Below are positions 1-64,000 of a stretch of DNA of 64,000 nt, piece after piece; the stretch's first letter is position 1, and every line of letters begins with the position of its first letter. The stretch is from Comamonas thiooxydans (GTDB lineage: Bacteria; Pseudomonadota; Gammaproteobacteria; Burkholderiales; Burkholderiaceae_C), in contig NZ_AP026738.1 in NCBI RefSeq assembly GCF_002157685.2, forward strand, positions 1,488,001 through 1,552,000, read 5' to 3'. Under the pieces are notes generated by a model. The model worked only from the letters and a program-made list of their open reading frames with translations. It was not told where the DNA came from and did no database searches. The translations under genes and the position numbers were made by a program.

Positions 1-1175
1 CACGTACCCCCATAGGCAAGGCTTACCGTGGTGCCTTCAACGACACCGAAGCTCCGGTGCTGGGCGGACACGTCATTCGCGCGGCGCTCAACAAGGCGAA
101 CGTGGCTGGTGCCGATGTGGATGACGTCATTTTGGGCATTGCCGCGCAGCAGGGCACGCAGGGCTACAACCTGGGGCGTCTGTGCGGCTACACCGCCGGC
201 CTGCCGGAATCCGTGGGCGGCATGGTGATCGATCGCATGTGCGCATCGGGCCTGATGAGCATTGCCACGGCTGCCAAGGGTGTCATGACCGGCGAGATGA
301 ATATCGCTGTGGCCGGCGGCCTGGAGTCCATTTCCCTGGTACAGAACAAGTACAAGAACTCGTACCGTGCCCAATCGAAGGCGGTGCTGGCCGCAGAGCC
401 CACAGCTTACATCCAGATGATAGAGACGGCCGAGCTGGTCAGCCAGCGTTACGGCATCAGTCGTGAAGCCCAGGACGAGTACTCGCTGCGCAGCCAGCAG
501 CGCGTGGCCGCCGCACAGGCCCGTGGTCTGTTCGACGATGAAATCGTGCCGCTGACCACGGTCAAGCAGCTGTTTGACAAGGAAGGCAATGTCACCGGCA
601 GCGAGGAAGTCACGCTGACCCGCGACGAGGGCAACCGTGCCGACACCACGCTTGAGAGCCTGGCCAAGCTCAAGCCTGTATGGAAGAACGGCCAGTGGGT
701 GGAGCAAGGCCAGTTCATCACGGCCGGCAATGCCTCCCAGCTGTCCGACGGTGCCAGCGCCTGTGTGGTGATGAGTGCCGACGAAGCCCGCAGTCGCGGC
801 CTCGCGCCTCTGGGCATCTATCGCGGCGTGGCCGTGGCAGGCTGCCGTGCCGATGAAATGGGGATCGGCCCCGTCTATGCCATCCCCAAGCTGCTCAAGC
901 AGCATGGGCTGACGGTTGGCGACATCGGCCTGTGGGAAATCAACGAGGCATTTGCCTGTCAGGTAATCTACAGCCGCGACAAACTCGGCATTCCCGATGA
1001 GCGCCTGAACGTCAACGGCGGCGCGATCTCCATCGGCCACCCCTTCGGCATGTCGGGCGCACGTCTGGTGGGGCACGCCCTGCTGGAGGGGCGTCGCCGT
1101 GGCGTGCGTTTTGTGGTGGTGAGCATGTGTATTGGCGGCGGCATGGGTGCGGCCGGCCTGTTTGAGCTGAACTGA
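1..1175 (+). CDS. Thiolase (acetyl-CoA acyltransferase), 5' end outside window
   Basis: The reading frame is open from base 3, so the gene starts before the window; about 390 codons are visible. The protein is a thiolase-superfamily acyl-CoA C-acetyltransferase, which cleaves 3-ketoacyl-CoA with CoA in the last step of beta-oxidation. Visible family marks are the nucleophilic cysteine in RMCASGL, the NEAFA motif, the [16 protein letters not shown] histidine loop and the C-terminal [10 protein letters not shown] cysteine loop, so all catalytic positions are present. It ends 36 nt before the LuxR-type regulator on the same strand, so the two may be co-transcribed. In this context it probably serves steroid side-chain or ring beta-oxidation, but the substrate cannot be read from sequence. 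Confidence 0.9.
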
Positions 1176-1211
1176 CCTGTCTGCAACCAACCTTCAACCA
1201 AGGAGTTGAAC

Positions 1212-2459
1212 ATGATGGACAGCGCTTTCGCCAAGATGGGTTTTTCCACCTACACGCCAAGTTCCATCGCTTGCGTGATCAAGGATGTGCCCATATTCGA
1301 CACCCCGGCCCCCGTGCGCGCATCGGCCGATGCGCCCTTCGTGAGCGCCGAGCAGTTCAGTGCGCTGATCAGTCAGCTCTATGAAGCTGCCATGGACCCG
1401 GAAGGCTGGAAGCCTTTTCTGGAGACCCTGCGTCTGCAACTGGGCGGCAACTACGCCTCGCTCATAGTGCGCCCCGGCTCCGCCGATGATGTGGGGCTGA
1501 TCGTCTCGGCCGCAGGCGACCGCCGCGATCTGATGCCGAACTGTCCCAAGATCAGCATGAGCCCGTTTCGCAGCATGCCTACCGACCGTATCGTGACCGT
1601 GGGGGACGTGATGCCCGAGTCCGAGTGGCGCGCTTCAAGCTACTACAACGACTGGTGCAAGCAGCTGCAGGTGTTTCACGTGATGGCTGCCGACATCGTT
1701 ACCAAGGACAGCTGCGTCTACGGTCTGCGCATCACGCGGCCCGAAGGTGCCCCGGCTTTCAACAAGCAGGAGCGTGCCTTTGGCTCCATGATGCTGCCGC
1801 ATATCAAGCGCGCGCTGAACCTGCATCTGTCGGTGAACCAGGACCGTCAGGTCATCTCCCTCTACAGCAAGGCCACGGCCCAGCTGATGGTGGGGGTGGT
1901 CATCCTCGATCAGAACGGCAATGTGCTGGAGTGCAATCCCGCAGCAGCCAGCATTCTGGACATGCAGGACGGTCTGAAGATCTCCGGCGGCATGCTGGAG
2001 GCCAACTACGCCAATGACAACCGCAAGCTGCAGCGCCTGATCAAGGATGCGCTAATGCATACCCAGGTCTCGCGCCTGTCCATGACCGAAGGCATGTCGG
2101 TCAGCCGGCAGTCCGGCCAGCTCAACTGGGGCGTGGTGGTGCAAAGCATTTCTCCCGACGAGTGGACCGAGGGCAAGCAGCGCCCCAGTGTCGCCGTCTT
2201 TGTGCGTGACACCGGCGGCAAGGCCGACCCACCCGTGAAGCTGGCTCAGCAGCTGTTCCAGCTGACGCCGGCCGAGACTTCACTGGCCATTCAACTGGCC
2301 AACGGCCTGTCGCTTGAAGAGGCTGCCGAAGCACTCAACATCCGCCGCAACACGGCGCGAGCCCATCTGCGCTCCATCTTTTCCAAGACGGGAGTGCGCC
2401 GCCAGACCGAGTTGGTGCGCATCTTCCTCAACAGCGTGGCCTGGCTGGGGAACAAGTGA
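1212..2459 (+). CDS. LuxR-type transcriptional regulator, candidate TesR/TeiR-like steroid activator
   Basis: A 415-residue protein. The start is ATG 1212, placed 6 nt after AGGAG at 1201-1205; the in-frame TTG at 1206 is too close to that site. The C-terminal 60 residues form a LuxR-type helix-turn-helix (LTPAETSLAIQLANGLSLEEAAEALNIRRNTARAHLRSIFSKTGVRR, given here in full only as a domain description at about residues 350-400). The long N-terminal part has a PAS-like look (VGVVILDQNGNVLECNPAA) and no response-regulator receiver domain. C. testosteroni controls steroid degradation through a LuxR-family activator called TesR or TeiR, and this gene is the best local candidate by family, size and position. 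That identity is inferred, not proven. A strong terminator follows directly. Confidence 0.75.
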   Translation: MMDSAFAKMGFSTYTPSSIACVIKDVPIFDTPAPVRASADAPFVSAEQFSALISQLYEAAMDPEGWKPFLETLRLQLGGNYASLIVRPGSADDVGLIVSAAGDRRDLMPNCPKISMSPFRSMPTDRIVTVGDVMPESEWRASSYYNDWCKQLQVFHVMAADIVTKDSCVYGLRITRPEGAPAFNKQERAFGSMMLPHIKRALNLHLSVNQDRQVISLYSKATAQLMVGVVILDQNGNVLECNPAAASILDMQDGLKISGGMLEANYANDNRKLQRLIKDALMHTQVSRLSMTEGMSVSRQSGQLNWGVVVQSISPDEWTEGKQRPSVAVFVRDTGGKADPPVKLAQQLFQLTPAETSLAIQLANGLSLEEAAEALNIRRNTARAHLRSIFSKTGVRRQTELVRIFLNSVAWLGNK

Positions 2460-2476
2460 AGACGGTTGGTGGAAAT

Positions 2477-2502
2477 AAAAAGCGGGCTTCGGCCCGTTTT
2501 TT
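2477..2502 (+). terminator. Rho-independent terminator after the LuxR gene
   Basis: A 5-bp CGGGC/GCCCG stem (2483-2487 and 2492-2496) closed by a TTCG loop is preceded by AAAA and followed by six T. It lies 18 nt past the stop codon. Confidence 0.9.
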
Positions 2503-2994
2503 GCATATGGAGCAGAACCGGGCAGTCTGCTTTCAACCATGACCGTGCAAAATACTTCGCGCAGCATGTCGATCGTAGGCACGGTTCAGGCAGCTCGTGA
2601 TCGGGCATAGAGCGACCGCGACTCATTGAAGGCCAGGCCGGGCCAGGCCAGGCCGGGCCGAAATGGCGCCTATGCAGAAATGACTTGACGGTTGCAGGCA
2701 AGCCCAGCGAATGTGCTCCATGCATTCCTTGGCGAAATCTCCAGGCCCTGGAGTTTGCTTGCGCACAGCTTATCCGTGCAGGATGGTCACATGGTTTCCC
2801 GGGCTTGCTTCTCATATATTCCATCCACGCAAGTTCAATCGTTTGAAAACAAGCTGGCGGTCGCGGTGCGAATGCCTGTCAGAGCAAGATAACCCCCACC
2901 CCTCACCAGAGAAACCAAGGCAGAATGACGGGCGCGGGGGGAGTATCCGGTGTTCCTACGGGAGAAAGCACTGGCATGGCTAAACAGGAGAAAT
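2503..2994 (+). other. Long intergenic region before the diguanylate cyclase gene
   Basis: About 490 nt without a credible gene. The short open frames here have no ribosome site and no family features. It contains a GC-rich 15-bp tandem duplication at 2631-2660 and presumably the promoter of the downstream gene; I cannot place a convincing -35/-10 pair. Confidence 0.6.
2631..2660. repeat. Two 15-bp tandem copies of GGCCAGGCCGGGCCA
   Basis: Bases 2631-2645 and 2646-2660 are the same 15-mer with one difference at the last base (A versus G). Each unit is itself built from GGCC-containing pentamers, so the block is a small GC-rich microsatellite. Confidence 0.85.
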
Positions 2995-4539
2995 GTGACC
3001 GGCTCGCTCAAATACAGCAACGACATGAAACTATTTCGCAAGCCTGCTTTTGATCACAGCAACGTCGTTTCCCGTGCTCCCTATGCAATGCTCTTGGTGG
3101 GAGGGGTTATTGCGCTGTCGATGACAGTGATCTGTACCGTCGTCCTCTATCAGAGCCGGCTGGATACGATGGAGCACGCGATAGAAACATCGCGCAATGT
3201 GGCCCTTCTTGCCGAAAATGACGTGGTTCGGAACTTCGAGCTCTATGCACTGTCGTTGCAAGCCGTGGTCGACGGACTCAACGATTCCGAAGTGATGGCC
3301 GCCTCGCCGCATTTGCGTAATGCGGCCTTGTTCGACAAGGCCGCGACCGCGACTTATCTGGGATCTATCCTGGTTCTTGACGCAGACGGAAAAATTGCCC
3401 TCAATGCAGGGGGCGCGGATTCGGTGAATGGGCATTACTCGGATCATGACTTCTTCAAGGTGCACAAAGAAAGCCCAAGCATCGGGCTCTACGTGGGCGA
3501 CCCTTATTCATCCACGCTGCATGGCGGCTCCCTGAGCATTCCTCTGAGTCGTCGGATTTCCCATGCGGACGGCTCTTTCGCGGGCATTGTGCTGATAGAT
3601 GTTCAGCTGGAGTACTTTCAGAAACTGTTTTCTGTGCTCTCGCTAGGTAAACACGGATCGCTGGCCTTGATAAGGAAAGATGGAGCCATGATGATGCGGC
3701 AGCCCTTCGATGCAAAGGTCATCGGGCGCAATATCCGCAATGCAAGCACGTTCCAGCAATTCATGTCGGCACCCGAAGGCAGCTTTTCGGATACGTCCTA
3801 CCTTGATGGCGCCCAGCGGGCGTATTACTTCAAGAATCTGCCCAGCTTGCCATTCATCATCATGGTGGCCAAGGCGCATTCCGATATTTACGAGGTCTGG
3901 CGACAGAGAGCCGTGCTGATTACCTCTGTCATGGGGACGCTCACGATGGCGTTCATTGGCCTGTCCTTCGCGTTCGGGGTGCAGCTCAAGCGCCGCATGC
4001 GCGCAGAGTCCGAGCTGGCGTTGCTCGCGCGTACCGATGGTCTGACCGGCCTGAACAACCGCCGCAAGCTCGACGAGATCATCGAGCATGAGTGGCACAA
4101 GGCCAAGAGAAGTCACAGTGCCTTCTCGCTGCTGTTCGTGGATATCGACTGGTTCAAGGCCTATAACGACACCTACGGGCATCAGGCCGGAGACGCGGTG
4201 CTGGCGACCGTGGCAAGATGCATTGCCGAAAATATCCGGCGCCCCGAGGACAGTGCGGCCCGCTATGGGGGTGAGGAATTCATCGTGGTGCTGCCGGACA
4301 CGACGCTGGATGGAGGCGCGCTGATTGCCGAGAACATCCGGGAGGCCATCGCCGAACTGGCGATCGTGCACACGGGCAGCGAATTCGGCTGCATCACGGT
4401 CAGCATCGGTTGCGCGGCCTGGGTGCCGGGCAAGGATCTGGACGTGCCGGAGGTCCTGCGTTCGGCCGACAAGGCGCTATACGGCGCCAAGATGACCGGC
4501 CGCAACAAGGTCGTTCTATCCAGCTCGTCTGCGGCATAG
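2995..4539 (+). CDS. Membrane diguanylate cyclase with periplasmic sensor domain and GGDEF domain
   Basis: The gene makes cyclic di-GMP from GTP. I take GTG 2995 because AGGAG at 2986-2990 precedes it; ATG 3025 is possible. This gives 514 residues. A first membrane helix lies at about residues 29-52, followed by a roughly 250-residue extracytoplasmic part of the double-Cache type, a second helix at about 303-327, and a C-terminal GGDEF domain beginning near LARTDGLTGLNNRR. The active-site motif is GGEEF at 425-429, a functional variant. An RPED sequence at 416-419 sits exactly five residues upstream, the position of the inhibitory I-site, so product feedback is expected. The gene stands alone. 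A role in steroid sensing is possible from location only. Confidence 0.93.
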   Translation: MTGSLKYSNDMKLFRKPAFDHSNVVSRAPYAMLLVGGVIALSMTVICTVVLYQSRLDTMEHAIETSRNVALLAENDVVRNFELYALSLQAVVDGLNDSEVMAASPHLRNAALFDKAATATYLGSILVLDADGKIALNAGGADSVNGHYSDHDFFKVHKESPSIGLYVGDPYSSTLHGGSLSIPLSRRISHADGSFAGIVLIDVQLEYFQKLFSVLSLGKHGSLALIRKDGAMMMRQPFDAKVIGRNIRNASTFQQFMSAPEGSFSDTSYLDGAQRAYYFKNLPSLPFIIMVAKAHSDIYEVWRQRAVLITSVMGTLTMAFIGLSFAFGVQLKRRMRAESELALLARTDGLTGLNNRRKLDEIIEHEWHKAKRSHSAFSLLFVDIDWFKAYNDTYGHQAGDAVLATVARCIAENIRRPEDSAARYGGEEFIVVLPDTTLDGGALIAENIREAIAELAIVHTGSEFGCITVSIGCAAWVPGKDLDVPEVLRSADKALYGAKMTGRNKVVLSSSSAA

Positions 4540-4570
4540 TGGCGCAGCCGCGCTGCTGACGCCGGGGCTT

Positions 4571-4582
4571 GCCCTGCAGGGC
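4571..4582. repeat. 12-bp perfect palindrome GCCCTGCAGGGC
   Basis: A self-complementary 12-mer lies between the convergent ends of the cyclase gene and the CoA epimerase/transferase gene. There is no T-run beside it, so a classical terminator is not supported. Confidence 0.5.
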
Positions 4583-4611
4583 AGCATCCGCTTCGACATC
4601 ACAGATTGCTT

Positions 4612-4706
4612 CAATAGTGATAGCTTATATCGCTTGTTTTGTATGGATTTCAGAGTAATAGATACCTGAAGTCCAATGATTAAAAGCGATAGAAGCTATA
4701 TTTCAA
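4612..4706. repeat. AT-rich dispersed repeat with inverted ends (copy 1)
   Basis: An island much richer in A and T than its surroundings. It opens with TGATAGCTTATATCGCTTG and closes with AAAAGCGATAGAAGCTATA, so its ends are inverted relative to each other (GATAGCT...GCGAT near one end, GCGAT...AGCTAT near the other). Similar islands occur at 22816, 41550 and 42826. All sit between genes and none encodes anything. Confidence 0.6.
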
Positions 4707-4734
4707 GAAGCATCAATCCCCTGTCCCTGACCGC

Positions 4735-5919
4735 TCAGGCGCAGGCCCTGCTCTCGCGCAGCGCCGCTATATCGGCCTGGGCATATCCCAGGGACGCGAG
4801 CACGGCATCGGTGTCCTGGCCGATCCTGCTGCCCGGCGTGGGGCGGCGCGCCGGGGTGCGCGAAAAGCGTGGAGCGGGTGCCGGCTGGCGCTGGCTGCTG
4901 CCTTCCACTTCCAGATCGACAAACAGCTGGCGCTGGGCGTTGTGCGGATGAGAGGGGGCTTCGGCCAGGCTCAGCACCGGGGCAAAGCAGACATCGCTGC
5001 CTTCGAGCTCTTCGCACCACTGTGCCTGGGTCTTGCCGCGCACAATCGCGGCCACGCGGGCCTTGATTTCGGGCCAGTCCGCGCTTTGGTACTGGCGCCC
5101 GGGATCGACATCGGTCAGGCCCAGCTTCTGTAGCTGCAAGGCATAGAACTGCGGCTCGATGGCGCCGAGGGTGATGTATCTGCCATCGGCGCACTCGAAG
5201 GCCTCGTAGAAGGGCGAGGTGTTGAGAAAGTGGTTCTGTGCGGGGTCGTCCTTCCAGTAGCCCATGGCGCCGCGCATCTGGTGAATCAGGCCACTCATGG
5301 CGGTCACTCCGTCGATCATGGCGGCGTCCACCACCTGACCCCTGCCGGATTGGCGCGCCTCGTGCATGGCGCACATAAGGCCGAACAGCAGGAACATGGC
5401 ACCGCCCGCCATATCGCCCACGATGGTCGGCGGCAGCACGGGCGCCTGGCCGGGGCGCATGGAAGTGGACATCACGCCCGTCAGCGCCACATAGTTGATG
5501 TCATGGCCTGCGGCCTGGGACAGGGGGCCGGTCTGGCCCCAGCCGGTGACGCGGCCAAAGACCAGGCGGGGCGCGCGGCGGACGACTTCCTCGGGGCTGA
5601 AGCCCAGGCGCTCCATCACGCCGGGTCTGAAGCCCTCGATGAGTGCGTCGGCAGACTCGATCAGCTTCCAGGCAGCGGCGCGTCCGGCCTCGGACTTGAG
5701 GTCCAGCGCGATGGACTTCTTGCCCCGGTTCTGCGCCATGCGGGGGTAGCGGGATGCCGCTGCATGGTCGGCGCTGCGCTCGATGAGAATCACTTCGGCG
5801 CCCATATCGGCCAGCATCATGCCGGCAAAAGGGGCTGGGCCTATGCCTGCAAATTCGAGGATGCGCATGCCGGACAAGGGGCCAGCGTTCTGGCCCTGGG
5901 ATGGGTTTTCTGTGCTCAA
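4735..5919 (-). CDS. CaiB/BaiF family protein, alpha-methylacyl-CoA racemase (AMACR)-like
   Basis: A 394-residue class III CoA-transferase/racemase family protein. The start is TTG at 5919-5917, because AGGAGA lies 5 nt before it on the minus strand and family homology begins soon after (MRILEFAGIGPAPFAGMMLADMGAEVILIER); the frame stays open further upstream, but that part overlaps the divergent gene and has no family features. The HDINYVALTG motif carrying the His of the racemase active site is present, as is the NTSPFYEAFECADGRYITLGAIE segment typical of AMACR. AMACR interconverts 2R and 2S methyl-branched acyl-CoAs, the configuration step needed before beta-oxidation of steroid side chains. 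A CoA-transferase role is the alternative. It is divergent from an SDR across a region holding an operator-like repeat. Confidence 0.85.
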   Translation of the reverse strand: MSTENPSQGQNAGPLSGMRILEFAGIGPAPFAGMMLADMGAEVILIERSADHAAASRYPRMAQNRGKKSIALDLKSEAGRAAAWKLIESADALIEGFRPGVMERLGFSPEEVVRRAPRLVFGRVTGWGQTGPLSQAAGHDINYVALTGVMSTSMRPGQAPVLPPTIVGDMAGGAMFLLFGLMCAMHEARQSGRGQVVDAAMIDGVTAMSGLIHQMRGAMGYWKDDPAQNHFLNTSPFYEAFECADGRYITLGAIEPQFYALQLQKLGLTDVDPGRQYQSADWPEIKARVAAIVRGKTQAQWCEELEGSDVCFAPVLSLAEAPSHPHNAQRQLFVDLEVEGSSQRQPAPAPRFSRTPARRPTPGSRIGQDTDAVLASLGYAQADIAALRESRACA

Positions 5920-5976
5920 GTCGGTCTCCTGTGGTGTCTCTGACTTTTCTATCTTGTGGATCCCGCCGGTTTTGAC

Positions 5977-5994
5977 CCCGTCCATTTGGAGTAT
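5977..5994. promoter_or_regulatory. Putative steroid-regulon operator, copy 1 (diverged)
   Basis: CCCGTCCATTTGGAGTAT matches the 18-bp consensus ATCGTCC-N4-GGACGAT at 9 of the 14 arm positions. It lies between the divergent AMACR-like gene and the SDR, 58 nt before the SDR start. Confidence 0.5.
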
Positions 5995-6051
5995 GTCCGG
6001 GGCGCAGGCCAGGCCAACACTGGGCATTCCATAAACCAAGGAGTGCAAGAC

Positions 6052-6795
6052 ATGTTCAGGCTGGATGGGAAAGTGGCGCTGGTCAGCGGCGCCGGGCGCG
6101 GCATGGGGTTCGGCATCGCGCAGGCGCTCGCCGTGCAGGGCGCGCATGTGGTGGTGAACGACTTTCATCAGGACCGCGCCGAGAGTGCTGCACGTCAACT
6201 GCGCGAGGCGGGATTGAACGCGTCGGCACAGGCGGCGGATCTGACCGACCGCGCCGCCATCTTTGCCATGGTCGAGCGCATCCAGGCCGAGGTGGGCGTG
6301 GTCGATATCTTTGTGCACAACGCCGGCATTCCGGCCCAGGGCTGGGGCTACACGCCGTTTCTGCAGTCGCCCGAGTCCGAATGGAACGCCTGGCTGCAGC
6401 TCAATCTGCATGGGTTGATGCATGCCTGCCAGGCGCTATTGCCCGCCATGCAGCAAAAGGGCTGGGGCCGCATTGTGGCCATCAACTCCGACGCGGCGCG
6501 CACGGCCACGGGCATGGGGCTGTGCGCCTATGGCGCAGCCAAGGCGGCAGCGATTGGCTTCATTCGCAATCTCTCGGGCGAAGTGGGCCCGCATGGCGTG
6601 ACGGCGAACGCCTTGTCGCTGGGCACCATGAACAACTGGGAAGGCTCGGAGAAGATCGCCAGAAAGGGCACGTCCGTGGGGCGGGCCGGATCGCCCCAGG
6701 ATGTGGGCGCGGCCGTGAGCTATCTGGCATCGACCGAGGCCGAGTGGGTCAACGGCCAGGTGCTGCCGGTCAACGGCGGTGGTCTGGTGGCCTGA
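6052..6795 (+). CDS. Short-chain dehydrogenase/reductase
   Basis: A 247-residue classical SDR using NAD(P). The start is ATG 6052, after AAGGAG; the open frame upstream is not supported. It has the cofactor glycine motif GAGRGMG (residues 13-19), NAG at 90-92, the catalytic Ser146, and YGAAK at Tyr160/Lys164. It ends with the usual SDR tail NGGGLVA. From its neighbours it should oxidise or reduce a steroid hydroxyl or a 3-hydroxyacyl-CoA intermediate; the substrate is not evident. A terminator follows, so it appears to be a single-gene unit. Confidence 0.88.
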   Translation: MFRLDGKVALVSGAGRGMGFGIAQALAVQGAHVVVNDFHQDRAESAARQLREAGLNASAQAADLTDRAAIFAMVERIQAEVGVVDIFVHNAGIPAQGWGYTPFLQSPESEWNAWLQLNLHGLMHACQALLPAMQQKGWGRIVAINSDAARTATGMGLCAYGAAKAAAIGFIRNLSGEVGPHGVTANALSLGTMNNWEGSEKIARKGTSVGRAGSPQDVGAAVSYLASTEAEWVNGQVLPVNGGGLVA

Positions 6796-6815
6796 GTTCA
6801 GCAGCCGTCCTCAAC

Positions 6816-6850
6816 AGCCTTCCGGTGGTTCAAGCCGGGAGGCTTTTTTT
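6816..6850 (+). terminator. Rho-independent terminator after the SDR
   Basis: A 10-bp stem (6816-6825 with 6835-6844, one G-T pair) with a 9-nt loop is followed by a run of T to 6850. Confidence 0.9.
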
Positions 6851-7083
6851 CACCCAAGAGACCGCGAGCGGTGGCGCTGAAGGCGAGGAGGCTCCCGCCG
6901 CGGGCATTCTGGGGTCGCAAACCGGCTTTTGCGGCCGAAGAGGCAAGCCATGTGCCACCAGGGGCGGTTGCGGCCGGTTTTTCTCATAGTCTGCCCCTAG
7001 TCTGAATCAGGTAGGTTTGGGCCAAAGCCGTATGGCAATCTGAATAAGAACTCGATAACAACCTGGTGATGTGAGGAAAGCAG
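6851..7083 (+). promoter_or_regulatory. Leader region of the thiolase/FadB operon
   Basis: About 230 nt without a gene. The last 100 nt are less GC-rich than the surroundings and probably contain the promoter. An imperfect palindrome GGTTTGGGCCAAAGCC at 7014-7029 could be a regulator site; it differs from the GTCC/GGAC repeat found elsewhere in the window. GAGGAAAGCAG precedes the ATG at 7084. Confidence 0.4.
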
Positions 7084-8289
7084 ATGGAGGCATTGATCTT
7101 CGACCATGTCCGTACCCCCCGAGGCAAGGGCAAGCCGGATGGAGCACTGCATGAGGTGACGCCGGTCTGGCTGGCAGCCCAGCCGCTGCTGGCTTTGCGT
7201 GAGCGCAACCAGCTCGATACATCGGCGGTGGACGATGTGGTCATGGGCTGTGTGGTACCCGTGGGCGAGCAGGGCGGCAATGTGGGCCGCATGGCGGTGC
7301 TGCAGGCCGACTATGCGCAGAGCGTGGCCGGCGTGCAGCTCAACCGTTACTGCGGCTCGGGCCTGGAGGCGGTGAGCTTTGCTGCGGCCAAGGTGATGGC
7401 CGGCCAGGCCGATATGACCATCGGTGCCGGCGTGGAGATGATGTCCCGCGTGCCCATGGGGTCGGACGGAGGCGCCTGGGCGCAGGACCCGCAGCTGGCC
7501 AGCAAGACCTATTTCGTGATGCAGGGCATTTCGGCAGACTTGCTGGCATCGCTGCGCGGCCACAGCCGCCGTGATCTGGATGAGTACTCGGCCGAAAGCC
7601 ACCGCCGCGCGGCCACGGCCTGGGCGGAAGGTCGCTTTGACCAGTCTGTGGTTCCCGTCAAAGATTTCCTGGGCATGACGCTGCTGGAAAAGGACGAAAC
7701 CATTCGCCCCGAGACCACCGCCGATTCGCTGGCCGCCCTCAAGCCCGCGTTCACCGAGATGGGCCAGAAATACGGTTATGACAGCGTGGCGCTGCAGCGC
7801 TATCCGCAGGTTGAGCAGATTCACCATCATCACCATGCAGGCAACAGCTCGGGCATTGTCGACGGTGCGGCTGCCGTGCTGATCGGGACGGCCGAGGCCG
7901 GTGCCAGGCAGGGCATGAAGCCCAGGGCCCGCATCCGTGCCTTTGCCAGCATAGGCTCCGAGCCGACCCTGATGCTGGACGGCCCGGCTCATGCCGCACG
8001 CAAGGCTTTGGCCAGGGCGCGCATGCAGGCTTCGGACATCGATCTGTGGGAGCTCAACGAGGCCTTTGCCACGGTGGTGCTGACCATGATGGAGGAGCTG
8101 GACATTCCCCATGAGCGCATGAACGTCAACGGCGGAGCGATTGCCATGGGCCACCCGCTGGGTGCGACGGGCGCCATGATTCTGGGCACGGTGCTGGACG
8201 AGCTGGAGCGCACTGGCAAGCGCACGGCGCTGATCAGCCTGTGCGTGGCGGCGGGCATGGGCTCGGCCATGATCATCGAACGCGTGTGA
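7084..8289 (+). CDS. Thiolase (acetyl-CoA C-acyltransferase)
   Basis: A 401-residue thiolase. The nucleophilic Cys90 lies in NRYCGSGLEA, NEAFA and the GGAIAMGHPLGATGA histidine loop follow, and the C-terminal cysteine is in LCVAAGMGSA. It would cleave a 3-ketoacyl-CoA, releasing acetyl-CoA. An unusual natural run of five histidines (residues 247-251) sits just before AGNSSGIVDGA, where most thiolases have IHHVHHAGN-like or other residues. The stop is 18 nt before the bifunctional dehydrogenase/hydratase gene, so the two form a FadA/FadB-like operon. Confidence 0.93.
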   Translation: MEALIFDHVRTPRGKGKPDGALHEVTPVWLAAQPLLALRERNQLDTSAVDDVVMGCVVPVGEQGGNVGRMAVLQADYAQSVAGVQLNRYCGSGLEAVSFAAAKVMAGQADMTIGAGVEMMSRVPMGSDGGAWAQDPQLASKTYFVMQGISADLLASLRGHSRRDLDEYSAESHRRAATAWAEGRFDQSVVPVKDFLGMTLLEKDETIRPETTADSLAALKPAFTEMGQKYGYDSVALQRYPQVEQIHHHHHAGNSSGIVDGAAAVLIGTAEAGARQGMKPRARIRAFASIGSEPTLMLDGPAHAARKALARARMQASDIDLWELNEAFATVVLTMMEELDIPHERMNVNGGAIAMGHPLGATGAMILGTVLDELERTGKRTALISLCVAAGMGSAMIIERV

Positions 8290-8306
8290 GTGAGGGAGCA
8301 GACATC

Positions 8307-10466
8307 ATGACAACGGAAATCATTCGCTACGCCGTAGACGGGGACGGCATTGCCACGCTGACGCTGGATTACCCCGGCAAGACCATGAATGTGATCGACC
8401 AGGCTTTCATGGACAGCCTGGAAGCCTGTATCGCACGCATGCACGGCGACGACCGGGTGCGCGGCGGCATCATCACCTCGGGCAAGGACAGCTTTGTCGC
8501 GGGGGCCGACCTGATGGGCATGGAAGCCAATATCGACGCCATGGCGGACATGCCCATCGAGGAACTGTTCGCCTCCTGCGCATCGCTGTCCAGGCTGCTG
8601 CGCAAACTGGAGACCCTGGGCAAGCCGCTGGTGGCAGCCATCAACGGCATGGCACTGGGCGGCGGCTATGAAATCTGCCTGGCCTGTCACCACCGCATTG
8701 CCGTCGATGCCCCCACGGTTCTGGTCGGCCTGCCCGAGGCGCAAGTGGGCTTGCTGCCCGGCGCCGGCGGCACCCAGCGCCTGCCGCGCATGATCGGCAT
8801 TCTGGCCGCCATGCCTTTTCTGATGGAGGGCAAGCAGCTGCAGGCCGTGAAGGCCAGGGAGGCCGGTCTGGTGGACGAGGTGGTGGCTCCCGAGCAGCTG
8901 CTCGGCGCTGCCAAGGCCTGGCTGCTGGCCAGCCCCACGGCAGTGCAGCCCTGGGATGTGAAAGGCTTTCGCATCCCCGGTGGCGGCCCGCTGGATTCGC
9001 GCGTGGCCCCGGCCTTCGTGGTGGGTAATACCCTGCTGCAGGCCAAGACCTTTCACAATATGCCGGCGCCGCTGTGCATTCAAAGCTGCATCTACGAAGG
9101 TTGCCAGCTGCCCATCGACAAGGGCCTGCGCATCGAGAGCAAATACATGGCCACGCTGTCGCGCAGTCCCGTGGCGCGCGGCATGATTCGCACGCTCTTC
9201 GTCAACAAGACCAAGGCCGAGAAAGGCATGCACCGGCCTGCAGGTTTTGAGCCCTTCCAATGCCGCAAGCTGGGTCTGATCGGTGCAGGCATGATGGGGG
9301 CGGGCATTGCCTTGGTTGCAGCCCAGCGCGGTATTCAGGTGGTGCTGATAGACCGGGATCAGGCAGCTGCGGACAAGGGCAAGCAGTACTCCGAGAAGAC
9401 GCTGGCCAGGCAGGTGGACAAGGGGCGCCAGAGCCGCGAGAAGGCCGATGCCATCCTCGCGCGCATCACGCCCGGCACCGATTACGAGTTGCTGCGCGAT
9501 GCCGATATGGTGGTCGAAGCCGTGTTCGAAGACCGAGCCATCAAGGCGGAAGTGACCCGCAAGCTGGACGCCGTGCTGCCGCCTGGCTGCGTGCTGGCCA
9601 GCAACACCTCGGCCCTGCCCATCAGCCTGCTGGCGCAGGCGAGCGACAGGCCCGATCGCTTCATCGGTCTGCATTTCTTCTCGCCGGCCGACAAGATGCC
9701 GCTGGTGGAAGTCATTCGCGGCAAGCTGACATCGGATGCCACGCTGGCGCAGGCACTGGATTTTGTGGCCCAGCTCAAGAAGACACCCATTGTCGTCAAC
9801 GACAAGCGCGGCTTTTTCACCAGCCGCTTCATCGGCGCGTTTGTGGATGATGCCATCGGCATGGTGGCAGAAGGCATTGCCCCGGCATTGATAGAGAACT
9901 GTGCCAGGCATGCGGGCATGCCCGTGGGGCCGCTGGCGATTACCGACGAGCTGTCGATTGATCTGTCCAAGCACGCGGGCGAAGCCCAGGCCAAGGAGTT
10001 CCCCGGGGAATACAAGCCCGGTCGCTCCGTGCCGGTGATCGGCAAGCTGTTCGAGCTGGGCCGCCTGGGCCGCAAGGCGGGCAAGGGCTTCTATGACTAC
10101 GATGAAAGCGGCAAGCGCATCTGGCCGGGCCTGGCCGAGCATTACCCGCTAAAAGACCTGCAGCCCAGCGCGCACGACCTCAAGCAGCGCATTCTCTATG
10201 TGCAGGCCGTCGAAGGAGCGCGTGCCATGGAGGAGGGCGTGCTGCTGGCGCCGGCCGACGGCGACATCGGCTCGATTCTGGGAGTGGGCTTTCCCGCCTA
10301 TACCGGCGGCCCCTTCTGCTTTATCGACGGCATAGGTCTGCCGCAGTTCGTGGCCGAGGCCGACCGTCTGGCAGATCTGTTTGGCGAGCAACTGCGCCCG
10401 CCTCAGCTGCTGCGCGATATGGCGGCCAAGGGCCAGACCTTCTACGGCAAGAGCGCAAGAGCCTGA
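8307..10466 (+). CDS. Bifunctional enoyl-CoA hydratase / 3-hydroxyacyl-CoA dehydrogenase (FadB/FadJ type)
   Basis: A 719-residue two-domain beta-oxidation enzyme. ATG 8307 is used because it is the first in-frame start outside the preceding gene. Residues 1-280 are an enoyl-CoA hydratase/isomerase domain with the oxyanion loop SFVAGADL, GMALGGGYE and the two-glutamate region GLPEAQVGLLPGAGGTQRLPR. The NAD-binding 3-hydroxyacyl-CoA dehydrogenase domain starts near residue 315 (LGLIGAGMMGAGIA), with HFFSPADKMPLVEV following. The C-terminal helical domain holds the NGPF-like GGPFCFIDGIG. It acts with the thiolase upstream. Both catalytic halves look intact. Confidence 0.93.
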   Translation: MTTEIIRYAVDGDGIATLTLDYPGKTMNVIDQAFMDSLEACIARMHGDDRVRGGIITSGKDSFVAGADLMGMEANIDAMADMPIEELFASCASLSRLLRKLETLGKPLVAAINGMALGGGYEICLACHHRIAVDAPTVLVGLPEAQVGLLPGAGGTQRLPRMIGILAAMPFLMEGKQLQAVKAREAGLVDEVVAPEQLLGAAKAWLLASPTAVQPWDVKGFRIPGGGPLDSRVAPAFVVGNTLLQAKTFHNMPAPLCIQSCIYEGCQLPIDKGLRIESKYMATLSRSPVARGMIRTLFVNKTKAEKGMHRPAGFEPFQCRKLGLIGAGMMGAGIALVAAQRGIQVVLIDRDQAAADKGKQYSEKTLARQVDKGRQSREKADAILARITPGTDYELLRDADMVVEAVFEDRAIKAEVTRKLDAVLPPGCVLASNTSALPISLLAQASDRPDRFIGLHFFSPADKMPLVEVIRGKLTSDATLAQALDFVAQLKKTPIVVNDKRGFFTSRFIGAFVDDAIGMVAEGIAPALIENCARHAGMPVGPLAITDELSIDLSKHAGEAQAKEFPGEYKPGRSVPVIGKLFELGRLGRKAGKGFYDYDESGKRIWPGLAEHYPLKDLQPSAHDLKQRILYVQAVEGARAMEEGVLLAPADGDIGSILGVGFPAYTGGPFCFIDGIGLPQFVAEADRLADLFGEQLRPPQLLRDMAAKGQTFYGKSARA

Positions 10467-10488
10467 CAGGAGCACAAACGTGCCGCTA

Positions 10489-10510
10489 GGGGCGGGCCAG
10501 GGCTCGCCCC
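10489..10510 (+). other. Intercistronic hairpin without a T-run
   Basis: GGGGCGGGC and GCTCGCCCC pair over 9 bp with a 4-nt loop between the FadB-like gene and the GMC oxidoreductase gene. No T-run follows, so it is more likely an mRNA stabiliser or processing site than a terminator. Confidence 0.5.
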
Positions 10511-10554
10511 ATGTGCAGACACTCATCCGATAAATACATCAATGGAGACAAGCC

Positions 10555-12261
10555 ATGGATGAAGTCTTCGATTACATCGTCATAGGCGCGGGCTCGGCGG
10601 GCGGCACACTGGCTGCGCGGCTGAGCGAGAACCGGCAGCACAAGGTCCTGCTGCTCGAAGGCGGCGCAAGCCACAAGGATTTGCTGGTCTCCATGCCTTC
10701 TGGCTGGGGCCAGATGATCAACAGCTCCCGTTATTCCTGGGGGCACGAGACAGAGCCCGAGCAGTACGCAGCCAAGCGCCGCATCAGCCTGCCGCGAGGC
10801 AAGCGCCTGGGGGGCTCATCCTCCATCAACGGCATGATTTATGTGCGCGGCGATCGCGCGGACTTCGATAGCTGGGCTGAGCAAGGGGCAGTGGGCTGGA
10901 GCTATGACGAGTTGCTGCCCTACTTTGTGCGCACAGAAGACCAGCAGCGCAGCGAACAAGAATTCACCCGGCCCTGGCATGGGCGCGGCGGGCCGCTGAC
11001 GGCCAACAATCTGCACAACCCCCATCCGGTATCGCTGGCCATGGTGCAGGCCGCCATTCAAGCCGGGATGCCCGCATGCAAGGATTTCAACAACGGCCAT
11101 CCCGACGGGGCAGGGCTGTTTCAGGTCAATCTCAAGAATGGTCAGCGCTCGTCGGTGGCCAAAAACGCCATCGAGCCCGCCATGCAGCGGCGCAATCTGG
11201 ATGTGCGCATGCAGGTGCTGGTCACCCGCATAGGTCTGGATGGGCTGCGCGCCAGCACGGTGCACTGGAAGGACAAGGCCGGCGCAAGCCACGCCGCCCG
11301 CGCCAGCAAGGAAGTCCTGCTGTGTGCAGGGGCTCTGCAGTCGCCCCAGTTGCTGATGCTCTCGGGCATCGGCCCGGCAACGCACCTGCAGGAGATGGGG
11401 ATCGAGGTCAAGGTGGATCTGCCCGGGGTGGGTGCCAATCTGCAGGACCATGCGATTGTCCCCATGTCCTGGCGCATGAAGGCCGGAACGCCCAGCCTCA
11501 ACCGCTCGCTGCGCGGCCTGGGGATTGGCGCTTCGCTCATTCAGTACCTGTTGACCAGGCAGGGAGCCATGGCCATGCCGGCTTCGGAGTTTGCCGCATG
11601 GTTCCGCAGTGACTCCAGCCTGCCCTACAACGACATCCAGATTCACGGCCTGCCCGTGACCGGCGATATCGAGGGCTATATGCAGGGCGGAAAGAACTAC
11701 CGCACCGAGGCTTTCCCCGGCATGACGATGGCGCCCTATCAGGTGCGGCCCTATTCACGCGGCCAGCTCAGGCTCAGGAGCAGCAAGCCCGAGGAGCTGG
11801 CCAGCATTCGCATGAACTTTCTGCACGACGAGCGTGACCGCAAGGCACTGCTCCATGGAGTACGCATGGCCAGCAGGATTGCCCGCCAGCCCGCGCTGGC
11901 CGGCCTGATCGAAACGCAGACGCGCCCGGCACCTGGCCTGCAAAGCGACGAGGAGCTGCTGGACTGGATCTCCATGTACCTGGGCTCGGGCCATCACGCC
12001 AGCGGCAGCTGCCGCATGGGCCATGTAGCCGATCCGCGAAGCGTGGTCACGCCCGACCTCCGGGTCAAGGGCGTGCAGGGTCTGCGCGTGATCGATGCCT
12101 CGGTCATGCCGCATCTGGTGTCGGGCAATACGAATGCGGCATCGGTGGTGATTGGCGACAAGGGCGCGGATCTGGTGCTGGGCCTGGCACCGCCAGCTGC
12201 AAGGCAGTGGAATGTGGCTGCTGTGCTACCGGATGTCGCGGGTGTCGCTGCCGTGGTTTGA
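10555..12261 (+). CDS. GMC-family FAD-dependent oxidoreductase (alcohol/choline dehydrogenase type)
   Basis: A 568-residue glucose-methanol-choline oxidoreductase. It shows the FAD dinucleotide motif YIVIGAGSAGGTLAARL at the N-terminus, the GMC signature 1 region RGKRLGGSSSINGMIYVRG, signature 2 GALQSPQLLMLSGIGP, and the C-terminal active-site histidine region HHASGSCRMG with the second site in SGNTNAASVVIGDKGAD. No signal peptide is seen, so it acts in the cytoplasm, probably passing electrons to a membrane acceptor. It oxidises an alcohol to an aldehyde or ketone; a steroid or side-chain alcohol is a reasonable guess from its neighbours. The last 25 residues (APPAARQWNVAAVLP and on) lie beyond the usual family end. 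Confidence 0.88.
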   Translation: MDEVFDYIVIGAGSAGGTLAARLSENRQHKVLLLEGGASHKDLLVSMPSGWGQMINSSRYSWGHETEPEQYAAKRRISLPRGKRLGGSSSINGMIYVRGDRADFDSWAEQGAVGWSYDELLPYFVRTEDQQRSEQEFTRPWHGRGGPLTANNLHNPHPVSLAMVQAAIQAGMPACKDFNNGHPDGAGLFQVNLKNGQRSSVAKNAIEPAMQRRNLDVRMQVLVTRIGLDGLRASTVHWKDKAGASHAARASKEVLLCAGALQSPQLLMLSGIGPATHLQEMGIEVKVDLPGVGANLQDHAIVPMSWRMKAGTPSLNRSLRGLGIGASLIQYLLTRQGAMAMPASEFAAWFRSDSSLPYNDIQIHGLPVTGDIEGYMQGGKNYRTEAFPGMTMAPYQVRPYSRGQLRLRSSKPEELASIRMNFLHDERDRKALLHGVRMASRIARQPALAGLIETQTRPAPGLQSDEELLDWISMYLGSGHHASGSCRMGHVADPRSVVTPDLRVKGVQGLRVIDASVMPHLVSGNTNAASVVIGDKGADLVLGLAPPAARQWNVAAVLPDVAGVAAVV

Positions 12262-12290
12262 GCTTTGGAAGAATGGGTGGAGACAAAAAG

Positions 12291-14702
12291 ATGAACTTCG
12301 ATTTCAGTGACGACCAGAACGCATTGCGCAACGAAATACGAAAATTCCTGACCAGGGAATCGCCGCTGACGCAGGCGCGTGCCTTGCTCGAGGGCGAGGG
12401 TCACCATGCCCAGGACGTATGGAGCGGCATGGCCCAGCTGGGTGTGACCAGCCTGATGCTGCCGGAGGACTGTGGCGGTATCGGCCTCGGTGCCATGGAA
12501 ATGTGCGTGGTGGCCGAGGAAGTGGGCCGCCAGCTCAGTCCCGTGCCTCTGGCATCGACCATGTATCTGGCGGTGCAGGCCGTCCTGCTATCCACACAGG
12601 ATCAGTCTGCGCAACGCCGGCAATGGTTGCTGCCGGTTTCGGGCGGAAGCATTGGCTGCCTGGCAGCGCCGACGGACGGGCAGAATCAGCCATCCGGTCT
12701 GCCTCTGTTTGACGGCAAGACCTTGAAGGGAGAGTGTCCTCTGGTGGCCGATGGCATGGCCGCGCAATGGGGTGTGGCGCTGGCGCGCAATGCGACGGGG
12801 GCGGATGTGCTGGTGGCCTTCAGATGTGATGGCTCGGTGCAGCGCAGGAAGCTCAAGACGCTGGATCCTTCCAAGCCCTATGCCTTGTTGCGCTTTGACG
12901 GCACGGCGGCCGAGCAACTTGACGGAGCCAGTAGCGCAGCCCAGGTGCTGGCACGCGTGCGCCATCGTGCTGCCGTGATGCTGGCCTTCGAACAGCTGGG
13001 AGCGGCCGACGCTGCGTTGGAGATGGCCTGCAGCTACGCCAGGGAGCGCAAGGCCTTTGGCCGGCTCATTGGGTCCTATCAGGGCATCAAGCACAAGCTG
13101 GCCAATCTCTACACCAACAACCAGCTGACCCGTGCGCATTGCTACTACGGAGCCTGGGCGCTGACGGCAGACATGAATCTGGCTGATGGTGCGCCCGAGC
13201 TGCCCGGCGCAGCCGCGGCAGCACGCGTGAGCAGCACCCAGGCGCTGTCGGACGCTGCACAGGAAAACCTGCACACCCACGGCGGCATGGGCTATACATG
13301 GGAGATGGATTGCCATCTGTTCTACCGCCGTGCGCGCCAGCAGGCCGTGGAGCTGGGCAGTATCCACGCCTGGCGCGAACAGGTGGCTGCCGAGTTGCAA
13401 AAGCGGTTGCTTGCTCCTGCGAAAGAGACGATTGTGCAGAGCTCGGCCGCAGCCGACCGCCAGTCCATGGACTTTGGGGACACGCCCGAAGAAGCCGCCT
13501 TCCGCGCCGAATGCCGCGCCTGGCTGCAAGCCAATGCCGATCCCAAGGCAAGTGCCGACGACTACTTTGGTCGTGACATGACTGCCGAGCAGCGCATGGA
13601 GGCAGCCCGGGTCTGGCAGGGCAAGAAGGCTGCAGCGGGTTTTGGTGCGATTACCTGGCCCAAGGTGCTGGGTGGTCGTGGCGGAACGCCCATGCAAGAG
13701 TTGATCTGGCGTCAGGAAGAGGGCAAGGTCAAAGTGCCCACGGGCATGTTCAACGTCAGCCTGGGCATGGTGTTGCCATCGGTGATGGCGCACGCCAGCG
13801 CCGAAGTGCTGGGCAAGCATGTGGCTCCGGCCCTGGGTGGAAAAAACCTCTGGTGCCAGTTGCTGAGCGAGCCGGGTGCCGGCTCCGATCTGGGCATGGT
13901 GCGCACACGTGCCGAGCGTGCGACCGATGGCCGTGAAGGCTGGATCCTCAACGGCCAGAAGGTCTGGACCTCTCTCGCACAGTTTGCCCAGTTTGGTCTG
14001 GTGCTGGCAAGGACCAATCCGCAGGCGAGCAAGTTTGAGGGGCTGACCACTTTCTTCCTCGATATGCGGTCGCCCGGCATTACCGTGCGCCCGATTCGTC
14101 AGGCAGGGGGCGAGTCCGAGTTCAACGAAGTCTTCTTCGAGGACGTGTTCGTGCCCGATAGTCAGATGGTGGGCAAGCTGGGCGGTGGCTGGAAGGTCAC
14201 GTTGACAGGCTTGATGGCAGAACGCCTGGCCATTGGCGGCGTGATGCCCGCCGAGCTGTGGCGCACCACGGCTGGCCTGCTGGCCGATCATCGATTTGAC
14301 GGCAGGCCTGCGCTGCAGGACGGTCGCCTACGCGAGCGCTGGGCCGACCTCTATCTGAAGGAGCAGGCGCTATGGCTGCTGCAGTGCCGCGCGCTGACGG
14401 CGCTGAGCAAGGGCCGCCAGCCCGGCCCCGAAATGAGCGGCGCCAAGAACGTGGCCGCTGCCGCGCTGCAGTCCTTCAGCTACTTCGCTATCGACTTGCT
14501 TGGCGAGCGCGGCGTGCTGGCCGCCAGCGAACTTGGCGAGCGTTTTGCCATGGTGGAGCGCCTGTGGTTCGGCTCTGCCGGCATGCGCATTGCGGGCGGT
14601 ACCGACGAGGTGGTGCTCAACAGCATTGGCGAACGCGTGTTGGGGCTGGCTGCCGAGCCCCGTGCGGACAAGGATCTGCCCTTCTGCGAACTGCTTGCCT
14701 AG
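12291..14702 (+). CDS. Tandem-fused acyl-CoA dehydrogenase (two ACAD units in one chain)
   Basis: An 803-residue protein, twice the usual ACAD length. GGAGACAAAAAG precedes ATG 12291. Residues 1 to about 380 form one ACAD unit of the shorter, less conserved type (ending HGGMGYTWEMDCHLFYRRA); a linker of about 15 residues rich in Ala and Ser leads to a second ACAD unit from about residue 392 with the FAD-binding segments LLSEPGAGSDLG and GQKVWTSLAQFAQF and the C-terminal GGTDEVVLNSIGERVLG. In actinobacterial steroid catabolism side-chain ACADs are alpha2beta2 heterotetramers of two such unlike subunits encoded by adjacent genes; here the pair appears joined in beta-alpha order. It should dehydrogenate a steroid side-chain acyl-CoA, perhaps the C24 (C5 side chain) step. 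Confidence 0.88.
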   Translation: MNFDFSDDQNALRNEIRKFLTRESPLTQARALLEGEGHHAQDVWSGMAQLGVTSLMLPEDCGGIGLGAMEMCVVAEEVGRQLSPVPLASTMYLAVQAVLLSTQDQSAQRRQWLLPVSGGSIGCLAAPTDGQNQPSGLPLFDGKTLKGECPLVADGMAAQWGVALARNATGADVLVAFRCDGSVQRRKLKTLDPSKPYALLRFDGTAAEQLDGASSAAQVLARVRHRAAVMLAFEQLGAADAALEMACSYARERKAFGRLIGSYQGIKHKLANLYTNNQLTRAHCYYGAWALTADMNLADGAPELPGAAAAARVSSTQALSDAAQENLHTHGGMGYTWEMDCHLFYRRARQQAVELGSIHAWREQVAAELQKRLLAPAKETIVQSSAAADRQSMDFGDTPEEAAFRAECRAWLQANADPKASADDYFGRDMTAEQRMEAARVWQGKKAAAGFGAITWPKVLGGRGGTPMQELIWRQEEGKVKVPTGMFNVSLGMVLPSVMAHASAEVLGKHVAPALGGKNLWCQLLSEPGAGSDLGMVRTRAERATDGREGWILNGQKVWTSLAQFAQFGLVLARTNPQASKFEGLTTFFLDMRSPGITVRPIRQAGGESEFNEVFFEDVFVPDSQMVGKLGGGWKVTLTGLMAERLAIGGVMPAELWRTTAGLLADHRFDGRPALQDGRLRERWADLYLKEQALWLLQCRALTALSKGRQPGPEMSGAKNVAAAALQSFSYFAIDLLGERGVLAASELGERFAMVERLWFGSAGMRIAGGTDEVVLNSIGERVLGLAAEPRADKDLPFCELLA

Positions 14703-14710
14703 TGACTTGG

Positions 14711-14742
14711 CGCGGCACACCGCAATGTGCCGCGTCCTTTTT
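14711..14742 (+). terminator. Rho-independent terminator after the fused ACAD gene
   Basis: A perfect 9-bp stem CGCGGCACA/TGTGCCGCG (14711-14719, 14726-14734) with a 6-nt loop is followed by TCCTTTTT. Confidence 0.85.
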
Positions 14743-14805
14743 ACTGGGCATACAAGCCTCCATTCAATCCACGTGGCGGAGATCACGTTTTTCAGGAGAC
14801 AGGAA

Positions 14806-16164
14806 ATGAGTGCATCTGCTGTGGCCCGTGTGCCGCAAGCCGCTTCGGCCAGGGTGATGCCGGTCAGCAATGTGACGGGCTGGCGTCGTCACTATCTGCT
14901 GCTGGTGCTGTTGCTCGTCTATGGCGTGAGCATGATAGACCGTCAGATCATGGGGGTGCTGATTCAGCCCATCAAGCAGGAGATGGGGGTTTCTGACAGT
15001 GCCATGGGCCTGCTCACGGGTCTGGCCTTTGCTCTGTTTTACAGCATTCTGGCCGTACCATTTGGCCGCTTTGCCGACCGTACCAACCGCCGCAACCTGA
15101 TTGCCTGGTGCTGCGCCGGCTGGAGCGTTGCCACGGGTCTTTGCGGTATGGCGGTGGGCTTCTGGAGCCTGACGGCTGCTCGTGTGGGTGTTGCGGTGGG
15201 CGAGGCGGGCAGCACGGCGGCATCGACCACCATGATCGCTGACATCTACCCGCCCGAACAGCGCAGCCGAGCCATGAGCGTGTTCAGCCTGGGACCGCAT
15301 CTGGGGTCGCTGGTGGGCCTGGGCGTGGGAGCCTGGATCGCCCAGCACTACGGTTGGCGCTCGGCCTTCCTGTGGCTGGCCCTGCCGGGCGTGCTGGTGG
15401 CCGTGCTGCTGCGCCTGACCTGCCGTGAGCCCGTGCGGGGGGCTCAGGACGGGCGCCCTGCGGCACAGGCCGTTGCCGAGAAATTTGGCGATGTCATGGC
15501 CGCGCTGGCACGCAACAAGGCGTTTGTGGGCCTGGGTCTGGCCAGCATGCTGATGGCGTTCTCGGGCTATGCGATCGGCATGTGGAATACCGCGTTTCTG
15601 GTGCGCTCCCATGGTCTTCAGCTCAAGGATGCGGGCGCCATCATGGGATTTATCGGTGGGCCGGGGGCGATTTTTGGGGCTTTGCTCAGCGGCTGGATTA
15701 CTGATCTGATGGCAAGGAGGGATGTACGCTGGCAGATTGGCGTTCCGGTTCTGGGGACGCTGATTTCGATTCCGCTGGGGCTGGCTTTCTATCTGAATGA
15801 CTCTGCGGGACAGTGGACGCTGGCCGGCCTGCAGATTCCGCATGCGATTGCCTACTACGGCCTGTTCTCCATCTTCTCCAGCTTCTGGGCCGCGCCGGTG
15901 TTTGCTGCGCTGACCAATGTGATTGCCTCCAGCCGTCTGGCGACTTCTCTGTCCATCTACAACCTGCTGCTGACTGCAGTTGGCGGTGGCCTGGGACCTC
16001 TGACGGTGGGTCTGCTCAGTGATGCATTCATCGTTCGGGCGGGCAGTGAATCGCTGCGCTGGGCGCTGGTCTGCATGCTCGCCTTTTATGCGCTGGCGCT
16101 GCTGATCTATGCCTGGACCATCAAGCCCTATGCATCGATGGTGACTACGAAAAAGATCGCTTGA
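14806..16164 (+). CDS. MFS transporter, spinster-like (first of three paralogues)
   Basis: A 452-residue major facilitator protein with about 12 membrane helices. ATG 14806 is preceded by AGGAGACAGGAA. After a cytoplasmic tail of about 30 residues come LLLVLLLVYGVSMIDRQIMGVLIQPIKQEMGVSD and the loop 2-3 motif GRFADRTNRRN, both typical of the Spns/MFS branch. Two other carriers in this window (20788 and 25108 reverse) share the DRQI/V..LL.P.KQEFG block. It is a candidate steroid or bile-acid importer, or an exporter of intermediates; direction and substrate are unknown. Confidence 0.88.
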   Translation: MSASAVARVPQAASARVMPVSNVTGWRRHYLLLVLLLVYGVSMIDRQIMGVLIQPIKQEMGVSDSAMGLLTGLAFALFYSILAVPFGRFADRTNRRNLIAWCCAGWSVATGLCGMAVGFWSLTAARVGVAVGEAGSTAASTTMIADIYPPEQRSRAMSVFSLGPHLGSLVGLGVGAWIAQHYGWRSAFLWLALPGVLVAVLLRLTCREPVRGAQDGRPAAQAVAEKFGDVMAALARNKAFVGLGLASMLMAFSGYAIGMWNTAFLVRSHGLQLKDAGAIMGFIGGPGAIFGALLSGWITDLMARRDVRWQIGVPVLGTLISIPLGLAFYLNDSAGQWTLAGLQIPHAIAYYGLFSIFSSFWAAPVFAALTNVIASSRLATSLSIYNLLLTAVGGGLGPLTVGLLSDAFIVRAGSESLRWALVCMLAFYALALLIYAWTIKPYASMVTTKKIA

Positions 16165-16219
16165 GGCGACCTGGAAACAGACGATGGAGAGAGCTTCCAC
16201 TGAGATTCTGCATTCTTCG

Positions 16220-16255
16220 ACCAAGTCTTGGGAAATGCCTTGGTGGAAGTTTTTT
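16220..16255 (+). terminator. Possible terminator after the MFS gene
   Basis: ACCAAG and CTTGGT (16220-16225, 16239-16244) can pair, with an optional outer CTTCCAC/GTGGAAG pairing (16194-16200, 16243-16249), followed by six T. The inner loop is 13 nt, so this is weaker than the other terminators. Confidence 0.45.
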
Positions 16256-16428
16256 AAGGGTAGGTGCTGTTGGGTGCTGCCTGTCTATCTGCGAGCATGC
16301 TCCCTCGAAACCACAAGGGTCTGCACCAGGTTCAAGCGGACGATGAATGTGGACAGACCGTCGTCGAGCATTGCAGCACCTGCGGGACAAGTGGATTCGT
16401 AAAACGGGAAGACAGACGGAGACAAGAG

Positions 16429-18054
16429 ATGACACGGACCTTCAATCTGGCGGATATTTTTGAGTTGGTGGTGCAAGCTGTGCCGGATCGCATTGCCTTT
16501 GGCTGCGGCAGGCAGAAGCTCAGCTTCAAACAGCTCGATGAGCGAGCCAATCAGCTGGGCAACGCGCTGCGCGCGCGTGGCATAGGACGGGGAGACAACG
16601 TCGGCATCCAGCTCTACAACTGCGCCGAGTATCTGGAGGCCTTTTTCGCCTGCAGCAAGATCGGAGCCGTGCCGGTCAACGTCAACTACCGCTACGTGGC
16701 CGATGAACTTCAGGGGCTGTTCAACAGCCTGGATCTGCGCGGCCTGGTCTATGGCGCGGAGTTCGATGCGTCGGTGCTGGAAGTCATTGCCCTGGTGCCC
16801 ACTTTGCGTCTGGCGCTGCGGGTTGGCGAGGAGCGTCATGGCCTGCCCAGGACAGTGCAACCCTACGAGCGCGTGTTGGCCGAAGGTGGAAAGGAACTCA
16901 CGGACGCCGAGCGCAGCGATGACGATATCTTCATGCTCTGCACCGGCGGCACCACGGGGCTGCCCAAGGGGGTGATGTGGCCGCATAAATCCTTGTTCAT
17001 GGGGGCCTTGGGCGGTGGCGGCTATTACTTCCGCCGGCCTCCCATCGAAAGGCCGGAGGAGCTGCTGCAGCTGGTGCCCAACGGCCCGGCGCTGGCCTAT
17101 CTGGCGGCGGCACCGCTCATGCATGGCGCAGCCATGTGGGCCACCCTGATCAGCCTGTTTTCCGGGCATCCGGTCTATGTGAACGATCGCAAGAACTTTG
17201 ATCCTGTACACATGCTGGACCTGATCGAGCATCACCAGATCAATGTGATGGCCGTGGTTGGCGATGCCATGGCCTTGCCCATCATCCAGACGCTGGAGAG
17301 CAACCCCGGGCGCTGGCCTCTCAAGTCACTGATGATCTTCGGCAATGGCGGTGCCGTGTTCTCGCGCCATCTGCAGGAGCGGCTGCTGGTGCAGCTGCCT
17401 CATCTGGTGCTCAACAACGGCATGGCCAGCTCCGAATCCGGAGTCTTGGGCGGAGGGGAGAAAACGCCCAAGGGCGAAGGCTTTATGCGCATCGCGCCGC
17501 GTCCCGACCTCAGCGTGATCTCCGAAGATCTGCGCATTCTCACGCAGCCAGGGGAGGAAGGCATTCTTTCGCGCCGGGGTCACATGCCCCTGGGCTATTA
17601 CGGAGATCCCAAGAAAACGGCCGAGACCTTTGTGATGGTCGAGGGCAGCCGCTGGGTGTTGACAGGGGACAGGGCTCGCATCGACACCACGGGTGAATAT
17701 GTGGTGCTGGGCCGTGGTTCGCAGTGCATCAACACAGGAGGCGAGAAGGTTTACCCCGAAGAGGTGGAGGAAACCGCGCGCCGCTACCCGCTGGTTCAGG
17801 ATGTGGTGGTCGTGGGCCTTCCTGACGAACGCTGGGGTAGCAAGGTGGTGGCCGTGGTGCAGGTGCAGCAGGGCCACGAGTTCGATCTGCAGGAGTTCGA
17901 AAGGATCTGCCGCAGCAATCTGTCGGGCTACAAGCTGCCGCGCGCCGTGTATCTGGCCACTGAAGTCAAGCGCAGCCCGGCAGGCAAGGCGGATTACCGC
18001 TGGGCCAAGGCCTATGCGGCAGAGCATGAACCGCTGAGCGCCATAGAGGCCTGA
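16429..18054 (+). CDS. Acyl-CoA synthetase (FadD17/FadD19-like, AMP-binding)
   Basis: A 541-residue adenylate-forming ligase that activates a carboxylic acid with ATP and CoA. GGAGACAAGAG precedes ATG 16429; earlier in-frame starts are unsupported. The P-loop is CTGGTTGLPKGVMWPH at about residues 170-185, followed by a TGDRARIDTTGEYVVLGRG hinge and the C-terminal lysine in SPAGKADYRW. The CTGGTTG(L/M)PKGVMW block resembles mycobacterial FadD17/FadD19, ligases for steroid side-chain acids. I infer activation of a bile-acid or cholestenoic side chain. A clear terminator follows; the leader of about 260 nt carries GGACGAT at 16337-16343 but no full operator copy. Confidence 0.9.
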   Translation: MTRTFNLADIFELVVQAVPDRIAFGCGRQKLSFKQLDERANQLGNALRARGIGRGDNVGIQLYNCAEYLEAFFACSKIGAVPVNVNYRYVADELQGLFNSLDLRGLVYGAEFDASVLEVIALVPTLRLALRVGEERHGLPRTVQPYERVLAEGGKELTDAERSDDDIFMLCTGGTTGLPKGVMWPHKSLFMGALGGGGYYFRRPPIERPEELLQLVPNGPALAYLAAAPLMHGAAMWATLISLFSGHPVYVNDRKNFDPVHMLDLIEHHQINVMAVVGDAMALPIIQTLESNPGRWPLKSLMIFGNGGAVFSRHLQERLLVQLPHLVLNNGMASSESGVLGGGEKTPKGEGFMRIAPRPDLSVISEDLRILTQPGEEGILSRRGHMPLGYYGDPKKTAETFVMVEGSRWVLTGDRARIDTTGEYVVLGRGSQCINTGGEKVYPEEVEETARRYPLVQDVVVVGLPDERWGSKVVAVVQVQQGHEFDLQEFERICRSNLSGYKLPRAVYLATEVKRSPAGKADYRWAKAYAAEHEPLSAIEA

Positions 18055-18121
18055 GCCGGAGGAAAGAACAGTTACAGACAGCAGAAAGGATACCCTGTTC
18101 GTCGCGCCTGACGACGGGATT

Positions 18122-18150
18122 TAAAGGAGGCCTCGGCCTCCTTCTTTTTT
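18122..18150 (+). terminator. Rho-independent terminator after the CoA ligase gene
   Basis: AAAGGAGGC/GCCTCCTT pair around a CTCG loop, followed by CTTTTTT. It lies between convergent genes, but the minus-strand flank lacks a long T-run. Confidence 0.85.
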
Positions 18151-18154
18151 ATCT

Positions 18155-18595
18155 TCAGCGTGCCGCAGCGCAGATACGGCGCGCCGTCTTCTCGGACTTC
18201 AGCGCCACAAAGGCTTTGGCTTGCGTGTCATAGCGGTGTGCAATCACATACTGGCTGCAGCGATCCGAATAGCGCGCGCAGGCCTGCATGGCAATGCAAA
18301 GATGGGGCCCGTTCCCCCAGACCTTGGCGGGCGGCCGGTCGTAAATCCCTTCGTACAGCGTCTGCTCCTGCGCTTCCCCGTCATTCCATCTGGCCACGAT
18401 TTCAGAAGAGAAATGGTCAAAGCCTGCGCTGCTGTAGCTTACTTCGTAGTCAATCGTGCCCAGCCTGGTGATGGAAGTGCGGCCCGTGACCTGCTTTTCC
18501 CAGGCAGCAGCTTCCTGCGCGCTGCAAGGCACGACGCAAAAGCCCAGCAGCATGAGCCACGTCTGAAGCAGGGTATGGAACTTGCGCAAATGCAT
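18155..18595 (-). CDS. Small secreted protein of unknown function
   Basis: A 146-residue protein. The first 26 residues are a signal peptide: two positive residues, a hydrophobic core LLQTWLMLLGFCVVPC and a cleavage site near SAQ-EA. The mature part has several cysteines (CIAMQACARYSDRCSQ and RRICAAAR), which suggests disulphide bonds in the periplasm. I recognise no family. It is convergent with the CoA ligase and stands alone. Confidence 0.65.
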   Translation of the reverse strand: MHLRKFHTLLQTWLMLLGFCVVPCSAQEAAAWEKQVTGRTSITRLGTIDYEVSYSSAGFDHFSSEIVARWNDGEAQEQTLYEGIYDRPPAKVWGNGPHLCIAMQACARYSDRCSQYVIAHRYDTQAKAFVALKSEKTARRICAAAR

Positions 18596-18840
18596 GGGGT
18601 ATGGACATGGAAGATGACGGGGTCACTATATCGCTGGCATCCGCATGGCGTGAACACGATCTGCTCAAGGCGCTTGGTCGAGGTGCCCGATCTCTGCGAA
18701 GGAGGCCGGGGAGGGGGGCTGCTCGCAAGCAGGGCGGGCCTGCCGGATCTGGTCCGTTTTTGGATGAGGAGGGGGTGAAAAACGAGCGCAGGCCTCAAGA
18801 GCCGGCTTGCTTCGAGGCCCGGTGGGGGGAGCGTCAGCGT
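18596..18840. other. Intergenic stretch, nothing recognised
   Basis: About 245 nt between two minus-strand genes. Open frames reading through it on the plus strand are antisense to the amidohydrolase gene and show no family features. It should carry the promoter of the small secreted protein gene. Confidence 0.5.
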
Positions 18841-20556
18841 TCAGCTTGCCCTCTGCTCGCTGCGCTTGAGCAAGCGGCCCGGCAATGCATCGGTGGCCAT
18901 GCTGTCGCGGTAGGTGATCTGGCCGGACTTGATGGTGTAGCGATAGCCCTGCGCGCCTTGCAGGAAGCGCTTGCCGCCGGCGGGCAGGTCACGAACGATG
19001 TGCGGCGGCAGAATTTTGAGCGCTTGCAGATCGATGATGTTGAGATCCGCCAGCTTGCCGACCTGCAGGACTCCACGGTCGGCAAAGCCATAGAGCGAAG
19101 CCGGCCGCTGCGTCAGCATATGGACGGCCTGCTCGATGCTGAACAGGCCGCGCTTGCGCACCCATTCGGTGAGCAGAAAGGTCGTTGCGCTTCCGTCGCA
19201 GATGGTGCCCACATGGGCGCCGCCATCGCCCAAGGCGGGTACGGTGTGGGGATGGCCGAGCAGCTCGTGCAGAGCGCTGCAGTCATGGTCCAGATAATTG
19301 GCCATGGGCAGATAGACCAGCGCCTGGCCTTCATTGCCCAGCATGAAGTCATACATCCAATCCAGCGGTGGCTGGCCGGCTGCATCGGCCAGAGCCTGAA
19401 CCGAATCGCCTTCTTGCGGCAGATAGTTGGGCTCTTGGTCGCACCAGGGGTACATGCCCGCAAAGTTCTGGCCGAAGTACTCCATGAACAAGTGGGGATT
19501 GCGGTCCTTCTCGCCGAGGATGGCGCTGCGCGTGCCTGGTCGGGACAGCTCTTTGATGCGTTCTGCCGGACTGAGCTGCGCCAGCGCTTCATAGCTGGGC
19601 TTGCAGGAAAAGGGGTTCAGGCTGCATTCGAACCCCATGAGTACGCCCACAGGGCGGTTGAGCACCTGGCCCATGATGCGCAGCCCGCCGGCATTGGCAG
19701 TTTCAATATGCTGTAGCAGCTCTCGGTGCAGTTGCGGGCGGTGCGGATACTGAAGCACGGTGAGCGTGCCGGCGCAGCCCGTGTCCTGACTGACGCGTGT
19801 GAGAATGCTGAATTCGTCCTCGATGTGCTCGAAGTCCGAGATCATCTGGAAGACGCTGTTCGGATAGCTCTTGAGCGAGAGTCCCAGCTCCAGCAACTCC
19901 TCGCCCACGGCCTGGTACATGGGGGTGAAGTCCCCCGACTTGGAGCGGTGGGCCATGGTGCGCGAGGTTGACAGACCAACGGCCCCGGCTGCCAGGCCGT
20001 GCTTGATCAGTTCCTGCATGGTGCTGATGTCCTCGGCATTGGCCTGCTCGCGCCGTATGGCGCGCTCGCCCATTGCATAGACGCGCAGCGGGCCGTGAGG
20101 CAGCAGGGCTGCGATATCGATGTCGTAGCGCCGCGCTGCCAAGGCTTGCAGATATTCAGGAAAGCTTTCCCAGTTCCAGGGCAGGCCTTCATGCAGCGCG
20201 GTGTCGGGGATGTCTTCCACGCCCTCCATGAGCGCAATCAGCGTGTCGCGGTCCTCGGGCCGGCAGGGGGCAAAGCCCACGCCGCAGTTGCCAATCACTG
20301 CGGTGGTCACGCCCTGCTGGGAACTTGGCCAAAGCCTTTCATCCCAGGTCGCCTGACCGTCAAAGTGGGTATGCACATCCACAAAGCCCGGCGTCACCAG
20401 CAATCCGTCTGCATCGATTTGCTGCGCGGCGGTGCCCAGGTCTTGGCCGATGGCGGCGATGCGCCCGTTGCGCACGCCGATGTCCGCGCGGTAAGCGGGG
20501 GCGCCGGTGCCGTCCACGATGCGGCCGTTACGGATCAGCAAGTCGAATTGCTGCAT
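18841..20556 (-). CDS. Amidohydrolase family 3, N-acyl-D-amino-acid deacylase-like
   Basis: A 571-residue metal-dependent amidohydrolase of the D-aminoacylase/dihydroorotase branch. AGGAGACTGACAC precedes ATG 20556. It carries the HxHxD metal motif VHTHFDGQ (His62, His64, Asp66), GNCG with the metal-binding Cys91 of D-aminoacylases, and a late GDGGAHVG aspartate motif. The family cleaves N-acyl amides. In a bile-acid region, hydrolysis of glycine or taurine conjugates or of a cyclic intermediate is conceivable, but this is a guess. Its upstream region holds the only perfect copy of the 18-bp operator, shared with the divergent MFS gene. Confidence 0.85.
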
Positions 20557-20650
20557 GTGTCAGTCTCCTTGAAGTTCTGGTGTACGGCAGAGCTCGCCGC
20601 CGTATTCCATTAAGAGGCAATCCGCACGCAAGGCCAATCGGGGTTAGGGA

Positions 20651-20668
20651 ATCGTCCGTTGGGACGAT
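20651..20668. promoter_or_regulatory. Putative steroid-regulon operator, copy 2 (perfect inverted repeat)
   Basis: ATCGTCC-GTTG-GGACGAT is a perfect 7-bp inverted repeat. It lies between the divergent amidohydrolase gene (95 nt from its start) and the MFS gene (120 nt from its start), so it could control both. Confidence 0.7.
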
Positions 20669-20787
20669 GTGGGAGCGGCTGCCCATGACCACGATGCTCA
20701 AGGCGGCGCCGGGATGCGGCCGCCATCTCGTCCTGGCAGTGGCGCAGAGGTGTGAGCTGCGGCGTGATGCAAAAAACCAAGAAGACA

Positions 20788-22083
20788 ATGACAAACAAAA
20801 ATCATCAGAACCCATCAAGGGTGTATGTGCTGGCACTGCTGACGGCCTTGTCTGCCCTGACCTTCATGGACCGGCAGATCCTGGCTGTGCTGCTGCAGCC
20901 CATCAAGCAGGAGTTCGGCTTCTCGGACCTGCAGATCGGCCTGATCACCGGACTCGGTTTTGCGCTGACGTTCGCAGTGCTGGGCATTCCACTGGGACGT
21001 CTGGCAGACAGACAAGAGCGCCGCAGCCTGATTGCCTGGTGCCGTGGCGTTGGTGGCAGCGTTGCGGCGCTGGGCGCCCTGGCCACTGGTTCGGGTGGAC
21101 TGACTGCATCGCGCGCCGGTGCCGCATTGGGGGATGCCGGTGGCGGCGCTGCGTCCATGTCCATGCTGGCTGATCTGTACAAGCCCCATGAGCGCTCGCG
21201 TGCCATGAGTGTTTTTGGTGTCGGCAATGCGATGGGCGCCTTGCTGGCTTTGCTTTTGGGGCCGTTGTTTGCCGAGTTGTGGGGTTGGCGTGTGACCATG
21301 GTCATCATCGGTGTGGCCATCATGGTCTTGTCCCTGGTGCTGCGCCTGAGCATCAGCGAACCCGTTCGTACCATCCCGCAGGTGATCTCCGACCCGCAGG
21401 ACGGCCGGCAGCAGACCAGGTCTGCCGTTGCCTTGATATGGAGAGAGCCCGTGACCCGATTTCTAATCGTGGGCGCTGCTTGTGTCCTGATCGCGGGAAT
21501 CTCGATCGGCTCCTGGAATGTGGCCTTGCTTGCGCGGCGTTTCGATCTCAGTCTCAAGCAGGCAGGGACAATTTCTGCAGGGGCCGCTGTGCTCTCGGTC
21601 TCGGGCAGCCTCTTCTCTGGCTGGTTGACGGACCGGCTGGCGCGCAGCGATGTGCGCTGGCAGATTCGCATCCCCGTGATCGGCACCAGCCTGGCCATGG
21701 TGCTGGGTTTCGGCTATCTGCTGGTGGGCTCGGACATGTTCATGTTGTCCATGGCCTGCATGTTGATTTATTCGTTCTTTACCGCCTGGTGGGCTCCGGC
21801 CACCTACGCTGCCCTGAGCCTGGTCGTGCCGACCGAGCGGCGCGCCACGGCCAGCGCCATGGTGCTGATGGCCGGAGCCCTGCTGGGCAACGGAGTGGGG
21901 CCTATCGTGGCTGGCTGGCTCAGTGATGTGCTCAACACCGTTGCGCCCGGCGAAGGCCTGCGCTATGCGATGGCGATCATGATGTGCACACTGATGCCGG
22001 CGGTGTGGGCGTTTTACCGTGCTCTGCAGCATTACCCCGGCGCCTATCGCAAGGCTCACGCCCCCGTGGTCGCTGCCGCATGA
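20788..22083 (+). CDS. MFS transporter, spinster-like (second paralogue)
   Basis: A 431-residue carrier if started at ATG 20788, preceded by AAGAAGACA; ATG 20767 in the same frame would add seven residues. It shares FMDRQILAVLLQPIKQEFGFSDLQIGLITG and GRLADRQERRS with the other two carriers of the window. About 12 hydrophobic segments are visible. The stop codon overlaps the next gene start as ATGA, so the EthD-like protein is translationally coupled to it. It is a candidate steroid carrier. Confidence 0.85.
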   Translation: MTNKNHQNPSRVYVLALLTALSALTFMDRQILAVLLQPIKQEFGFSDLQIGLITGLGFALTFAVLGIPLGRLADRQERRSLIAWCRGVGGSVAALGALATGSGGLTASRAGAALGDAGGGAASMSMLADLYKPHERSRAMSVFGVGNAMGALLALLLGPLFAELWGWRVTMVIIGVAIMVLSLVLRLSISEPVRTIPQVISDPQDGRQQTRSAVALIWREPVTRFLIVGAACVLIAGISIGSWNVALLARRFDLSLKQAGTISAGAAVLSVSGSLFSGWLTDRLARSDVRWQIRIPVIGTSLAMVLGFGYLLVGSDMFMLSMACMLIYSFFTAWWAPATYAALSLVVPTERRATASAMVLMAGALLGNGVGPIVAGWLSDVLNTVAPGEGLRYAMAIMMCTLMPAVWAFYRALQHYPGAYRKAHAPVVAAA

Positions 22084-22805
22084 AGGCGGAAAAAGTGACC
22101 GAGAAGGATTCTTGCGTCGTCTGGAAGATGATCTATCTGGCGCGGCGCAACCCGGCGCTGCGCCCAGAGGAGTTCGCGCGGGCCTGGCGCGAGCATTCCG
22201 CGCTGGGTCGTCTGTGTCGCAACGTGGGCCAGCGCGTCAAGGCCGTGGCACAGTGCTCACGACATCTACAGACAGATGCCGCAGAACTGAGCAAGGACTA
22301 TGACGGCGTCAACCTCATGGTGCTGGCCGAGCGCGAAGCAGGCTCTGCGATCTGGAGCGACCCCGAAACCCTGGCCATCATGCGCCCCGACGAGCCGCGC
22401 GTGTTTGCCGACTATGTGCGCAATTTCTCGCTGCTATGCCGTCAGCAGGTGTTGCGTGGCAGCCTGTGTGTAGATGTCTTGCCGCAGCAGAAGCAAGTCA
22501 TGTTGATCGGCTTTTTGCAGCGCAGCGACGTCTGGCGCGGAGCTGCGGCCTTGCCGGAGATTTGTCCACCGCAGTGGCAAAGCCTTGCCCTGGGCCTGGC
22601 CAGCCGCATTGTCTGCAACACCATCGATGAGCAGCCACCTTCTGGCTATGGCTACCGCCATGTGGTCGAGTGGTGGTTTGACTCGGTGGAGCAGGCGCAG
22701 GCGGCAGCGGCTTCACTCGATGTCTCGGCCCGTGCGCAGGACGGCGAGTTTGGCTGGGGCGAACATGTCTTCATGCTGACGGAGGTGACGCATGCCAGAC
22801 CTTGA
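22080..22805 (+). CDS. EthD-like dimeric alpha/beta-barrel protein
   Basis: A 241-residue protein whose ATG overlaps the stop of the MFS gene (ATGA), hence tight coupling. Residues 15-45 (WKMIYLARRNPALRPEEFARAWREHS) look like the start of an EthD or ferredoxin-like barrel domain; the C-terminal half (YGYRHVVEWWFDSVEQAQAAAASL) looks like a second, related copy. EthD-like proteins are small accessory proteins or lyases in catabolic operons. No catalytic role can be assigned; binding a hydrophobic substrate delivered by the carrier is one idea. Confidence 0.7.
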   Translation: MKAEKVTEKDSCVVWKMIYLARRNPALRPEEFARAWREHSALGRLCRNVGQRVKAVAQCSRHLQTDAAELSKDYDGVNLMVLAEREAGSAIWSDPETLAIMRPDEPRVFADYVRNFSLLCRQQVLRGSLCVDVLPQQKQVMLIGFLQRSDVWRGAAALPEICPPQWQSLALGLASRIVCNTIDEQPPSGYGYRHVVEWWFDSVEQAQAAAASLDVSARAQDGEFGWGEHVFMLTEVTHARP

Positions 22806-22815
22806 GGACTTGAAA

Positions 22816-22912
22816 AGATGGTAGCTGCTTGCGCTTTATGAATAAGGAATTCAATATGTTTTGTATTGAATTTCCATGGAAATAAAGCGCTGGAAGCTAT
22901 GGTTTTCAAGGA
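22816..22912. repeat. AT-rich dispersed repeat with inverted ends (copy 2)
   Basis: Starts with GGTAGCTGCTTGCGCTTTAT and ends with AAATAAAGCGCTGGAAGCTA, which form an imperfect long inverted repeat; the middle also has ATTCAAT...ATTGAAT. It lies between two convergent genes and could fold as a large hairpin. Confidence 0.6.
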
Positions 22913-22928
22913 GAGGCCCTCACCCCGA

Positions 22929-22957
22929 TAAAAAAGGCCCATGCAAGCGCATGGACC
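22929..22957 (-). terminator. Rho-independent terminator of the kshA-like gene
   Basis: Read on the minus strand, GGTCCATGC/GCATGGGCC pair over 9 positions with one mismatch and a 4-nt loop, followed by TTTTTTAT. It starts 24 nt after the stop codon. Confidence 0.85.
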
Positions 22958-22980
22958 TTTGGCCTTGGAGGTTCTCGGGA

Positions 22981-24090
22981 TCAGGCCGTCGCTTCCTCGG
23001 CTTCCTGCGTATAGGCCACCATTCCGCGAGGAATGTACCTGCCTTCGCACTGGTCCAGATACTCGGCCGCCTTGGTGCGGGGGTTGTAGAACTGCTTGTA
23101 CCAGATGCGGGCCTTGAGGAAGGCGCCGTCGCTGGGGATAAACAGCGGGTTCAGGCAGGGCGCCTTCTGAGACCAGACTTCGAAGTCCTGGGCAAAGGCC
23201 AGGCGGCTGGACTCCTGGTACTGTTTGGCCGCGATTTCATCCGCCTTGGTGGGCAGGCCGCCGTGTGCAGTCTTGACCAGCAGGTTGTGCCAGACCTTGA
23301 TCCTGCCGTCCTCGATGGGGGTATGCATGATCATCATGAAGGAGTTGAACATGCCGCTGACCTTGGCGACCAGGATGGCGGGGCCGTGGTACCAGGTGTC
23401 TGTGTGCAGATCGGCGCTGGCACCGCCTTCGCCCACCAGGGTGCGGTGACCGCCGCACTGGCGCTGGATGGCGTTGTGGCCCTTGAATTCGTTCTCGAAG
23501 CGCGCCACGGTGGAGCCGTGGATGGGGCTCAGATGACCATAGTCGGCAATATTGTCCACGACCTCCATGGGGTGCTGGTTCAGCTCGCCCAGGTAATCCC
23601 ATTGGCCGTTGACATAGGTCTCGTCATGCCAGTCGCCAAAAGTGGGCAGATCGTAGTCGGGCTCGCCGCCTTCGGGATCGAACCAGACCCAGATGGCTCC
23701 GTACTGCTCGACAACCTTCCAGCTCTTGACTGCGGCCGCGGCCGGAATGGCTCCGTCGTGATAGGGGATGTGGTTGCACTTGCCGTCCGCGCCGAAGCGC
23801 CAGCCGTGATAGGGGCAGCGGATTCCGTCGCCTTCCACATTGCTGCCGCCGCCATCGATCACCACATAGCTGGTGGCATTGGGCGCTGCCAGATGGGTCT
23901 TCATATGGGGGCAGTAAGCGTCCAGCAGCACGACCTTGCCGCTTTCGCGGCCACGGTACAGCGCGAAATCCTGGCCGAAGAAGCGCACGGCCACGGGCTT
24001 GTGGGTGTCGAGCGCCTTGGCCTCGGAAATCATGAACCAGCCACGTGGGTAGGTAAATTCACCGAGGCGGTAGTCCTTCGTGGTTGCCAT
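22981..24090 (-). CDS. kshA: Rieske oxygenase, 3-ketosteroid 9-alpha-hydroxylase oxygenase component
   Basis: A 369-residue Rieske non-haem iron oxygenase. The start is ATG 24090, behind GGAGACCTCTGCA; the longer frame is not supported. The [2Fe-2S] ligands are Cys60-Pro-His62 and Cys92-Pro-Tyr-His95. The mononuclear iron site follows the KshA spacing, D-x2-H-x4-H (Asp183, His186, His191 in NIADYGHLSPIHG). Known KshA proteins hydroxylate C9 of androstadienedione, which with 1,2-dehydrogenation opens ring B. Length and motifs fit, but some bile-acid Rieske paralogues act on other carbons, so C9 is likely rather than certain. The reductase partner KshB is not in the window. Operator-like half sites lie 63 nt upstream. 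Confidence 0.8.
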   Translation of the reverse strand: MATTKDYRLGEFTYPRGWFMISEAKALDTHKPVAVRFFGQDFALYRGRESGKVVLLDAYCPHMKTHLAAPNATSYVVIDGGGSNVEGDGIRCPYHGWRFGADGKCNHIPYHDGAIPAAAAVKSWKVVEQYGAIWVWFDPEGGEPDYDLPTFGDWHDETYVNGQWDYLGELNQHPMEVVDNIADYGHLSPIHGSTVARFENEFKGHNAIQRQCGGHRTLVGEGGASADLHTDTWYHGPAILVAKVSGMFNSFMMIMHTPIEDGRIKVWHNLLVKTAHGGLPTKADEIAAKQYQESSRLAFAQDFEVWSQKAPCLNPLFIPSDGAFLKARIWYKQFYNPRTKAAEYLDQCEGRYIPRGMVAYTQEAEEATA

Positions 24091-24152
24091 TGCAGAGGTC
24101 TCCGTATTTAGTTTTGGACGGATGAATCTTCTGGCAAGAGGCGTCGCCGCGC

Positions 24153-24170
24153 ATACTCTGTTTGGACGAG
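24153..24170. promoter_or_regulatory. Putative steroid-regulon operator, copy 3 (one strong half)
   Basis: ATACTCTGTTTGGACGAG has a good right half (TTTGGACGA) and a poor left half. A second TTTTGGACG half site lies at 24112-24120. Both are upstream of the minus-strand kshA-like gene, at 63 and about 22 nt from its start. Confidence 0.4.
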
Positions 24171-24248
24171 TGAAGGCGCGGCTTTGATCTGGCGCAAACC
24201 GCACAGGGTTTGCCCTTGGTTGGGTGTTTGTGCACGCTTACATGCTGC

Positions 24249-25085
24249 TCACGTGGTCGCGGTCACGCGCTCTTTGTGAAGGGGTTGCAGGTCAATCATG
24301 GTGTAACTCTTGGCCAGTGGCAGAGCGTCTTTTTCAGTGCCCAGCCAGAACAGTGCCGCTGCAATTTCTTCGGGGGTGGAGGCGCCATAGCGCTGAGCCA
24401 GCAGGCCGTCGTCGCCCAGCGTGGCCTTGACGGCCTCGGTGCTCACCACGCCTGGGTTGACGCTGAAGGCGCGCACATTCTGCTGCTTGTATTCGGTGTT
24501 GATGCAGCCGGCCAGGCGCGCGATGGCGGCCTTGGAGGCTCCATAGGCAAAGCCCCAGCCGCCCTGGTCGGCGGGCACGGGCGGGTTGTACTGGCCCGCA
24601 GCCGAGCACACATTGATGATGCGGCCGCCGCCTTGTGCCGCCATGGCCGGCAGCAGGCGCTGAGCCAGATGGAAAGGGGCGATGACATTACCCTGCATGG
24701 AGCGCTGCAGCGACTCGGCCGTTATCTCGGGGATCAGGTGGTTGATCTCGCGGTTCTGGTAGACGGCGTTGTTGATCAGCAGATCGACACGGCCAAAGCG
24801 TTTCAGCACAGCGTCGGCGGCCTTGTCCAGGCTGGTCAGGTCCATCAGGTCCATGACATGCGGAAATACCTCGCCCCCAGCGGCCTCAATGGCCTTGGCT
24901 GTTGACTCCAGACTGCCGGACAGAAGCTGGCCGCCTGGCAGGCGCAGCTGGTTTTCCATCTGCGTACCTTCGCTCAGCGTGCGGGCGGTGATGGCCACGC
25001 GCCATCCCTTGGTGGCAAAGTAGACGGCGGTTGCCGCGCCAATGCCGCGGCTGGCACCGGTGATGAGAACTACGGGTTGGCTCAC
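24249..25085 (-). CDS. Short-chain dehydrogenase/reductase
   Basis: A 278-residue classical SDR. I choose GTG 25085, behind TTGGAGACTCTC; an ATG 11 codons upstream overlaps the MFS gene. It shows GASRGIG (10-16), NNAVYQN in place of the usual NNAG, Ser161 and YGASK (Tyr181, Lys185). A 20-residue insertion near residues 40-62 (TQMENQLRLPGGQLLSGSLE) lengthens the cofactor loop. It is oriented with and directly downstream of the third MFS gene. The substrate is unknown; a steroid or hydroxyacyl-CoA is expected from context. Confidence 0.86.
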   Translation of the reverse strand: MSQPVVLITGASRGIGAATAVYFATKGWRVAITARTLSEGTQMENQLRLPGGQLLSGSLESTAKAIEAAGGEVFPHVMDLMDLTSLDKAADAVLKRFGRVDLLINNAVYQNREINHLIPEITAESLQRSMQGNVIAPFHLAQRLLPAMAAQGGGRIINVCSAAGQYNPPVPADQGGWGFAYGASKAAIARLAGCINTEYKQQNVRAFSVNPGVVSTEAVKATLGDDGLLAQRYGASTPEEIAAALFWLGTEKDALPLAKSYTMIDLQPLHKERVTATT

Positions 25086-25107
25086 GAGAGTCTCCAATTT
25101 TTGATGA

Positions 25108-26451
25108 TCAGGCGGCATTCATCTGCAACTGCTGCAGGCGCTGCTTGTAGGGGCGGATGGCCAACGCGAAGAAAAGCGAAGTGATGACGAGCAGCGAGGT
25201 CACGCCCATCAGCGCCCAGCGCAGGCCTTCGGAGCCATGAGTCCGGGCAAAGTAGTCCGACAGAATGCCGGTTACCAGCGGACCCAGGCCAACGCCCAGC
25301 AAGGTCATGAAAAGATTGAGAAGTGCCGAGGCGACGCTGCGTTCGGCTGCAGTCACCATCTGGCTGACGGCGCTGTATGAGAGCGTGGCAAACCAGCTCG
25401 CAAAAAAGCCGAACAGCAGGGCAAATGCCATGGCATAGGGGACCTTGATACCGGCAACCGTCCAGAAGTCGGACACGGGCCAGAAAAACACGGCGACGCC
25501 TGCAGGCACGGCGCAGAAGGTGCCCATTGCAGCCAGACGCAGCTGCCAGCGCGAGTCGCGCTGGGTCAATCTGTCACTGAGCCAGCCGCAGAACATGGCG
25601 CCGGCCACGGCACCCAGGCCGCTGGCCAGACCGAACACCAGGCCGGCGTGAGAGATGCTCATGCCGTGAATGCGCATGAAAAAGCTCGGCGCCCAGACGC
25701 CGTAGCCATAACCTGCAATACCGGCCACGCCGCAGGCGATGCAGATATGGCGCAGCGGCGCCATGCCCAGCAGGCGCCTGACCTGGTGAAACATGGATTC
25801 GCGCGCAGCGCTGCCTTGAGCTGCAGGCTTGATGCTTTCATAGGCGCCTCGTGCCGGTTCCTTGACAAAGAAATACACCAGCAGCGCAAGAATTACGCCC
25901 GGAATGCCGAAGGCGAGAAACACGGAGCGCCAGCCGTAATGCTGGGCCACCATGCCGCCTATGACGAGGCCCAGCAACGTTCCCAGGTTGGGGCCCATCA
26001 TGAACAGACTGATGGCAAACGAACGCATCTTGGGAGGATACAGATCCGAGACGATGGACACCGAGGGCGCCATGCCGCCGGCCTCGCCCACGGCCACGCT
26101 CATGCGGGCCAGCAGCATGTGCCAGTACTGGGTGGCCATGCCGCAGGCAGCGGTGGCAAGGCTCCAGATCCCGCAGCACAGGGCCACGATGTTGCGGCGG
26201 TTGCGTGTGTCGGCCAGACGTCCCACAGGCACACCCAGCATGGCATAGATCAGACCGAAGGCCAGCCCCGTGAGCAAACCCATCTCGGTATCGGAGGCGC
26301 CGAATTCCTGTTTGACGGGCTCCAGCAAAATAGACAGAACCTGTCGGTCAATGAAGGAGAAAATATAGACCAGCGCCAGCAGGGCGAGGCTGAGATGAGT
26401 GCGCCAGCTGACGGCGGGAGGCGGGGTTTGATGGGTGTGCATGCGCTGCAT
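25108..26451 (-). CDS. MFS transporter, spinster-like (third paralogue)
   Basis: A 447-residue carrier with about 12 helices and the shared block SFIDRQVLSILLEPVKQEFGASDTEMGLLTG and GRLADTRNRRN. ATG 26442 is an alternative start. The downstream SDR begins 22 nt after the stop, so they form a small operon. It is divergent from the aldehyde dehydrogenase gene, with an operator copy between them. Candidate steroid or bile-acid transporter. Confidence 0.87.
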   Translation of the reverse strand: MQRMHTHQTPPPAVSWRTHLSLALLALVYIFSFIDRQVLSILLEPVKQEFGASDTEMGLLTGLAFGLIYAMLGVPVGRLADTRNRRNIVALCCGIWSLATAACGMATQYWHMLLARMSVAVGEAGGMAPSVSIVSDLYPPKMRSFAISLFMMGPNLGTLLGLVIGGMVAQHYGWRSVFLAFGIPGVILALLVYFFVKEPARGAYESIKPAAQGSAARESMFHQVRRLLGMAPLRHICIACGVAGIAGYGYGVWAPSFFMRIHGMSISHAGLVFGLASGLGAVAGAMFCGWLSDRLTQRDSRWQLRLAAMGTFCAVPAGVAVFFWPVSDFWTVAGIKVPYAMAFALLFGFFASWFATLSYSAVSQMVTAAERSVASALLNLFMTLLGVGLGPLVTGILSDYFARTHGSEGLRWALMGVTSLLVITSLFFALAIRPYKQRLQQLQMNAA

Positions 26452-26476
26452 CGTGCGAGGGGCTCAGGGTTATGCC

Positions 26477-26494
26477 ATCGTCTTTTTGGACGAC
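26477..26494. promoter_or_regulatory. Putative steroid-regulon operator, copy 4
   Basis: ATCGTCT-TTTT-GGACGAC matches 12 of 14 arm positions. It lies 26 nt from the start of the minus-strand MFS gene and 73 nt from the plus-strand aldehyde dehydrogenase gene, so it may serve both. Confidence 0.65.
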
Positions 26495-26566
26495 GACCGC
26501 GAAATCCGGAGGTCTGAGCATGTGCCTTCCGTTCATGGCTTTCAAGAGAAGTATCGAGGAGACAAA

Positions 26567-27991
26567 ATGACCCAGACGAATTCGTCCATCGGCATTCGCC
26601 AGCTGCTGGACATGCAAAAACAGGCCTTTATCGAAGAGGCTGCGGTCAGCGCCGATGTGCGCATGCAGCGCATTCAGCAAGTCATCGACATGCTGGTGGA
26701 GCACAAGGAGGAGCTTTGCCAGGCCATGGGCGAAGACTTTGGTGGCCGCCCCGCCGTGTTCTCGCTGGCCAATGACATTCTTGGCTCGCTCTCCTCGCTC
26801 AAGCATGCACGCGATCACCTCAGGGACTGGCTGGGTGACTCCGAGCGTCCCAGCGTCAAACCCTTTGACATGTTTGGCGCCACGGCCTGGGTCAAGTACC
26901 AGCCCAAGGGTGTGATCGGCATCATCGGCACCTGGAATGCGCCGCTGTTCACCTTGCTGTCGCCGCTGGCCTGCGCGTTCGCGGCTGGCAACCGGGCCGT
27001 GCTCAAACCTTCCGAAATTGCGCCGCGTACGGCCCAGGTGCTGGCCGAGGCCGTGGCCAAGCGCTTTGATCCTCAGGTGCTGGCCGTGGTGCAGGGAGGC
27101 CCCGAGGTGGCTGCGGCGTTTGCCGAGCAGCCCTGGAACCATCTGGTCTTCACGGGCTCCACCAGCGTGGGCAAGCTCATCATGGCTGCCGCCGCCAGAA
27201 ACCTGGTTCCCGTGACGCTGGAGCTGGGTGGAAAGTCCCCCGTGCTGGTGGGCGATTCCGCCGACATCGCCAATGCGGCCGAGCGCATCGCCGTAGGCAA
27301 GTCGCTCAACTCCGGCCAGCTTTGCGTGTCACCCGACGTGGTCTGGGTCCATGAATCCCGCCTGCAGGCGCTGGCCGATGGCATTGCTTCGCAATACCAG
27401 GCGCTGTACCCCTCGGTGACAGGCAACGCAGACATGACGCCCGTGATCAACGAGCGCCACCATGCACGTGTGAAAGCCTATGTCGATGATGCCAAGGCGC
27501 GCGGTCTGACCGTGCTGGAAGTCGGTGCCGCGCAAGCCGGCGCAGACCGCCGCCTGCCGCTGGCGCTGGTCGTCAACCCGCCAGCCGAAGCTGAAATCTC
27601 CCAGCACGAAATCTTTGGCCCGGCCGTGGTGCTGCGCAGCTTCCTGAACATCCGCGATGCGGTGGCAGCGATCAATGCCGGCGAGCGCCCGCTGGCTCTG
27701 TACTACTTCGGCAACGACGAGACGGAGCAGAACTGGGTGCTGGACAACACGCTGTCCGGCGGTGTCTCCATCAATGACGTGGTCATGCATCCGGCGCTGG
27801 AGGATGCGCCGTTTGGCGGCGTGGGCGCTTCGGGCATGGGGCACTATCATGGCCGCGAGGGTTTTCTCGAGTTCAGCCATGCCCGCTCCGTCTACAAGGC
27901 CGGCAACCACGACCCGCGTCGCGAGTGGGGCATGCTGCCGCCCTACAACCCGCAGTTCGAGCAGATGCTGCAGGCTGCAGTCACCCCCTGA
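26567..27991 (+). CDS. Aldehyde dehydrogenase (coniferyl-aldehyde-dehydrogenase type)
   Basis: A 474-residue NAD(P)-dependent aldehyde dehydrogenase. GAGGAGACAAA precedes ATG 26567. Catalytic Cys253 is in SGQLCVSPD, general-base Glu219 in LELGGKSP, and the structural Asn is in GTWNAPLF. In bile-acid degraders such as Pseudomonas stutzeri Chol1 the first side-chain round ends in an aldol cleavage, giving a C22 aldehyde that an aldehyde dehydrogenase (Sad) oxidises to the C22 acid. This protein is a good candidate for that step, since a second-round operon sits in the same window. Its promoter region carries the 18-bp operator. Confidence 0.9.
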   Translation: MTQTNSSIGIRQLLDMQKQAFIEEAAVSADVRMQRIQQVIDMLVEHKEELCQAMGEDFGGRPAVFSLANDILGSLSSLKHARDHLRDWLGDSERPSVKPFDMFGATAWVKYQPKGVIGIIGTWNAPLFTLLSPLACAFAAGNRAVLKPSEIAPRTAQVLAEAVAKRFDPQVLAVVQGGPEVAAAFAEQPWNHLVFTGSTSVGKLIMAAAARNLVPVTLELGGKSPVLVGDSADIANAAERIAVGKSLNSGQLCVSPDVVWVHESRLQALADGIASQYQALYPSVTGNADMTPVINERHHARVKAYVDDAKARGLTVLEVGAAQAGADRRLPLALVVNPPAEAEISQHEIFGPAVVLRSFLNIRDAVAAINAGERPLALYYFGNDETEQNWVLDNTLSGGVSINDVVMHPALEDAPFGGVGASGMGHYHGREGFLEFSHARSVYKAGNHDPRREWGMLPPYNPQFEQMLQAAVTP

Positions 27992-28173
27992 GCCGCTGTG
28001 CTTCGCTGAGGGAGACGACAGTCTCGTCGCGGGGCTGCGGGGCCGCGGGGCCGCCTGGGTCCCTGCTCGCTGTCTCTGATCTGGAATTTGCCTGATTCAC
28101 GGCTCTACCCTGGTGCAGTGCTATCAATTTCCAGGGCTCAATTTTGGCGTGTTGACGCAAGCTGCGGGGGCTG

Positions 28174-28195
28174 ACCATGGGGCTTGCCCCATGGT
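28174..28195 (+). other. Perfect 10-bp hairpin ACCATGGGGC-TT-GCCCCATGGT
   Basis: A perfect inverted repeat with a 2-nt centre lies between the aldehyde dehydrogenase and 7-alpha-HSDH-like genes. There is no T-run, so it is a poor terminator. Its right arm overlaps the operator-like site at 28191. It may be a cruciform or a second regulator site. Confidence 0.5.
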
Positions 28196-28208
28196 CCGTT
28201 TGGCTGAT
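28191..28208. promoter_or_regulatory. Putative steroid-regulon operator, copy 5
   Basis: ATGGTCC-GTTT-GGCTGAT matches the consensus arms at 11 of 14 positions and lies 60 nt before the start of the 7-alpha-HSDH-like gene. Confidence 0.5.
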
Positions 28209-28267
28209 GCCCTGAAAGCGTTTCGTACAGAGCATGGGCGGGTCTGAACGCAATCATAGGAAGAGAC

Positions 28268-29038
28268 ATGAACGAGATTTTTCGCCAGTTTTCGCTGGAG
28301 GGGAAGGTGGCCGTGGTGACCGGCGCGGGCAAGGGTATCGGCCGTGCATGCGCTGTCACGCTGGCGAAGGCCGGCGCCGATGTGGCGTTGTTTGCGCGCA
28401 CCGAGGCGGATCTGCAGGCAGTCAAGGCCGAAATTGAAGCGCTGGGCCGCCGCGCCATTGCCGTGCAGGGCGATGTGAACAAGGAAGAAGATCTGGACAA
28501 ACTCATCGTCCGCACTGTGGAGGAGCTGGGCAAGATCAATGTGCTCATCAACAATGTGGGCGGTGGCGGCCCCAACGACCCGCGCAAGGTCACGGGCAAG
28601 GCCGTGGGGGACATGCTGGCCTTCAATGTGGTGCCGGCCTATACGCTGATCCAGAAGGCAGCCGTCGCCATGGAGGCAGCGGGCGGCGGTGCGGTGGTCA
28701 ACATCTCGTCCACGGCGGCACGCTACTCACAGAAGTACTTCAGCGCCTATGGTGCGGCCAAGGCCGCTCTCAACCAGATGACGCGCTGCCTGGCACAGGA
28801 CTTCGGCCCCAGGGTGCGTATCAACGCCATCGAGCCCGGCACCATCATGACTGATGCACTGGCGCCGTTTCTCACGCCGGAGCGCAAGGAGCGCATGGAA
28901 AAAACCACGCCCATGGCACGCATGGGCCAGCCCGAAGACATTGCCAATGCCGCGCTGTTTCTGGCCAGCCCCGCATCCAGCTGGGTGACCGGCAAGGTGC
29001 TGGGAGTGGACGGAGGCGTGGAAGCGCCCAACTTCTGA
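28268..29038 (+). CDS. SDR resembling 7-alpha-hydroxysteroid dehydrogenase
   Basis: A 256-residue SDR. It has GAGKGIG (20-25 region), NNVGGGGPNDP, Ser148, YGAAK (Tyr161, Lys165), the EPGTIMTDAL loop and the C-terminal run TPMARMGQPEDIANAALFLASPASSWVTGK. These blocks match my memory of E. coli HdhA, which oxidises the 7-alpha-hydroxyl of bile acids (there NNAGGGGP, APGAILTDAL, RLGQPQDIANAALFL). The most likely role is oxidation of a bile-acid hydroxyl, with position 7 the first guess. GGAAGAGAC precedes the ATG, an operator-like repeat lies upstream, and a strong terminator follows. Confidence 0.82.
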   Translation: MNEIFRQFSLEGKVAVVTGAGKGIGRACAVTLAKAGADVALFARTEADLQAVKAEIEALGRRAIAVQGDVNKEEDLDKLIVRTVEELGKINVLINNVGGGGPNDPRKVTGKAVGDMLAFNVVPAYTLIQKAAVAMEAAGGGAVVNISSTAARYSQKYFSAYGAAKAALNQMTRCLAQDFGPRVRINAIEPGTIMTDALAPFLTPERKERMEKTTPMARMGQPEDIANAALFLASPASSWVTGKVLGVDGGVEAPNF

Positions 29039-29080
29039 GCCTGATGGCATCGCTCAGGCGGGAGCGACCGCTTCGCGCAG

Positions 29081-29106
29081 AAAAAGGGAGCTTGGGCTCC
29101 CTTTTT
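29081..29106. terminator. Bidirectional Rho-independent terminator
   Basis: AAAAAGGGAGC/GCTCCCTTTTT pair perfectly over 11 bp with a TTGG loop. T-runs occur on both strands, so it can end both the SDR transcript and the convergent LysR transcript. Confidence 0.93.
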
Positions 29107-29288
29107 CTATGCACTCCTGACGATGTCGCTTGAGCTCGATCCCCAGAAGGAATCGAGCCGCTGCGTTCCCGGTCAAGCGCAATTGCAACGTCTGCAAGCT
29201 CCTGCCCGGATGGCGTGGCTGCTGTGCGATGGTGGTCCGATGTGGCGTCGCCTGAGCCGCTTGTCAGCTGTCTGATGGCCGGACCTGG
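29107..29288. other. Intergenic stretch, nothing recognised
   Basis: About 180 nt between the terminator and the end of the LysR-type gene. I see no gene or RNA here. It marks the switch from steroid genes to an accessory stretch. Confidence 0.5.
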
Positions 29289-30224
29289 TCATGCCCTGGA
29301 GCGGATTTGCTCCTGCATCAGATCCACGAAGGCTTTGACCTTTGCCGGTCGGAATCGTGCGGTCGGGAACACGGCATGAATGCCCCCCGATGGCAGCGAC
29401 CATCTGGGCAGCACCAGTATCAGCGCGCCACTCTTCAAATCATCGGTCACGGCGAAGTCGGGCAGTACCGACAAGCCTGCCCCATGACGCACTGCTTCGC
29501 GCACGGCCAGTGTCGCATCGAGCGAGATCGCAGGGTGCACCGTCACGCTCTGGCGCTCCAGCTCGCTGCGCGAGAAGCTCCAGTTACAGGGTTCACGCAA
29601 GGCCGTGTTCGCGACAAAGGGCAGCTCGCTGATGTGCTGTGGCTGTTTGAGCTGCGTCACTTGCCGGCGCAATGAGGGTGCGGCGACCAGCAATTGCCTG
29701 AAGCTCCCGATCTGACGGGCCTGCACATTCAGGTGGGAAAGCCAGCCGACGCGGATTGCCAGCTCGACCTGCCCCGACATCAGATCAAGCGGCTGGTCGC
29801 TGAACACTGCGTCCACCTTGCATTGGGGATAGCGCCGCGTGAACTCGGTGATGGCTGGCACCACTGCCGTGATGCCATAGTCCAGCGGGGCGGTCAGGCG
29901 CAAGGTTCCCGAAGGCTCGGCCGCCACTTCCCCCAGCTCGTCGAAAGCATCACCTGCCTCCTTGAGGATGGATGCGCAGCGTTGATAAAAGATCCGGCCT
30001 GCATCGGTGGGAACGACCTTGCGGGTGGTGCGAGTCAGAAGCGTCGTGTGGAATTCGCGCTCCAGCCTTGCGACCTGCTGGCTGACCACGGCCTTGGTGA
30101 TGCCCAGCCGGTCCGCGGCCGCCGTGAAACTGCCGGTTTCCACCACGGCCGCGAAGTAGGCCAGGCGCTTGAGATTGGCAAGCTTGCCGGCGACGGATTC
30201 TTCTGAATTGTTTGCCATTGACAT
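29289..30224 (-). CDS. LysR-type transcriptional regulator
   Basis: A 311-residue LysR-family regulator. The N-terminal winged helix-turn-helix is at about residues 18-75 (LKRLAYFAAVVETGSFTAAADRLGITKAVVSQQVARLE), followed by the periplasmic-binding-like effector domain. The start is ATG 30224 or 30218. It is divergent from the dsbA-like pseudogene and the genes after it, the usual arrangement for a LysR regulator and its target operon. Confidence 0.92.
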   Translation of the reverse strand: MSMANNSEESVAGKLANLKRLAYFAAVVETGSFTAAADRLGITKAVVSQQVARLEREFHTTLLTRTTRKVVPTDAGRIFYQRCASILKEAGDAFDELGEVAAEPSGTLRLTAPLDYGITAVVPAITEFTRRYPQCKVDAVFSDQPLDLMSGQVELAIRVGWLSHLNVQARQIGSFRQLLVAAPSLRRQVTQLKQPQHISELPFVANTALREPCNWSFSRSELERQSVTVHPAISLDATLAVREAVRHGAGLSVLPDFAVTDDLKSGALILVLPRWSLPSGGIHAVFPTARFRPAKVKAFVDLMQEQIRSRA

Positions 30225-30303
30225 ACGATTTATCTATTCGATCAGGCTTTTTCTGTCAATGCTTTGTTCCTACGATCACGGTATTGAAGCAACGGAGCCC
30301 TTG

Positions 30304-30942
30304 GTGACCAAGACCCTGCATTACGTATTCGACCCCCTGTGCGGCTGGTGCTACGGTGCCGCCGCAGCGGTGGCGGCTCTGGGCAAAGTGCCTGAGGTCG
30401 AGCTGCGCCTGCTGCCCAGCGGCCTTTTCGCAGGCACGGGTGCACGTCTCATGGACGATGGCTTTGCAGCCTATGCCTAGAGCAACGATCAGCGCATCGA
30501 GCGCCTGACGGGCCAGCGCTTTAGTGAGCGCTACCGCAGCCATGTGCTGTCGGATCGTCAGCAACTGTTCGACAGCGGCCCGGCGACCCTGGCGCTGAGC
30601 GCTGTCAGTCTGTGCACCCCAGAGCGTGAGCTTGGCGTCCTTGAGGCCATTCAGCATGCCCGCTACGTCAATGGCGAGGACATCACGCAACCGGACACAC
30701 TGATGGCAATTCTGCAGGTCCTGGGGCTGGAGCAGGCTGCTGCAAGCCTGCTCCGGTCTGATGGTGAACTGCTGGCTGCCAATCGCGCCCGCATCGAGAG
30801 CGCAAAGGCGCTGCAGAGCCAGCTTGGCGCGCGTGGCGTTCCAAGCTTCATCCTGGAAACCAATGGCCGGCGCCAATTGCTGAACTCCAGTGCCGCTTAC
30901 TCCAATCCGCAGGCCTTTGCCGAGCAACTCAGCGTGGCCTGA
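30304..30942 (+). pseudogene. DsbA/FrnE-like thioredoxin-fold gene interrupted by an amber codon
   Basis: From GTG 30304 (behind GGAG) the frame reads DPLCGWCYGAAAAVAALG, a CxxC thioredoxin-fold active site of the DsbA/FrnE family. It continues to FAAYA, then TAG at 30478-30480, and resumes in the same frame as SNDQRIERLTGQRF and on to VPSFIL (the cis-proline region) and a normal stop at 30940-30942. Only one codon is wrong. In homologues this position is usually tryptophan (AYAWSNDQRI), so a TGG to TAG change explains it. About 213 codons would be intact otherwise. It is either a recent pseudogene, a suppressed stop or a sequencing error. Confidence 0.85.
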
Positions 30943-30992
30943 GTCTTTCGCGTCTGACCCCCGCCATTTTTGAAATTCACTGAAGGACCATC

Positions 30993-31892
30993 ATGATGAA
31001 TCGTCGAGACTTTGTTCAAACCGCTGCCGCTGCCGGCATCGCTACAGGCCTGGCTGGTTGCGCCGCCGCTGTGAGCAGCCATTCCAGGCTGCAATGGAAG
31101 CACTTTCCTGCAGGCGACAAGGGCTTCTTCCGTGCGCCCGTGCTGCTCTCGGGCGATCGGGAGGCCATTCTCATCGACGGCGGCTTTTCCCTGCCCGATG
31201 GCCGCGCCGTGGCCGAAGCCATCAAGGCATCGGGCAAGCAGCTGACGACCATCTACGTCAGCCAGAGCGACCCGGACTATTACTTCAGCCTGGGCCCGAT
31301 CAAGGCCGCCTTCCCTGCTGCCAGGGTGCTGGCCGCCTCCGACACCATTGCCGCCATTCGCGCCAACGTGCAAAAGAAGATAGCTACCTGGGCGCCTCAG
31401 CTCAAGGAGAACGGTCCGCAGAAGCTTGCCGACATTGTCTTTCCCGAAGCCTATGACGGTCCTGCACTGACGCTGGAAGGCAACCGCATCGAAATCGTCA
31501 AGGCACAGGGACTGGAGAATCGCCGCTACCTGTGGGTTCCCTCGCTGAATGCGGTCTTCGGTGGCGTGCTGATCTTCTCCGGGTTGCATGTGTGGACGGC
31601 CGATACCCCGACGTCAGCCTCTCGCGCTGCCTGGGTCAAGAACCTGGAAGCCATCGCCGCGCGCAATCCGGCCGTGGTCGTGCCGGGCCACCTGGGCGCC
31701 CATGGAGCGCTGGATGTTTCGGCCGTGAACTACACCCGCGAGTACCTGCTGACCTTCGAGCAGGAGCTGGCCAGGGCGGCCAATGGCGACGCGCTGATCG
31801 CAGCCATGAACAAGCGCTATCCTGACGCCGGCCTGGCCGCCGCGCTGCAGATCGGCGCCAAGGTGGCCATGGGTGAGATGAAGTGGGGCTGA
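30993..31892 (+). CDS. Metallo-beta-lactamase-fold protein, Tat-exported lipoprotein, metal motif lost
   Basis: A 299-residue protein. The N-terminus MMNRRDFVQTAAAAGIATGLAGCAA is a twin-arginine signal with a lipobox-like LAGC, so it is probably exported folded and lipid-anchored. The mature part follows the MBL fold (AILIDGGFSLPDGRAVAEAIKASGKQLTTIYVSQSDPDYYFS), but the HxHxDH metal motif is replaced by SQSDPD; a single late histidine remains in VVPGHLG. Hydrolase activity of the normal kind is therefore doubtful. It is in a unit with the SnoaL-like gene and downstream of the broken DsbA-like gene. Confidence 0.8.
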   Translation: MMNRRDFVQTAAAAGIATGLAGCAAAVSSHSRLQWKHFPAGDKGFFRAPVLLSGDREAILIDGGFSLPDGRAVAEAIKASGKQLTTIYVSQSDPDYYFSLGPIKAAFPAARVLAASDTIAAIRANVQKKIATWAPQLKENGPQKLADIVFPEAYDGPALTLEGNRIEIVKAQGLENRRYLWVPSLNAVFGGVLIFSGLHVWTADTPTSASRAAWVKNLEAIAARNPAVVVPGHLGAHGALDVSAVNYTREYLLTFEQELARAANGDALIAAMNKRYPDAGLAAALQIGAKVAMGEMKWG

Positions 31893-31909
31893 AGCCCGGG
31901 ATGCACATC

Positions 31910-32302
31910 ATGACCACCAATCTGGATATCATCCGCGCGACCTACGAAGGTTCGTCCGAAGAGAACGGCAGGAATCTGCTGGCAGCACTGGCGCCCGATG
32001 CCCGATGGGCAGAGGCAGCCGGTTTTCCCTATGCAGGAACTTATGTCGGCCCGCAGCAGATCGTCGCGGGCGTGTTCCAGCGGCTGGCGACGGAGTGGGA
32101 CGGCTACAGCGCCAAGGTCCACACCTACCTGGCCGATGGCGACCGTGTGGCAGCCTTCGGCGTCTATTCGGGAACCTATCGCAAGACGGGCAAGGCGATG
32201 ACGGCGAGCTTCGCCCATCTGTACCGGCTCAACGAGGGCAGGATCACGAGCATGGAGCAGTATGTGGACAGCCACCTGGTGCAACAGGCGCTGCTGGCCT
32301 GA
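31910..32302 (+). CDS. SnoaL/NTF2-like protein
   Basis: A 130-residue protein of the NTF2-like (SnoaL) fold. Marks are LDIIRATYEGSSEENGRNLLAALAPDARWAEAAGFPYAGTYVGPQQI and the late HLYRLNEGRITSMEQYVDSHL strand pair. ATG 31901 is an alternative start. Fold members act as isomerases, cyclases or binding proteins; nothing indicates the substrate. It follows the MBL-like gene by 17 nt and shares its transcript. This is a different protein from the steroid isomerase at 41143. Confidence 0.8.
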   Translation: MTTNLDIIRATYEGSSEENGRNLLAALAPDARWAEAAGFPYAGTYVGPQQIVAGVFQRLATEWDGYSAKVHTYLADGDRVAAFGVYSGTYRKTGKAMTASFAHLYRLNEGRITSMEQYVDSHLVQQALLA

Positions 32303-32320
32303 GCGCGACGGAGTCCTGCC

Positions 32321-32581
32321 ATGAGCGATGTCAATGCGCAGCTGCAAGCCATCCTGTCGCTGATGCGGGCCGGGCAATGGAATGCAGCGCACGCTGCCGT
32401 GCAGCGGCATGAAGGCCTGCTCGCGGCCTGGCTGCACGGGCTGCTGCATCTGCAGGAAGGCGATCTGGAGGACGCCGAGAACTGGTATGAGCGCGCCGGT
32501 CAGCGCTTCAGGCAGCGCGGCACGCTGCAGCAGGAGCTGGCCCGTTTCGAAGCGGCGCTGCGCGATCGGGCCGGCGCGTGA
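32321..32581 (+). CDS. Small helical protein, TPR-like, unknown function
   Basis: An 86-residue protein predicted to be all helical (LQAILSLMRAGQWNAAHAAVQRHEGLLAAWLHGLLHLQEGDLEDAENWYERAGQRF), with the alternation of a tetratricopeptide-like pair. It follows the SnoaL-like gene by 18 nt and is the last gene of this unit. I do not recognise the family beyond that. Confidence 0.65.
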   Translation: MSDVNAQLQAILSLMRAGQWNAAHAAVQRHEGLLAAWLHGLLHLQEGDLEDAENWYERAGQRFRQRGTLQQELARFEAALRDRAGA

Positions 32582-32634
32582 ACCCGAGGCCGGCCGTCCG
32601 AGAGCCGGCCTTTGGGGCGGCAGATCTGGAAGCC

Positions 32635-33468
32635 TTATCCCAGTGCCTGTCGGGCGAGATGCGCAACGGCCAGTTGCCTGTTGGCCCTGGTGCGCTCTCC
32701 GTCCTCCAGGAACCAGGCCGCCGACAAGGCGGCGTGAGCCATAACCCATTTGAGTAAACGCCGGCGTTCCAGCCCCGTGACATTGATGACTACTGCAAGC
32801 TGCCGCGCGAAGCGCTCCGGGTCGGTGCAGGTCTCCAGCTCGGGGTTGCACAGCACGCTAACGTAGTCGTAGTAGCGCTCACCCGTGACGCGCTTTGGAT
32901 CTATCGCCAGCCATCCACGTCTGTCGAAATCGAGTATGTTGCCGTGGTGCGCATCACCATGCAGGACGACAGGCTCACGCTGCTCATTCAGCAGCTCATC
33001 TGCCACCGTTGCGCATTCGGCCATCAAGCCGCCTTCCTGCTGCGCCATCAACGCGAGTGACTTGAAGAAATCCGTCAGTGGCAGCAGTTCTTCAGGCGGG
33101 GCCGAGGATCTCTTTGAATGCAGTTGCTCGATGGTGTGGCAGATACAGCTTGTCGCTGCATCGTCTTCGCCTTTTCTAGCCATGTGCAGCAAATGCTTGG
33201 AACCGGTTGCGCGCTCCATCAGCAGCGCTCCTGTATCTTGGTCGCAAGCATAGACTCGCGCTGCTCCATTGCCGCCCCACCATTGAAGCACTCTGCCGCC
33301 GATGCGCTCGTCAAGATCTCGCGTGATCTTGATCATCGCAGGAAGACCTGCCCAGTTCCTTGCAAGGATGACTGGCAGAAGGTCACTTGTATGAGTTGTG
33401 AAAGGGGCGCCAGCCGCCTTCGCACTCCAACGGTGGAGGTGGATATCAAACAGGTCGAGGTTGGGCAT
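32635..33468 (-). CDS. Aminoglycoside/hydroxyurea phosphotransferase, APH(6)-like
   Basis: A 277-residue kinase of the streptomycin 6-phosphotransferase family. The Brenner motif is VLHGDAHHGNILDFDRRGWLAIDPKRVTGERYYDY, with catalytic Asp in HGDAHHGN and the metal-binding Asp in AIDPK. The N-lobe shows the short ILARNWAGLPAMIKI and WWGGNGAARVYA blocks typical of the family. It would phosphorylate an aminoglycoside or a similar hydroxyl compound; chromosomal copies often give little or no resistance. It is convergent with the preceding unit and has no obvious partner. Confidence 0.87.
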   Translation of the reverse strand: MPNLDLFDIHLHRWSAKAAGAPFTTHTSDLLPVILARNWAGLPAMIKITRDLDERIGGRVLQWWGGNGAARVYACDQDTGALLMERATGSKHLLHMARKGEDDAATSCICHTIEQLHSKRSSAPPEELLPLTDFFKSLALMAQQEGGLMAECATVADELLNEQREPVVLHGDAHHGNILDFDRRGWLAIDPKRVTGERYYDYVSVLCNPELETCTDPERFARQLAVVINVTGLERRRLLKWVMAHAALSAAWFLEDGERTRANRQLAVAHLARQALG

Positions 33469-33752
33469 CTGGCTGATTTTCGAGCTAACTCATGCAATCC
33501 GAAGATGTGGTGCGATATCCAATGTCCGCTGATGGCCGTGGCTTCAACTGCTCAATGCAGCTCCTTGAGCGGGGCTCCGGAATGTCGGGCATGCCCGGCA
33601 AGGTCGGCTGGATGGTGTGCTCAATTTCTCCGGTATTACTTTCTTCCGGTGCTCAAGCAAGCTTCCAGCAGCCTTGGCCAAGGCCATGCTACGGACATTG
33701 GTCGCCCCGAAAGAGCCCACCCGACTTCTGAGCAAGGGTCTTGTCCAGAGGT
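33469..33752. other. Intergenic stretch, nothing recognised
   Basis: About 285 nt. Several short open frames on both strands have no ribosome site and no family features. It is less GC-rich than the steroid genes, in keeping with acquired DNA. Confidence 0.5.
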
Positions 33753-34244
33753 TCAGTCCTCGCGCTCACGCGGGTAGCCTGCGTCTGCCCAGCGCTGTGC
33801 AGAAGCACGGGTGAGACTATGGTCCGGTCGGACTCTGACCTTGGCCAATTCGCTGCCGTCCGCTGCGGTGGCAGTGAGAGTCGCCGTGGGATTGTCCTCA
33901 TCGGGCTCAATATCGAGAGCCACCGTCACGCGCAATCCGCGAACTTCAATCTGTATGGCTCTGTGCAACAGCGCTGCCTGGTGCTGCTCATGGCGACGTA
34001 TCACTTCGCTGGCAGTCTTCACCAGCGTGTTGAAGGCCGACACGTCAAGAGGCTTGGGATTCTTCTTGTCGCGCCCCATGGTCCATGGGCCGACCAGAGC
34101 TGGTTCTGCTTGGCCGTCCTGGGTCATTGACACCGCCCAGCCATCATCGTCCTCATTCTTGATGACGCGGGCTTCCCAGCCCTTGTGGTGCCAAAGGCGG
34201 TCTTCGAAGATGGAGACGTCTTCTGGTTCGAGTTCTGCTGGCAT
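33753..34244 (-). CDS. Hypothetical acidic protein
   Basis: A 163-residue, strongly acidic, soluble protein (MPAELEPEDVSIFEDRLWHHKGWEARVIKNEDDDGWAVSM at the start, DIEPDEDNPTATLTATAADGSELAKVRV later). No signal peptide, membrane segment or catalytic motif is visible. The codon pattern is regular and the frame is clean, so I think it is real. I do not recognise the family. Confidence 0.6.
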   Translation of the reverse strand: MPAELEPEDVSIFEDRLWHHKGWEARVIKNEDDDGWAVSMTQDGQAEPALVGPWTMGRDKKNPKPLDVSAFNTLVKTASEVIRRHEQHQAALLHRAIQIEVRGLRVTVALDIEPDEDNPTATLTATAADGSELAKVRVRPDHSLTRASAQRWADAGYPRERED

Positions 34245-34491
34245 GTCTGGACTTTTCCCTGAGCTATCAAGTCCAAAGTCTACTGTTTTTTCATACAGCT
34301 TGTGAGGCTGGGTCTATCTCGAGTTTGGGCGTCTTGGGCCATGCATGGCCTGACCAGGTCGATGCAGAGGTCTCGCCCAAAGGCACTGGGCAAGACCATC
34401 CTGGTTGAATGCTGCGGCTGCACTCGACCATCGATTCAACCCAAAGCCGCCATTAATTGACGAGCCTCATTCGTTCCTCTGGCGTGAGAGA
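34245..34491. other. Intergenic stretch, nothing recognised
   Basis: About 250 nt between two minus-strand genes. No gene, RNA or terminator is convincing. Confidence 0.45.
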
Positions 34492-34968
34492 CTAAAGTTC
34501 ATGGCTATACACGATGAAACCGCTATGTTTGGCTAACTTGTCGTAGAGCGCACGGCCGGCTTCATTGGTTGCTTGTGTTTGCCAATAGACGCGATTTGAG
34601 CCAGCCAGCATTGCTTGCCTATAGACGCTGCTGATGAGTGCCTTGCCAATTCCAAGCTGACGCCTTGTCGGGGCCGTGAAAAGATCCTGCAGGTAGCAGA
34701 CCGGGCCGAGTCTCGTAGTACTACGGTGAAATATGTAATGCGCCAGACCAACCACTTCTCCTGCATCTTCAGCGACCAGCGCAAATACCGGTTCGATGGG
34801 ATTAAAGAATCGCTCCCAGGTTTTCCGGGTAATTTCCTTTGCCAGTCCGGTAGCACCGGCCCTTCCATAGAAAGCGTTATAGCCATCCCAAAGTGAAAGC
34901 CACGCTTCAAAGTCATGTGGTTGGACTTCTCTTATTACTACAGTTGTTGCAGCATCACTTCTGGACAT
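34492..34968 (-). CDS. GNAT-family N-acetyltransferase
   Basis: A 158-residue acetyltransferase. The acetyl-CoA pyrophosphate loop is in RRQLGIGKAL (R/Q-x-x-G-x-G/A), after the strand YLQDLFTAP, and the C-terminal part carries VYWQTQATNEAGRALYDKLAKHSGF. This ordering is that of small-molecule or aminoglycoside-type GNATs. The substrate is unknown. It is in the accessory stretch. Confidence 0.85.
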   Translation of the reverse strand: MSRSDAATTVVIREVQPHDFEAWLSLWDGYNAFYGRAGATGLAKEITRKTWERFFNPIEPVFALVAEDAGEVVGLAHYIFHRSTTRLGPVCYLQDLFTAPTRRQLGIGKALISSVYRQAMLAGSNRVYWQTQATNEAGRALYDKLAKHSGFIVYSHEL

Positions 34969-35091
34969 AGGAAAGACTTTTCATAGTGCGAACCGGGGGT
35001 AAATCGAACGACCTGCATGGAAGTGTAAGGTCTGCTCGTGGCCGACAGGCCACGGTCCCAGAACGACCCAAGGCGGACACGCACAAACACA

Positions 35092-35676
35092 TCAGCGTGC
35101 ATCAATTCTCTGAGACCGATGACCCTGGGCAACGATTCGCAGCCATGGCCAACGCGCTTGGTAAGACTCGGCCTTTTGTTGGAAAAGTTCGCGATGCGGG
35201 GTCAATGGATTGAGTGCCAAAACTCCGTCATAGATCAGCTCCAGGCTGTTCGGAGCATAGAGGCAGCCTGGGCGAAGGCCAACGCAAGTGGTAGGGATCA
35301 GGAATCGATCTATTCCCTCGGAAGAACTGCGCAGTGCCTCATATGGTCGACCGAAATATGACTCATACCACAGGTGAACCCGAGCTTGGTTCGTGACTTC
35401 AATCCTGATGCCAAGGTCGCGTAAAACGTGATCGGCATGTGCTTGCACTTTCTGCTCCGCAGCGTCAGTGGTGCTCGATGGATCAAAGTAGAAGAGATCG
35501 TAGTCTTTGATGGAATCCTCTGGATTCCGCTGCGCCTGCAAGTTCCACACTGTCTGAAATAAGCAGCCTGCAACAAGCCAGCCATCTGGAAGATTCAATT
35601 CATCCCAGCGTTCAAGAATCGTACGATTGTTGATATTTTGGAGGACATCCACAACGAAGCGCTCAGGCGTAGGCAT
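35092..35676 (-). CDS. Nucleotidyltransferase-family protein (DUF925/NTP_transf_6 type)
   Basis: A 194-residue protein from ATG 35676; a TTG at 35703 would add nine residues but lacks a ribosome site. It has the family blocks LVAGCLFQTVWN, IKDYDLFYFD (the nucleotidyltransferase aspartates) and RIEVTNQARVHLWYE. Members of this family resemble nucleotidyltransferases, but no reaction is established to my knowledge. It stands alone. Confidence 0.78.
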   Translation of the reverse strand: MPTPERFVVDVLQNINNRTILERWDELNLPDGWLVAGCLFQTVWNLQAQRNPEDSIKDYDLFYFDPSSTTDAAEQKVQAHADHVLRDLGIRIEVTNQARVHLWYESYFGRPYEALRSSSEGIDRFLIPTTCVGLRPGCLYAPNSLELIYDGVLALNPLTPHRELFQQKAESYQARWPWLRIVAQGHRSQRIDAR

Positions 35677-35842
35677 CGGGACAGTGAATCCTTGGTGGAG
35701 CAAAAGTGAGAGGCAGGTTCGAACCTATTTTGCTTCAGCGGCGAAGACCCGCTTCCGGCCAGATGAAGCCCTCGCTCCGGCAGGCCGCATGGTGAGCATC
35801 GGCAAAGGGCCAGGTGCAGCCGAAATACTGTGATTCCAATAA

Positions 35843-35877
35843 AAACCGCCTGCGAACTCAATGCACGCAGGCGGTTT
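35843..35877 (-). terminator. Rho-independent terminator of the OYE operon
   Basis: AAACCGCCTGCG and CGCAGGCGGTTT (35843-35854, 35866-35877) pair perfectly over 12 bp. On the minus strand the stem is followed by TTTTTATT. It is 20 nt past the stop codon of the reductase gene. Confidence 0.93.
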
Positions 35878-35896
35878 CAGCTATCAAGGAGTATCG

Positions 35897-38023
35897 TCAG
35901 ACTTCGCGCCCGGCCTGATGGCCTGAGTGCATGGCGCCCTCGATATAGCCCAGGTCCTGGCAGTCGCCGATGCGGCGCACGGGAGTCTGGGTAAGGGATT
36001 GCAATTGGTCGGCAACGGCGGAGTCGGCTTCGGCTCCAATGGCCAGCACCACGGAGTCGGCGGGCGTGCGGTATTCCTCGCCCTTTTTGTCCGTCCAGAC
36101 GACTTCCTTGCGCTCGATGCGCGTGACGTTGGACTGCATCAGCAGCTTGCCGTGCTTTTTCACGGCGTCGTACACGCGCCAGCGGCGCACGATGGCCAGC
36201 TCGGTACCGGGATGGGTGCCAGGGTCCAGCACGGTGACTTCGCGGCCGCGATCGAGCAGGAACTCGGCCAGTTCCAGTCCGACCAGGCCTGCGCCGATGA
36301 TGACCACGCGCTTGCCCAGGGGCATCCACAGCTTGGACAGGTTCTGGATCGCTGCCGTGCTGTCCGTCACCTTGAACATGCCGCCGGCCTTGAACAGCGC
36401 GCGCTCGGCCAGATTCAGCTTGGCCTTGGCAATTTCCTCGGCGCGATCACCTGTCATCAGACGGCGCAGTTCGTCGCCGCTCCAGACATGGCTTTGCTGC
36501 GCGCCTTCGATGGCGGGGGCGGCACGCCTGGCGCCGGTGCCCACCAGAATTTCGTCAGGCTGCAGCTCGGCCAGCAGCCCGGCGTCGACCGTGGTGTTCA
36601 AGCGCAGTTGGATGCTCGGGTGGTCCATCTGCCGCACCAGATAGTCGAGCAGGCGGCCGTTCTCCGGATAGGCCAGTGCGGCAAAGAACAGCGTGCCGCC
36701 CAGGCGGTCGCTGCGCTCGACCAGCGTCACGCGATGGCCGCGAAGGGCGGCGACGCGGGCGGCTTCCATGCCCGAAGGGCCGCCACCGACGATCAGTACA
36801 TGCTTGGGCTTTTCGGCAAAGGTGATGGTCCTGCTCGCCTCGTGGCCGGTCTGTGCGTTGACCGCGCACTTGATGCCCTTGTTGATGAAAATCTCGCTTA
36901 CGCAGGCATAGCAATAAATGCAGGGGCGCACGCTCTGGGCGGCGTTGGCTTGCAGTTTGTTGGCGAGGTCGGGGTCGGCCAGCAGCTTGCGGCCCATGGC
37001 CACGAAGTCAATCTCGCCATTGCTGATGGCGGCAGCGGCGGCATCCAGTTCCCAGCGGCCGGCCGAGATGATGGGAATGCCGACAGCCTTTTTGATGCCG
37101 GTGGCAAATTCGCGATAAGCATTCTGCTTTTGCGGAATCGGTGCATCGGTGAAGGCCGTGCCTGTGGGCAGGCGCGCATAGGCAGATACGTTGATGGCAT
37201 CCATGCCCAGCTCTTCGCAGAGCTTGGCGGTCTTGAGCGCCTCGTCCATGGTGATGCCGCCGGGCGTGTGCATTTCTTCGGCATCGATACGCACCCAGAT
37301 GGGGAAGTCAGCGCCCACGCGCTCGCGCACGGCAGTCAGCACCTCGCGCAGCAGGCGGCTGCGGTTTTCATAGCTGCCGCCGTATTCGTCGGTACGGCTG
37401 TTGAAAAAGGGAGAGAGGAAGTTGGCGATCATGTAGTTGTGCGCACAGTGCACTTCCACAGCATCGAAGTTGGCCTGCTTGGCGCGCAGGGCGGCCGCAG
37501 CAAACCATTCCACCATCTGTGCAATATCGGCCTTGTCCATCACGCGGTAGCGGTCGGGGTAGGGGCCAACCCCCACAAAGGTCGAGAACTCCTTGGGTGT
37601 GACGGTGCGCATGGCTTCGGCCACAGGGCCGTCGGGCGGAATCGAGGACACCCACATCTCACGCCCGTGGGTGCGGTCATTGGCAGCGACCTTGCCGCTG
37701 TGATTGATCTGGATGGCGACTTTGCCGCCGTGCGAGTGAACGCGGCGCGTGACTTCGGCCAGACCGGGGATGAAGCTGTCGTTGGAGATGCCCAGCTGGT
37801 GCGGCTCGCTGGTACCGGTGGGCCAGGAGATGGCGGCCGTGCCCATGATGATGAGGCCGGTGCCGCCCTTGGCACGCTCTTCGTAATAGTCCTGGGCGCG
37901 TTCGCCGCAGATACCGTCGGTGCCGCCGTAGTTCTCGCCCATGGGGGCCATGATGATGCGGTTCTTCAGCTCCATGGTGCCGATACGGCCCGGCTCCAGC
38001 ATTGATGCGTGGGGATTGCTCAT
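35897..38023 (-). CDS. Old-Yellow-Enzyme/2,4-dienoyl-CoA reductase family flavoprotein (first of tandem pair)
   Basis: A 708-residue multidomain flavoprotein. ATG 38023 follows TAGGAGACAGCGAAACAAA. Residues 1-380 are an FMN TIM barrel (LKNRIIMAPMGENYG at the start). Next are [4Fe-4S] cysteines in CIYCYACVSEIFINKGIKC, then an FAD/NAD(P) part (HVLIVGGGPSGMEAARVAALRGHRVTL and later VVIIGAGLVGLELAEFLLDRG). The layout is that of FadH and of the bile-acid enzymes BaiCD and BaiH, which reduce double bonds of 3-keto-4-ene steroids. It is coupled by 16 nt to the next OYE gene and divergent from hsdA. I infer a steroid double-bond reductase; which bond is unknown. Confidence 0.85.
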   Translation of the reverse strand: MSNPHASMLEPGRIGTMELKNRIIMAPMGENYGGTDGICGERAQDYYEERAKGGTGLIIMGTAAISWPTGTSEPHQLGISNDSFIPGLAEVTRRVHSHGGKVAIQINHSGKVAANDRTHGREMWVSSIPPDGPVAEAMRTVTPKEFSTFVGVGPYPDRYRVMDKADIAQMVEWFAAAALRAKQANFDAVEVHCAHNYMIANFLSPFFNSRTDEYGGSYENRSRLLREVLTAVRERVGADFPIWVRIDAEEMHTPGGITMDEALKTAKLCEELGMDAINVSAYARLPTGTAFTDAPIPQKQNAYREFATGIKKAVGIPIISAGRWELDAAAAAISNGEIDFVAMGRKLLADPDLANKLQANAAQSVRPCIYCYACVSEIFINKGIKCAVNAQTGHEASRTITFAEKPKHVLIVGGGPSGMEAARVAALRGHRVTLVERSDRLGGTLFFAALAYPENGRLLDYLVRQMDHPSIQLRLNTTVDAGLLAELQPDEILVGTGARRAAPAIEGAQQSHVWSGDELRRLMTGDRAEEIAKAKLNLAERALFKAGGMFKVTDSTAAIQNLSKLWMPLGKRVVIIGAGLVGLELAEFLLDRGREVTVLDPGTHPGTELAIVRRWRVYDAVKKHGKLLMQSNVTRIERKEVVWTDKKGEEYRTPADSVVLAIGAEADSAVADQLQSLTQTPVRRIGDCQDLGYIEGAMHSGHQAGREV

Positions 38024-38039
38024 TTTGTTTCGCTGTCTC

Positions 38040-40067
<2,028 letters not shown>

Positions 40068-40110
40068 TCACGCGCAAATCTCGCGCCAGTGTAGGAAGAG
40101 CCACGGTAAA

Positions 40111-40125
40111 TTCTCCCTAGGGGAA
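40111..40125. promoter_or_regulatory. Palindromic site TTCTCCCTAGGGGAA
   Basis: A near-perfect palindrome in the divergent region between the FadH-like gene and hsdA, just before the 18-bp repeat copy. It may be a second regulator site or part of the FadH-like promoter. Confidence 0.4.
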
Positions 40126-40129
40126 TCAC

Positions 40130-40147
40130 ATCGTCCGTTTGCATGTA
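40130..40147. promoter_or_regulatory. Putative steroid-regulon operator, copy 6 (one perfect half)
   Basis: ATCGTCC-GTTT-GCATGTA has a perfect left half and a degenerate right half. It is 64 nt before the hsdA start and 75 nt from the divergent FadH-like start. Confidence 0.55.
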
Positions 40148-40163
40148 GTCTGACTTTTCATGA

Positions 40164-40173
40164 TGGGCTTTGA
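40164..40173. promoter_or_regulatory. TGGGCTTTGA decamer, possible proximal hsdA operator
   Basis: The decamer lies 38 nt upstream of the hsdA ATG and has an exact inverted copy at 38524. It would fit the looping operators I recall being described for hsdA; this is not confirmed here. Confidence 0.5.
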
Positions 40174-40210
40174 TGTGCGCCATCACCACCCAGACAAAAG
40201 GAAACAAGAC

Positions 40211-40984
40211 ATGTCCATCATCGTGATGAGCGGCTGCGCCACCGGCATTGGTGCCGCTACGCGCAAGGTCCTGGAAGCGGCCGGCCACCAGATCGTAGGT
40301 ATCGATATACGCGATGCGGAAGTGATTGCCGATCTCTCGACGGCCGAAGGTCGAAAGCAGGCGATTGCCGATGTACTGACGAAGTGCAGCAAGGGCATGG
40401 ACGGCCTGGTGTTGTGCGCCGGCCTGGGACCGCAGACCAGGGTGCTCGGCAATGTGGTTTCGGTCAATTATTTTGGCGCGACCGAGCTGATGGATGCTTT
40501 TCTGCCGCTGCTGAAACAGGGCCGGCAGCCCGCAGCCGTCGTCATCTCGTCCGTGGCTTCCGCGCATCTGGCTTTTGACAAGAACCCACTGGCACCGGCA
40601 CTGGAGGCCGGCGAGGAAGCCAAGGCCCGCGCCATTGTCGAACAAGCGGGAGAGCAGGGTGGCAATCTGGCCTATGCGGGCAGCAAGAATGCCTTGACGG
40701 TGGCTGTGCGCAAACGCACCGCAGCCTGGGGAGAAGCCGGCGTGCGCCTGAACACCATCGCCCCTGGCGCGACCGAGACGCCTTTGCTGCAGGCGGGCCT
40801 GCAGGACCCGCGCTATGGCGAATCCATTGCCAAGTTCGTGCCTCCCATGGGCCGCCGAGCCGAGCCGTCCGAGATGGCGTCGGTCATCGCCTTCTTGATG
40901 AGCCCGGCCGCAAGCTATGTGCATGGCGCGCAGATCGTGATCGATGGCGGCATTGATGCGGTGATGCGTCCGACACAGTTCTGA
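40211..40984 (+). CDS. hsdA: 3-alpha-hydroxysteroid dehydrogenase/carbonyl reductase
   Basis: A 257-residue SDR whose sequence I recognise as the C. testosteroni 3-alpha-HSD/carbonyl reductase (MSIIVMSGCATGIGAATRK at the start, GGIDAVMRPTQF at the end). It interconverts 3-alpha-hydroxy- and 3-ketosteroids with NAD(H), the entry step for bile acids and androsterone, and also reduces xenobiotic carbonyls. The catalytic residues fall at the published numbers: Ser114, Tyr155 and Lys159; the glycine motif is at residues 8-14 (GCATGIG). ATG 40211 gives exactly 257 residues. A few residues differ from the reference as I remember it, as expected between strains. It is followed by the steroid isomerase gene after a terminator. 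Confidence 0.97.
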   Translation: MSIIVMSGCATGIGAATRKVLEAAGHQIVGIDIRDAEVIADLSTAEGRKQAIADVLTKCSKGMDGLVLCAGLGPQTRVLGNVVSVNYFGATELMDAFLPLLKQGRQPAAVVISSVASAHLAFDKNPLAPALEAGEEAKARAIVEQAGEQGGNLAYAGSKNALTVAVRKRTAAWGEAGVRLNTIAPGATETPLLQAGLQDPRYGESIAKFVPPMGRRAEPSEMASVIAFLMSPAASYVHGAQIVIDGGIDAVMRPTQF

Positions 40985-41056
40985 CATTCCCCTGAGACGC
41001 TTTGCCTTGGTGGCCCTGCGCCTTCCCCCTCTCTTTGCGGGAGGGGAATGACGGCT

Positions 41057-41077
41057 TCGCCGCAAGGCGGTTTTTTT
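41057..41077 (+). terminator. Rho-independent terminator between hsdA and ksi
   Basis: CGCC-GCAA-GGCG forms a short stem with a GNRA loop, extended by one T-G pair, followed by seven T. Confidence 0.75.
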
Positions 41078-41136
41078 GTTCACCGCCCCCTCGTTTGGGC
41101 ATTGCCGGTTTTCAACGGCACTTGCTAAAAGGATGA

Positions 41137-41520
<384 letters not shown>

Positions 41521-41549
41521 GGAGAGCCAGGCGCTTGACTGCTCCTGAT

Positions 41550-41640
41550 ATGGAAGCTGTCTTCGCCTGATTTAAAAGGATTGCAAGAATATTTGAATCT
41601 GAAATCCATTGAGATAATGCGCGAGCTGCTATTGCTTTGT
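41550..41640. repeat. AT-rich dispersed repeat (copy 3, weak)
   Basis: An AT-rich island from GGAAGCTGTCTTCGCCTGAT to GAGCTGCTATTGCTTTGTC between ksi and the convergent GNAT-Rnk gene. The ends keep the AAGCTG / AGCTGCTA theme of the other copies, but the inverted structure is poor. Confidence 0.4.
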
Positions 41641-41682
41641 CTGTTCAAGGCAGTGCGGTGAGTGCTCCTGGCCCGAGCCGGC

Positions 41683-42594
41683 TTACAGATGGAAGTGCCC
41701 GGCCGCTTCGGGCTGGTAGAGCAATTTTTCGATCCGGATATGGCGGGTGCGATCGAGAATCCGCCAGTCGATGCGATCTCCTTCCCGACAGCCCAGAATG
41801 GCCGTGCCCACGCCCGAGAAGACCGAGAGCCTTCCGGCACTGTCATCGGCATCCTCGGGGTAGACCAGGGCCACTTCGACGGCCTCCTCATCGAGGCGCA
41901 GCAAGGCTCTGGAGTTCATCGTGACCACATCGCCCTGTACCCGCCGCGCATCGATCACGCAGGCCCGCTCGATCTCATGCTCCAGATCGGCTGCTTGCGA
42001 CTCCCATTCCAGAGCGAGCAGATCTCTGAGACGCGCCTGATCCACGGCGGTGATGCAGATGCCGGCCGCTGCGCCCGACAGCCCGGTGCGCAAGCGCTGG
42101 AGGTAGCGCTGCGCCGTCATCGCATAGGACTTGAGTGCAGGCGTTTCCTTCTCCAGTACAAAGCCGTTGTGCGCAAAGGCCTTGAGTGAACGCGTGTTGT
42201 CGGCATGGATTCTGGCAATCAGTCTTTCGGCCCGCATGTCGAAAAAGGCCAGCTTCATACCCTCGTGCAAGGCGCTGACGCCGAGCTTGCGCCCCCAGTT
42301 GTCGCGCTTGCCGATGACCAGCACGATTTCGCAGTCCGCGCCATTCCTGACCAGACGCACAAAGCCCACGGGCAGGTCGTCGCGATCGTAGGCCATGAAG
42401 AAGCGGCCGCCCTGATTGAAGAGATGGGTGAGTACCGGCAGCCGAACCCGGTCGATGAGCTGCTCTATGTGACGCGAGACATGGCGCGAATCGCTGAGGT
42501 GGCGCACGACGTCCTCGTCGTTCAGCCAGTCGACCAGATGCTGCGCGTTGGCCCGCGTGATTTCCGGGCACAGGGATATGAAAGGCTTGCTCAT
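41683..42594 (-). CDS. GNAT acetyltransferase fused to a Rnk/GreA-C-like domain
   Basis: A 303-residue two-domain protein from ATG 42594; a TTG seven codons earlier is less likely. Residues 1 to about 165 are a RimJ/RimL-type GNAT domain (VVRHLSDSRHVSRH, KRDNWGRKLGVSALHEGMKLAFF, ARIHADNTRSLKAFAHNGF). Residues 175-303 contain a GreA/GreB C-terminal type domain as in Rnk, the nucleoside-diphosphate-kinase regulator (VVTMNSRALLRLDEEAVEVALVYPEDADDSAGRLSVFSGVGTAILGCREGD). A protein of this combined kind is known in annotation as a bifunctional GNAT/NDK regulator. It would bind RNA polymerase through its second domain. It is unrelated to steroids as far as I can see. Confidence 0.85.
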   Translation of the reverse strand: MSKPFISLCPEITRANAQHLVDWLNDEDVVRHLSDSRHVSRHIEQLIDRVRLPVLTHLFNQGGRFFMAYDRDDLPVGFVRLVRNGADCEIVLVIGKRDNWGRKLGVSALHEGMKLAFFDMRAERLIARIHADNTRSLKAFAHNGFVLEKETPALKSYAMTAQRYLQRLRTGLSGAAAGICITAVDQARLRDLLALEWESQAADLEHEIERACVIDARRVQGDVVTMNSRALLRLDEEAVEVALVYPEDADDSAGRLSVFSGVGTAILGCREGDRIDWRILDRTRHIRIEKLLYQPEAAGHFHL

Positions 42595-42981
42595 CTTCAA
42601 CACCGTGGGTTGCAAGAATGAAAGCCTTTCATGGCCACGGCGCGGGCCATGACGGTTCTTTCGACACAGTGGTCGATTCTAGGCACGCAGATTCTGCAGC
42701 GCAGGCGCAGCGCCGATCTCGCATCGCTTCGCTCGGTCTATGACGAGCCTGCCCTGCAGGTGGAAGAAGCCATGGTGCCGCGCTGCAGGGCCGCAACGGC
42801 CTACGCCTGCCATGCTCTGAATTCGGAAGCTGCTTGCGCTTTAACGCATTCAGATTACGATTGTTTCATAGCTGAAAACGATAACAGAATTGCGCTAAAT
42901 GCTCTTGTTTAGATAGCGATGAGGCACTGAAGGCAGCGAATCGGGCCGGATCGATGCGTTTGATCCAGCTGGACCGGCCGT
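42595..42981. other. Intergenic region with an AT-rich repeat copy
   Basis: About 390 nt without a credible gene. The 93-codon open frame on the plus strand has no ribosome site and odd composition. The part 42826-42905 (GGAAGCTGCTTGCGCTTTAA to TTGCGCTAAATGCTCTTG) resembles the dispersed AT-rich islands at 4612 and 22816, here as copy 4. Confidence 0.55.
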
Positions 42982-43422
42982 TCAGGGCTTGGCGTATTTC
43001 AGATGGATGATGGGGTAGGCACGGCCTTGCCCGTCGAGCGGGGAGCGGCCCGTGCGCCTGAAGCCCAGATGCTCGTAAAAGCCCACCGCCTGTGCGTTCT
43101 GCTCGTTCACATCGGTGCTCAACTCGGGATGCAGCGTCAGGCCGTGGCGCACCAGCGCCGCACCGAGGCCCCGGTGCCGGAAGGCGGGGTCCACAAACAG
43201 CGCTTCCATATGGCCCTGGTCTATGAGCATGAAGGCCAGGGGATGGTCCTGCTCGTCGACAGCGAACCACAGCGGAGCGTCTGGCAGAAAGCCGCACACC
43301 ATCTCGTCAATCTCAGCGCGATCCTGCGGACTCAGAAAGTCATGCGTGGCATCAACGGCATGGCGCCAGATCTCGATTGCTCGTGCCCCTTCGTCGGGGC
43401 GGGAAGCTCGAATGGAAGTCAT
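42982..43422 (-). CDS. GNAT acetyltransferase, YjaB-like
   Basis: A 146-residue GNAT (start ATG 43422; ATG 43437 adds five residues). It follows E. coli YjaB closely as I remember it: SIRASRPDEG at the start, AVDATHDFLS, DAPLWFAVDEQDHPLAFMLID, MEALFVDPAFRHRGLGAALV with the acetyl-CoA loop, and DVNEQNAQAVGFYEHLGFRRTGRS. YjaB binds acetyl-CoA; its true substrate is unsettled. It stands in the accessory stretch. Confidence 0.88.
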   Translation of the reverse strand: MTSIRASRPDEGARAIEIWRHAVDATHDFLSPQDRAEIDEMVCGFLPDAPLWFAVDEQDHPLAFMLIDQGHMEALFVDPAFRHRGLGAALVRHGLTLHPELSTDVNEQNAQAVGFYEHLGFRRTGRSPLDGQGRAYPIIHLKYAKP

Positions 43423-43465
43423 AGACGGATTATGCATACCAACCCTGCCAACCCAGGGCCAGGCA

Positions 43466-44395
43466 TCAAGAGCGCTCCATGCCTGCCAGATCTGCGAGAC
43501 CTGCCAGATGGGGCTCCAGCACCTCGGTGATCCAGTTCAGGAACGCGGTGACCCGCGGCGCAATATGTCTGCGATGCGGGTAGAGCAGGGACACCGGCAT
43601 GGGCGCGGCCTTGAAGTCGGGCATGACCTCGACCAGCAGGCCCTGATCGAGCAGATGGCGTGCACCCCGGACAGGCGCCTGAATCAGGCCCAGGCCGGCA
43701 AGACAGGCTGCCTGGTAGGCATCCGTTCCGTTGACCACCAGGGCGCAGCGCATGGGCAGCAGCACGGTCTCCCTGCCGCGCTGATACTCCCAGCCCGCGC
43801 CATGTCGTCCGAGCTGGTTCGCATAGTGAACGATCCGGTGGCGTGACAGATCGGCCAGTGTTGCGGGTGTGCCGTGGCGCTCCAGATAGGCGGGGCTGGC
43901 CAGATTGCACATCTCCAGCGCGCCGATGGTGCGGGCAATCAGGTCGGTATCTGCCAACGGACCGATGCGCACCACGCAGTCAAAGCCTTCCTGCACGACA
44001 TCCACGCGGCGGTCGCTGGTGCTGATGCCTACTTCCAGCAAAGGGTGGGCCGAGAGGAATTCGGGCAGCTTCGGAAGGACGACGTCCCGGGCCAGGGTGT
44101 TGGGCATATCGATGCGCAGACTGCCCCGCAGTCCACTGGTGGCGGGCTGGAACATGGCTTGCAGCTGTTCCAGGTCGGCCATCAGCTCCTTGCTGCGTTC
44201 GAGGAACTGCTCGCCATCGGCGGTCAGCCGCACATGTCTGGTGGTGCGTTGCAGCAGACGGGTTCCGAGCTGCTTTTCCAGCTGTTGCACCACGGTCGAC
44301 ACACGGCTTTTGGTCAGCCCGAGCTGGTCCGCGGCCAGGGTGAAGCTGGAGAGTTCGGCAACGCGGCTGAACACCTGAAGCGCATTGAAGTCCAT
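43466..44395 (-). CDS. LysR-type transcriptional regulator
   Basis: A 309-residue LysR regulator with helix-turn-helix at residues 1-60 (MDFNALQVFSRVAELSSFTLAADQLGLTKSRVSTVVQQLEKQLG) and an effector domain. It is divergent from an SDR gene, 108 nt away, which is the obvious target. The intergenic region is AT-rich, with AAAGTGAACAGTGAGATC and TTATCAAAGTGTTTATTC, but no clear T-N11-A site can be fixed by eye. Confidence 0.92.
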   Translation of the reverse strand: MDFNALQVFSRVAELSSFTLAADQLGLTKSRVSTVVQQLEKQLGTRLLQRTTRHVRLTADGEQFLERSKELMADLEQLQAMFQPATSGLRGSLRIDMPNTLARDVVLPKLPEFLSAHPLLEVGISTSDRRVDVVQEGFDCVVRIGPLADTDLIARTIGALEMCNLASPAYLERHGTPATLADLSRHRIVHYANQLGRHGAGWEYQRGRETVLLPMRCALVVNGTDAYQAACLAGLGLIQAPVRGARHLLDQGLLVEVMPDFKAAPMPVSLLYPHRRHIAPRVTAFLNWITEVLEPHLAGLADLAGMERS

Positions 44396-44503
44396 GGCTT
44401 GATTGTATTTTCAAAGTGAACAGTGAGATCTTTATCAAAGTGTTTATTCGTTGGTGGAGAACACCTAAAGTCCTGGTCTGTTGACATCCTCCATGAGACC
44501 GAC

Positions 44504-45271
44504 ATGCAAGCATCTGCACCCCGTATCGCATTGATCACCGGCGCAAGCCGTGGCCTGGGCCGTAGCGAAGCCCTCAAACTGGCCGAACTCGGCGTTCATC
44601 TGATCGTCACTTACAAGGACAGCGAAAGCGATGCGCAGGAGCTGGTCTCCCGCATCGAGGCACTGGGCAGCCGCGCCGTGGCGCTGCGCCTGGACGTGGG
44701 CGACAGCAAGAGCTTTGCCGCGTTTGCCGACCGTGTCAGGGACGTGCTGGACAACACCTGGCAGCGCGAGCAGTTCGACTATCTGGTGAACAATGCCGGC
44801 ATCGGCCTGGTGGCGCCGTTTGCCGAAACCACGGAAGAGCAGTTCGATCTGCTCGTCGACATTCACCTCAAGGGCACGTTCTTTCTGACGCAGAAACTGC
44901 TGCCCCTGATCCGGGACGGCGGACGCATCATCAATACCTCGTCCGGGCTGGCTCGCTTCAGCCTCCCTGGCTATGCCGCCTATGCGGTGATGAAGGGCGG
45001 CATTGAGGTAATGACGCGCTATCTGGCCAAGGAGCTTGGCGCACGCGGCATCGCCGTGAACACCATTGCACCCGGCGCCATAGAGACGGATTTCGGTGGC
45101 GGCGTGGTGCGCGACAATGCACAACTCAATGCCCATATCAGCGGCCTGACCGCCATGGGCCGGGCGGGGCGCCCCGACGATGTGGGCGCCGCGGTTGCCG
45201 CCTTGCTTGCCGATGGCAACAACTGGGTCACGGGCCAGCGCATTGAAGTCTCTGGTGGCATGATGCTCTGA
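44504..45271 (+). CDS. Short-chain dehydrogenase/reductase, FabG-like
   Basis: A 255-residue SDR. It has GASRGLG (13-19), NNAG at 96-99, INTSSG with Ser146/147, Tyr160 and Lys164 (YAVMK), and an APGAIETDFGGG loop. It is most like general 3-oxoacyl reductases or sugar/quinone SDRs. The divergent LysR gene suggests private control, and there is no steroid operator copy here, so a steroid role is not indicated. Confidence 0.87.
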   Translation: MQASAPRIALITGASRGLGRSEALKLAELGVHLIVTYKDSESDAQELVSRIEALGSRAVALRLDVGDSKSFAAFADRVRDVLDNTWQREQFDYLVNNAGIGLVAPFAETTEEQFDLLVDIHLKGTFFLTQKLLPLIRDGGRIINTSSGLARFSLPGYAAYAVMKGGIEVMTRYLAKELGARGIAVNTIAPGAIETDFGGGVVRDNAQLNAHISGLTAMGRAGRPDDVGAAVAALLADGNNWVTGQRIEVSGGMML

Positions 45272-45366
45272 GCGGCACAGGGCGCATGCAGGCGCTCAGC
45301 GGCAGGTGTGATGCCTGCGGCCCTGTGCCTGGATAGAGGATCTGGAGACTGAGTCGTGCCCGAGAA

Positions 45367-45591
45367 CTACCTGGGAAGCTGTTTCATCCTCCAAGATTCC
45401 CTCTCTTTGGCATTCCGCTGGATAACACCTGAACTTACGATTTCTGTAAATTCCTCCGCGCTGACAAGCCGGCTCTTTGATAAGGCTTCGCGCAAGCTCT
45501 TCCCCAGGACATCGTCGCCAGCAGGCGCTAAATAGATCGGTTCCGCGGTGGGTTCCCCGAAATTCAGTGGGCCTTGTGACATAGTGGTCAT
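45367..45591 (-). CDS. Small protein of unknown function
   Basis: A 74-residue protein from ATG 45591, beginning MTTMSQGPLNFGEPTAEPIYLAPAGDDVLGKSLREALSKS and ending with a basic tail. It follows the next gene (same strand) by 48 nt. I do not recognise it. It may be a partner of the unknown protein upstream, for example part of an orphan toxin/immunity module, but no motif supports that. It could be a chance frame. Confidence 0.4.
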   Translation of the reverse strand: MTTMSQGPLNFGEPTAEPIYLAPAGDDVLGKSLREALSKSRLVSAEEFTEIVSSGVIQRNAKERESWRMKQLPR

Positions 45592-45639
45592 GCAAGAAAA
45601 TTGGGGGGGTGTTGGCGTGGGCAGTCGCCTCAACCTTGT

Positions 45640-46668
45640 TCATGACTTCCTTCCAAGGAGCCGCGCCAAGAAACCTTGCTTGGGTTCTTCCGGCAGGACC
45701 CTGGGTGCGACCTGAGCGGGCGTAATACCCAGGTCCGGTAACTCTTCGCGACGTAGGCGGGCAATCACGCCATCCAGCAGGTCGTCGGTATAGAACGGCT
45801 GAGGTGGCGGCAGCCAGGCATAGTGTGGCCTCATCAACGGGTGGTCGATGACGGGATTGCTCAGGCCAAGGCTTTCGCGCAGACGGAACCAGGCGAGTAC
45901 CAGCGCGGGGAAGCGAGTGTGCAGCAAATCGTTGCCAAACTCCGTGCCGTCTTTGCGCGCTGTGCGGTGGGTGTAGTAGTCGCACAGCCATTGCAGCTCA
46001 CCCTGCATGCCGCTCAAGTCAGAGTCTTTCCAGTGAGCGAAAAGCTCATTGAGCACTGGTTCGCCTAGGCATTCGCCCGGAACGTAGGGGTCGATCACTT
46101 CGCCGTGATATCCAATGCCCCATCCGTCGAACTTGAACTGGCACCAGTCGAAACAAACACGTAGAAGGAAATGGTAGAGAGGTTGTGAATAACCTCCGGT
46201 TACCCCTCGAAACCGCTTGGCGCTATAGGCAGCGTGTACTTCTTTGACCAGCAACTCAGCTTTGTCCAACCATCCCAGATAGAGACAATCGCTGATCGAT
46301 TCCATTGCGTGCGAAAACGATAGATCGAACCGAAGTACATGATGATCTAACGTGCTTCGCCAAAATTGGACAGCAGTAAAAGTCCGGTACTGTAGCAACC
46401 AGTCGCCGGACTTCGATGAGAAAAGACTCTTCATCGCGAGTGCGTGGGCTCGACCGGAGTATCCCAACACCCATGTCACGTTGATAGCGAATGGTGCCGA
46501 GGATGCCTTAGTCCGATCGACCGGGTCCTTAAAAGGATTTCCTCCTTGCGCGTATTGTTCCAGCGCTCTCTCATCAGCGCTCCAGCGCTCCTTCTCCTGA
46601 TCGTCAAAGTCCCTGCCGATGATCTGGAGGATGCTCTTTTCTGTTCGCCAACTAGCGTAAATGCTCAT
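45640..46668 (-). CDS. Unknown Trp/His-rich protein, possible orphan immunity protein
   Basis: A 342-residue protein; ATG 46668 follows GGAGG by 8 nt. It is rich in Trp, Tyr and His (LDHHVLRFDLSFSHAMESISDCLYLGWLDKAELL, CQFKFDGWGIGYHGEVIDPYVPGECLG, WLCDYYTHRT), without signal peptide or membrane helices, and ends in a positively charged QGFLARLLGRKS. The composition and its isolated place resemble immunity proteins of polymorphic or type VI effectors, but I cannot name a family and no toxin gene is next to it. Confidence 0.6.
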   Translation of the reverse strand: MSIYASWRTEKSILQIIGRDFDDQEKERWSADERALEQYAQGGNPFKDPVDRTKASSAPFAINVTWVLGYSGRAHALAMKSLFSSKSGDWLLQYRTFTAVQFWRSTLDHHVLRFDLSFSHAMESISDCLYLGWLDKAELLVKEVHAAYSAKRFRGVTGGYSQPLYHFLLRVCFDWCQFKFDGWGIGYHGEVIDPYVPGECLGEPVLNELFAHWKDSDLSGMQGELQWLCDYYTHRTARKDGTEFGNDLLHTRFPALVLAWFRLRESLGLSNPVIDHPLMRPHYAWLPPPQPFYTDDLLDGVIARLRREELPDLGITPAQVAPRVLPEEPKQGFLARLLGRKS

Positions 46669-46809
46669 ATGACTCGCCTCCATCAAGGGGCCGGAGGCCA
46701 CGGACGCAAGGTGGCTGAAACTCGGCCGCTTTGGCCAACTCTCGGAATCTCGACTTGCATAAGATTGTGGCTCACGTTGTATCCGCCGTTTTCTTTCAGT
46801 CTGAATATT

Positions 46810-47199
46810 TCATTAGCCATCGAGCTATGTGCGAGAGTCGGCTATCGGCTGCTGTCGCCGCCCAGGGCCGTGACTCACTGCCATTGCGGGCAGTGCCGCA
46901 AAAGCCATGGCTCCGCGTTCGCGAGCTATGGCGCCGTGCCGCGCAAGGATTTGTGCATAGTCTCCGGGCAGAGCGACATCAAATCCTATGCATCGTCGGC
47001 TTCCGTGCATCGACAGTTTTGCCAGCACTGCGGTTCATCCCTGTTCTGGTCCAGGCAGGCCGGTGACTGGGCCGACTGGATATGCATAGCGCTGGGCACG
47101 CTGGACTCGCCTTTCACGGCATCGCAGCAAAAGCATGTGCGTCTGGACTCTCGGCCCTTGTGGTCGGACTTTGCCTCCGGCTGCATGCCGCCTGGCTGA
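46810..47199 (+). pseudogene. GFA/CENP-V-type zinc protein remnant, N-terminus damaged
   Basis: In frame from about 46810 the sequence reads VGYRLLSPPRAVTHCHCGQCRKSHGSAFASYGAVPRKDL, then QFCQHCGSSLFWSRQAGDWADWICIALGTLDSPF, the body of a GFA-domain protein (family of glutathione-dependent formaldehyde-activating enzymes). The CHCGQC and CQHC zinc ligands are present. The N-terminal CxCG pair that should precede VGYRL is replaced by ELCA, and no ATG, GTG or TTG with a ribosome site lies near the expected start. I read it as a gene that lost its first 10-15 codons, perhaps when the neighbouring unknown gene inserted. Confidence 0.6.
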
Positions 47200-47244
47200 G
47201 GGCAGTCCTCTGCCAGCACGGTCGGCTCCAAGGGCAGAAGGCGT

Positions 47245-48057
47245 TCACTCCCCCTTGAACACCGGCTGGCGTTTCTCGATGAACGCATTCATGCCTTCCT
47301 TCTGGTCGCGGGTCGCAAACAGAATCTGGTTGGCCTTGCGCTCCAGCATCAGGGCGGCATCGAGCGATGCGTCCATGCCGGCAATCACCACTTCCTTGAT
47401 CTGCTCCACGGCCAGTGGCGGCATATTGGCAATCAGTTTTGCCATTTTCAGCGCCTCAGGGATTACCTGATCGTCTGCACAGACTAGGCTGACCAGACCC
47501 ATGGCATAGGCTTCGTCGGCGCTGACGGGCTTGCCGGTCAGCAGAATGCGCATGGCCTGGAACTTGCCCACGGCGCGCACCAGCCGCTGGGTGCCGCCGA
47601 TACCGGGCATGATGCCGATCCGAATCTCGGGTTGTGCAAAGCTGGCCCCTTGCCCGGCAATGATGATGTCGCAATGCATGGCCAGCTCGGCCCCGCCGCC
47701 AAAGGCATAGCCGCAGACCGCTGCGATGATGGGTTTGGGGCATTTTTCGATCGGCGCCCAGACACGCTCGGTGTGGCGCTTCATGATCTCTATGGGGCCG
47801 CAGGAGTCCATGCTCTTGATGTCGCCGCCTGCCGCAAACACCTTGTCGCCGCCGGTCAGAACGATGCAGCGCACGCTGGTGTCTGCGCTCAGCTCAGCGA
47901 AGGTCCTGGACAGTGCAGCCTGCAGAGAAAGACTCAGCGCATTCGTTGCCTCGGGGCGGTTGAGCTGAACGATTGCCACGCCATGGTCCTGATGCCGAAC
48001 CAGTAGCTCTCGCTGCGCGGTGTCCATGTTTTCAATAGCGGAAAGCGATGCCGACAT
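47245..48057 (-). CDS. Enoyl-CoA hydratase/isomerase family protein
   Basis: A 270-residue crotonase. ATG 48057 is chosen over the TTG four codons upstream. Oxyanion loops are KVFAAGGDIKSM and GYAFGGGAELAMHCD; the glutamate region is FAQPEIRIGIMPGIGGTQRLVRAVG, with both acid positions (Glu in PEI, and the E-like position replaced by G-I-G) so the first Glu is present while the second position reads Gly. It likely hydrates an enoyl-CoA in the side-chain or ring pathway. It is divergent from the SDR-led igr-like operon and shares its operator region. Confidence 0.88.
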   Translation of the reverse strand: MSASLSAIENMDTAQRELLVRHQDHGVAIVQLNRPEATNALSLSLQAALSRTFAELSADTSVRCIVLTGGDKVFAAGGDIKSMDSCGPIEIMKRHTERVWAPIEKCPKPIIAAVCGYAFGGGAELAMHCDIIIAGQGASFAQPEIRIGIMPGIGGTQRLVRAVGKFQAMRILLTGKPVSADEAYAMGLVSLVCADDQVIPEALKMAKLIANMPPLAVEQIKEVVIAGMDASLDAALMLERKANQILFATRDQKEGMNAFIEKRQPVFKGE

Positions 48058-48113
48058 AAGGATTCCCAAGGAGTTGAACAGGGACGATGGTCGTTTTCAA
48101 GGGATAGGGCAAC

Positions 48114-48131
48114 ATCGTCCTTTTGGACGTA
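48114..48131. promoter_or_regulatory. Putative steroid-regulon operator, copy 7
   Basis: ATCGTCC-TTTT-GGACGTA has a perfect left half and 5 of 7 on the right. It lies 35 nt before the SDR start and 57 nt from the divergent hydratase start. An extra GGACGAT half site is at 48082-48088, between the site and the hydratase gene. Confidence 0.65.
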
Positions 48132-48165
48132 TCTGCTGCCGGTGCCGAAACCTAAATTGGCAGGC

Positions 48166-48957
48166 ATGGATACGAACAAAAGCTTTCAAGACAAGGTGGT
48201 GCTGGTCACTGGCGGCACCAAGGGCATCGGCAAGGGCATTGCCCAGGCGTTTCTCGCGGCAGGTGCCACGGTAGTGGTGTGCGGCCGTCAGCAACCCGAA
48301 GCGTTGCCAAGCATCAATGGCAGCAGCGCAGACTTCGTTGCATGCGATGTGCGGGAGGCCCAGGCCGTCAAGGACATGGTCGATGAGGTGCAGCGCCGCC
48401 ATGGCCGTCTGGACGTTCTCGTCAACAACGCCGGTGGCGCCCCCCATGTGGATGCCGCTACGGTGTCGCCGCGCTTTCATGAAAGCGTGCTGCGTCTGAA
48501 CCTGTTCTCGACCTTGCACGCCTCTCAGGCCGCCAATGCAGTGATGCAGCAGCAGGACGGCGGTGGCGTGATTGTCTGCATCGGCAGCATCAGCGCGCTG
48601 CGTCCTTCCCCCGGTACGGCGGCCTATGGAGCGGCCAAGGCCGCAGTGCTGAGCCTGGTCAGCTCTCTGGCTGTGGAGTGGGCGCCCAAGGTGCGTGTGG
48701 TGGCCGTCAGCCCCGGCCTGGTGCGCACCGAACAGTCGCACCTGCATTTCGGGGATGAGGCGGGAATTGCCTCTGTCGCCGGGACCATTCCTGCGGGTCG
48801 TCTGGCCGAGCCGCAGGACATTGCCAATGCCTGTCTGTATGTGGCTTCCGAAAACGCTTCTTACATGAGCGGCACCAATCTGCTGCTGCATGGCGGTGGT
48901 GAGCGCCCCGCATTTCTGAGCGCATCGAACTCGGAATCCGTGCAACAAAAACACTGA
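48166..48957 (+). CDS. Short-chain dehydrogenase/reductase, first gene of igr-like operon
   Basis: A 263-residue SDR from ATG 48166 behind GGCAGGC; an upstream in-frame ATG at 48142 is less well placed. It has GGTKGIG (16-22), NNAGGAP, Ser141 and YGAAK (Tyr154, Lys158). It ends with an unusual tail FLSASNSESVQQKH. It leads a run of genes for side-chain removal, with 18 nt to the next start. A hydroxy-steroid or hydroxyacyl-CoA substrate is expected; I cannot say which. Confidence 0.87.
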   Translation: MDTNKSFQDKVVLVTGGTKGIGKGIAQAFLAAGATVVVCGRQQPEALPSINGSSADFVACDVREAQAVKDMVDEVQRRHGRLDVLVNNAGGAPHVDAATVSPRFHESVLRLNLFSTLHASQAANAVMQQQDGGGVIVCIGSISALRPSPGTAAYGAAKAAVLSLVSSLAVEWAPKVRVVAVSPGLVRTEQSHLHFGDEAGIASVAGTIPAGRLAEPQDIANACLYVASENASYMSGTNLLLHGGGERPAFLSASNSESVQQKH

Positions 48958-48975
48958 ATTTCAAAGGAGACAATC

Positions 48976-49920
48976 TTGACCGATCAAGACTGGATGGCAG
49001 AGGTCCGCGCGTACGTGGGCAAGCAATACGGGCGTGTCTATGCCTGGGACAAGGTCAACAGCCCCATGATTCGTCAGTGGAGCGAGCTGATGGGTGTGGC
49101 CGTAAAGACCAACAAGGATGGCAAGACCGTTGCCCCTCCCGCCATGCTGCAGGTCTGGTGCATGGAAGGGCCGGTGCAGAACAACTACCCGCCAGGCTCC
49201 ACGACCGAGAATCCTTATGAAGTTCTGAAGCTGATCGAAGCGCACGACTTTCCTTCCACCGTGGCGGTGAATTCCGAACTGAGCTTCGAGCGCGATGTGC
49301 TCGAAGGTGAAGACCTGTACTACACGACACGCCTGGAAGCCATCAGCGAAGAGAAGACCACGGCCCTGGGAACAGGCTACTTCGTGACGCAGATCATGGA
49401 GTACTTCTCGATCAAGGCAGCGAATGGCGAAGACGAGAAGGTCGGACAGCTGATGTTCCGCGTCTTCAAGTTCCGCCCCGCCAATGTGCAAAAGGCCGAG
49501 CCCGCGCAGGTTGCCGCCCCGAAGATCAAGCGGCCCGCTCCCGGCGTGAGCGATGACAACCGCTTCTTCTGGGAAGGGCTCAAGGAAGGTAAGCTCCTGA
49601 TTCAGCGCTGCAAGAGCTGCGGCGATCTGCACCATCCACCGGGTCCCGTCTGCCCCAAGTGCCATTCGTTCGACTGGGATGCGGTGGAGGCCAGCGGCAA
49701 GGGCACGGTGTACTCGTTCGTGGTCATGCACTACCCCGAAGTACCGCCTTTCGACCACCCCAATCCCATCGGTCTGGTGGAGTTGCAAGAGGGCGTGCGT
49801 CTGATTGCCCAGCTGGTCGGCGTCAAGCCCGGCGAGGTGAAGATCGGTCAGAAGGTGCAGGTGGAGTTCAACACCTTCGACGGTGATCTGACTCTGGCCC
49901 AGTTCCGTCCCGTGGGCTGA
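48976..49920 (+). CDS. ChsH2-like enoyl-CoA hydratase subunit (MaoC-like + DUF35)
   Basis: A 314-residue protein starting with TTG 48976, five nt after AAAGGAGA. The N-terminal 170 residues are a hot-dog/MaoC-like domain; the C-terminal part from about residue 195 is DUF35, a zinc ribbon (CKSCGDLHHPPGPVCPKC) followed by an OB fold. This is the architecture of mycobacterial ChsH2, which with ChsH1 hydrates the C22 steroid side-chain enoyl-CoA and whose DUF35 part binds the Ltp2 aldolase. The homologue of ChsH1 is two genes downstream. Proteobacterial equivalents are named Shy. The family-level call is strong; the exact substrate is inferred. Confidence 0.87.
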   Translation: MTDQDWMAEVRAYVGKQYGRVYAWDKVNSPMIRQWSELMGVAVKTNKDGKTVAPPAMLQVWCMEGPVQNNYPPGSTTENPYEVLKLIEAHDFPSTVAVNSELSFERDVLEGEDLYYTTRLEAISEEKTTALGTGYFVTQIMEYFSIKAANGEDEKVGQLMFRVFKFRPANVQKAEPAQVAAPKIKRPAPGVSDDNRFFWEGLKEGKLLIQRCKSCGDLHHPPGPVCPKCHSFDWDAVEASGKGTVYSFVVMHYPEVPPFDHPNPIGLVELQEGVRLIAQLVGVKPGEVKIGQKVQVEFNTFDGDLTLAQFRPVG

Positions 49921-49935
49921 TGCTAGGAGACCGTC

Positions 49936-51039
49936 ATGGACTTTCAACTCAGTGAAGACCAACGTGCATTTGCAGACATGGCGCAAAGCCTGTTTGCAGA
50001 CTATTGCACCGACGACAAGCTGCGCGAGCACGATGCCTCGGGTCAGCCTTTCATGCAGGAGCTGTGGCAGCAGTGCGTGGCTGCGGGCCTGCACAGCATT
50101 CTGGTGCCGGAGGCGGCAGGCGGCCTGGGTCTGGGCATGAGCGAGATGCTGGCCGTGCTGGAGCAGCAAGGCCGCGCGCTGGCGCAGGTTCCGCTGTGGC
50201 AGCAGCAGGTCGCTGCTGCCGCGATTGCCAGGTTTGCCGATGGACAGGACGCAGTCGTTCAGTCCGCCATGGAGGGCGAGTTGCTGGCTCTGTCGCTGCA
50301 GGCTGCCGTGGCTACACGCGGGCCGGCGCTTGAGCTGCAGGGTGAGCGACTCAAAGGCCAGCTGCAAGCCGTTCCGCTGGGCGAACAGGCCCGGGTGGCT
50401 CTGGTGGCAGCGGCTGCGGGCGATGAGATCAAGCTGGTGCTGGTGAGCCTGCAGGCCGATGGTGTCAGCCGCGTGGCCGGCATGCGCGAGGACTATTGTG
50501 CGGTGGCCGACATAAGCTTTCGCAATACGCCGGTGCTGGCCGTGCTGGGCGGCCGTGCGCTGGACTGGGTCAGCGAAATGGCAATCGCCTGCCTGGCCAG
50601 CCTGCAGCAGGGCGTGACACAGGAGCAGTTGCGCCGCACCGTGGAGTATGTGAGCGAGCGCAAGCAGTTCGATCGTCCCATCGGTACTTTCCAGCTGGTG
50701 CAGGGCCAGATGGCCGACGGCTACATCCTCATGCAGGCGCAGCGCAGCGCGCTGAGCCAGCTGGTCTGGCGTCTGGATGCCGGCCTGCCCTGCACGCCGC
50801 AGGCCCACGCGGTGCGCGCCCAGTCCAACGAGCTGGGCCTGAAGGTGGGCCGCGTTGCACAGCATGTGCATGGCGGCATGGGCGTGGATGTGACCTATCA
50901 CATTCACCGCTTCATGTTCTGGTGTCGTGCACTGGCTGCCGAAGTCGGCAGCGCCGAACAGCACCTGCAAGCGCTGGGCCAGTGGCTCGCAGACAACGAC
51001 ACGCTCGGCTGGAAGTACGACCTGCCCGAAGACCGCTAA
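49936..51039 (+). CDS. Acyl-CoA dehydrogenase, ChsE-type beta-like subunit
   Basis: A 367-residue ACAD-fold protein. CTAGGAGACCGTC precedes ATG 49936. The N-terminal FQLSEDQRAFADMAQSLFADY and late HVHGGMGVDVTYHIHRFMFWCRA blocks are those of the shorter partner subunit in steroid side-chain ACADs; the FAD-binding SEPGAGSD block of a full ACAD is absent. It should pair with the ACAD at 52691 to form a heteromeric dehydrogenase, like FadE28/FadE29 (ChsE1/ChsE2). It lies 15 nt after the ChsH2-like gene. Confidence 0.83.
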   Translation: MDFQLSEDQRAFADMAQSLFADYCTDDKLREHDASGQPFMQELWQQCVAAGLHSILVPEAAGGLGLGMSEMLAVLEQQGRALAQVPLWQQQVAAAAIARFADGQDAVVQSAMEGELLALSLQAAVATRGPALELQGERLKGQLQAVPLGEQARVALVAAAAGDEIKLVLVSLQADGVSRVAGMREDYCAVADISFRNTPVLAVLGGRALDWVSEMAIACLASLQQGVTQEQLRRTVEYVSERKQFDRPIGTFQLVQGQMADGYILMQAQRSALSQLVWRLDAGLPCTPQAHAVRAQSNELGLKVGRVAQHVHGGMGVDVTYHIHRFMFWCRALAAEVGSAEQHLQALGQWLADNDTLGWKYDLPEDR

Positions 51040-51051
51040 GGAGACAACAAC

Positions 51052-51468
51052 ATGGCAAACCAATCTATTCGCTTCGAGTCGGTGAACGTGGGCGACGAAC
51101 TGCAGCCCGTCAGCGTGCCCATCACCGTGCCGCTGATTGCCGGCGGCGCCATCGCCACGCGTGACTACTTCCCCGGACATCATGACCGCGATGCCGCACG
51201 CGAGCTGGGTTCACCCCATATCTTCATGAACATCCTGACCACCAACGGTCTGGTGCAGAGCTTTGTCGAGAGCTGGGCTGGCGACGATGCGCGCCTCATG
51301 GATCTCAAGATTCGCCTGGGTGCGCCCAACTATCCCGGCGACACCATGAAGTTCACGGGCTCCGTGACCGAGAAGAACGAGGCCACGCGCAGCGTTCAGA
51401 TCGCGCTCAAGGGCAGCAATTCCATGGGCTCTCATGTCAGCGGCACCGTGCAAGTGGCCCTGGCCTAA
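51052..51468 (+). CDS. ChsH1-like MaoC-domain hydratase subunit
   Basis: A 138-residue hot-dog protein. GGAGACAACAAC precedes ATG 51052. The block TRDYFPGHHDRDAARELGSPHIFMNILTTNG carries the Asp and His expected in a MaoC hydratase active site (DYFPGHHD). Size and position match ChsH1, the catalytic partner of ChsH2 in the mycobacterial igr locus. It would hydrate the C22 side-chain enoyl-CoA together with the protein at 48976. Confidence 0.85.
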   Translation: MANQSIRFESVNVGDELQPVSVPITVPLIAGGAIATRDYFPGHHDRDAARELGSPHIFMNILTTNGLVQSFVESWAGDDARLMDLKIRLGAPNYPGDTMKFTGSVTEKNEATRSVQIALKGSNSMGSHVSGTVQVALA

Positions 51469-51491
51469 GAACAACAAGCGGAGACATTCCT

Positions 51492-52673
51492 GTGAACGAT
51501 ATGAATATTTCCGGTCGCGCCGCCATTGTGGGTCTGGGTGCAACAGAATTTTCCAAGAACTCGGGCCGTACCGAGCTGCGTCTGGCCATGGAGGCCACGC
51601 TGGCTGCGCTGAGCGATGCCGGCATCGATCCCAAGGAGGTGGACGGCTTTTCCTCGTACTCCGTGGACAAGGTTCCCGAGTATGAGATTGCCCGTCTGCT
51701 CGGGGCTCGCAACGTGAGCTTTTTCTCGCAGGTTCCGCATGGCGGCGGTGCTGCCTGCGGCCCCGTGCTGCATGCGGCCATGGCCGTGGCCACGGGCATT
51801 GCCAAGACGGTCGTGGTCTACCGCGCCATGAATGAGCGCAGCTGGTATCGCTTCGGCACCGGCAGCTATGGCTTTGGCAGCACGCCATTCTTTGACAATG
51901 TGAACTATGGCTGGTACATGCCCCACGGCTTTCACACGCCGGCATCCTGGGTGGGCATGTTTGCCCGCCGCTATATGCATGCCTTCGGCGCGACCAGCGA
52001 GGACTTCGGCCGCGTGGCCGTGGCCGTGCGCGACTTTGCCGCTACCAATCCCAACGCATTCTTCTACGGCAAGCCCATCACGCTGGAGGAGCACCAGGCC
52101 AGCCGCTGGATCTGCGAGCCGCTGCATCTGCTGGACTGCTGCCAGGAGTCCGACGGTGCCGTGGCCATGGTCATCACATCGAGCGATCGTGCGCGCGAGA
52201 TGAAGGCCAAGCCGGTCTATATCAAGGCCGCGGCCCAGGGCATCTCCGACGGTCAGCAGTCCATGACTTCCTTCTACCGCGAAGACATCACCGGTCTGCC
52301 CGAGATGGGGCATGTCGCCAGCCAGCTGTGGCAGCAAAGCCGCCTGACGCCCAAGGATGTGCAAAGCGCAGTGCTGTATGACCATTTTTCGCCCTTTGTG
52401 CTGCCTCAGCTCGAGGAGTTCGGTTTCGTCAAGCGCGGCGAGGCCAAGGATTTCATCCGTGCCGGCGAGCATGCACGCGGCGGCTCCATGCCCATCAACA
52501 CCCATGGCGGCCAGCTGGGCGAAGCCTATATCCACGGCATGAACGGCATTGCCGAAGCCGTGCGCCAGATCCGTGGCAGCTCCGTCAACCAGGTCAAGGA
52601 CGTGCACAACATGGTGGTGACCGCCGGTACCGGCGTGCCCACCAGCGGTCTGATCCTGGGCGATGAGGCCTGA
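51492..52673 (+). CDS. Ltp2-like thiolase-fold steroid aldolase
   Basis: A 393-residue thiolase-superfamily lipid-transfer-protein type enzyme; GTG 51492 follows GGAGACATTCC, and ATG 51501 is possible. Typical blocks are AAIVGLGATEFSKNSGR, PHGGGAACGPVLHAAMAVATG, YDHFSPFVLPQLEEFGF and the late NTHGGQLGEAYIHGMNG. In mycobacteria Ltp2 with the ChsH2 DUF35 domain splits the 17-hydroxy side-chain CoA ester into a 17-ketosteroid and propionyl-CoA; the proteobacterial name is Sal. The usual thiolase catalytic cysteine is not evident, as expected for aldolases of this branch. Confidence 0.87.
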   Translation: MNDMNISGRAAIVGLGATEFSKNSGRTELRLAMEATLAALSDAGIDPKEVDGFSSYSVDKVPEYEIARLLGARNVSFFSQVPHGGGAACGPVLHAAMAVATGIAKTVVVYRAMNERSWYRFGTGSYGFGSTPFFDNVNYGWYMPHGFHTPASWVGMFARRYMHAFGATSEDFGRVAVAVRDFAATNPNAFFYGKPITLEEHQASRWICEPLHLLDCCQESDGAVAMVITSSDRAREMKAKPVYIKAAAQGISDGQQSMTSFYREDITGLPEMGHVASQLWQQSRLTPKDVQSAVLYDHFSPFVLPQLEEFGFVKRGEAKDFIRAGEHARGGSMPINTHGGQLGEAYIHGMNGIAEAVRQIRGSSVNQVKDVHNMVVTAGTGVPTSGLILGDEA

Positions 52674-52690
52674 TTGCAAGGGAGACATTC

Positions 52691-53872
52691 ATGTTCATTG
52701 ACCTGACTTCCGAGCAGCATGCGCTGCGCCTGAAGTGCCGTGACTACTTTCAGGCGCTGATGACGCCCGAGCTGAAGGCCCGCATGCGCGGTGCCGAGGG
52801 CGGCGACGAGTACCGCGACCTGATCCGCAAGATGGGACGCGACGGCTGGCTGGCCATAGGCTGGCCCAAGGAGTTCGGCGGCCAGGGCCTGTCGGCCACC
52901 GAGCAGCTGATCTTCTTTGAGGAAGCCAATATTGCCGGAGCTCCCCTGCCTTTCGTCACCATCAGCACCGTCGGCCCCGCGCTGATGGAGCATGGCACCG
53001 AGGCGCAGAAGCAGGAGTTTCTGCCCGGCATGGCCAACGGCGACATCATTTTCGCCATTGGCTATTCCGAGCCCGGTGCTGGCTCCGACCTCGCCATGCT
53101 CAAGACACAGGCTCAGTTGCAGGGCGATCTTCAAAGCGGGCATTTCGTGGTCAACGGCCAGAAGCTGTGGACTTCGGGCATCGAATCTGCCGACTATGTG
53201 TGGCTGGCCGCACGTACCAACCAGGAGCTGGCTCGCCACAAGGGTATTTCCATCATGGTGGTCGATACCCGGGACAAGGGCTTTTCGCATACGCTGATTC
53301 AGACCGTGGGCAACTACACGGCAGCCACGTACTTCGACAACGTTGAAGTGCCCGCAGCACGTTTGATCGGCGAGCTCAATGGGGGCTGGAAGCTGATCAC
53401 TGCACAGCTCAACCACGAGCGTCTGGGTCTGGGGGCCTGGTCGGACAAGGTGTTTGCTCCCTTCGTCAAGGTGCTGCAATGGGCCAAGGCCAAGGATGAG
53501 CAGGGCCGTCGCGCCGTCGATCAGGCCTGGGTCAGGCGCAGTCTGGCGCAGTGCTATGCCCGCCTTGAAGCCATGCGACTGACCAACTTCCGCATCGCGG
53601 CCAGTCTGGAAGCCGGTGCCATGGACGTGAGCCTGGCATCTGCCACCAAGGTCTATGGCTCGGAAGGTGTGGTCGAGGTGCTGCATCGATTGATGGACAT
53701 CGTGGGCAGCAGCGCTCTGGTGCGTGGTGGCTCGGCGGCTTCCTATCTGATGGGCGAGCTGGAGTATGAGCTGCGCGCCTCCACCATCAACACCTTCGGT
53801 GGCGGCACGAACGAGATTCAGCGCGAGCTGATTGCCCAGTTCGGCCTCGGCATGCCGCGCCCTCAGCGCTGA
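52691..53872 (+). CDS. Acyl-CoA dehydrogenase, ChsE-type alpha-like subunit
   Basis: A 393-residue ACAD. GGGAGACATTC precedes ATG 52691. It has the full FAD-binding set: YSEPGAGSDLAMLKT, GQKLWTSGIESADYVW, and the C-terminal TFGGGTNEIQRELIAQFGLG. This is the complement of the shorter ACAD at 49936, and together they match the FadE28/FadE29-type pair. Here the two genes are separated by the ChsH1- and Ltp2-like genes. It is expected to act on the C22 (C3 side chain) acyl-CoA. Confidence 0.87.
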   Translation: MFIDLTSEQHALRLKCRDYFQALMTPELKARMRGAEGGDEYRDLIRKMGRDGWLAIGWPKEFGGQGLSATEQLIFFEEANIAGAPLPFVTISTVGPALMEHGTEAQKQEFLPGMANGDIIFAIGYSEPGAGSDLAMLKTQAQLQGDLQSGHFVVNGQKLWTSGIESADYVWLAARTNQELARHKGISIMVVDTRDKGFSHTLIQTVGNYTAATYFDNVEVPAARLIGELNGGWKLITAQLNHERLGLGAWSDKVFAPFVKVLQWAKAKDEQGRRAVDQAWVRRSLAQCYARLEAMRLTNFRIAASLEAGAMDVSLASATKVYGSEGVVEVLHRLMDIVGSSALVRGGSAASYLMGELEYELRASTINTFGGGTNEIQRELIAQFGLGMPRPQR

Positions 53873-53914
53873 TCGAAGACATCTCACACATAACGAATAC
53901 CAAGGAGACATGTG

Positions 53915-55726
53915 ATGAGCGACACGACTGTGGTGTCGCGCGAGCAAACCCAGCTCAAGCTGGATCGTCGCGCGCCCATTGCGGCCAAATACCTGGCCGA
54001 TACGCCCTACACCATGGCTGATCGTCTGGAGGACTGTGCGCGAGATTTCGGCGAGCGCATTTTTCTGACCGAAGGCGATGTGCGCTACACCTATGCGCAA
54101 TTCAACCAGCGTGCCAATCAAGTGGCACGAGCGTTGCACGAGCAGGGTGTGAGAAAGGGCGATGTGGTGGCCATGGCCATCGAGAATCGCCCAGCCTTTT
54201 TCTTTGCCTGGTTTGGCGTGGCCAAGCTGGGTGCCGTGGTGGCCTTCATCAACACCCATGTGATGGGCAAGCCTCTGACGCACGCACTGGAGGTGACCAA
54301 CGCCAGCCATGTGATCGTGGGCGAGGAGTGCGCAGAGCGCTTTGCGCAGACCGAAGGGCTGAACACCGCGCTGAGCTACTGGCACTGGCCGGATGAAGTG
54401 CGCCCCGCCGCGGTGGGAGTTCTGCAGCAGTTCGGCCCTGATTTGCAGGCTCTTGCCATGAGCCGGGACGGCACGGCCGTACCGTTGGAGTGGCGCGAGG
54501 GAGTGGTAGCCGGCGATACGGCGCAGTACATATTCACCTCAGGGACCACCGGCCTGCCGAAGGCCGCGGTCATCAGCCATGCACGCTGGCTGATGGCGGG
54601 GGACTCCATGCAGCTGCTGTGGGAAATCACCAGGGATGACTGCTTCTACTGCTTTCTGCCGCTCTACCACGGCGCGGCTTCCATGTCGCTGACGGCAACC
54701 GCCATGGCTGCGGGAGCGCGCATCGTGGTGCGCCGCAAGTTCAGCCGCAGCGAGTTCTGGCGCGATATCCGCGCACATGGCATTACCTTTTGCCAGTATG
54801 TGGGGGAGATCTGCCGCTTCCTGCTCAGCGCGCCCGCGACGGACAGCGACCGGGAGCACAGCTTGCGCAAGATGGCCGGGACTGGCCTCACGCCCGAGAT
54901 CTGGCAGCAATGGACCTCGCGCTTTGGCGCCGTGTTTCAGATTTACGAGGGCTGGGGTGGCACGGAGTCCAACACCAACACCATCAATCTGGACAATCGC
55001 ATCGGCTCCTGCGGCCGCGTTCCCTTCTGGGAAAAAACCAATTTGCGCCTGGTTCGCTACGACCAGGAAAAAGGCGATTACATCCGAGATGAAAACGGCT
55101 TTTTGCAATTGGCAGGCGTGAACGAGCCTGGCGAGGCCATCGGCATGGTCATCCAGTATCCTGGTGTGGTTGCCGGGCGCTTCGAAGGCTATACCAGCGA
55201 GGAGGCCTCCGAAAAGAAGCTGCTGCGCAATGTCTTCCAGCAGGGCGATGTGTGGTGGACATCGGGCGACTTGCTGCGCTGCGACGAAGACGGCTACTGC
55301 TGGTTTGTGGACCGTATCGGCGATACCTTCCGCTGGAAGAGCGAGAACGTTTCGACGATGGAGGTCAGCGATGCACTCGGGGACTTCCAGGGGCTGGATG
55401 CGATTACCGTCTATGGTGTGCAGGTTCCTGGTCACGGTGGCCGTGCGGGCATGGCAGCGTTGGTGATGCATGAGGGAGCCCAGTTCGATCCCAAGGCCTT
55501 CTGGAAGATGGCCATCGCTCGTCTGCCGCGCTATGCGGCACCACTGTTCGTGCGTCTGATGGATACGCCGGACATGACCGGCAACTACAAGCTGCGCAAG
55601 GTGGATCTGCAAAAGCAGGGCTATGACAGCGCTCAGACTGGCGACCCGTTGTTTGTACGCAATGACAAGCTGCAGACCTATGTGCCGCTGAACGCTGCAA
55701 CGCTTGAAGAGGCTCTGCGTGGATAG
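53915..55726 (+). CDS. FATP/very-long-chain acyl-CoA synthetase, candidate bile-acid CoA ligase
   Basis: A 603-residue ligase from ATG 53915 behind AAGGAGACATGTG. The AMP motif is FTSGTTGLPKAAVISH at about residues 207-222, followed by YEGWGGTESNTNTINLDNRIGSCGRVPF and the hinge SGDLLRCDEDGYCWFVDRIGDTFRWKSENVST. This ordering is the FATP/SLC27 branch, which includes the human bile-acid CoA ligase SLC27A5 and FadD6-like bacterial ligases. The last lysine is in MTGNYKLRKVDL. It would activate the side-chain acid of a steroid before the igr-like cycle. Its stop overlaps the next gene. Confidence 0.88.
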   Translation: MSDTTVVSREQTQLKLDRRAPIAAKYLADTPYTMADRLEDCARDFGERIFLTEGDVRYTYAQFNQRANQVARALHEQGVRKGDVVAMAIENRPAFFFAWFGVAKLGAVVAFINTHVMGKPLTHALEVTNASHVIVGEECAERFAQTEGLNTALSYWHWPDEVRPAAVGVLQQFGPDLQALAMSRDGTAVPLEWREGVVAGDTAQYIFTSGTTGLPKAAVISHARWLMAGDSMQLLWEITRDDCFYCFLPLYHGAASMSLTATAMAAGARIVVRRKFSRSEFWRDIRAHGITFCQYVGEICRFLLSAPATDSDREHSLRKMAGTGLTPEIWQQWTSRFGAVFQIYEGWGGTESNTNTINLDNRIGSCGRVPFWEKTNLRLVRYDQEKGDYIRDENGFLQLAGVNEPGEAIGMVIQYPGVVAGRFEGYTSEEASEKKLLRNVFQQGDVWWTSGDLLRCDEDGYCWFVDRIGDTFRWKSENVSTMEVSDALGDFQGLDAITVYGVQVPGHGGRAGMAALVMHEGAQFDPKAFWKMAIARLPRYAAPLFVRLMDTPDMTGNYKLRKVDLQKQGYDSAQTGDPLFVRNDKLQTYVPLNAATLEEALRG

Positions 55727-56786
55727 CGCCGTCGCGCAGGAGCGCGTACGGGCCAAGCCCGCAGATGTGCTGCGTTATCCCTTTGCTCCGCCTGCATCCG
55801 ATGGCAGCCATGTGGAGATCGTCCCCGGTCTGCTGTGGCTGCGCATGCCCATGCCCATGGCTCTGGACCATATCAATGTCTATCTGCTCAGGGACGGCGA
55901 TGGCTGGGCGGTGGTGGATACGGGGCTGGGAATTCCCGGCACCTTCGAGCTGTGGGAAAGAATCTTCACGGAGAAATTGGCCGGCCAGCCGCTGACCCGT
56001 GTGATCTGCACCCACTGTCACTATGACCATGCGGGTGCGGCATGGTGGTTGCAGGAGCGCTTTGGCGTGCCGCTGCTCATGAGCTATGGCGAGTTCATGA
56101 TGCTGCGCTCGCTGATGGGGCCGCCGCCCGATCCTCTGCCCGAAGCGCATCGCGAGTTCTATGCGCGTGCTGGGGTGAGCAGCGAAGAGCTGGACGACAT
56201 GCTGACTGCCATGCGCAAGGATCCGTTCATGCCCAGGCAGCCCAGCCATTACCAGCGCATTCATCCGGGTGAGGTGCTGCAGATCGGGGAGCGCCGGTGG
56301 CGCATTGTGCTGGGCGAGGGGCACTCGCCCGAGCATGCCTGTCTGTATTGCGAGGAAGACGGCATTCTGCTGGCCGGTGATCAGGTGCTGCCGCGCATTA
56401 CCTCGAATGTGATGGTCAGCCCCATCGAGCCTGAGGGCAATCCGCTCAAACTCTGGATCGATTCGCTGCATCGTTTGCGTGAGCTGCCGGCCGAGACCTT
56501 GGTGCTTCCATCGCACCAGGGCGTTTTCTACGGCCTGCATGAGCGCCTGGTGCAGGTGCTGGAGCACCATGCCGAGCAGTTTGCACTGTTGACCGGACAT
56601 CTGGGCGAGGTGGGGCGGGCAACGGCTGCCGAGCTGGTGCCCGTGCTCTTTCCCAGGCTGCGCAGCCCCGTGGATCGCCTGATGGCCCTAGGGGAAACGA
56701 TAGCCCATTTGAACCTGCTTCACCAGGATGGAACGCTGCTGCGTACCCCGGGTGAGGGCAAGATTGCATATTTCTCGTTGGCCTGA
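55719..56786 (+). CDS. Metallo-beta-lactamase-fold hydrolase
   Basis: A 355-residue MBL-fold enzyme. I use GTG 55719, which overlaps the stop of the CoA ligase gene, preceded by GAAGAGGC; TTG 55704 is the open-frame limit. The metal motif THCHYDHAG (HxHxDH) is intact, followed by GEGHSPEHACLYCEEDGILLAGDQVLP with the later His and Asp ligands. With only CoA-handling neighbours, a CoA thioester or lactone hydrolase is likely, but glyoxalase-like activity cannot be ruled out. Confidence 0.85.
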   Translation: MDSAVAQERVRAKPADVLRYPFAPPASDGSHVEIVPGLLWLRMPMPMALDHINVYLLRDGDGWAVVDTGLGIPGTFELWERIFTEKLAGQPLTRVICTHCHYDHAGAAWWLQERFGVPLLMSYGEFMMLRSLMGPPPDPLPEAHREFYARAGVSSEELDDMLTAMRKDPFMPRQPSHYQRIHPGEVLQIGERRWRIVLGEGHSPEHACLYCEEDGILLAGDQVLPRITSNVMVSPIEPEGNPLKLWIDSLHRLRELPAETLVLPSHQGVFYGLHERLVQVLEHHAEQFALLTGHLGEVGRATAAELVPVLFPRLRSPVDRLMALGETIAHLNLLHQDGTLLRTPGEGKIAYFSLA

Positions 56787-56798
56787 GGTGAGGAAGCC

Positions 56799-57995
56799 AT
56801 GACGGAACTGGAAACATTCAAACAAGAAGTGGCGCAGTGGCTGGAGGAGAACTGTCCTGCGAGCATGCGCCGGCCCATTGTTTCAGAGGAGATGGTCTGG
56901 GGCAGCTCCAGGCTGCAGTTTCTGAACGAGGATCAGAAGCTGTGGTTTGAGCGCATGCGCGACCGCGGCTGGTTCGCGCCGTCCTGGCCGCGTGAATACG
57001 GCGGCGGCGGGCTCTCCCCCAGGGAAGCCCGTATCCTGGACACGGAGATGGCCCGTCTTGGCTGCCGTCAGCCCCAGTACAACCTGGGCGTGTGGATGCT
57101 GGGGCCGGTTCTGGTGGAGGTGGGGACGCATGAGCAAAAGCTCGAGCATCTGGTTCCCATGATGCGCGGCGAGCAGCGCTGGTGTCAGGGCTTTTCGGAG
57201 CCCAACGCCGGCTCGGATCTGGCCAGCCTCAAGACCTCGGCCAGGCGCGTGACGGATGAGCAGGGCGAGGCCTATATCGTCAACGGGGGCAAGATCTGGA
57301 CCTCGGACGGAGACAAGGGCGACTGGATGTATGCGCTGGTGCGTACCAGCAGCGAAGGCAAGAAGCAAGACGGCATCAGCTTTTTGCTGATCGACATGAA
57401 GAGTCCCGGCGTCACCGTCAAGCCCATAGAGCTGATCAGCGGCAAGTCCAGTTTCTGTCAGGTCTTCTTCGACGATGTGCGGGTGCCTGTGCGACAGCTC
57501 GTGGGCAAGGAAGGCGAAGGTTGGTCGCTGGCCAAAAAGCTGCTCCAGCATGAGCGTGCAGCCATGTCCAAGTTCACGGAAGGTGGCGCGCCGTCGCACG
57601 ATGCACTCAAGACTGCCTTGCCCTACATGGTGGACGAACAGGGGCAGATCAGCGATGGTGCGCTGCGCGAGAAGCTGGCAGGACTGCTGATGGATGCACA
57701 GTCTTTCGCCCTGACCCATCGTCGGGTGACCGAGAAGGCCCTGGCGCGTCAGGACGTTGCCGGCCCCTCCAGCATCATGAAGCTGGTGCAGACCGAGCAG
57801 GAAGTTGCCAAGTACGAACTGCTGGAGCAGGTGCTGGGCCTGCGCGGTCTGGGCTGGGAAGCTGGCGATGATTTCACAGCCGATGAAATCGATATAGGAC
57901 GTGCATGGCTGCGCTCCAAGAGCTACACGATTGCAGGCGGAAGTTCGGAGGTGCAACTGAACATCATTGCCAAGAGAGTGCTGGAATTGCCTTGA
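56799..57995 (+). CDS. Acyl-CoA dehydrogenase, alpha-like subunit
   Basis: A 398-residue ACAD, 12 nt after the MBL gene. FAD segments FSEPNAGSDLASLKT and GGKIWTSDGDKGDW and the C-terminal TIAGGSSEVQLNIIAKRVLELP mark a catalytic-type ACAD. It is immediately followed by a partner-type ACAD at 58067. The pair probably forms a heteromeric dehydrogenase of the kind used for steroid-derived acyl-CoAs, for example in ring C/D degradation or another side-chain round. Confidence 0.88.
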   Translation: MTELETFKQEVAQWLEENCPASMRRPIVSEEMVWGSSRLQFLNEDQKLWFERMRDRGWFAPSWPREYGGGGLSPREARILDTEMARLGCRQPQYNLGVWMLGPVLVEVGTHEQKLEHLVPMMRGEQRWCQGFSEPNAGSDLASLKTSARRVTDEQGEAYIVNGGKIWTSDGDKGDWMYALVRTSSEGKKQDGISFLLIDMKSPGVTVKPIELISGKSSFCQVFFDDVRVPVRQLVGKEGEGWSLAKKLLQHERAAMSKFTEGGAPSHDALKTALPYMVDEQGQISDGALREKLAGLLMDAQSFALTHRRVTEKALARQDVAGPSSIMKLVQTEQEVAKYELLEQVLGLRGLGWEAGDDFTADEIDIGRAWLRSKSYTIAGGSSEVQLNIIAKRVLELP

Positions 57996-58066
57996 TCCCT
58001 GGGCCGCAATGCGGCTTTGCGCCCCGCTGCGGGCGCCGGATAACGAATTGAAATGGAGACAAGAAT

Positions 58067-59194
58067 ATGACCATGCTTTTGTCGCAAGAGCAGGAGCTGC
58101 TCAAGGACAGTGCTGCAGCCTTTCTCGCGCAGGAAGCTCCCGTGGCCCAGCAGCGCCGTCTGCGGGATGACAAGGTGGAACAAGGCTTTGATACACAACT
58201 GTGGCAGCAGATGGTGGAGATGGGGTGGCCCGTGGCGGTGCTGCCCGAGTCGCATGACGGGCTGGCTGCAGGCTATCTGGGCATGGGCGCCGTGTTTGAA
58301 GCCATCGGCCGGAACCTGTCGGCACAGCCGCTGCTGAGTCAGGCAGTGATCGCACCTGAACTGCTGATTCGCGCCGGCTCCGAAGCTCAGCAGGCGCAGT
58401 GGCTGCCCCTGCTGGGCAGCGGGCAGGCCAGGCTGGCACTGGCTCTGGATGAAAAGTCCGGCCAGCATCTTTCAGCCAGATTGAGCACGGTAGCCGAGCA
58501 GACCAGCACGGGCTGGTGCCTGAGCGGCGAGAAAGCCTTTGTGATGGATGGCGTGGGCGCCAATGGCTTTGTGGTGCTTGCGGCGTCTGGCGAAGGTGCT
58601 CCCGGTTTGTGGCTGGTGCCAGCTGATGCACAAGGCGTCAGCATCAAACCCATGAGCATGATTGACAGCCGTAGCATGGCCCGCGTGCAGTTCGATAAGG
58701 TGGAGTTGAGCGCTGATATGGCGTTGGTGGCCCGGCCCGCTGCTCAGGTGCTTGATGAAGTGCTGGATCGAGCCCGTGGCTGCCTCGCCGCAGAGTCTCT
58801 GGGTCTGATGCGTGAGGTGTTTGATCGTACGGTTAGCTATCTGAAGGAGCGCGTTCAGTTCGACGTGCAGATCGGCTCATTCCAGGCATTGCAGCACCGT
58901 GCTGCACGTCTGTATGTGGAACTTGAGCTGCTGGAGAGCTGTGTGCTGGCAGCTTTCGAGGCCATTGATTCCGGTTGGGAAGCCAAGGTGCCCGAGCTGG
59001 TCAGCGTGGCCAAGGCCAAGGCATCTGACTTGTGCGAGAAGCTGTGCAACGAGGCGATCCAGTTGCATGGCGGCATCGGGGTGACCGATGAACTGGATAT
59101 TGGCCTGTTCTTTAAGCGGGCACGCGTTTTGCAAAGGCTGCTGGGCGACGGTGGTTATCACCGCAACCGCTTTGCACAACTGAAAGGTTTCTGA
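58067..59194 (+). CDS. Acyl-CoA dehydrogenase, beta-like subunit
   Basis: A 375-residue ACAD-fold protein starting at ATG 58067 behind TGGAGACAAGAAT. The N-terminal LLSQEQELLKDSAAAFLAQEAPV and the late LHGGIGVTDELDIGLFFKRARVLQRLLGDGGYHRNRF are typical of partner subunits; the SEPGAGSD-type FAD segment is replaced by a divergent run. It sits 71 nt after its presumed partner. The next gene starts 1 nt after its stop. Confidence 0.85.
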   Translation: MTMLLSQEQELLKDSAAAFLAQEAPVAQQRRLRDDKVEQGFDTQLWQQMVEMGWPVAVLPESHDGLAAGYLGMGAVFEAIGRNLSAQPLLSQAVIAPELLIRAGSEAQQAQWLPLLGSGQARLALALDEKSGQHLSARLSTVAEQTSTGWCLSGEKAFVMDGVGANGFVVLAASGEGAPGLWLVPADAQGVSIKPMSMIDSRSMARVQFDKVELSADMALVARPAAQVLDEVLDRARGCLAAESLGLMREVFDRTVSYLKERVQFDVQIGSFQALQHRAARLYVELELLESCVLAAFEAIDSGWEAKVPELVSVAKAKASDLCEKLCNEAIQLHGGIGVTDELDIGLFFKRARVLQRLLGDGGYHRNRFAQLKGF

Positions 59195-59195
59195 G

Positions 59196-60902
59196 ATGAG
59201 CGATGCCTTGGTTTCTATGGGTGAAAAGATCAGGAACATTCGTGCGCAGCTGACTTCGCAGGGCGCACCTTTTGAAGTGCAGCAGGTCACGCTGTCCGAT
59301 GGACGCAGCGTGGCGGCCTATCGCAATGCCTTTCAGAATCTGGCGCAGGTAATTGATGCCGGCCGGGTTCATGGTGCGGCCGAGTTCATGGTCTATGGCG
59401 ATGATCGATGGACCTTCGACAGGTTCTTTGCCGTAACCGATGCACTGGCCAGTCGTTTGCAGAAGCAGCGCGGTATCAAGCCCGGCGACCGGGTGGCGAT
59501 TGCCATGCGCAACCGTCCCGAATGGGCCGTGGCTTTTGCTGCCATTGCCTTGCTTGGCGCAGTGCCGGTGCCTTTGAACAGCTTTGGTCTGAGCAGCGAG
59601 CTGATGGCCAATCTGGAGGACACCCGGCCGGTGATGCTGATCTGTGATGCGGACCGCCATGCTCGCATCAGGGAGGCTATTGCGCAGACGGCCATCAAGA
59701 CGGTGGTGGTGGATGGCGAGGGGGGCGATATCAGCTGGTCGGAGTTGACCGCAGGCGGTCATGATGGCTTCGTGTCGCCGCAGCTGAGTGCCGATGAGCC
59801 TGCGCTGATTCTGTTCACTTCGGGCGCCACCAGCCGGGCCAAAGGCGTGGAGTCCACCCACCGCGCCGTTTGCCAGGGCATCTTCAATATTGACTTCATC
59901 GGTGCAGTGGCAGCCATGACTTCGCCGGACGCCATCGCCGCCATCATGGCGCGACAGCTGCAGCCCACGATCTTGTCGGCAGTTCCTCTGTTTCATGTCA
60001 GTGGACTGCATGCTCAGCTGCTGGTCAGCCTGCGCCATGGCCGCCGCCTGATATTCATTCACCGCTGGGAGCCCGAGAAGGCCGTCGAGCTGATTCGCAA
60101 GGAAAAGGTCACGCAGTTCAATGGTGCGCCCAGCATGGTGCAGCAGCTCATTGGTCTGCCCGGCTTCGAGCAGCCTGAAAGCTCTGGCAACCTCTCCGGT
60201 GTGGGCTTTGGCGGAGCGGGCCTGCACCCGCGCCTGATTGATGAGGTGTTGGCCAAGTTCAAGGGGCGTATGTCAGGCATTGGATTTGGTCTGACCGAAT
60301 CCAATGGCGTCTGCGCAGGCAGCTCGGGGCGCATGTTCGAGGCGCATCCGCGCAGCTCGGGGGTGTTGTCGCCCATTATCGAGGTACGAATCGCAGACCT
60401 GGATGGCACAGCCTTGCCTATCGGTGAGCCCGGCGAGGTCTGGCTGCGTGGCGTGACCCTGATGGAGCGCTATTGCGGTGATGCAGAGGCCACCGCCAAG
60501 GCCATGCAGGGAGGCTGGTTCCACACCGGAGACATAGGCGTTCTGGACAATGAAGGCTTTTTGACCATCGTCGATCGCATCAAGGACGTGATCAACCGCA
60601 GCGGTGAAAAGATTGCTGCGGCGGAGGTCGAGGCCTGTCTGCTGCAGCATGAGGCACTGGAGGAGGCTGCAGTGTTCTCCATGCCGCATGAGGTCACGGG
60701 TGAGCAGGTCGTTGCCGTGGTGGTCGGGAAGTCCGGGAGTCAGGTGACTCCCGAGCTGCTTCGCGAGTTCGTGGCACAGCGCCTGGCGGGCTACAAGGTT
60801 CCCAGTCGGATCGTTGTGCGCGCGGAGCCTTTGCCTCGCAATCCCGCAGGCAAGATGCTCAAGGCATCGATTCGCAAGGAGTGCGCTCACCTGCTGACCT
60901 GA
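59196..60902 (+). CDS. Acyl-CoA synthetase (AMP-binding) with unusual P-loop
   Basis: A 568-residue ligase. The ATG at 59196 overlaps the preceding region almost directly (TGAGATG), so translation is coupled. The AMP P-loop reads FTSGATSRAKGVESTH instead of the usual TSGTTGLPKGV, so the TG(L)P part is replaced by TSRA; the following motifs GFGLTESNGVCAGS, TGDIGVLDNEGFLTIVDRIKDVINRSGEK and NPAGKMLKASIRKE are normal. It should activate a steroid-derived acid. The P-loop variation is uncommon but keeps the lysine. It is the last gene of the operon. Confidence 0.87.
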   Translation: MSDALVSMGEKIRNIRAQLTSQGAPFEVQQVTLSDGRSVAAYRNAFQNLAQVIDAGRVHGAAEFMVYGDDRWTFDRFFAVTDALASRLQKQRGIKPGDRVAIAMRNRPEWAVAFAAIALLGAVPVPLNSFGLSSELMANLEDTRPVMLICDADRHARIREAIAQTAIKTVVVDGEGGDISWSELTAGGHDGFVSPQLSADEPALILFTSGATSRAKGVESTHRAVCQGIFNIDFIGAVAAMTSPDAIAAIMARQLQPTILSAVPLFHVSGLHAQLLVSLRHGRRLIFIHRWEPEKAVELIRKEKVTQFNGAPSMVQQLIGLPGFEQPESSGNLSGVGFGGAGLHPRLIDEVLAKFKGRMSGIGFGLTESNGVCAGSSGRMFEAHPRSSGVLSPIIEVRIADLDGTALPIGEPGEVWLRGVTLMERYCGDAEATAKAMQGGWFHTGDIGVLDNEGFLTIVDRIKDVINRSGEKIAAAEVEACLLQHEALEEAAVFSMPHEVTGEQVVAVVVGKSGSQVTPELLREFVAQRLAGYKVPSRIVVRAEPLPRNPAGKMLKASIRKECAHLLT

Positions 60903-60945
60903 TTCACGGAATTGGGTGGTCCTAGGACTTTCCCGATCACGCTCC

Positions 60946-60983
60946 AAAAGCCTGCTGCTGCCTCGCGCACCAGCAGGCTTTTT
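60946..60983 (+). terminator. Rho-independent terminator of the igr-like operon
   Basis: AGCCTGCTG and CAGCAGGCT (60949-60957, 60971-60979) pair perfectly over 9 bp, preceded by AAA and followed by TTTT. It is 44 nt past the stop. Confidence 0.9.
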
Positions 60984-61183
60984 CATTGGGCAAAGCGCTT
61001 TGAGTTACCCATGTGGACTAGGTCTCTAGGGTCTGTCAGTAGTCAACTCAGACGATGGTTGAAGAGGCCTGCTGACGCAGTATGCAACTGCCTGCAAACG
61101 GCAAAACCAATGGGGCGATGCGAGGCAATGCACCTCGTTTGTAGCACCCACCAAAAATAAGTTCTAGAACCTAGGAGACAGAG
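60984..61183 (+). promoter_or_regulatory. Leader of the DUF1329/DUF1302 unit
   Basis: About 200 nt with no gene. It contains TAGGTCTCTAGGG-type short repeats and the ribosome site CTAGGAGACAGAG before ATG 61184. No convincing copy of the 18-bp operator is present, so this unit may be controlled differently. Confidence 0.4.
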
Positions 61184-62563
61184 ATGAAGTTTGTGACAGC
61201 CAAGACTCCACTCGCAGCGGCAGTGGGTTTGATGGTGGCGACGTCGGTATGGGCGAAGGTGCCGGCGAACGAGGCGGAACAGCTGGGCAAGGAATTGACA
61301 TGCGTGGGTGCCATCAAGGCCGGCAACAAGGAAGGCACGATTCCCGAATTCACTGGCAAGTGGGCTGGCGCACCGACTGGCGTGGCTCATGTGCAATCCA
61401 GCGGCAAGCATCCCGTAGATATCTATGCCGATGAAAAGCCACTGTTCGTGATCACCGCAGAGAACATGGAGAAGTATGGCGACAAGCTCAGCGCTGGTCA
61501 GAAAGCCATGTTCCAGAAGTACCCCAAGACCATGCAGATTCCGGTCTACAAGGGGCACCGCGATTTCCGCTACACCGATGAGGTGTGCGCAGTGCTGAAG
61601 AAGAATGCCTTGGAGTCGGAGGTCGTCGATAACGGCATGGGAATCAAGGGCAGCTTTGGTGCGATCAACTTCCCGATTCCCAAGACCGGGCAGGAAGTGA
61701 TCTGGAACAACCTGCTGCCCACACGTGCCTACACCGAGGCCATCACGCGTGACATGGCGAATGTGCTGTCAGACGGCAGCATGAGCTTTGGCCGTATGCA
61801 GAACCTGAACCTGGACATGGTCAACAAGCCTGAAATGCTGGGCAAGCCGGTTGAGGGCGTGATGGCCTATACGCGCACCAGAACGCTGGCTCCCGAGCGT
61901 GAAAAGGGCGGTGTGACCCACTCGGTAGAGCCCGTCAATTTCGGCAAGGACAAGCGCCTGGCCTGGAGCTATGACCCCGGTACACGCCGCGTGCGCCAGG
62001 TGCCCGAGTATGGCTTTGACCAGCCCATGGCTGGCACCGGCGGCAAGATGACCATCGACTCGGATCGTCTCTTCAATGGCTCGCCAGAGCGCTACAGCTG
62101 GAAGCTGCTGGGCAAGAAGGAGATGTATATCCCCGCCAACAACTACAAGATCCATCAGCCCACGGTGAAGTATGCCGACCTGCTCAAGCCCGGTCATGCC
62201 AACCCCGATTTCATGCGCTACGAGCTGCGCAGAGTCTGGGCCGTGGAAGGCACGCTGAAGGACGGTTTCCGACATGTCTATGGCAAGCGTGTGCTGTTCG
62301 TGGACGAGGACACCGGCCAGGCCGTGGCCGCGGACATGTACGACGCGCGTGGCCAGTTGTGGCAGCACGCCTTCATCAACTACTACTACTCCTTTGACAT
62401 CAAGGCCTGGCATGCAGGCACGTCCTTCTATCACGACCTGAATTCCGGCGGTTACATGGGCTACAACCTTTTTCAGGAGCGTCCCCAGGGGCCAATCCTG
62501 AACAAGGGTGATCTCGTGCCCGCCATGTTCACACCAGAAGCCGCACGCAACGCGGGCAACTAA
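61184..62563 (+). CDS. DUF1329 envelope protein, secreted
   Basis: A 459-residue protein with a signal peptide (MKFVTAKTPLAAAVGLMVATSVWA, cleaved near WAK-VP). The mature protein carries DUF1329 features such as PIPKTGQEVIWNNLLPTRAYTEAITRD, RRVRQVPEYGFDQPMAGTGGKM, YIPANNYKIHQPTVKYADLLKPGHANPDFMRYELRRVWAVEGTLKDGFRHVYGKRVLFVDEDTGQA, with a beta-rich, LolA-like or sorting-protein appearance. It is always found with DUF1302 proteins in gene sets for hydrophobic substrates. It is probably a periplasmic or outer-membrane-associated handler of steroids or lipids. The next gene starts 23 nt on. Confidence 0.85.
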   Translation: MKFVTAKTPLAAAVGLMVATSVWAKVPANEAEQLGKELTCVGAIKAGNKEGTIPEFTGKWAGAPTGVAHVQSSGKHPVDIYADEKPLFVITAENMEKYGDKLSAGQKAMFQKYPKTMQIPVYKGHRDFRYTDEVCAVLKKNALESEVVDNGMGIKGSFGAINFPIPKTGQEVIWNNLLPTRAYTEAITRDMANVLSDGSMSFGRMQNLNLDMVNKPEMLGKPVEGVMAYTRTRTLAPEREKGGVTHSVEPVNFGKDKRLAWSYDPGTRRVRQVPEYGFDQPMAGTGGKMTIDSDRLFNGSPERYSWKLLGKKEMYIPANNYKIHQPTVKYADLLKPGHANPDFMRYELRRVWAVEGTLKDGFRHVYGKRVLFVDEDTGQAVAADMYDARGQLWQHAFINYYYSFDIKAWHAGTSFYHDLNSGGYMGYNLFQERPQGPILNKGDLVPAMFTPEAARNAGN

Positions 62564-62586
62564 GTTTTATCAACGAGCGACTCATT

Positions 62587-64000
62587 ATGAAAAACAATAT
62601 GAAGAAACTCACGCCCATCGCAGTGGCGGCGCTGCTGTCCTTGGGTATGGGAGCGGTTCAGGCGGGGGAGACTGTCGAGCTGGGAGATGGCCTCAAGTTC
62701 GACTGGCGTCTGAACGTGAGCTATGGCCTGGGTGTTCGTCTGGATAACCCGTCTCCGGTGCTGAACACGGACGGCAACAACAATTTCAAGAAAGGTGCTC
62801 TGACGGCGAACCGACTGGGTGCCGTCTGGGAGAGCAAGCTGTCAAAAGGCGACAGCGGCTTTGTGCTGAACGCCAGCACCTTCTATGACGACGTTTACCA
62901 CCAGCGCAACGACAACAAGGGCCCGATCAGCACGGCCGGTCCCGTGGACGAGTTCAACTCTGCTGCCAAGCGCTATGGTGGCGGCTATTCACGCCTGCTG
63001 GATACCTACGCCTACACCAGCTTCAACATGGGCGAGGCCCGCGCCACGGTACGCTTGGGCAAGCAGGTGGTGAACTGGGGCGAGTCCATGTACTTTGCCA
63101 ATATCGCTGCGGCCCAGGGACCCAGTGATGCCGCAAAGGCAGCTTCGCCTGGCGCTGAGGTCAAGGAAATCCTGCTGCCTGAAGACCAGATCTCGGCCTC
63201 GCTGGAAGTCAGTCCCAAACTCTCGCTGCTTGGCCACTACCAGTTCGGCTTCCATGAAACGCTGCTGCCGGCTCCCGGCATGTACACCAGCACCAGCAAT
63301 GCCCTGGGCCCTGGTGCCTCCTGCCTGGGTGTCTACAACGGTGCGACCTGTCGCGGCCTGCGACGCGGTACCGACATCCGGCCCAGCAGCTCGGGTCAGT
63401 GGGGTATCGGCGGTCGCTACCGCGTCACCGACGAGACGGAAGTCGGTCTGTACTACCTGAACTACAACGACCGCACTCCATCGCTGGTCGTGAACATGAA
63501 TGGTGCGATACCGACCGGCTATCAGGTTCGCTATTTCGACGATATCAAGATGCTGGGAACGACGGTCAGCACGACCTTCGGCAAGTTCTCTGCATTTGGT
63601 GAAGCCAGCTATCGAAAAGGTACGCCAGTGCTCAACGGCAATGGTGTGGCGGTGCGTGGCGATGTGGTGCAGGGCAACGTCGGCGGTATCTTCAATATCG
63701 GCCGCACCGGTATCGCGGACGACATGTCCCTGGCTGCCGAAATTTCCGGCTCTCGCGTGATCAGTGTGGCCGATGGTAGCTCTACCGATAACCTGAGCTT
63801 CAAGACCCGTAACTCTCTGGTGGCCGGTGCGACCCTGACGCTGGGCTACCCCGGCATCTTCGAAGGCTGGGATCTGAGTATCCCCATCAGCTACCAGTCG
63901 CAGCTGCGCGGCCGTTCTCTGGTCGGCACCTTCGGCGGCGGCCAGAGCGACAGCCGGTTGAGCATTGGCGCGACTTTTGTTCGCAAGAGCAATTTCTCGA
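62587..64000 (+). CDS. DUF1302 outer-membrane protein, 3' end outside window
   Basis: The frame is open from ATG 62587 to the window end, at least 471 codons. It starts with a signal peptide (MKNNMKKLTPIAVAALLSLGMGAVQA, cleaved before GETVELGDGLKFDWRLN) and continues with beta-strand-rich sequence (GDGLKFDWRLNVSYGLGVRLDNP, ATVRLGKQVVNWGESMYFANIAAAQGP, QWGIGGRYRVTDETEVGLYYLNYND), the GKQVVNWGES block being typical of DUF1302. These proteins are thought to be outer-membrane beta-barrels for hydrophobic compounds. It pairs with DUF1329 and is a candidate steroid port. Confidence 0.85.
   Translation, partial: MKNNMKKLTPIAVAALLSLGMGAVQAGETVELGDGLKFDWRLNVSYGLGVRLDNPSPVLNTDGNNNFKKGALTANRLGAVWESKLSKGDSGFVLNASTFYDDVYHQRNDNKGPISTAGPVDEFNSAAKRYGGGYSRLLDTYAYTSFNMGEARATVRLGKQVVNWGESMYFANIAAAQGPSDAAKAASPGAEVKEILLPEDQISASLEVSPKLSLLGHYQFGFHETLLPAPGMYTSTSNALGPGASCLGVYNGATCRGLRRGTDIRPSSSGQWGIGGRYRVTDETEVGLYYLNYNDRTPSLVVNMNGAIPTGYQVRYFDDIKMLGTTVSTTFGKFSAFGEASYRKGTPVLNGNGVAVRGDVVQGNVGGIFNIGRTGIADDMSLAAEISGSRVISVADGSSTDNLSFKTRNSLVAGATLTLGYPGIFEGWDLSIPISYQSQLRGRSLVGTFGGGQSDSRLSIGATFVRKSNFS

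Follow-up and report, generated by a model that had tools for sequence, protein, structure and literature searches.

A 20-bp dyad upstream of proteobacterial steroid-degradation genes is a probable class II operator of the LuxR-type regulator TesR

An inverted repeat that recurs upstream of steroid-metabolism genes in Comamonas thiooxydans is, very probably, the operator of TesR, a LuxR-type regulator whose gene lies at 1212–2459 of the window, and we refer to it as the TesR box. The window is the 64 000-nucleotide stretch analysed here, 1488001–1552000 of a single-contig genome of 5.914 Mb; positions are those of the window unless given as contig positions. The operator has the form of a 20-bp dyad, CATCGTCC-N4-GGACGATG. 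From the box, its phase to the −10 element, its conservation and the fact that it occurs together with TesR, all of which were computed, we infer binding, activation, ligand and feedback as follows. TesR would bind the dyad as a dimer, presumably with a steroid or one of its breakdown products as ligand. The dyad is centred some 30.5 bp upstream of a −10 hexamer that is itself poor, and near −42.5 from the expected start. Bound TesR would contact RNA polymerase and stand in for the missing −35 element (class II activation), and a single near-symmetric box could drive two divergent promoters. The box precedes many transcription units of the steroid region, a tesR paralogue and a few outlying genes. 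It also stands before an operon that probably ends in tesR itself, which would create positive feedback.

The sequence-only reading had described seven 18-mers, at 20651, 5977, 24153, 26477, 28191, 40130 and 48114, and all were re-found. The core at 20651 is perfect (7/7 arm pairs); out of 14 arm positions, 26477 and 48114 have two mismatches, 28191 has three, and 5977, 24153 and 40130 have four. On the window only, the case for the repeat is modest. Allowing up to three mismatches, the perfect pattern has eight matches against 2.29 expected, a number reached in 0 of 100 shuffles; four of the eight are sites already described and the others lie at 23917, 29877, 33819 and 55232. The whole genome gives a clearer picture: its three best places, the only ones with 0–1 mismatch, are window position 20651 and contig positions 1486492 and 1557493, all within a steroid region of approximately 110 kb and two of them just beyond the window edges. 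At up to two mismatches the genome has 44 places and the reversed control 21, which means that many of the two-mismatch places are background. A symmetric matrix built from the seven sites matched, at a score of at least 14, seven places in the window (the training sites), eight in the 80 kb of flanking DNA (that at contig 1572292 falls inside a gene) and two in 200 kb of control stretches. Twenty column permutations that keep the palindrome gave means of 0.4, 0.4 and 1.1, respectively.

The length of the spacer is also specific. With the exact symmetric pattern, a spacer of 4 was the sole one with matches, spacers of 2, 3, 5, 6 and 7 giving none in any region or control, and the reversed control gave a single match (spacer 6). 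With up to two mismatches, the steroid region has five matches for spacer 4 and 0–2 for each of the spacers 0–3 and 5–9; a random spacer length was rejected on these counts. When 77 distinct cores, taken from the present genome and from relatives, are combined in a profile, both arms agree, as expected of an inverted repeat of approximately 18–20 bp. The spacer shows a mere lean to purine-A/T-A/T-pyrimidine in the same profile, after which TTT, present in the window sites, was dropped as a fixed spacer element.

To follow the box in other genomes, we used a sample of 299 genomes of the family, in 11 of which TesR has a homologue at E<1e-80. The exact pattern WTMGTCYN4RGACKAW occurs on average 5.45 times per genome in these 11 and 0.50 times in the other 288. 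A marker not chosen for TesR, the gene at contig 1474404, which we take to be IpdC-like from its gene neighbourhood, is present in 10 of the 299, all ten among the 11 with TesR. Because the marker is confined to TesR genomes, the family test cannot separate TesR from steroid genes. Of the family members that lack TesR at E<1e-20, four (G218, G084, G104 and G115) carry four to five exact copies of the symmetric pattern, and four more (G261, G163, G287 and G217) carry variants such as ATAGTCC-N4-GGACTAT; in these eight, a related regulator with another regulon is possibly at work.

A marker-alignment search reached further. The best 80 named loci (1.53 Mb) span Comamonas, Polaromonas, Paraburkholderia, Burkholderia, Pandoraea, Pseudomonas, Halopseudomonas, Nevskia, Vibrio, two Rhizobiaceae bins and others. 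The window-trained matrix had 186 matches in them (20 permuted palindromic matrices: mean 11, maximum 33), and 73 of the 80 loci had at least one. A tesB-type gene is included together with its upstream DNA in 64 proteobacterial loci, and in 62 of these a box (score ≥13) lies within 320 nt upstream of that gene, against 0–1 of 64 for 20 permuted matrices. The two loci with no box at this score before the tesB-type gene, L158 and L181, come from genomes that both hold a TesR homologue; they may have diverged boxes or another arrangement. The operator is thus spread over a wide range of Beta- and Gammaproteobacteria. In Alphaproteobacteria, boxes were found in two bins only, the Rhizobiaceae bins L168 and L180, which have no tesB-type match and lie outside the 64. 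One record, titled as a Singulisphaera MAG (L109), holds a Comamonadaceae-like steroid locus with 80% marker identity and is probably a contaminated or mislabelled bin.

That the similarity is chance, a background of matches to a loose pattern, might be argued from the window, where half of the matches at up to three mismatches fall elsewhere than the described sites and three of the seven sites have four mismatches. The new sites outside the window, the presence of the box in other genera, the permuted-matrix controls and a fixed phase to the −10 element stand against this, and we rejected it as having a vanishingly small probability. The earlier proposal that the repeat is an operator of a steroid regulon is supported by the comparative evidence, including conservation across genomes, permuted controls and −10 phase.

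The phase became apparent when boxes with a called gene start 35–140 nt downstream, selected and lined up by the 18-mer alone, were aligned after near-identical promoters had been collapsed (68 to 57 in the family set, 113 to 80 in the named set). A hexamer of the form NANN(A/C)T begins exactly 21 nt past the 18-bp core in 38/57 non-redundant promoters of the family set and 46/80 of the named set, while all other offsets from 0 to 39 gave counts of 0–7. The base directly past the core is G in 88% (family) and 81% (named), and for this reason we take the dyad to be 20 bp. A consensus −35 element was not seen: among 134 oriented boxes none matched TTGACA at five or six of six positions and 11 matched at four. 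The −10 is weak as well, with 43 of the 134 matching TATAAT in phase at two or fewer of six positions. Transcription usually starts approximately 7 nt past the −10. As the −10 begins 21 bp past the core, the box centre would lie near −42.5 from a start deduced in this way, in fixed phase to the −10. LuxR and other class II activators sit at about −42.5, and the geometry suggests a LuxR-like class II activator rather than a repressor. Two of the boxes, at 26477 and 48114, have in-phase hexamers on both sides, and that at 20651 on one side (towards the MFS gene); near-symmetry allows a single box to act on divergent promoters to either side.

These observations bear on whether the box might instead be the operator of a repressor, TetR-type or other, that is released by a steroid. 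A short palindrome near a promoter would fit many repressors, and the edge of the box reaches the −35 position. Against this, 84 of the 137 non-redundant promoters in the two sets have a −10-like hexamer at the very same distance from the box, and the −35 is degenerate, both of which are expected for activator-dependent promoters but unneeded for a repressor. A TetR-type operator would be free in position and accompany an intact core promoter, and we rejected it on finding a single fixed distance and a degenerate −35. Of the regulator genes recognised in the steroid region (tesR, two LysR genes and one XRE-type gene), tesR alone is kept in the loci of all ten relatives, which were, however, chosen by TesR, in a survey that covered homologues of the window-region regulators. 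With the same limit on the choice of loci, the LysR genes at 29289 and 43466 were set aside as not kept in relatives' loci, and the XRE-type gene at contig 1465640, named from its N-terminal sequence alone, as kept only in G128. We consider a repressor very unlikely. The sequence-only reading had held a TetR-type repressor to be equally compatible with the spacing. The fixed 21-bp distance from box to −10 and the lack of a −35 consensus contradict this; both point to an activator that touches RNA polymerase.

The box is most likely a familiar kind of element, the class II operator of a LuxR-type activator. The lux box of Vibrio fischeri is 20 bp long and centred near −42.5, and the TesR box shares with it and with other class II operators the 20-bp dyad, the inferred centre near −42.5, the lack of a −35 consensus and a candidate protein with a GerE helix-turn-helix. 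It differs in its half-site, CATCGTCC, which is unrelated (12–15 of 20 positions mismatch the lux box), and TesR, unlike LuxR, shows weak PAS matches and no acyl-homoserine-lactone domain. Actinobacterial steroid regulons are controlled by the TetR-family repressors KstR and KstR2, with which the present system has in common one operator for many steroid operons. Their motifs, TNNAACNNGTTNNA and ANCAAGNNCTTGNT, had no match in the window, and an operator of the KstR/KstR2 type was rejected.

The candidate regulator, encoded on the + strand at 1212–2459, is a LuxR/GerE-type protein of 415 aa with a GerE Pfam domain at residues 353–406 and a PAS match below cut-off. Its gene is the last of 18 called genes counted from the tesB-type gene, the same run from tesB to tesR that was reportedly described in 2004. 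We identify it as TesR/TeiR, as a GerE helix-turn-helix protein that ends this run. It is 100% identical (rounded) to the copy in the genome of Comamonas testosteroni ATCC 11996 (L103/G299), where the marker is 98% identical, which places the present genome in or close to C. testosteroni. TesR/TeiR of C. testosteroni is reported to be required for the induction of steroid degradation (TA441, ATCC 11996) and for growth on testosterone. It is a known activator for which, to our knowledge, no operator has been defined; what is added here is a probable operator, its geometry and its spread.

That the LuxR-type gene at 1212 is the obvious regulator had been suggested from the window, and the comparative evidence (co-occurrence, helix conservation and TesR-negative genomes) argues for it. 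A TesR homologue at E ≤ 8.5e-53 was found in 40 of 40 searched genomes that bear marker loci. In an alignment of 41 sequences, residues 361–400, which contain the recognition helix, have a mean identity to TesR of 0.85–0.95, against 0.17–0.74 in other blocks; the 41 take in TesR and copies nearly identical to it as well as four sequences of paralogues. They omit the stop-flagged L044, L207, L208 and L209, an over-cautious choice given that these stops are confined to the outermost residues at either end of the match. If the operator has not changed, a recognition helix that hardly varies is to be expected.

To separate TesR from steroid genes, we turned to a class-level sample of 303 genomes, with TesR (E≤1e-45) in two and the marker (E≤1e-110) in five. 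Three of the genomes, G355, G498 and G580, have the marker and steroid-type genes, with no TesR even at E≤1e-3, and a search of them with a promoter model gave no match better than E 0.236. The same search of five TesR-positive genomes gave 8–28 matches each, with best E-values of 5.7e-7 to 0.0023. Among these five, G178, G333 and G338 had contributed promoters to the model; G004 (28 matches) and G315 (14) had contributed none. The TesR-negative G355, G498 and G580, taken with the same-genus G219 and G289, had 0–4 weak matches each (best E 0.12). G355 holds much of the steroid cluster, with genes that we take to be tesB-, tesE-, tesF- and tesG-like, and others, at 40–79% identity, as well as a 45% homologue of the XRE-type gene; within 60 kb around its cluster no matrix match exceeded 12.1 (a single match at 12.1). 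G498 has one unlike matrix match, 13.6 (ATCATCCATCACGATGAT), in its 14.3-kb marker contig, and G580 has no matrix match in a marker contig of just 6.5 kb. The box seems to follow TesR, not merely steroid genes, on a comparison of three genomes of which two have short contigs (14.3 and 6.5 kb), and with a search in which an empty answer is weak evidence. Among the ten genomes searched, G004 has the most model matches (28 in a genome of 3.8 Mb), mostly in two groups on contig 1 at approximately 2019265–2097053 and 2516460–2522428, which may mean a second steroid cluster.

Another activator could conceivably read the box, either a TesR paralogue or an unlinked regulator, with TesR merely correlated. 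The window's genome encodes three TesR paralogues, at contig 2155384, 5186952 and 2664500 (58, 59 and 41% identity, respectively). Their recognition helices are largely the same as that of TesR, so they could bind the box too. Boxes precede both the paralogue at 2155384 and a nearby SDR gene (2158588), whereas the paralogue at 5186952 has no strong box within 20 kb. Arguing the other way, G302, G303, G304 and G308 each have a single TesR-family match at E≤1e-15, and boxes are present in their loci L112, L114, L115 and L120; moreover, TesR lies inside box-bearing clusters in the window's genome and in relatives. We regard another activator as unlikely and TesR as the better candidate. It is rather likely that Beta- and Gammaproteobacteria, and perhaps some Alphaproteobacteria as well, have the TesR box and TesR as their common steroid switch, in which the recognition helix and the half-site have stayed almost unchanged, the rest of the regulator has diverged to approximately 40% identity and the catabolic enzymes to approximately 60%. 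The pair would travel with the clusters, with bidirectional boxes and a small network shared with the TesR paralogues.

We also trained a cross-genus model, R1, on 52 promoters from outside the window's genome and G128, with the −10 included. It left out 19 of 71 listed non-redundant promoters: 15 from the window's genome, G128 and contig 14 of G142, and four weaker ones (L150, L151, L168 and L169). Its training promoters had been found by the window-trained matrix and filtered for an in-phase −10-like hexamer (L116 is a MAG labelled Comamonas sp.), so the recovery of window sites by R1 is not fully independent; the test of −10 phase and those with permuted matrices are. The top places in the window were 20651, 26477 (both strands), 48114, 24153, 5977, 61039, 16327 (weak) and 28191, and the five of ten control stretches given to the model (100 kb) scored at most 7.8 bits. 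As the sequence-only reading had noted, the LysR/SDR pair (43466/44504) and the accessory genes at 29–34 kb are without a box, no R1 match reaching 8.5 bits there. Its distances from box to gene also hold, the likely start codon being 34–83 nt from the box centre, with 103 and 108 (or 129) nt for the box at 20651.

The first box (5976–5995, core 5977–5994, + strand, 13.8 bits) has a −10-like AACACT at 6016–6021 and lies upstream of an SDR gene (ATG 6052) divergent from a CoA-transferase III gene; G128 has an orthologous box. The second (20650–20669), with the perfect core at 20651–20668, scores 23.1 bits on the + strand, the best in the window. Its −10-like CACGAT (20690–20695) faces the MFS gene at 20767 (+), and there is no in-phase −10-like hexamer on the side of the amidohydrolase gene (18841–20556, −). 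On the − strand, the third box (24152–24171, core 24153–24170, 15.5 bits) has GAAGAT at 24126–24131 and lies upstream of a kshA-like gene (22981–24090, −) with a KshA_C Pfam domain; its core is identical in G128, G018 and G231. The fourth (26476–26495, core 26477–26494) works out in both directions, with 18.7 bits and an in-phase GAGCAT (26516–26521) towards ALDH at 26567 on the + strand, and 15.8 bits and CACGAT (26450–26455) towards MFS (25108–26451) on the − strand. The fifth (28190–28209, core 28191–28208, +, 9.8 bits) is followed by GAGCAT at 28230–28235 and an SDR gene at 28268–29038, and has orthologues in G128, G018, G231 and G178.

The sixth box (40129–40148, core 40130–40147) has one good arm and 7.4 bits, within the noise of the model; boxes occupy the corresponding place in G128 and G178. 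Towards hsdA (ATG 40211) TTTGAT is in phase at 40169–40174, and towards an Oxidored_FMN gene (38040–40055, −) TACCGT lies at 40103–40108. The operators of RepA, a regulator of hsdA, are the 10-mers TCAAAGCCCA and TGGGCTTTGA, and both are found near hsdA, at 38524 and 40164. They differ from the box in sequence, and TGGGCTTTGA lies downstream of it. Because TGGGCTTTGA overlaps the presumed −10 of hsdA, repression by RepA could be a second layer upon TesR activation there.

The seventh box (48113–48132, core 48114–48131) is again two-sided, with 16.3 bits on the − strand and 7.9 bits on the + strand, and its flanking genes are assigned by Pfam. TAAATT (48153–48158) is in phase towards an SDR operon at 48166 (+) and GACCAT (48087–48092) towards an enoyl-CoA hydratase gene at 47245–48057 (−). 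An eighth, missed earlier (61038–61057, core 61039–61056, +, 12.5 bits), has CAGTAT at 61078–61083 and lies upstream of DUF1329 (61184–62563) and DUF1302 (62587 onwards) genes, named by Pfam; the orthologous box in G128 scores 13.8 bits. At 16326–16345 (core 16327–16344, +, 10.6 bits), with GAGCAT in phase at 16366–16371, a further match lies upstream of an acyl-CoA synthetase gene (16429–18054). It has no counterpart in G128, and we rejected it as a firm site and retain it as a weak, uncertain candidate.

The regulon also extends beyond the window. Scanning the flanks and the loci of other genera with a matrix from the seven sites, along the lines of the check proposed with the sequence-only reading, yielded new boxes in both, and the regulon has more members than the seven described. 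Besides the eighth box there are seven more just outside the window, within the steroid region, at contig 1467278, 1470836, 1486492, 1557493, 1557548, 1560054 and 1567829. The box at 1470836 precedes the tesB-type dioxygenase gene, and that at 1486492 (window −1508) probably heads the operon ending in tesR. Those at 1557493 and 1557548 form a pair between divergent genes, and the box at 1567829 also lies between two divergent genes, presumably tesA1 and tesA2. Genome-wide, with 150 of 2764 candidates scored by R1, 14 of the 24 matches listed, which correspond to 12 distinct boxes, fall in the steroid region, approximately 2% of the genome; the boxes at 28191 and 40130 are absent among these 24. 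Several of the ten outside matches have plausible targets: contig 2084085 lies upstream of a DUF1329 gene like that at 61184, 5611000 and 2158588 upstream of SDR genes, 243456 upstream of an SDR-like reading frame (assigned without Pfam) and 2155226 upstream of the tesR paralogue. At least three (1609854, 5425436 and 367428) fall within reading frames and resemble background matches.

The degradation of steroids and bile acids by proteobacteria is relevant to hormone pollution and to intermediates of steroid drugs. A box with an exact promoter geometry allows the regulon to be listed in any genome and can point to missing pathway genes, here the DUF1329/DUF1302 and outlying SDR genes. It may also serve the design of steroid biosensors and direct tests of TesR binding. 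The DUF1329 and DUF1302 genes at 61184–64110 are of unknown function; as a second, far-off DUF1329 gene (contig 2084085) also has its own box, the DUF1329 family is linked to steroid use.
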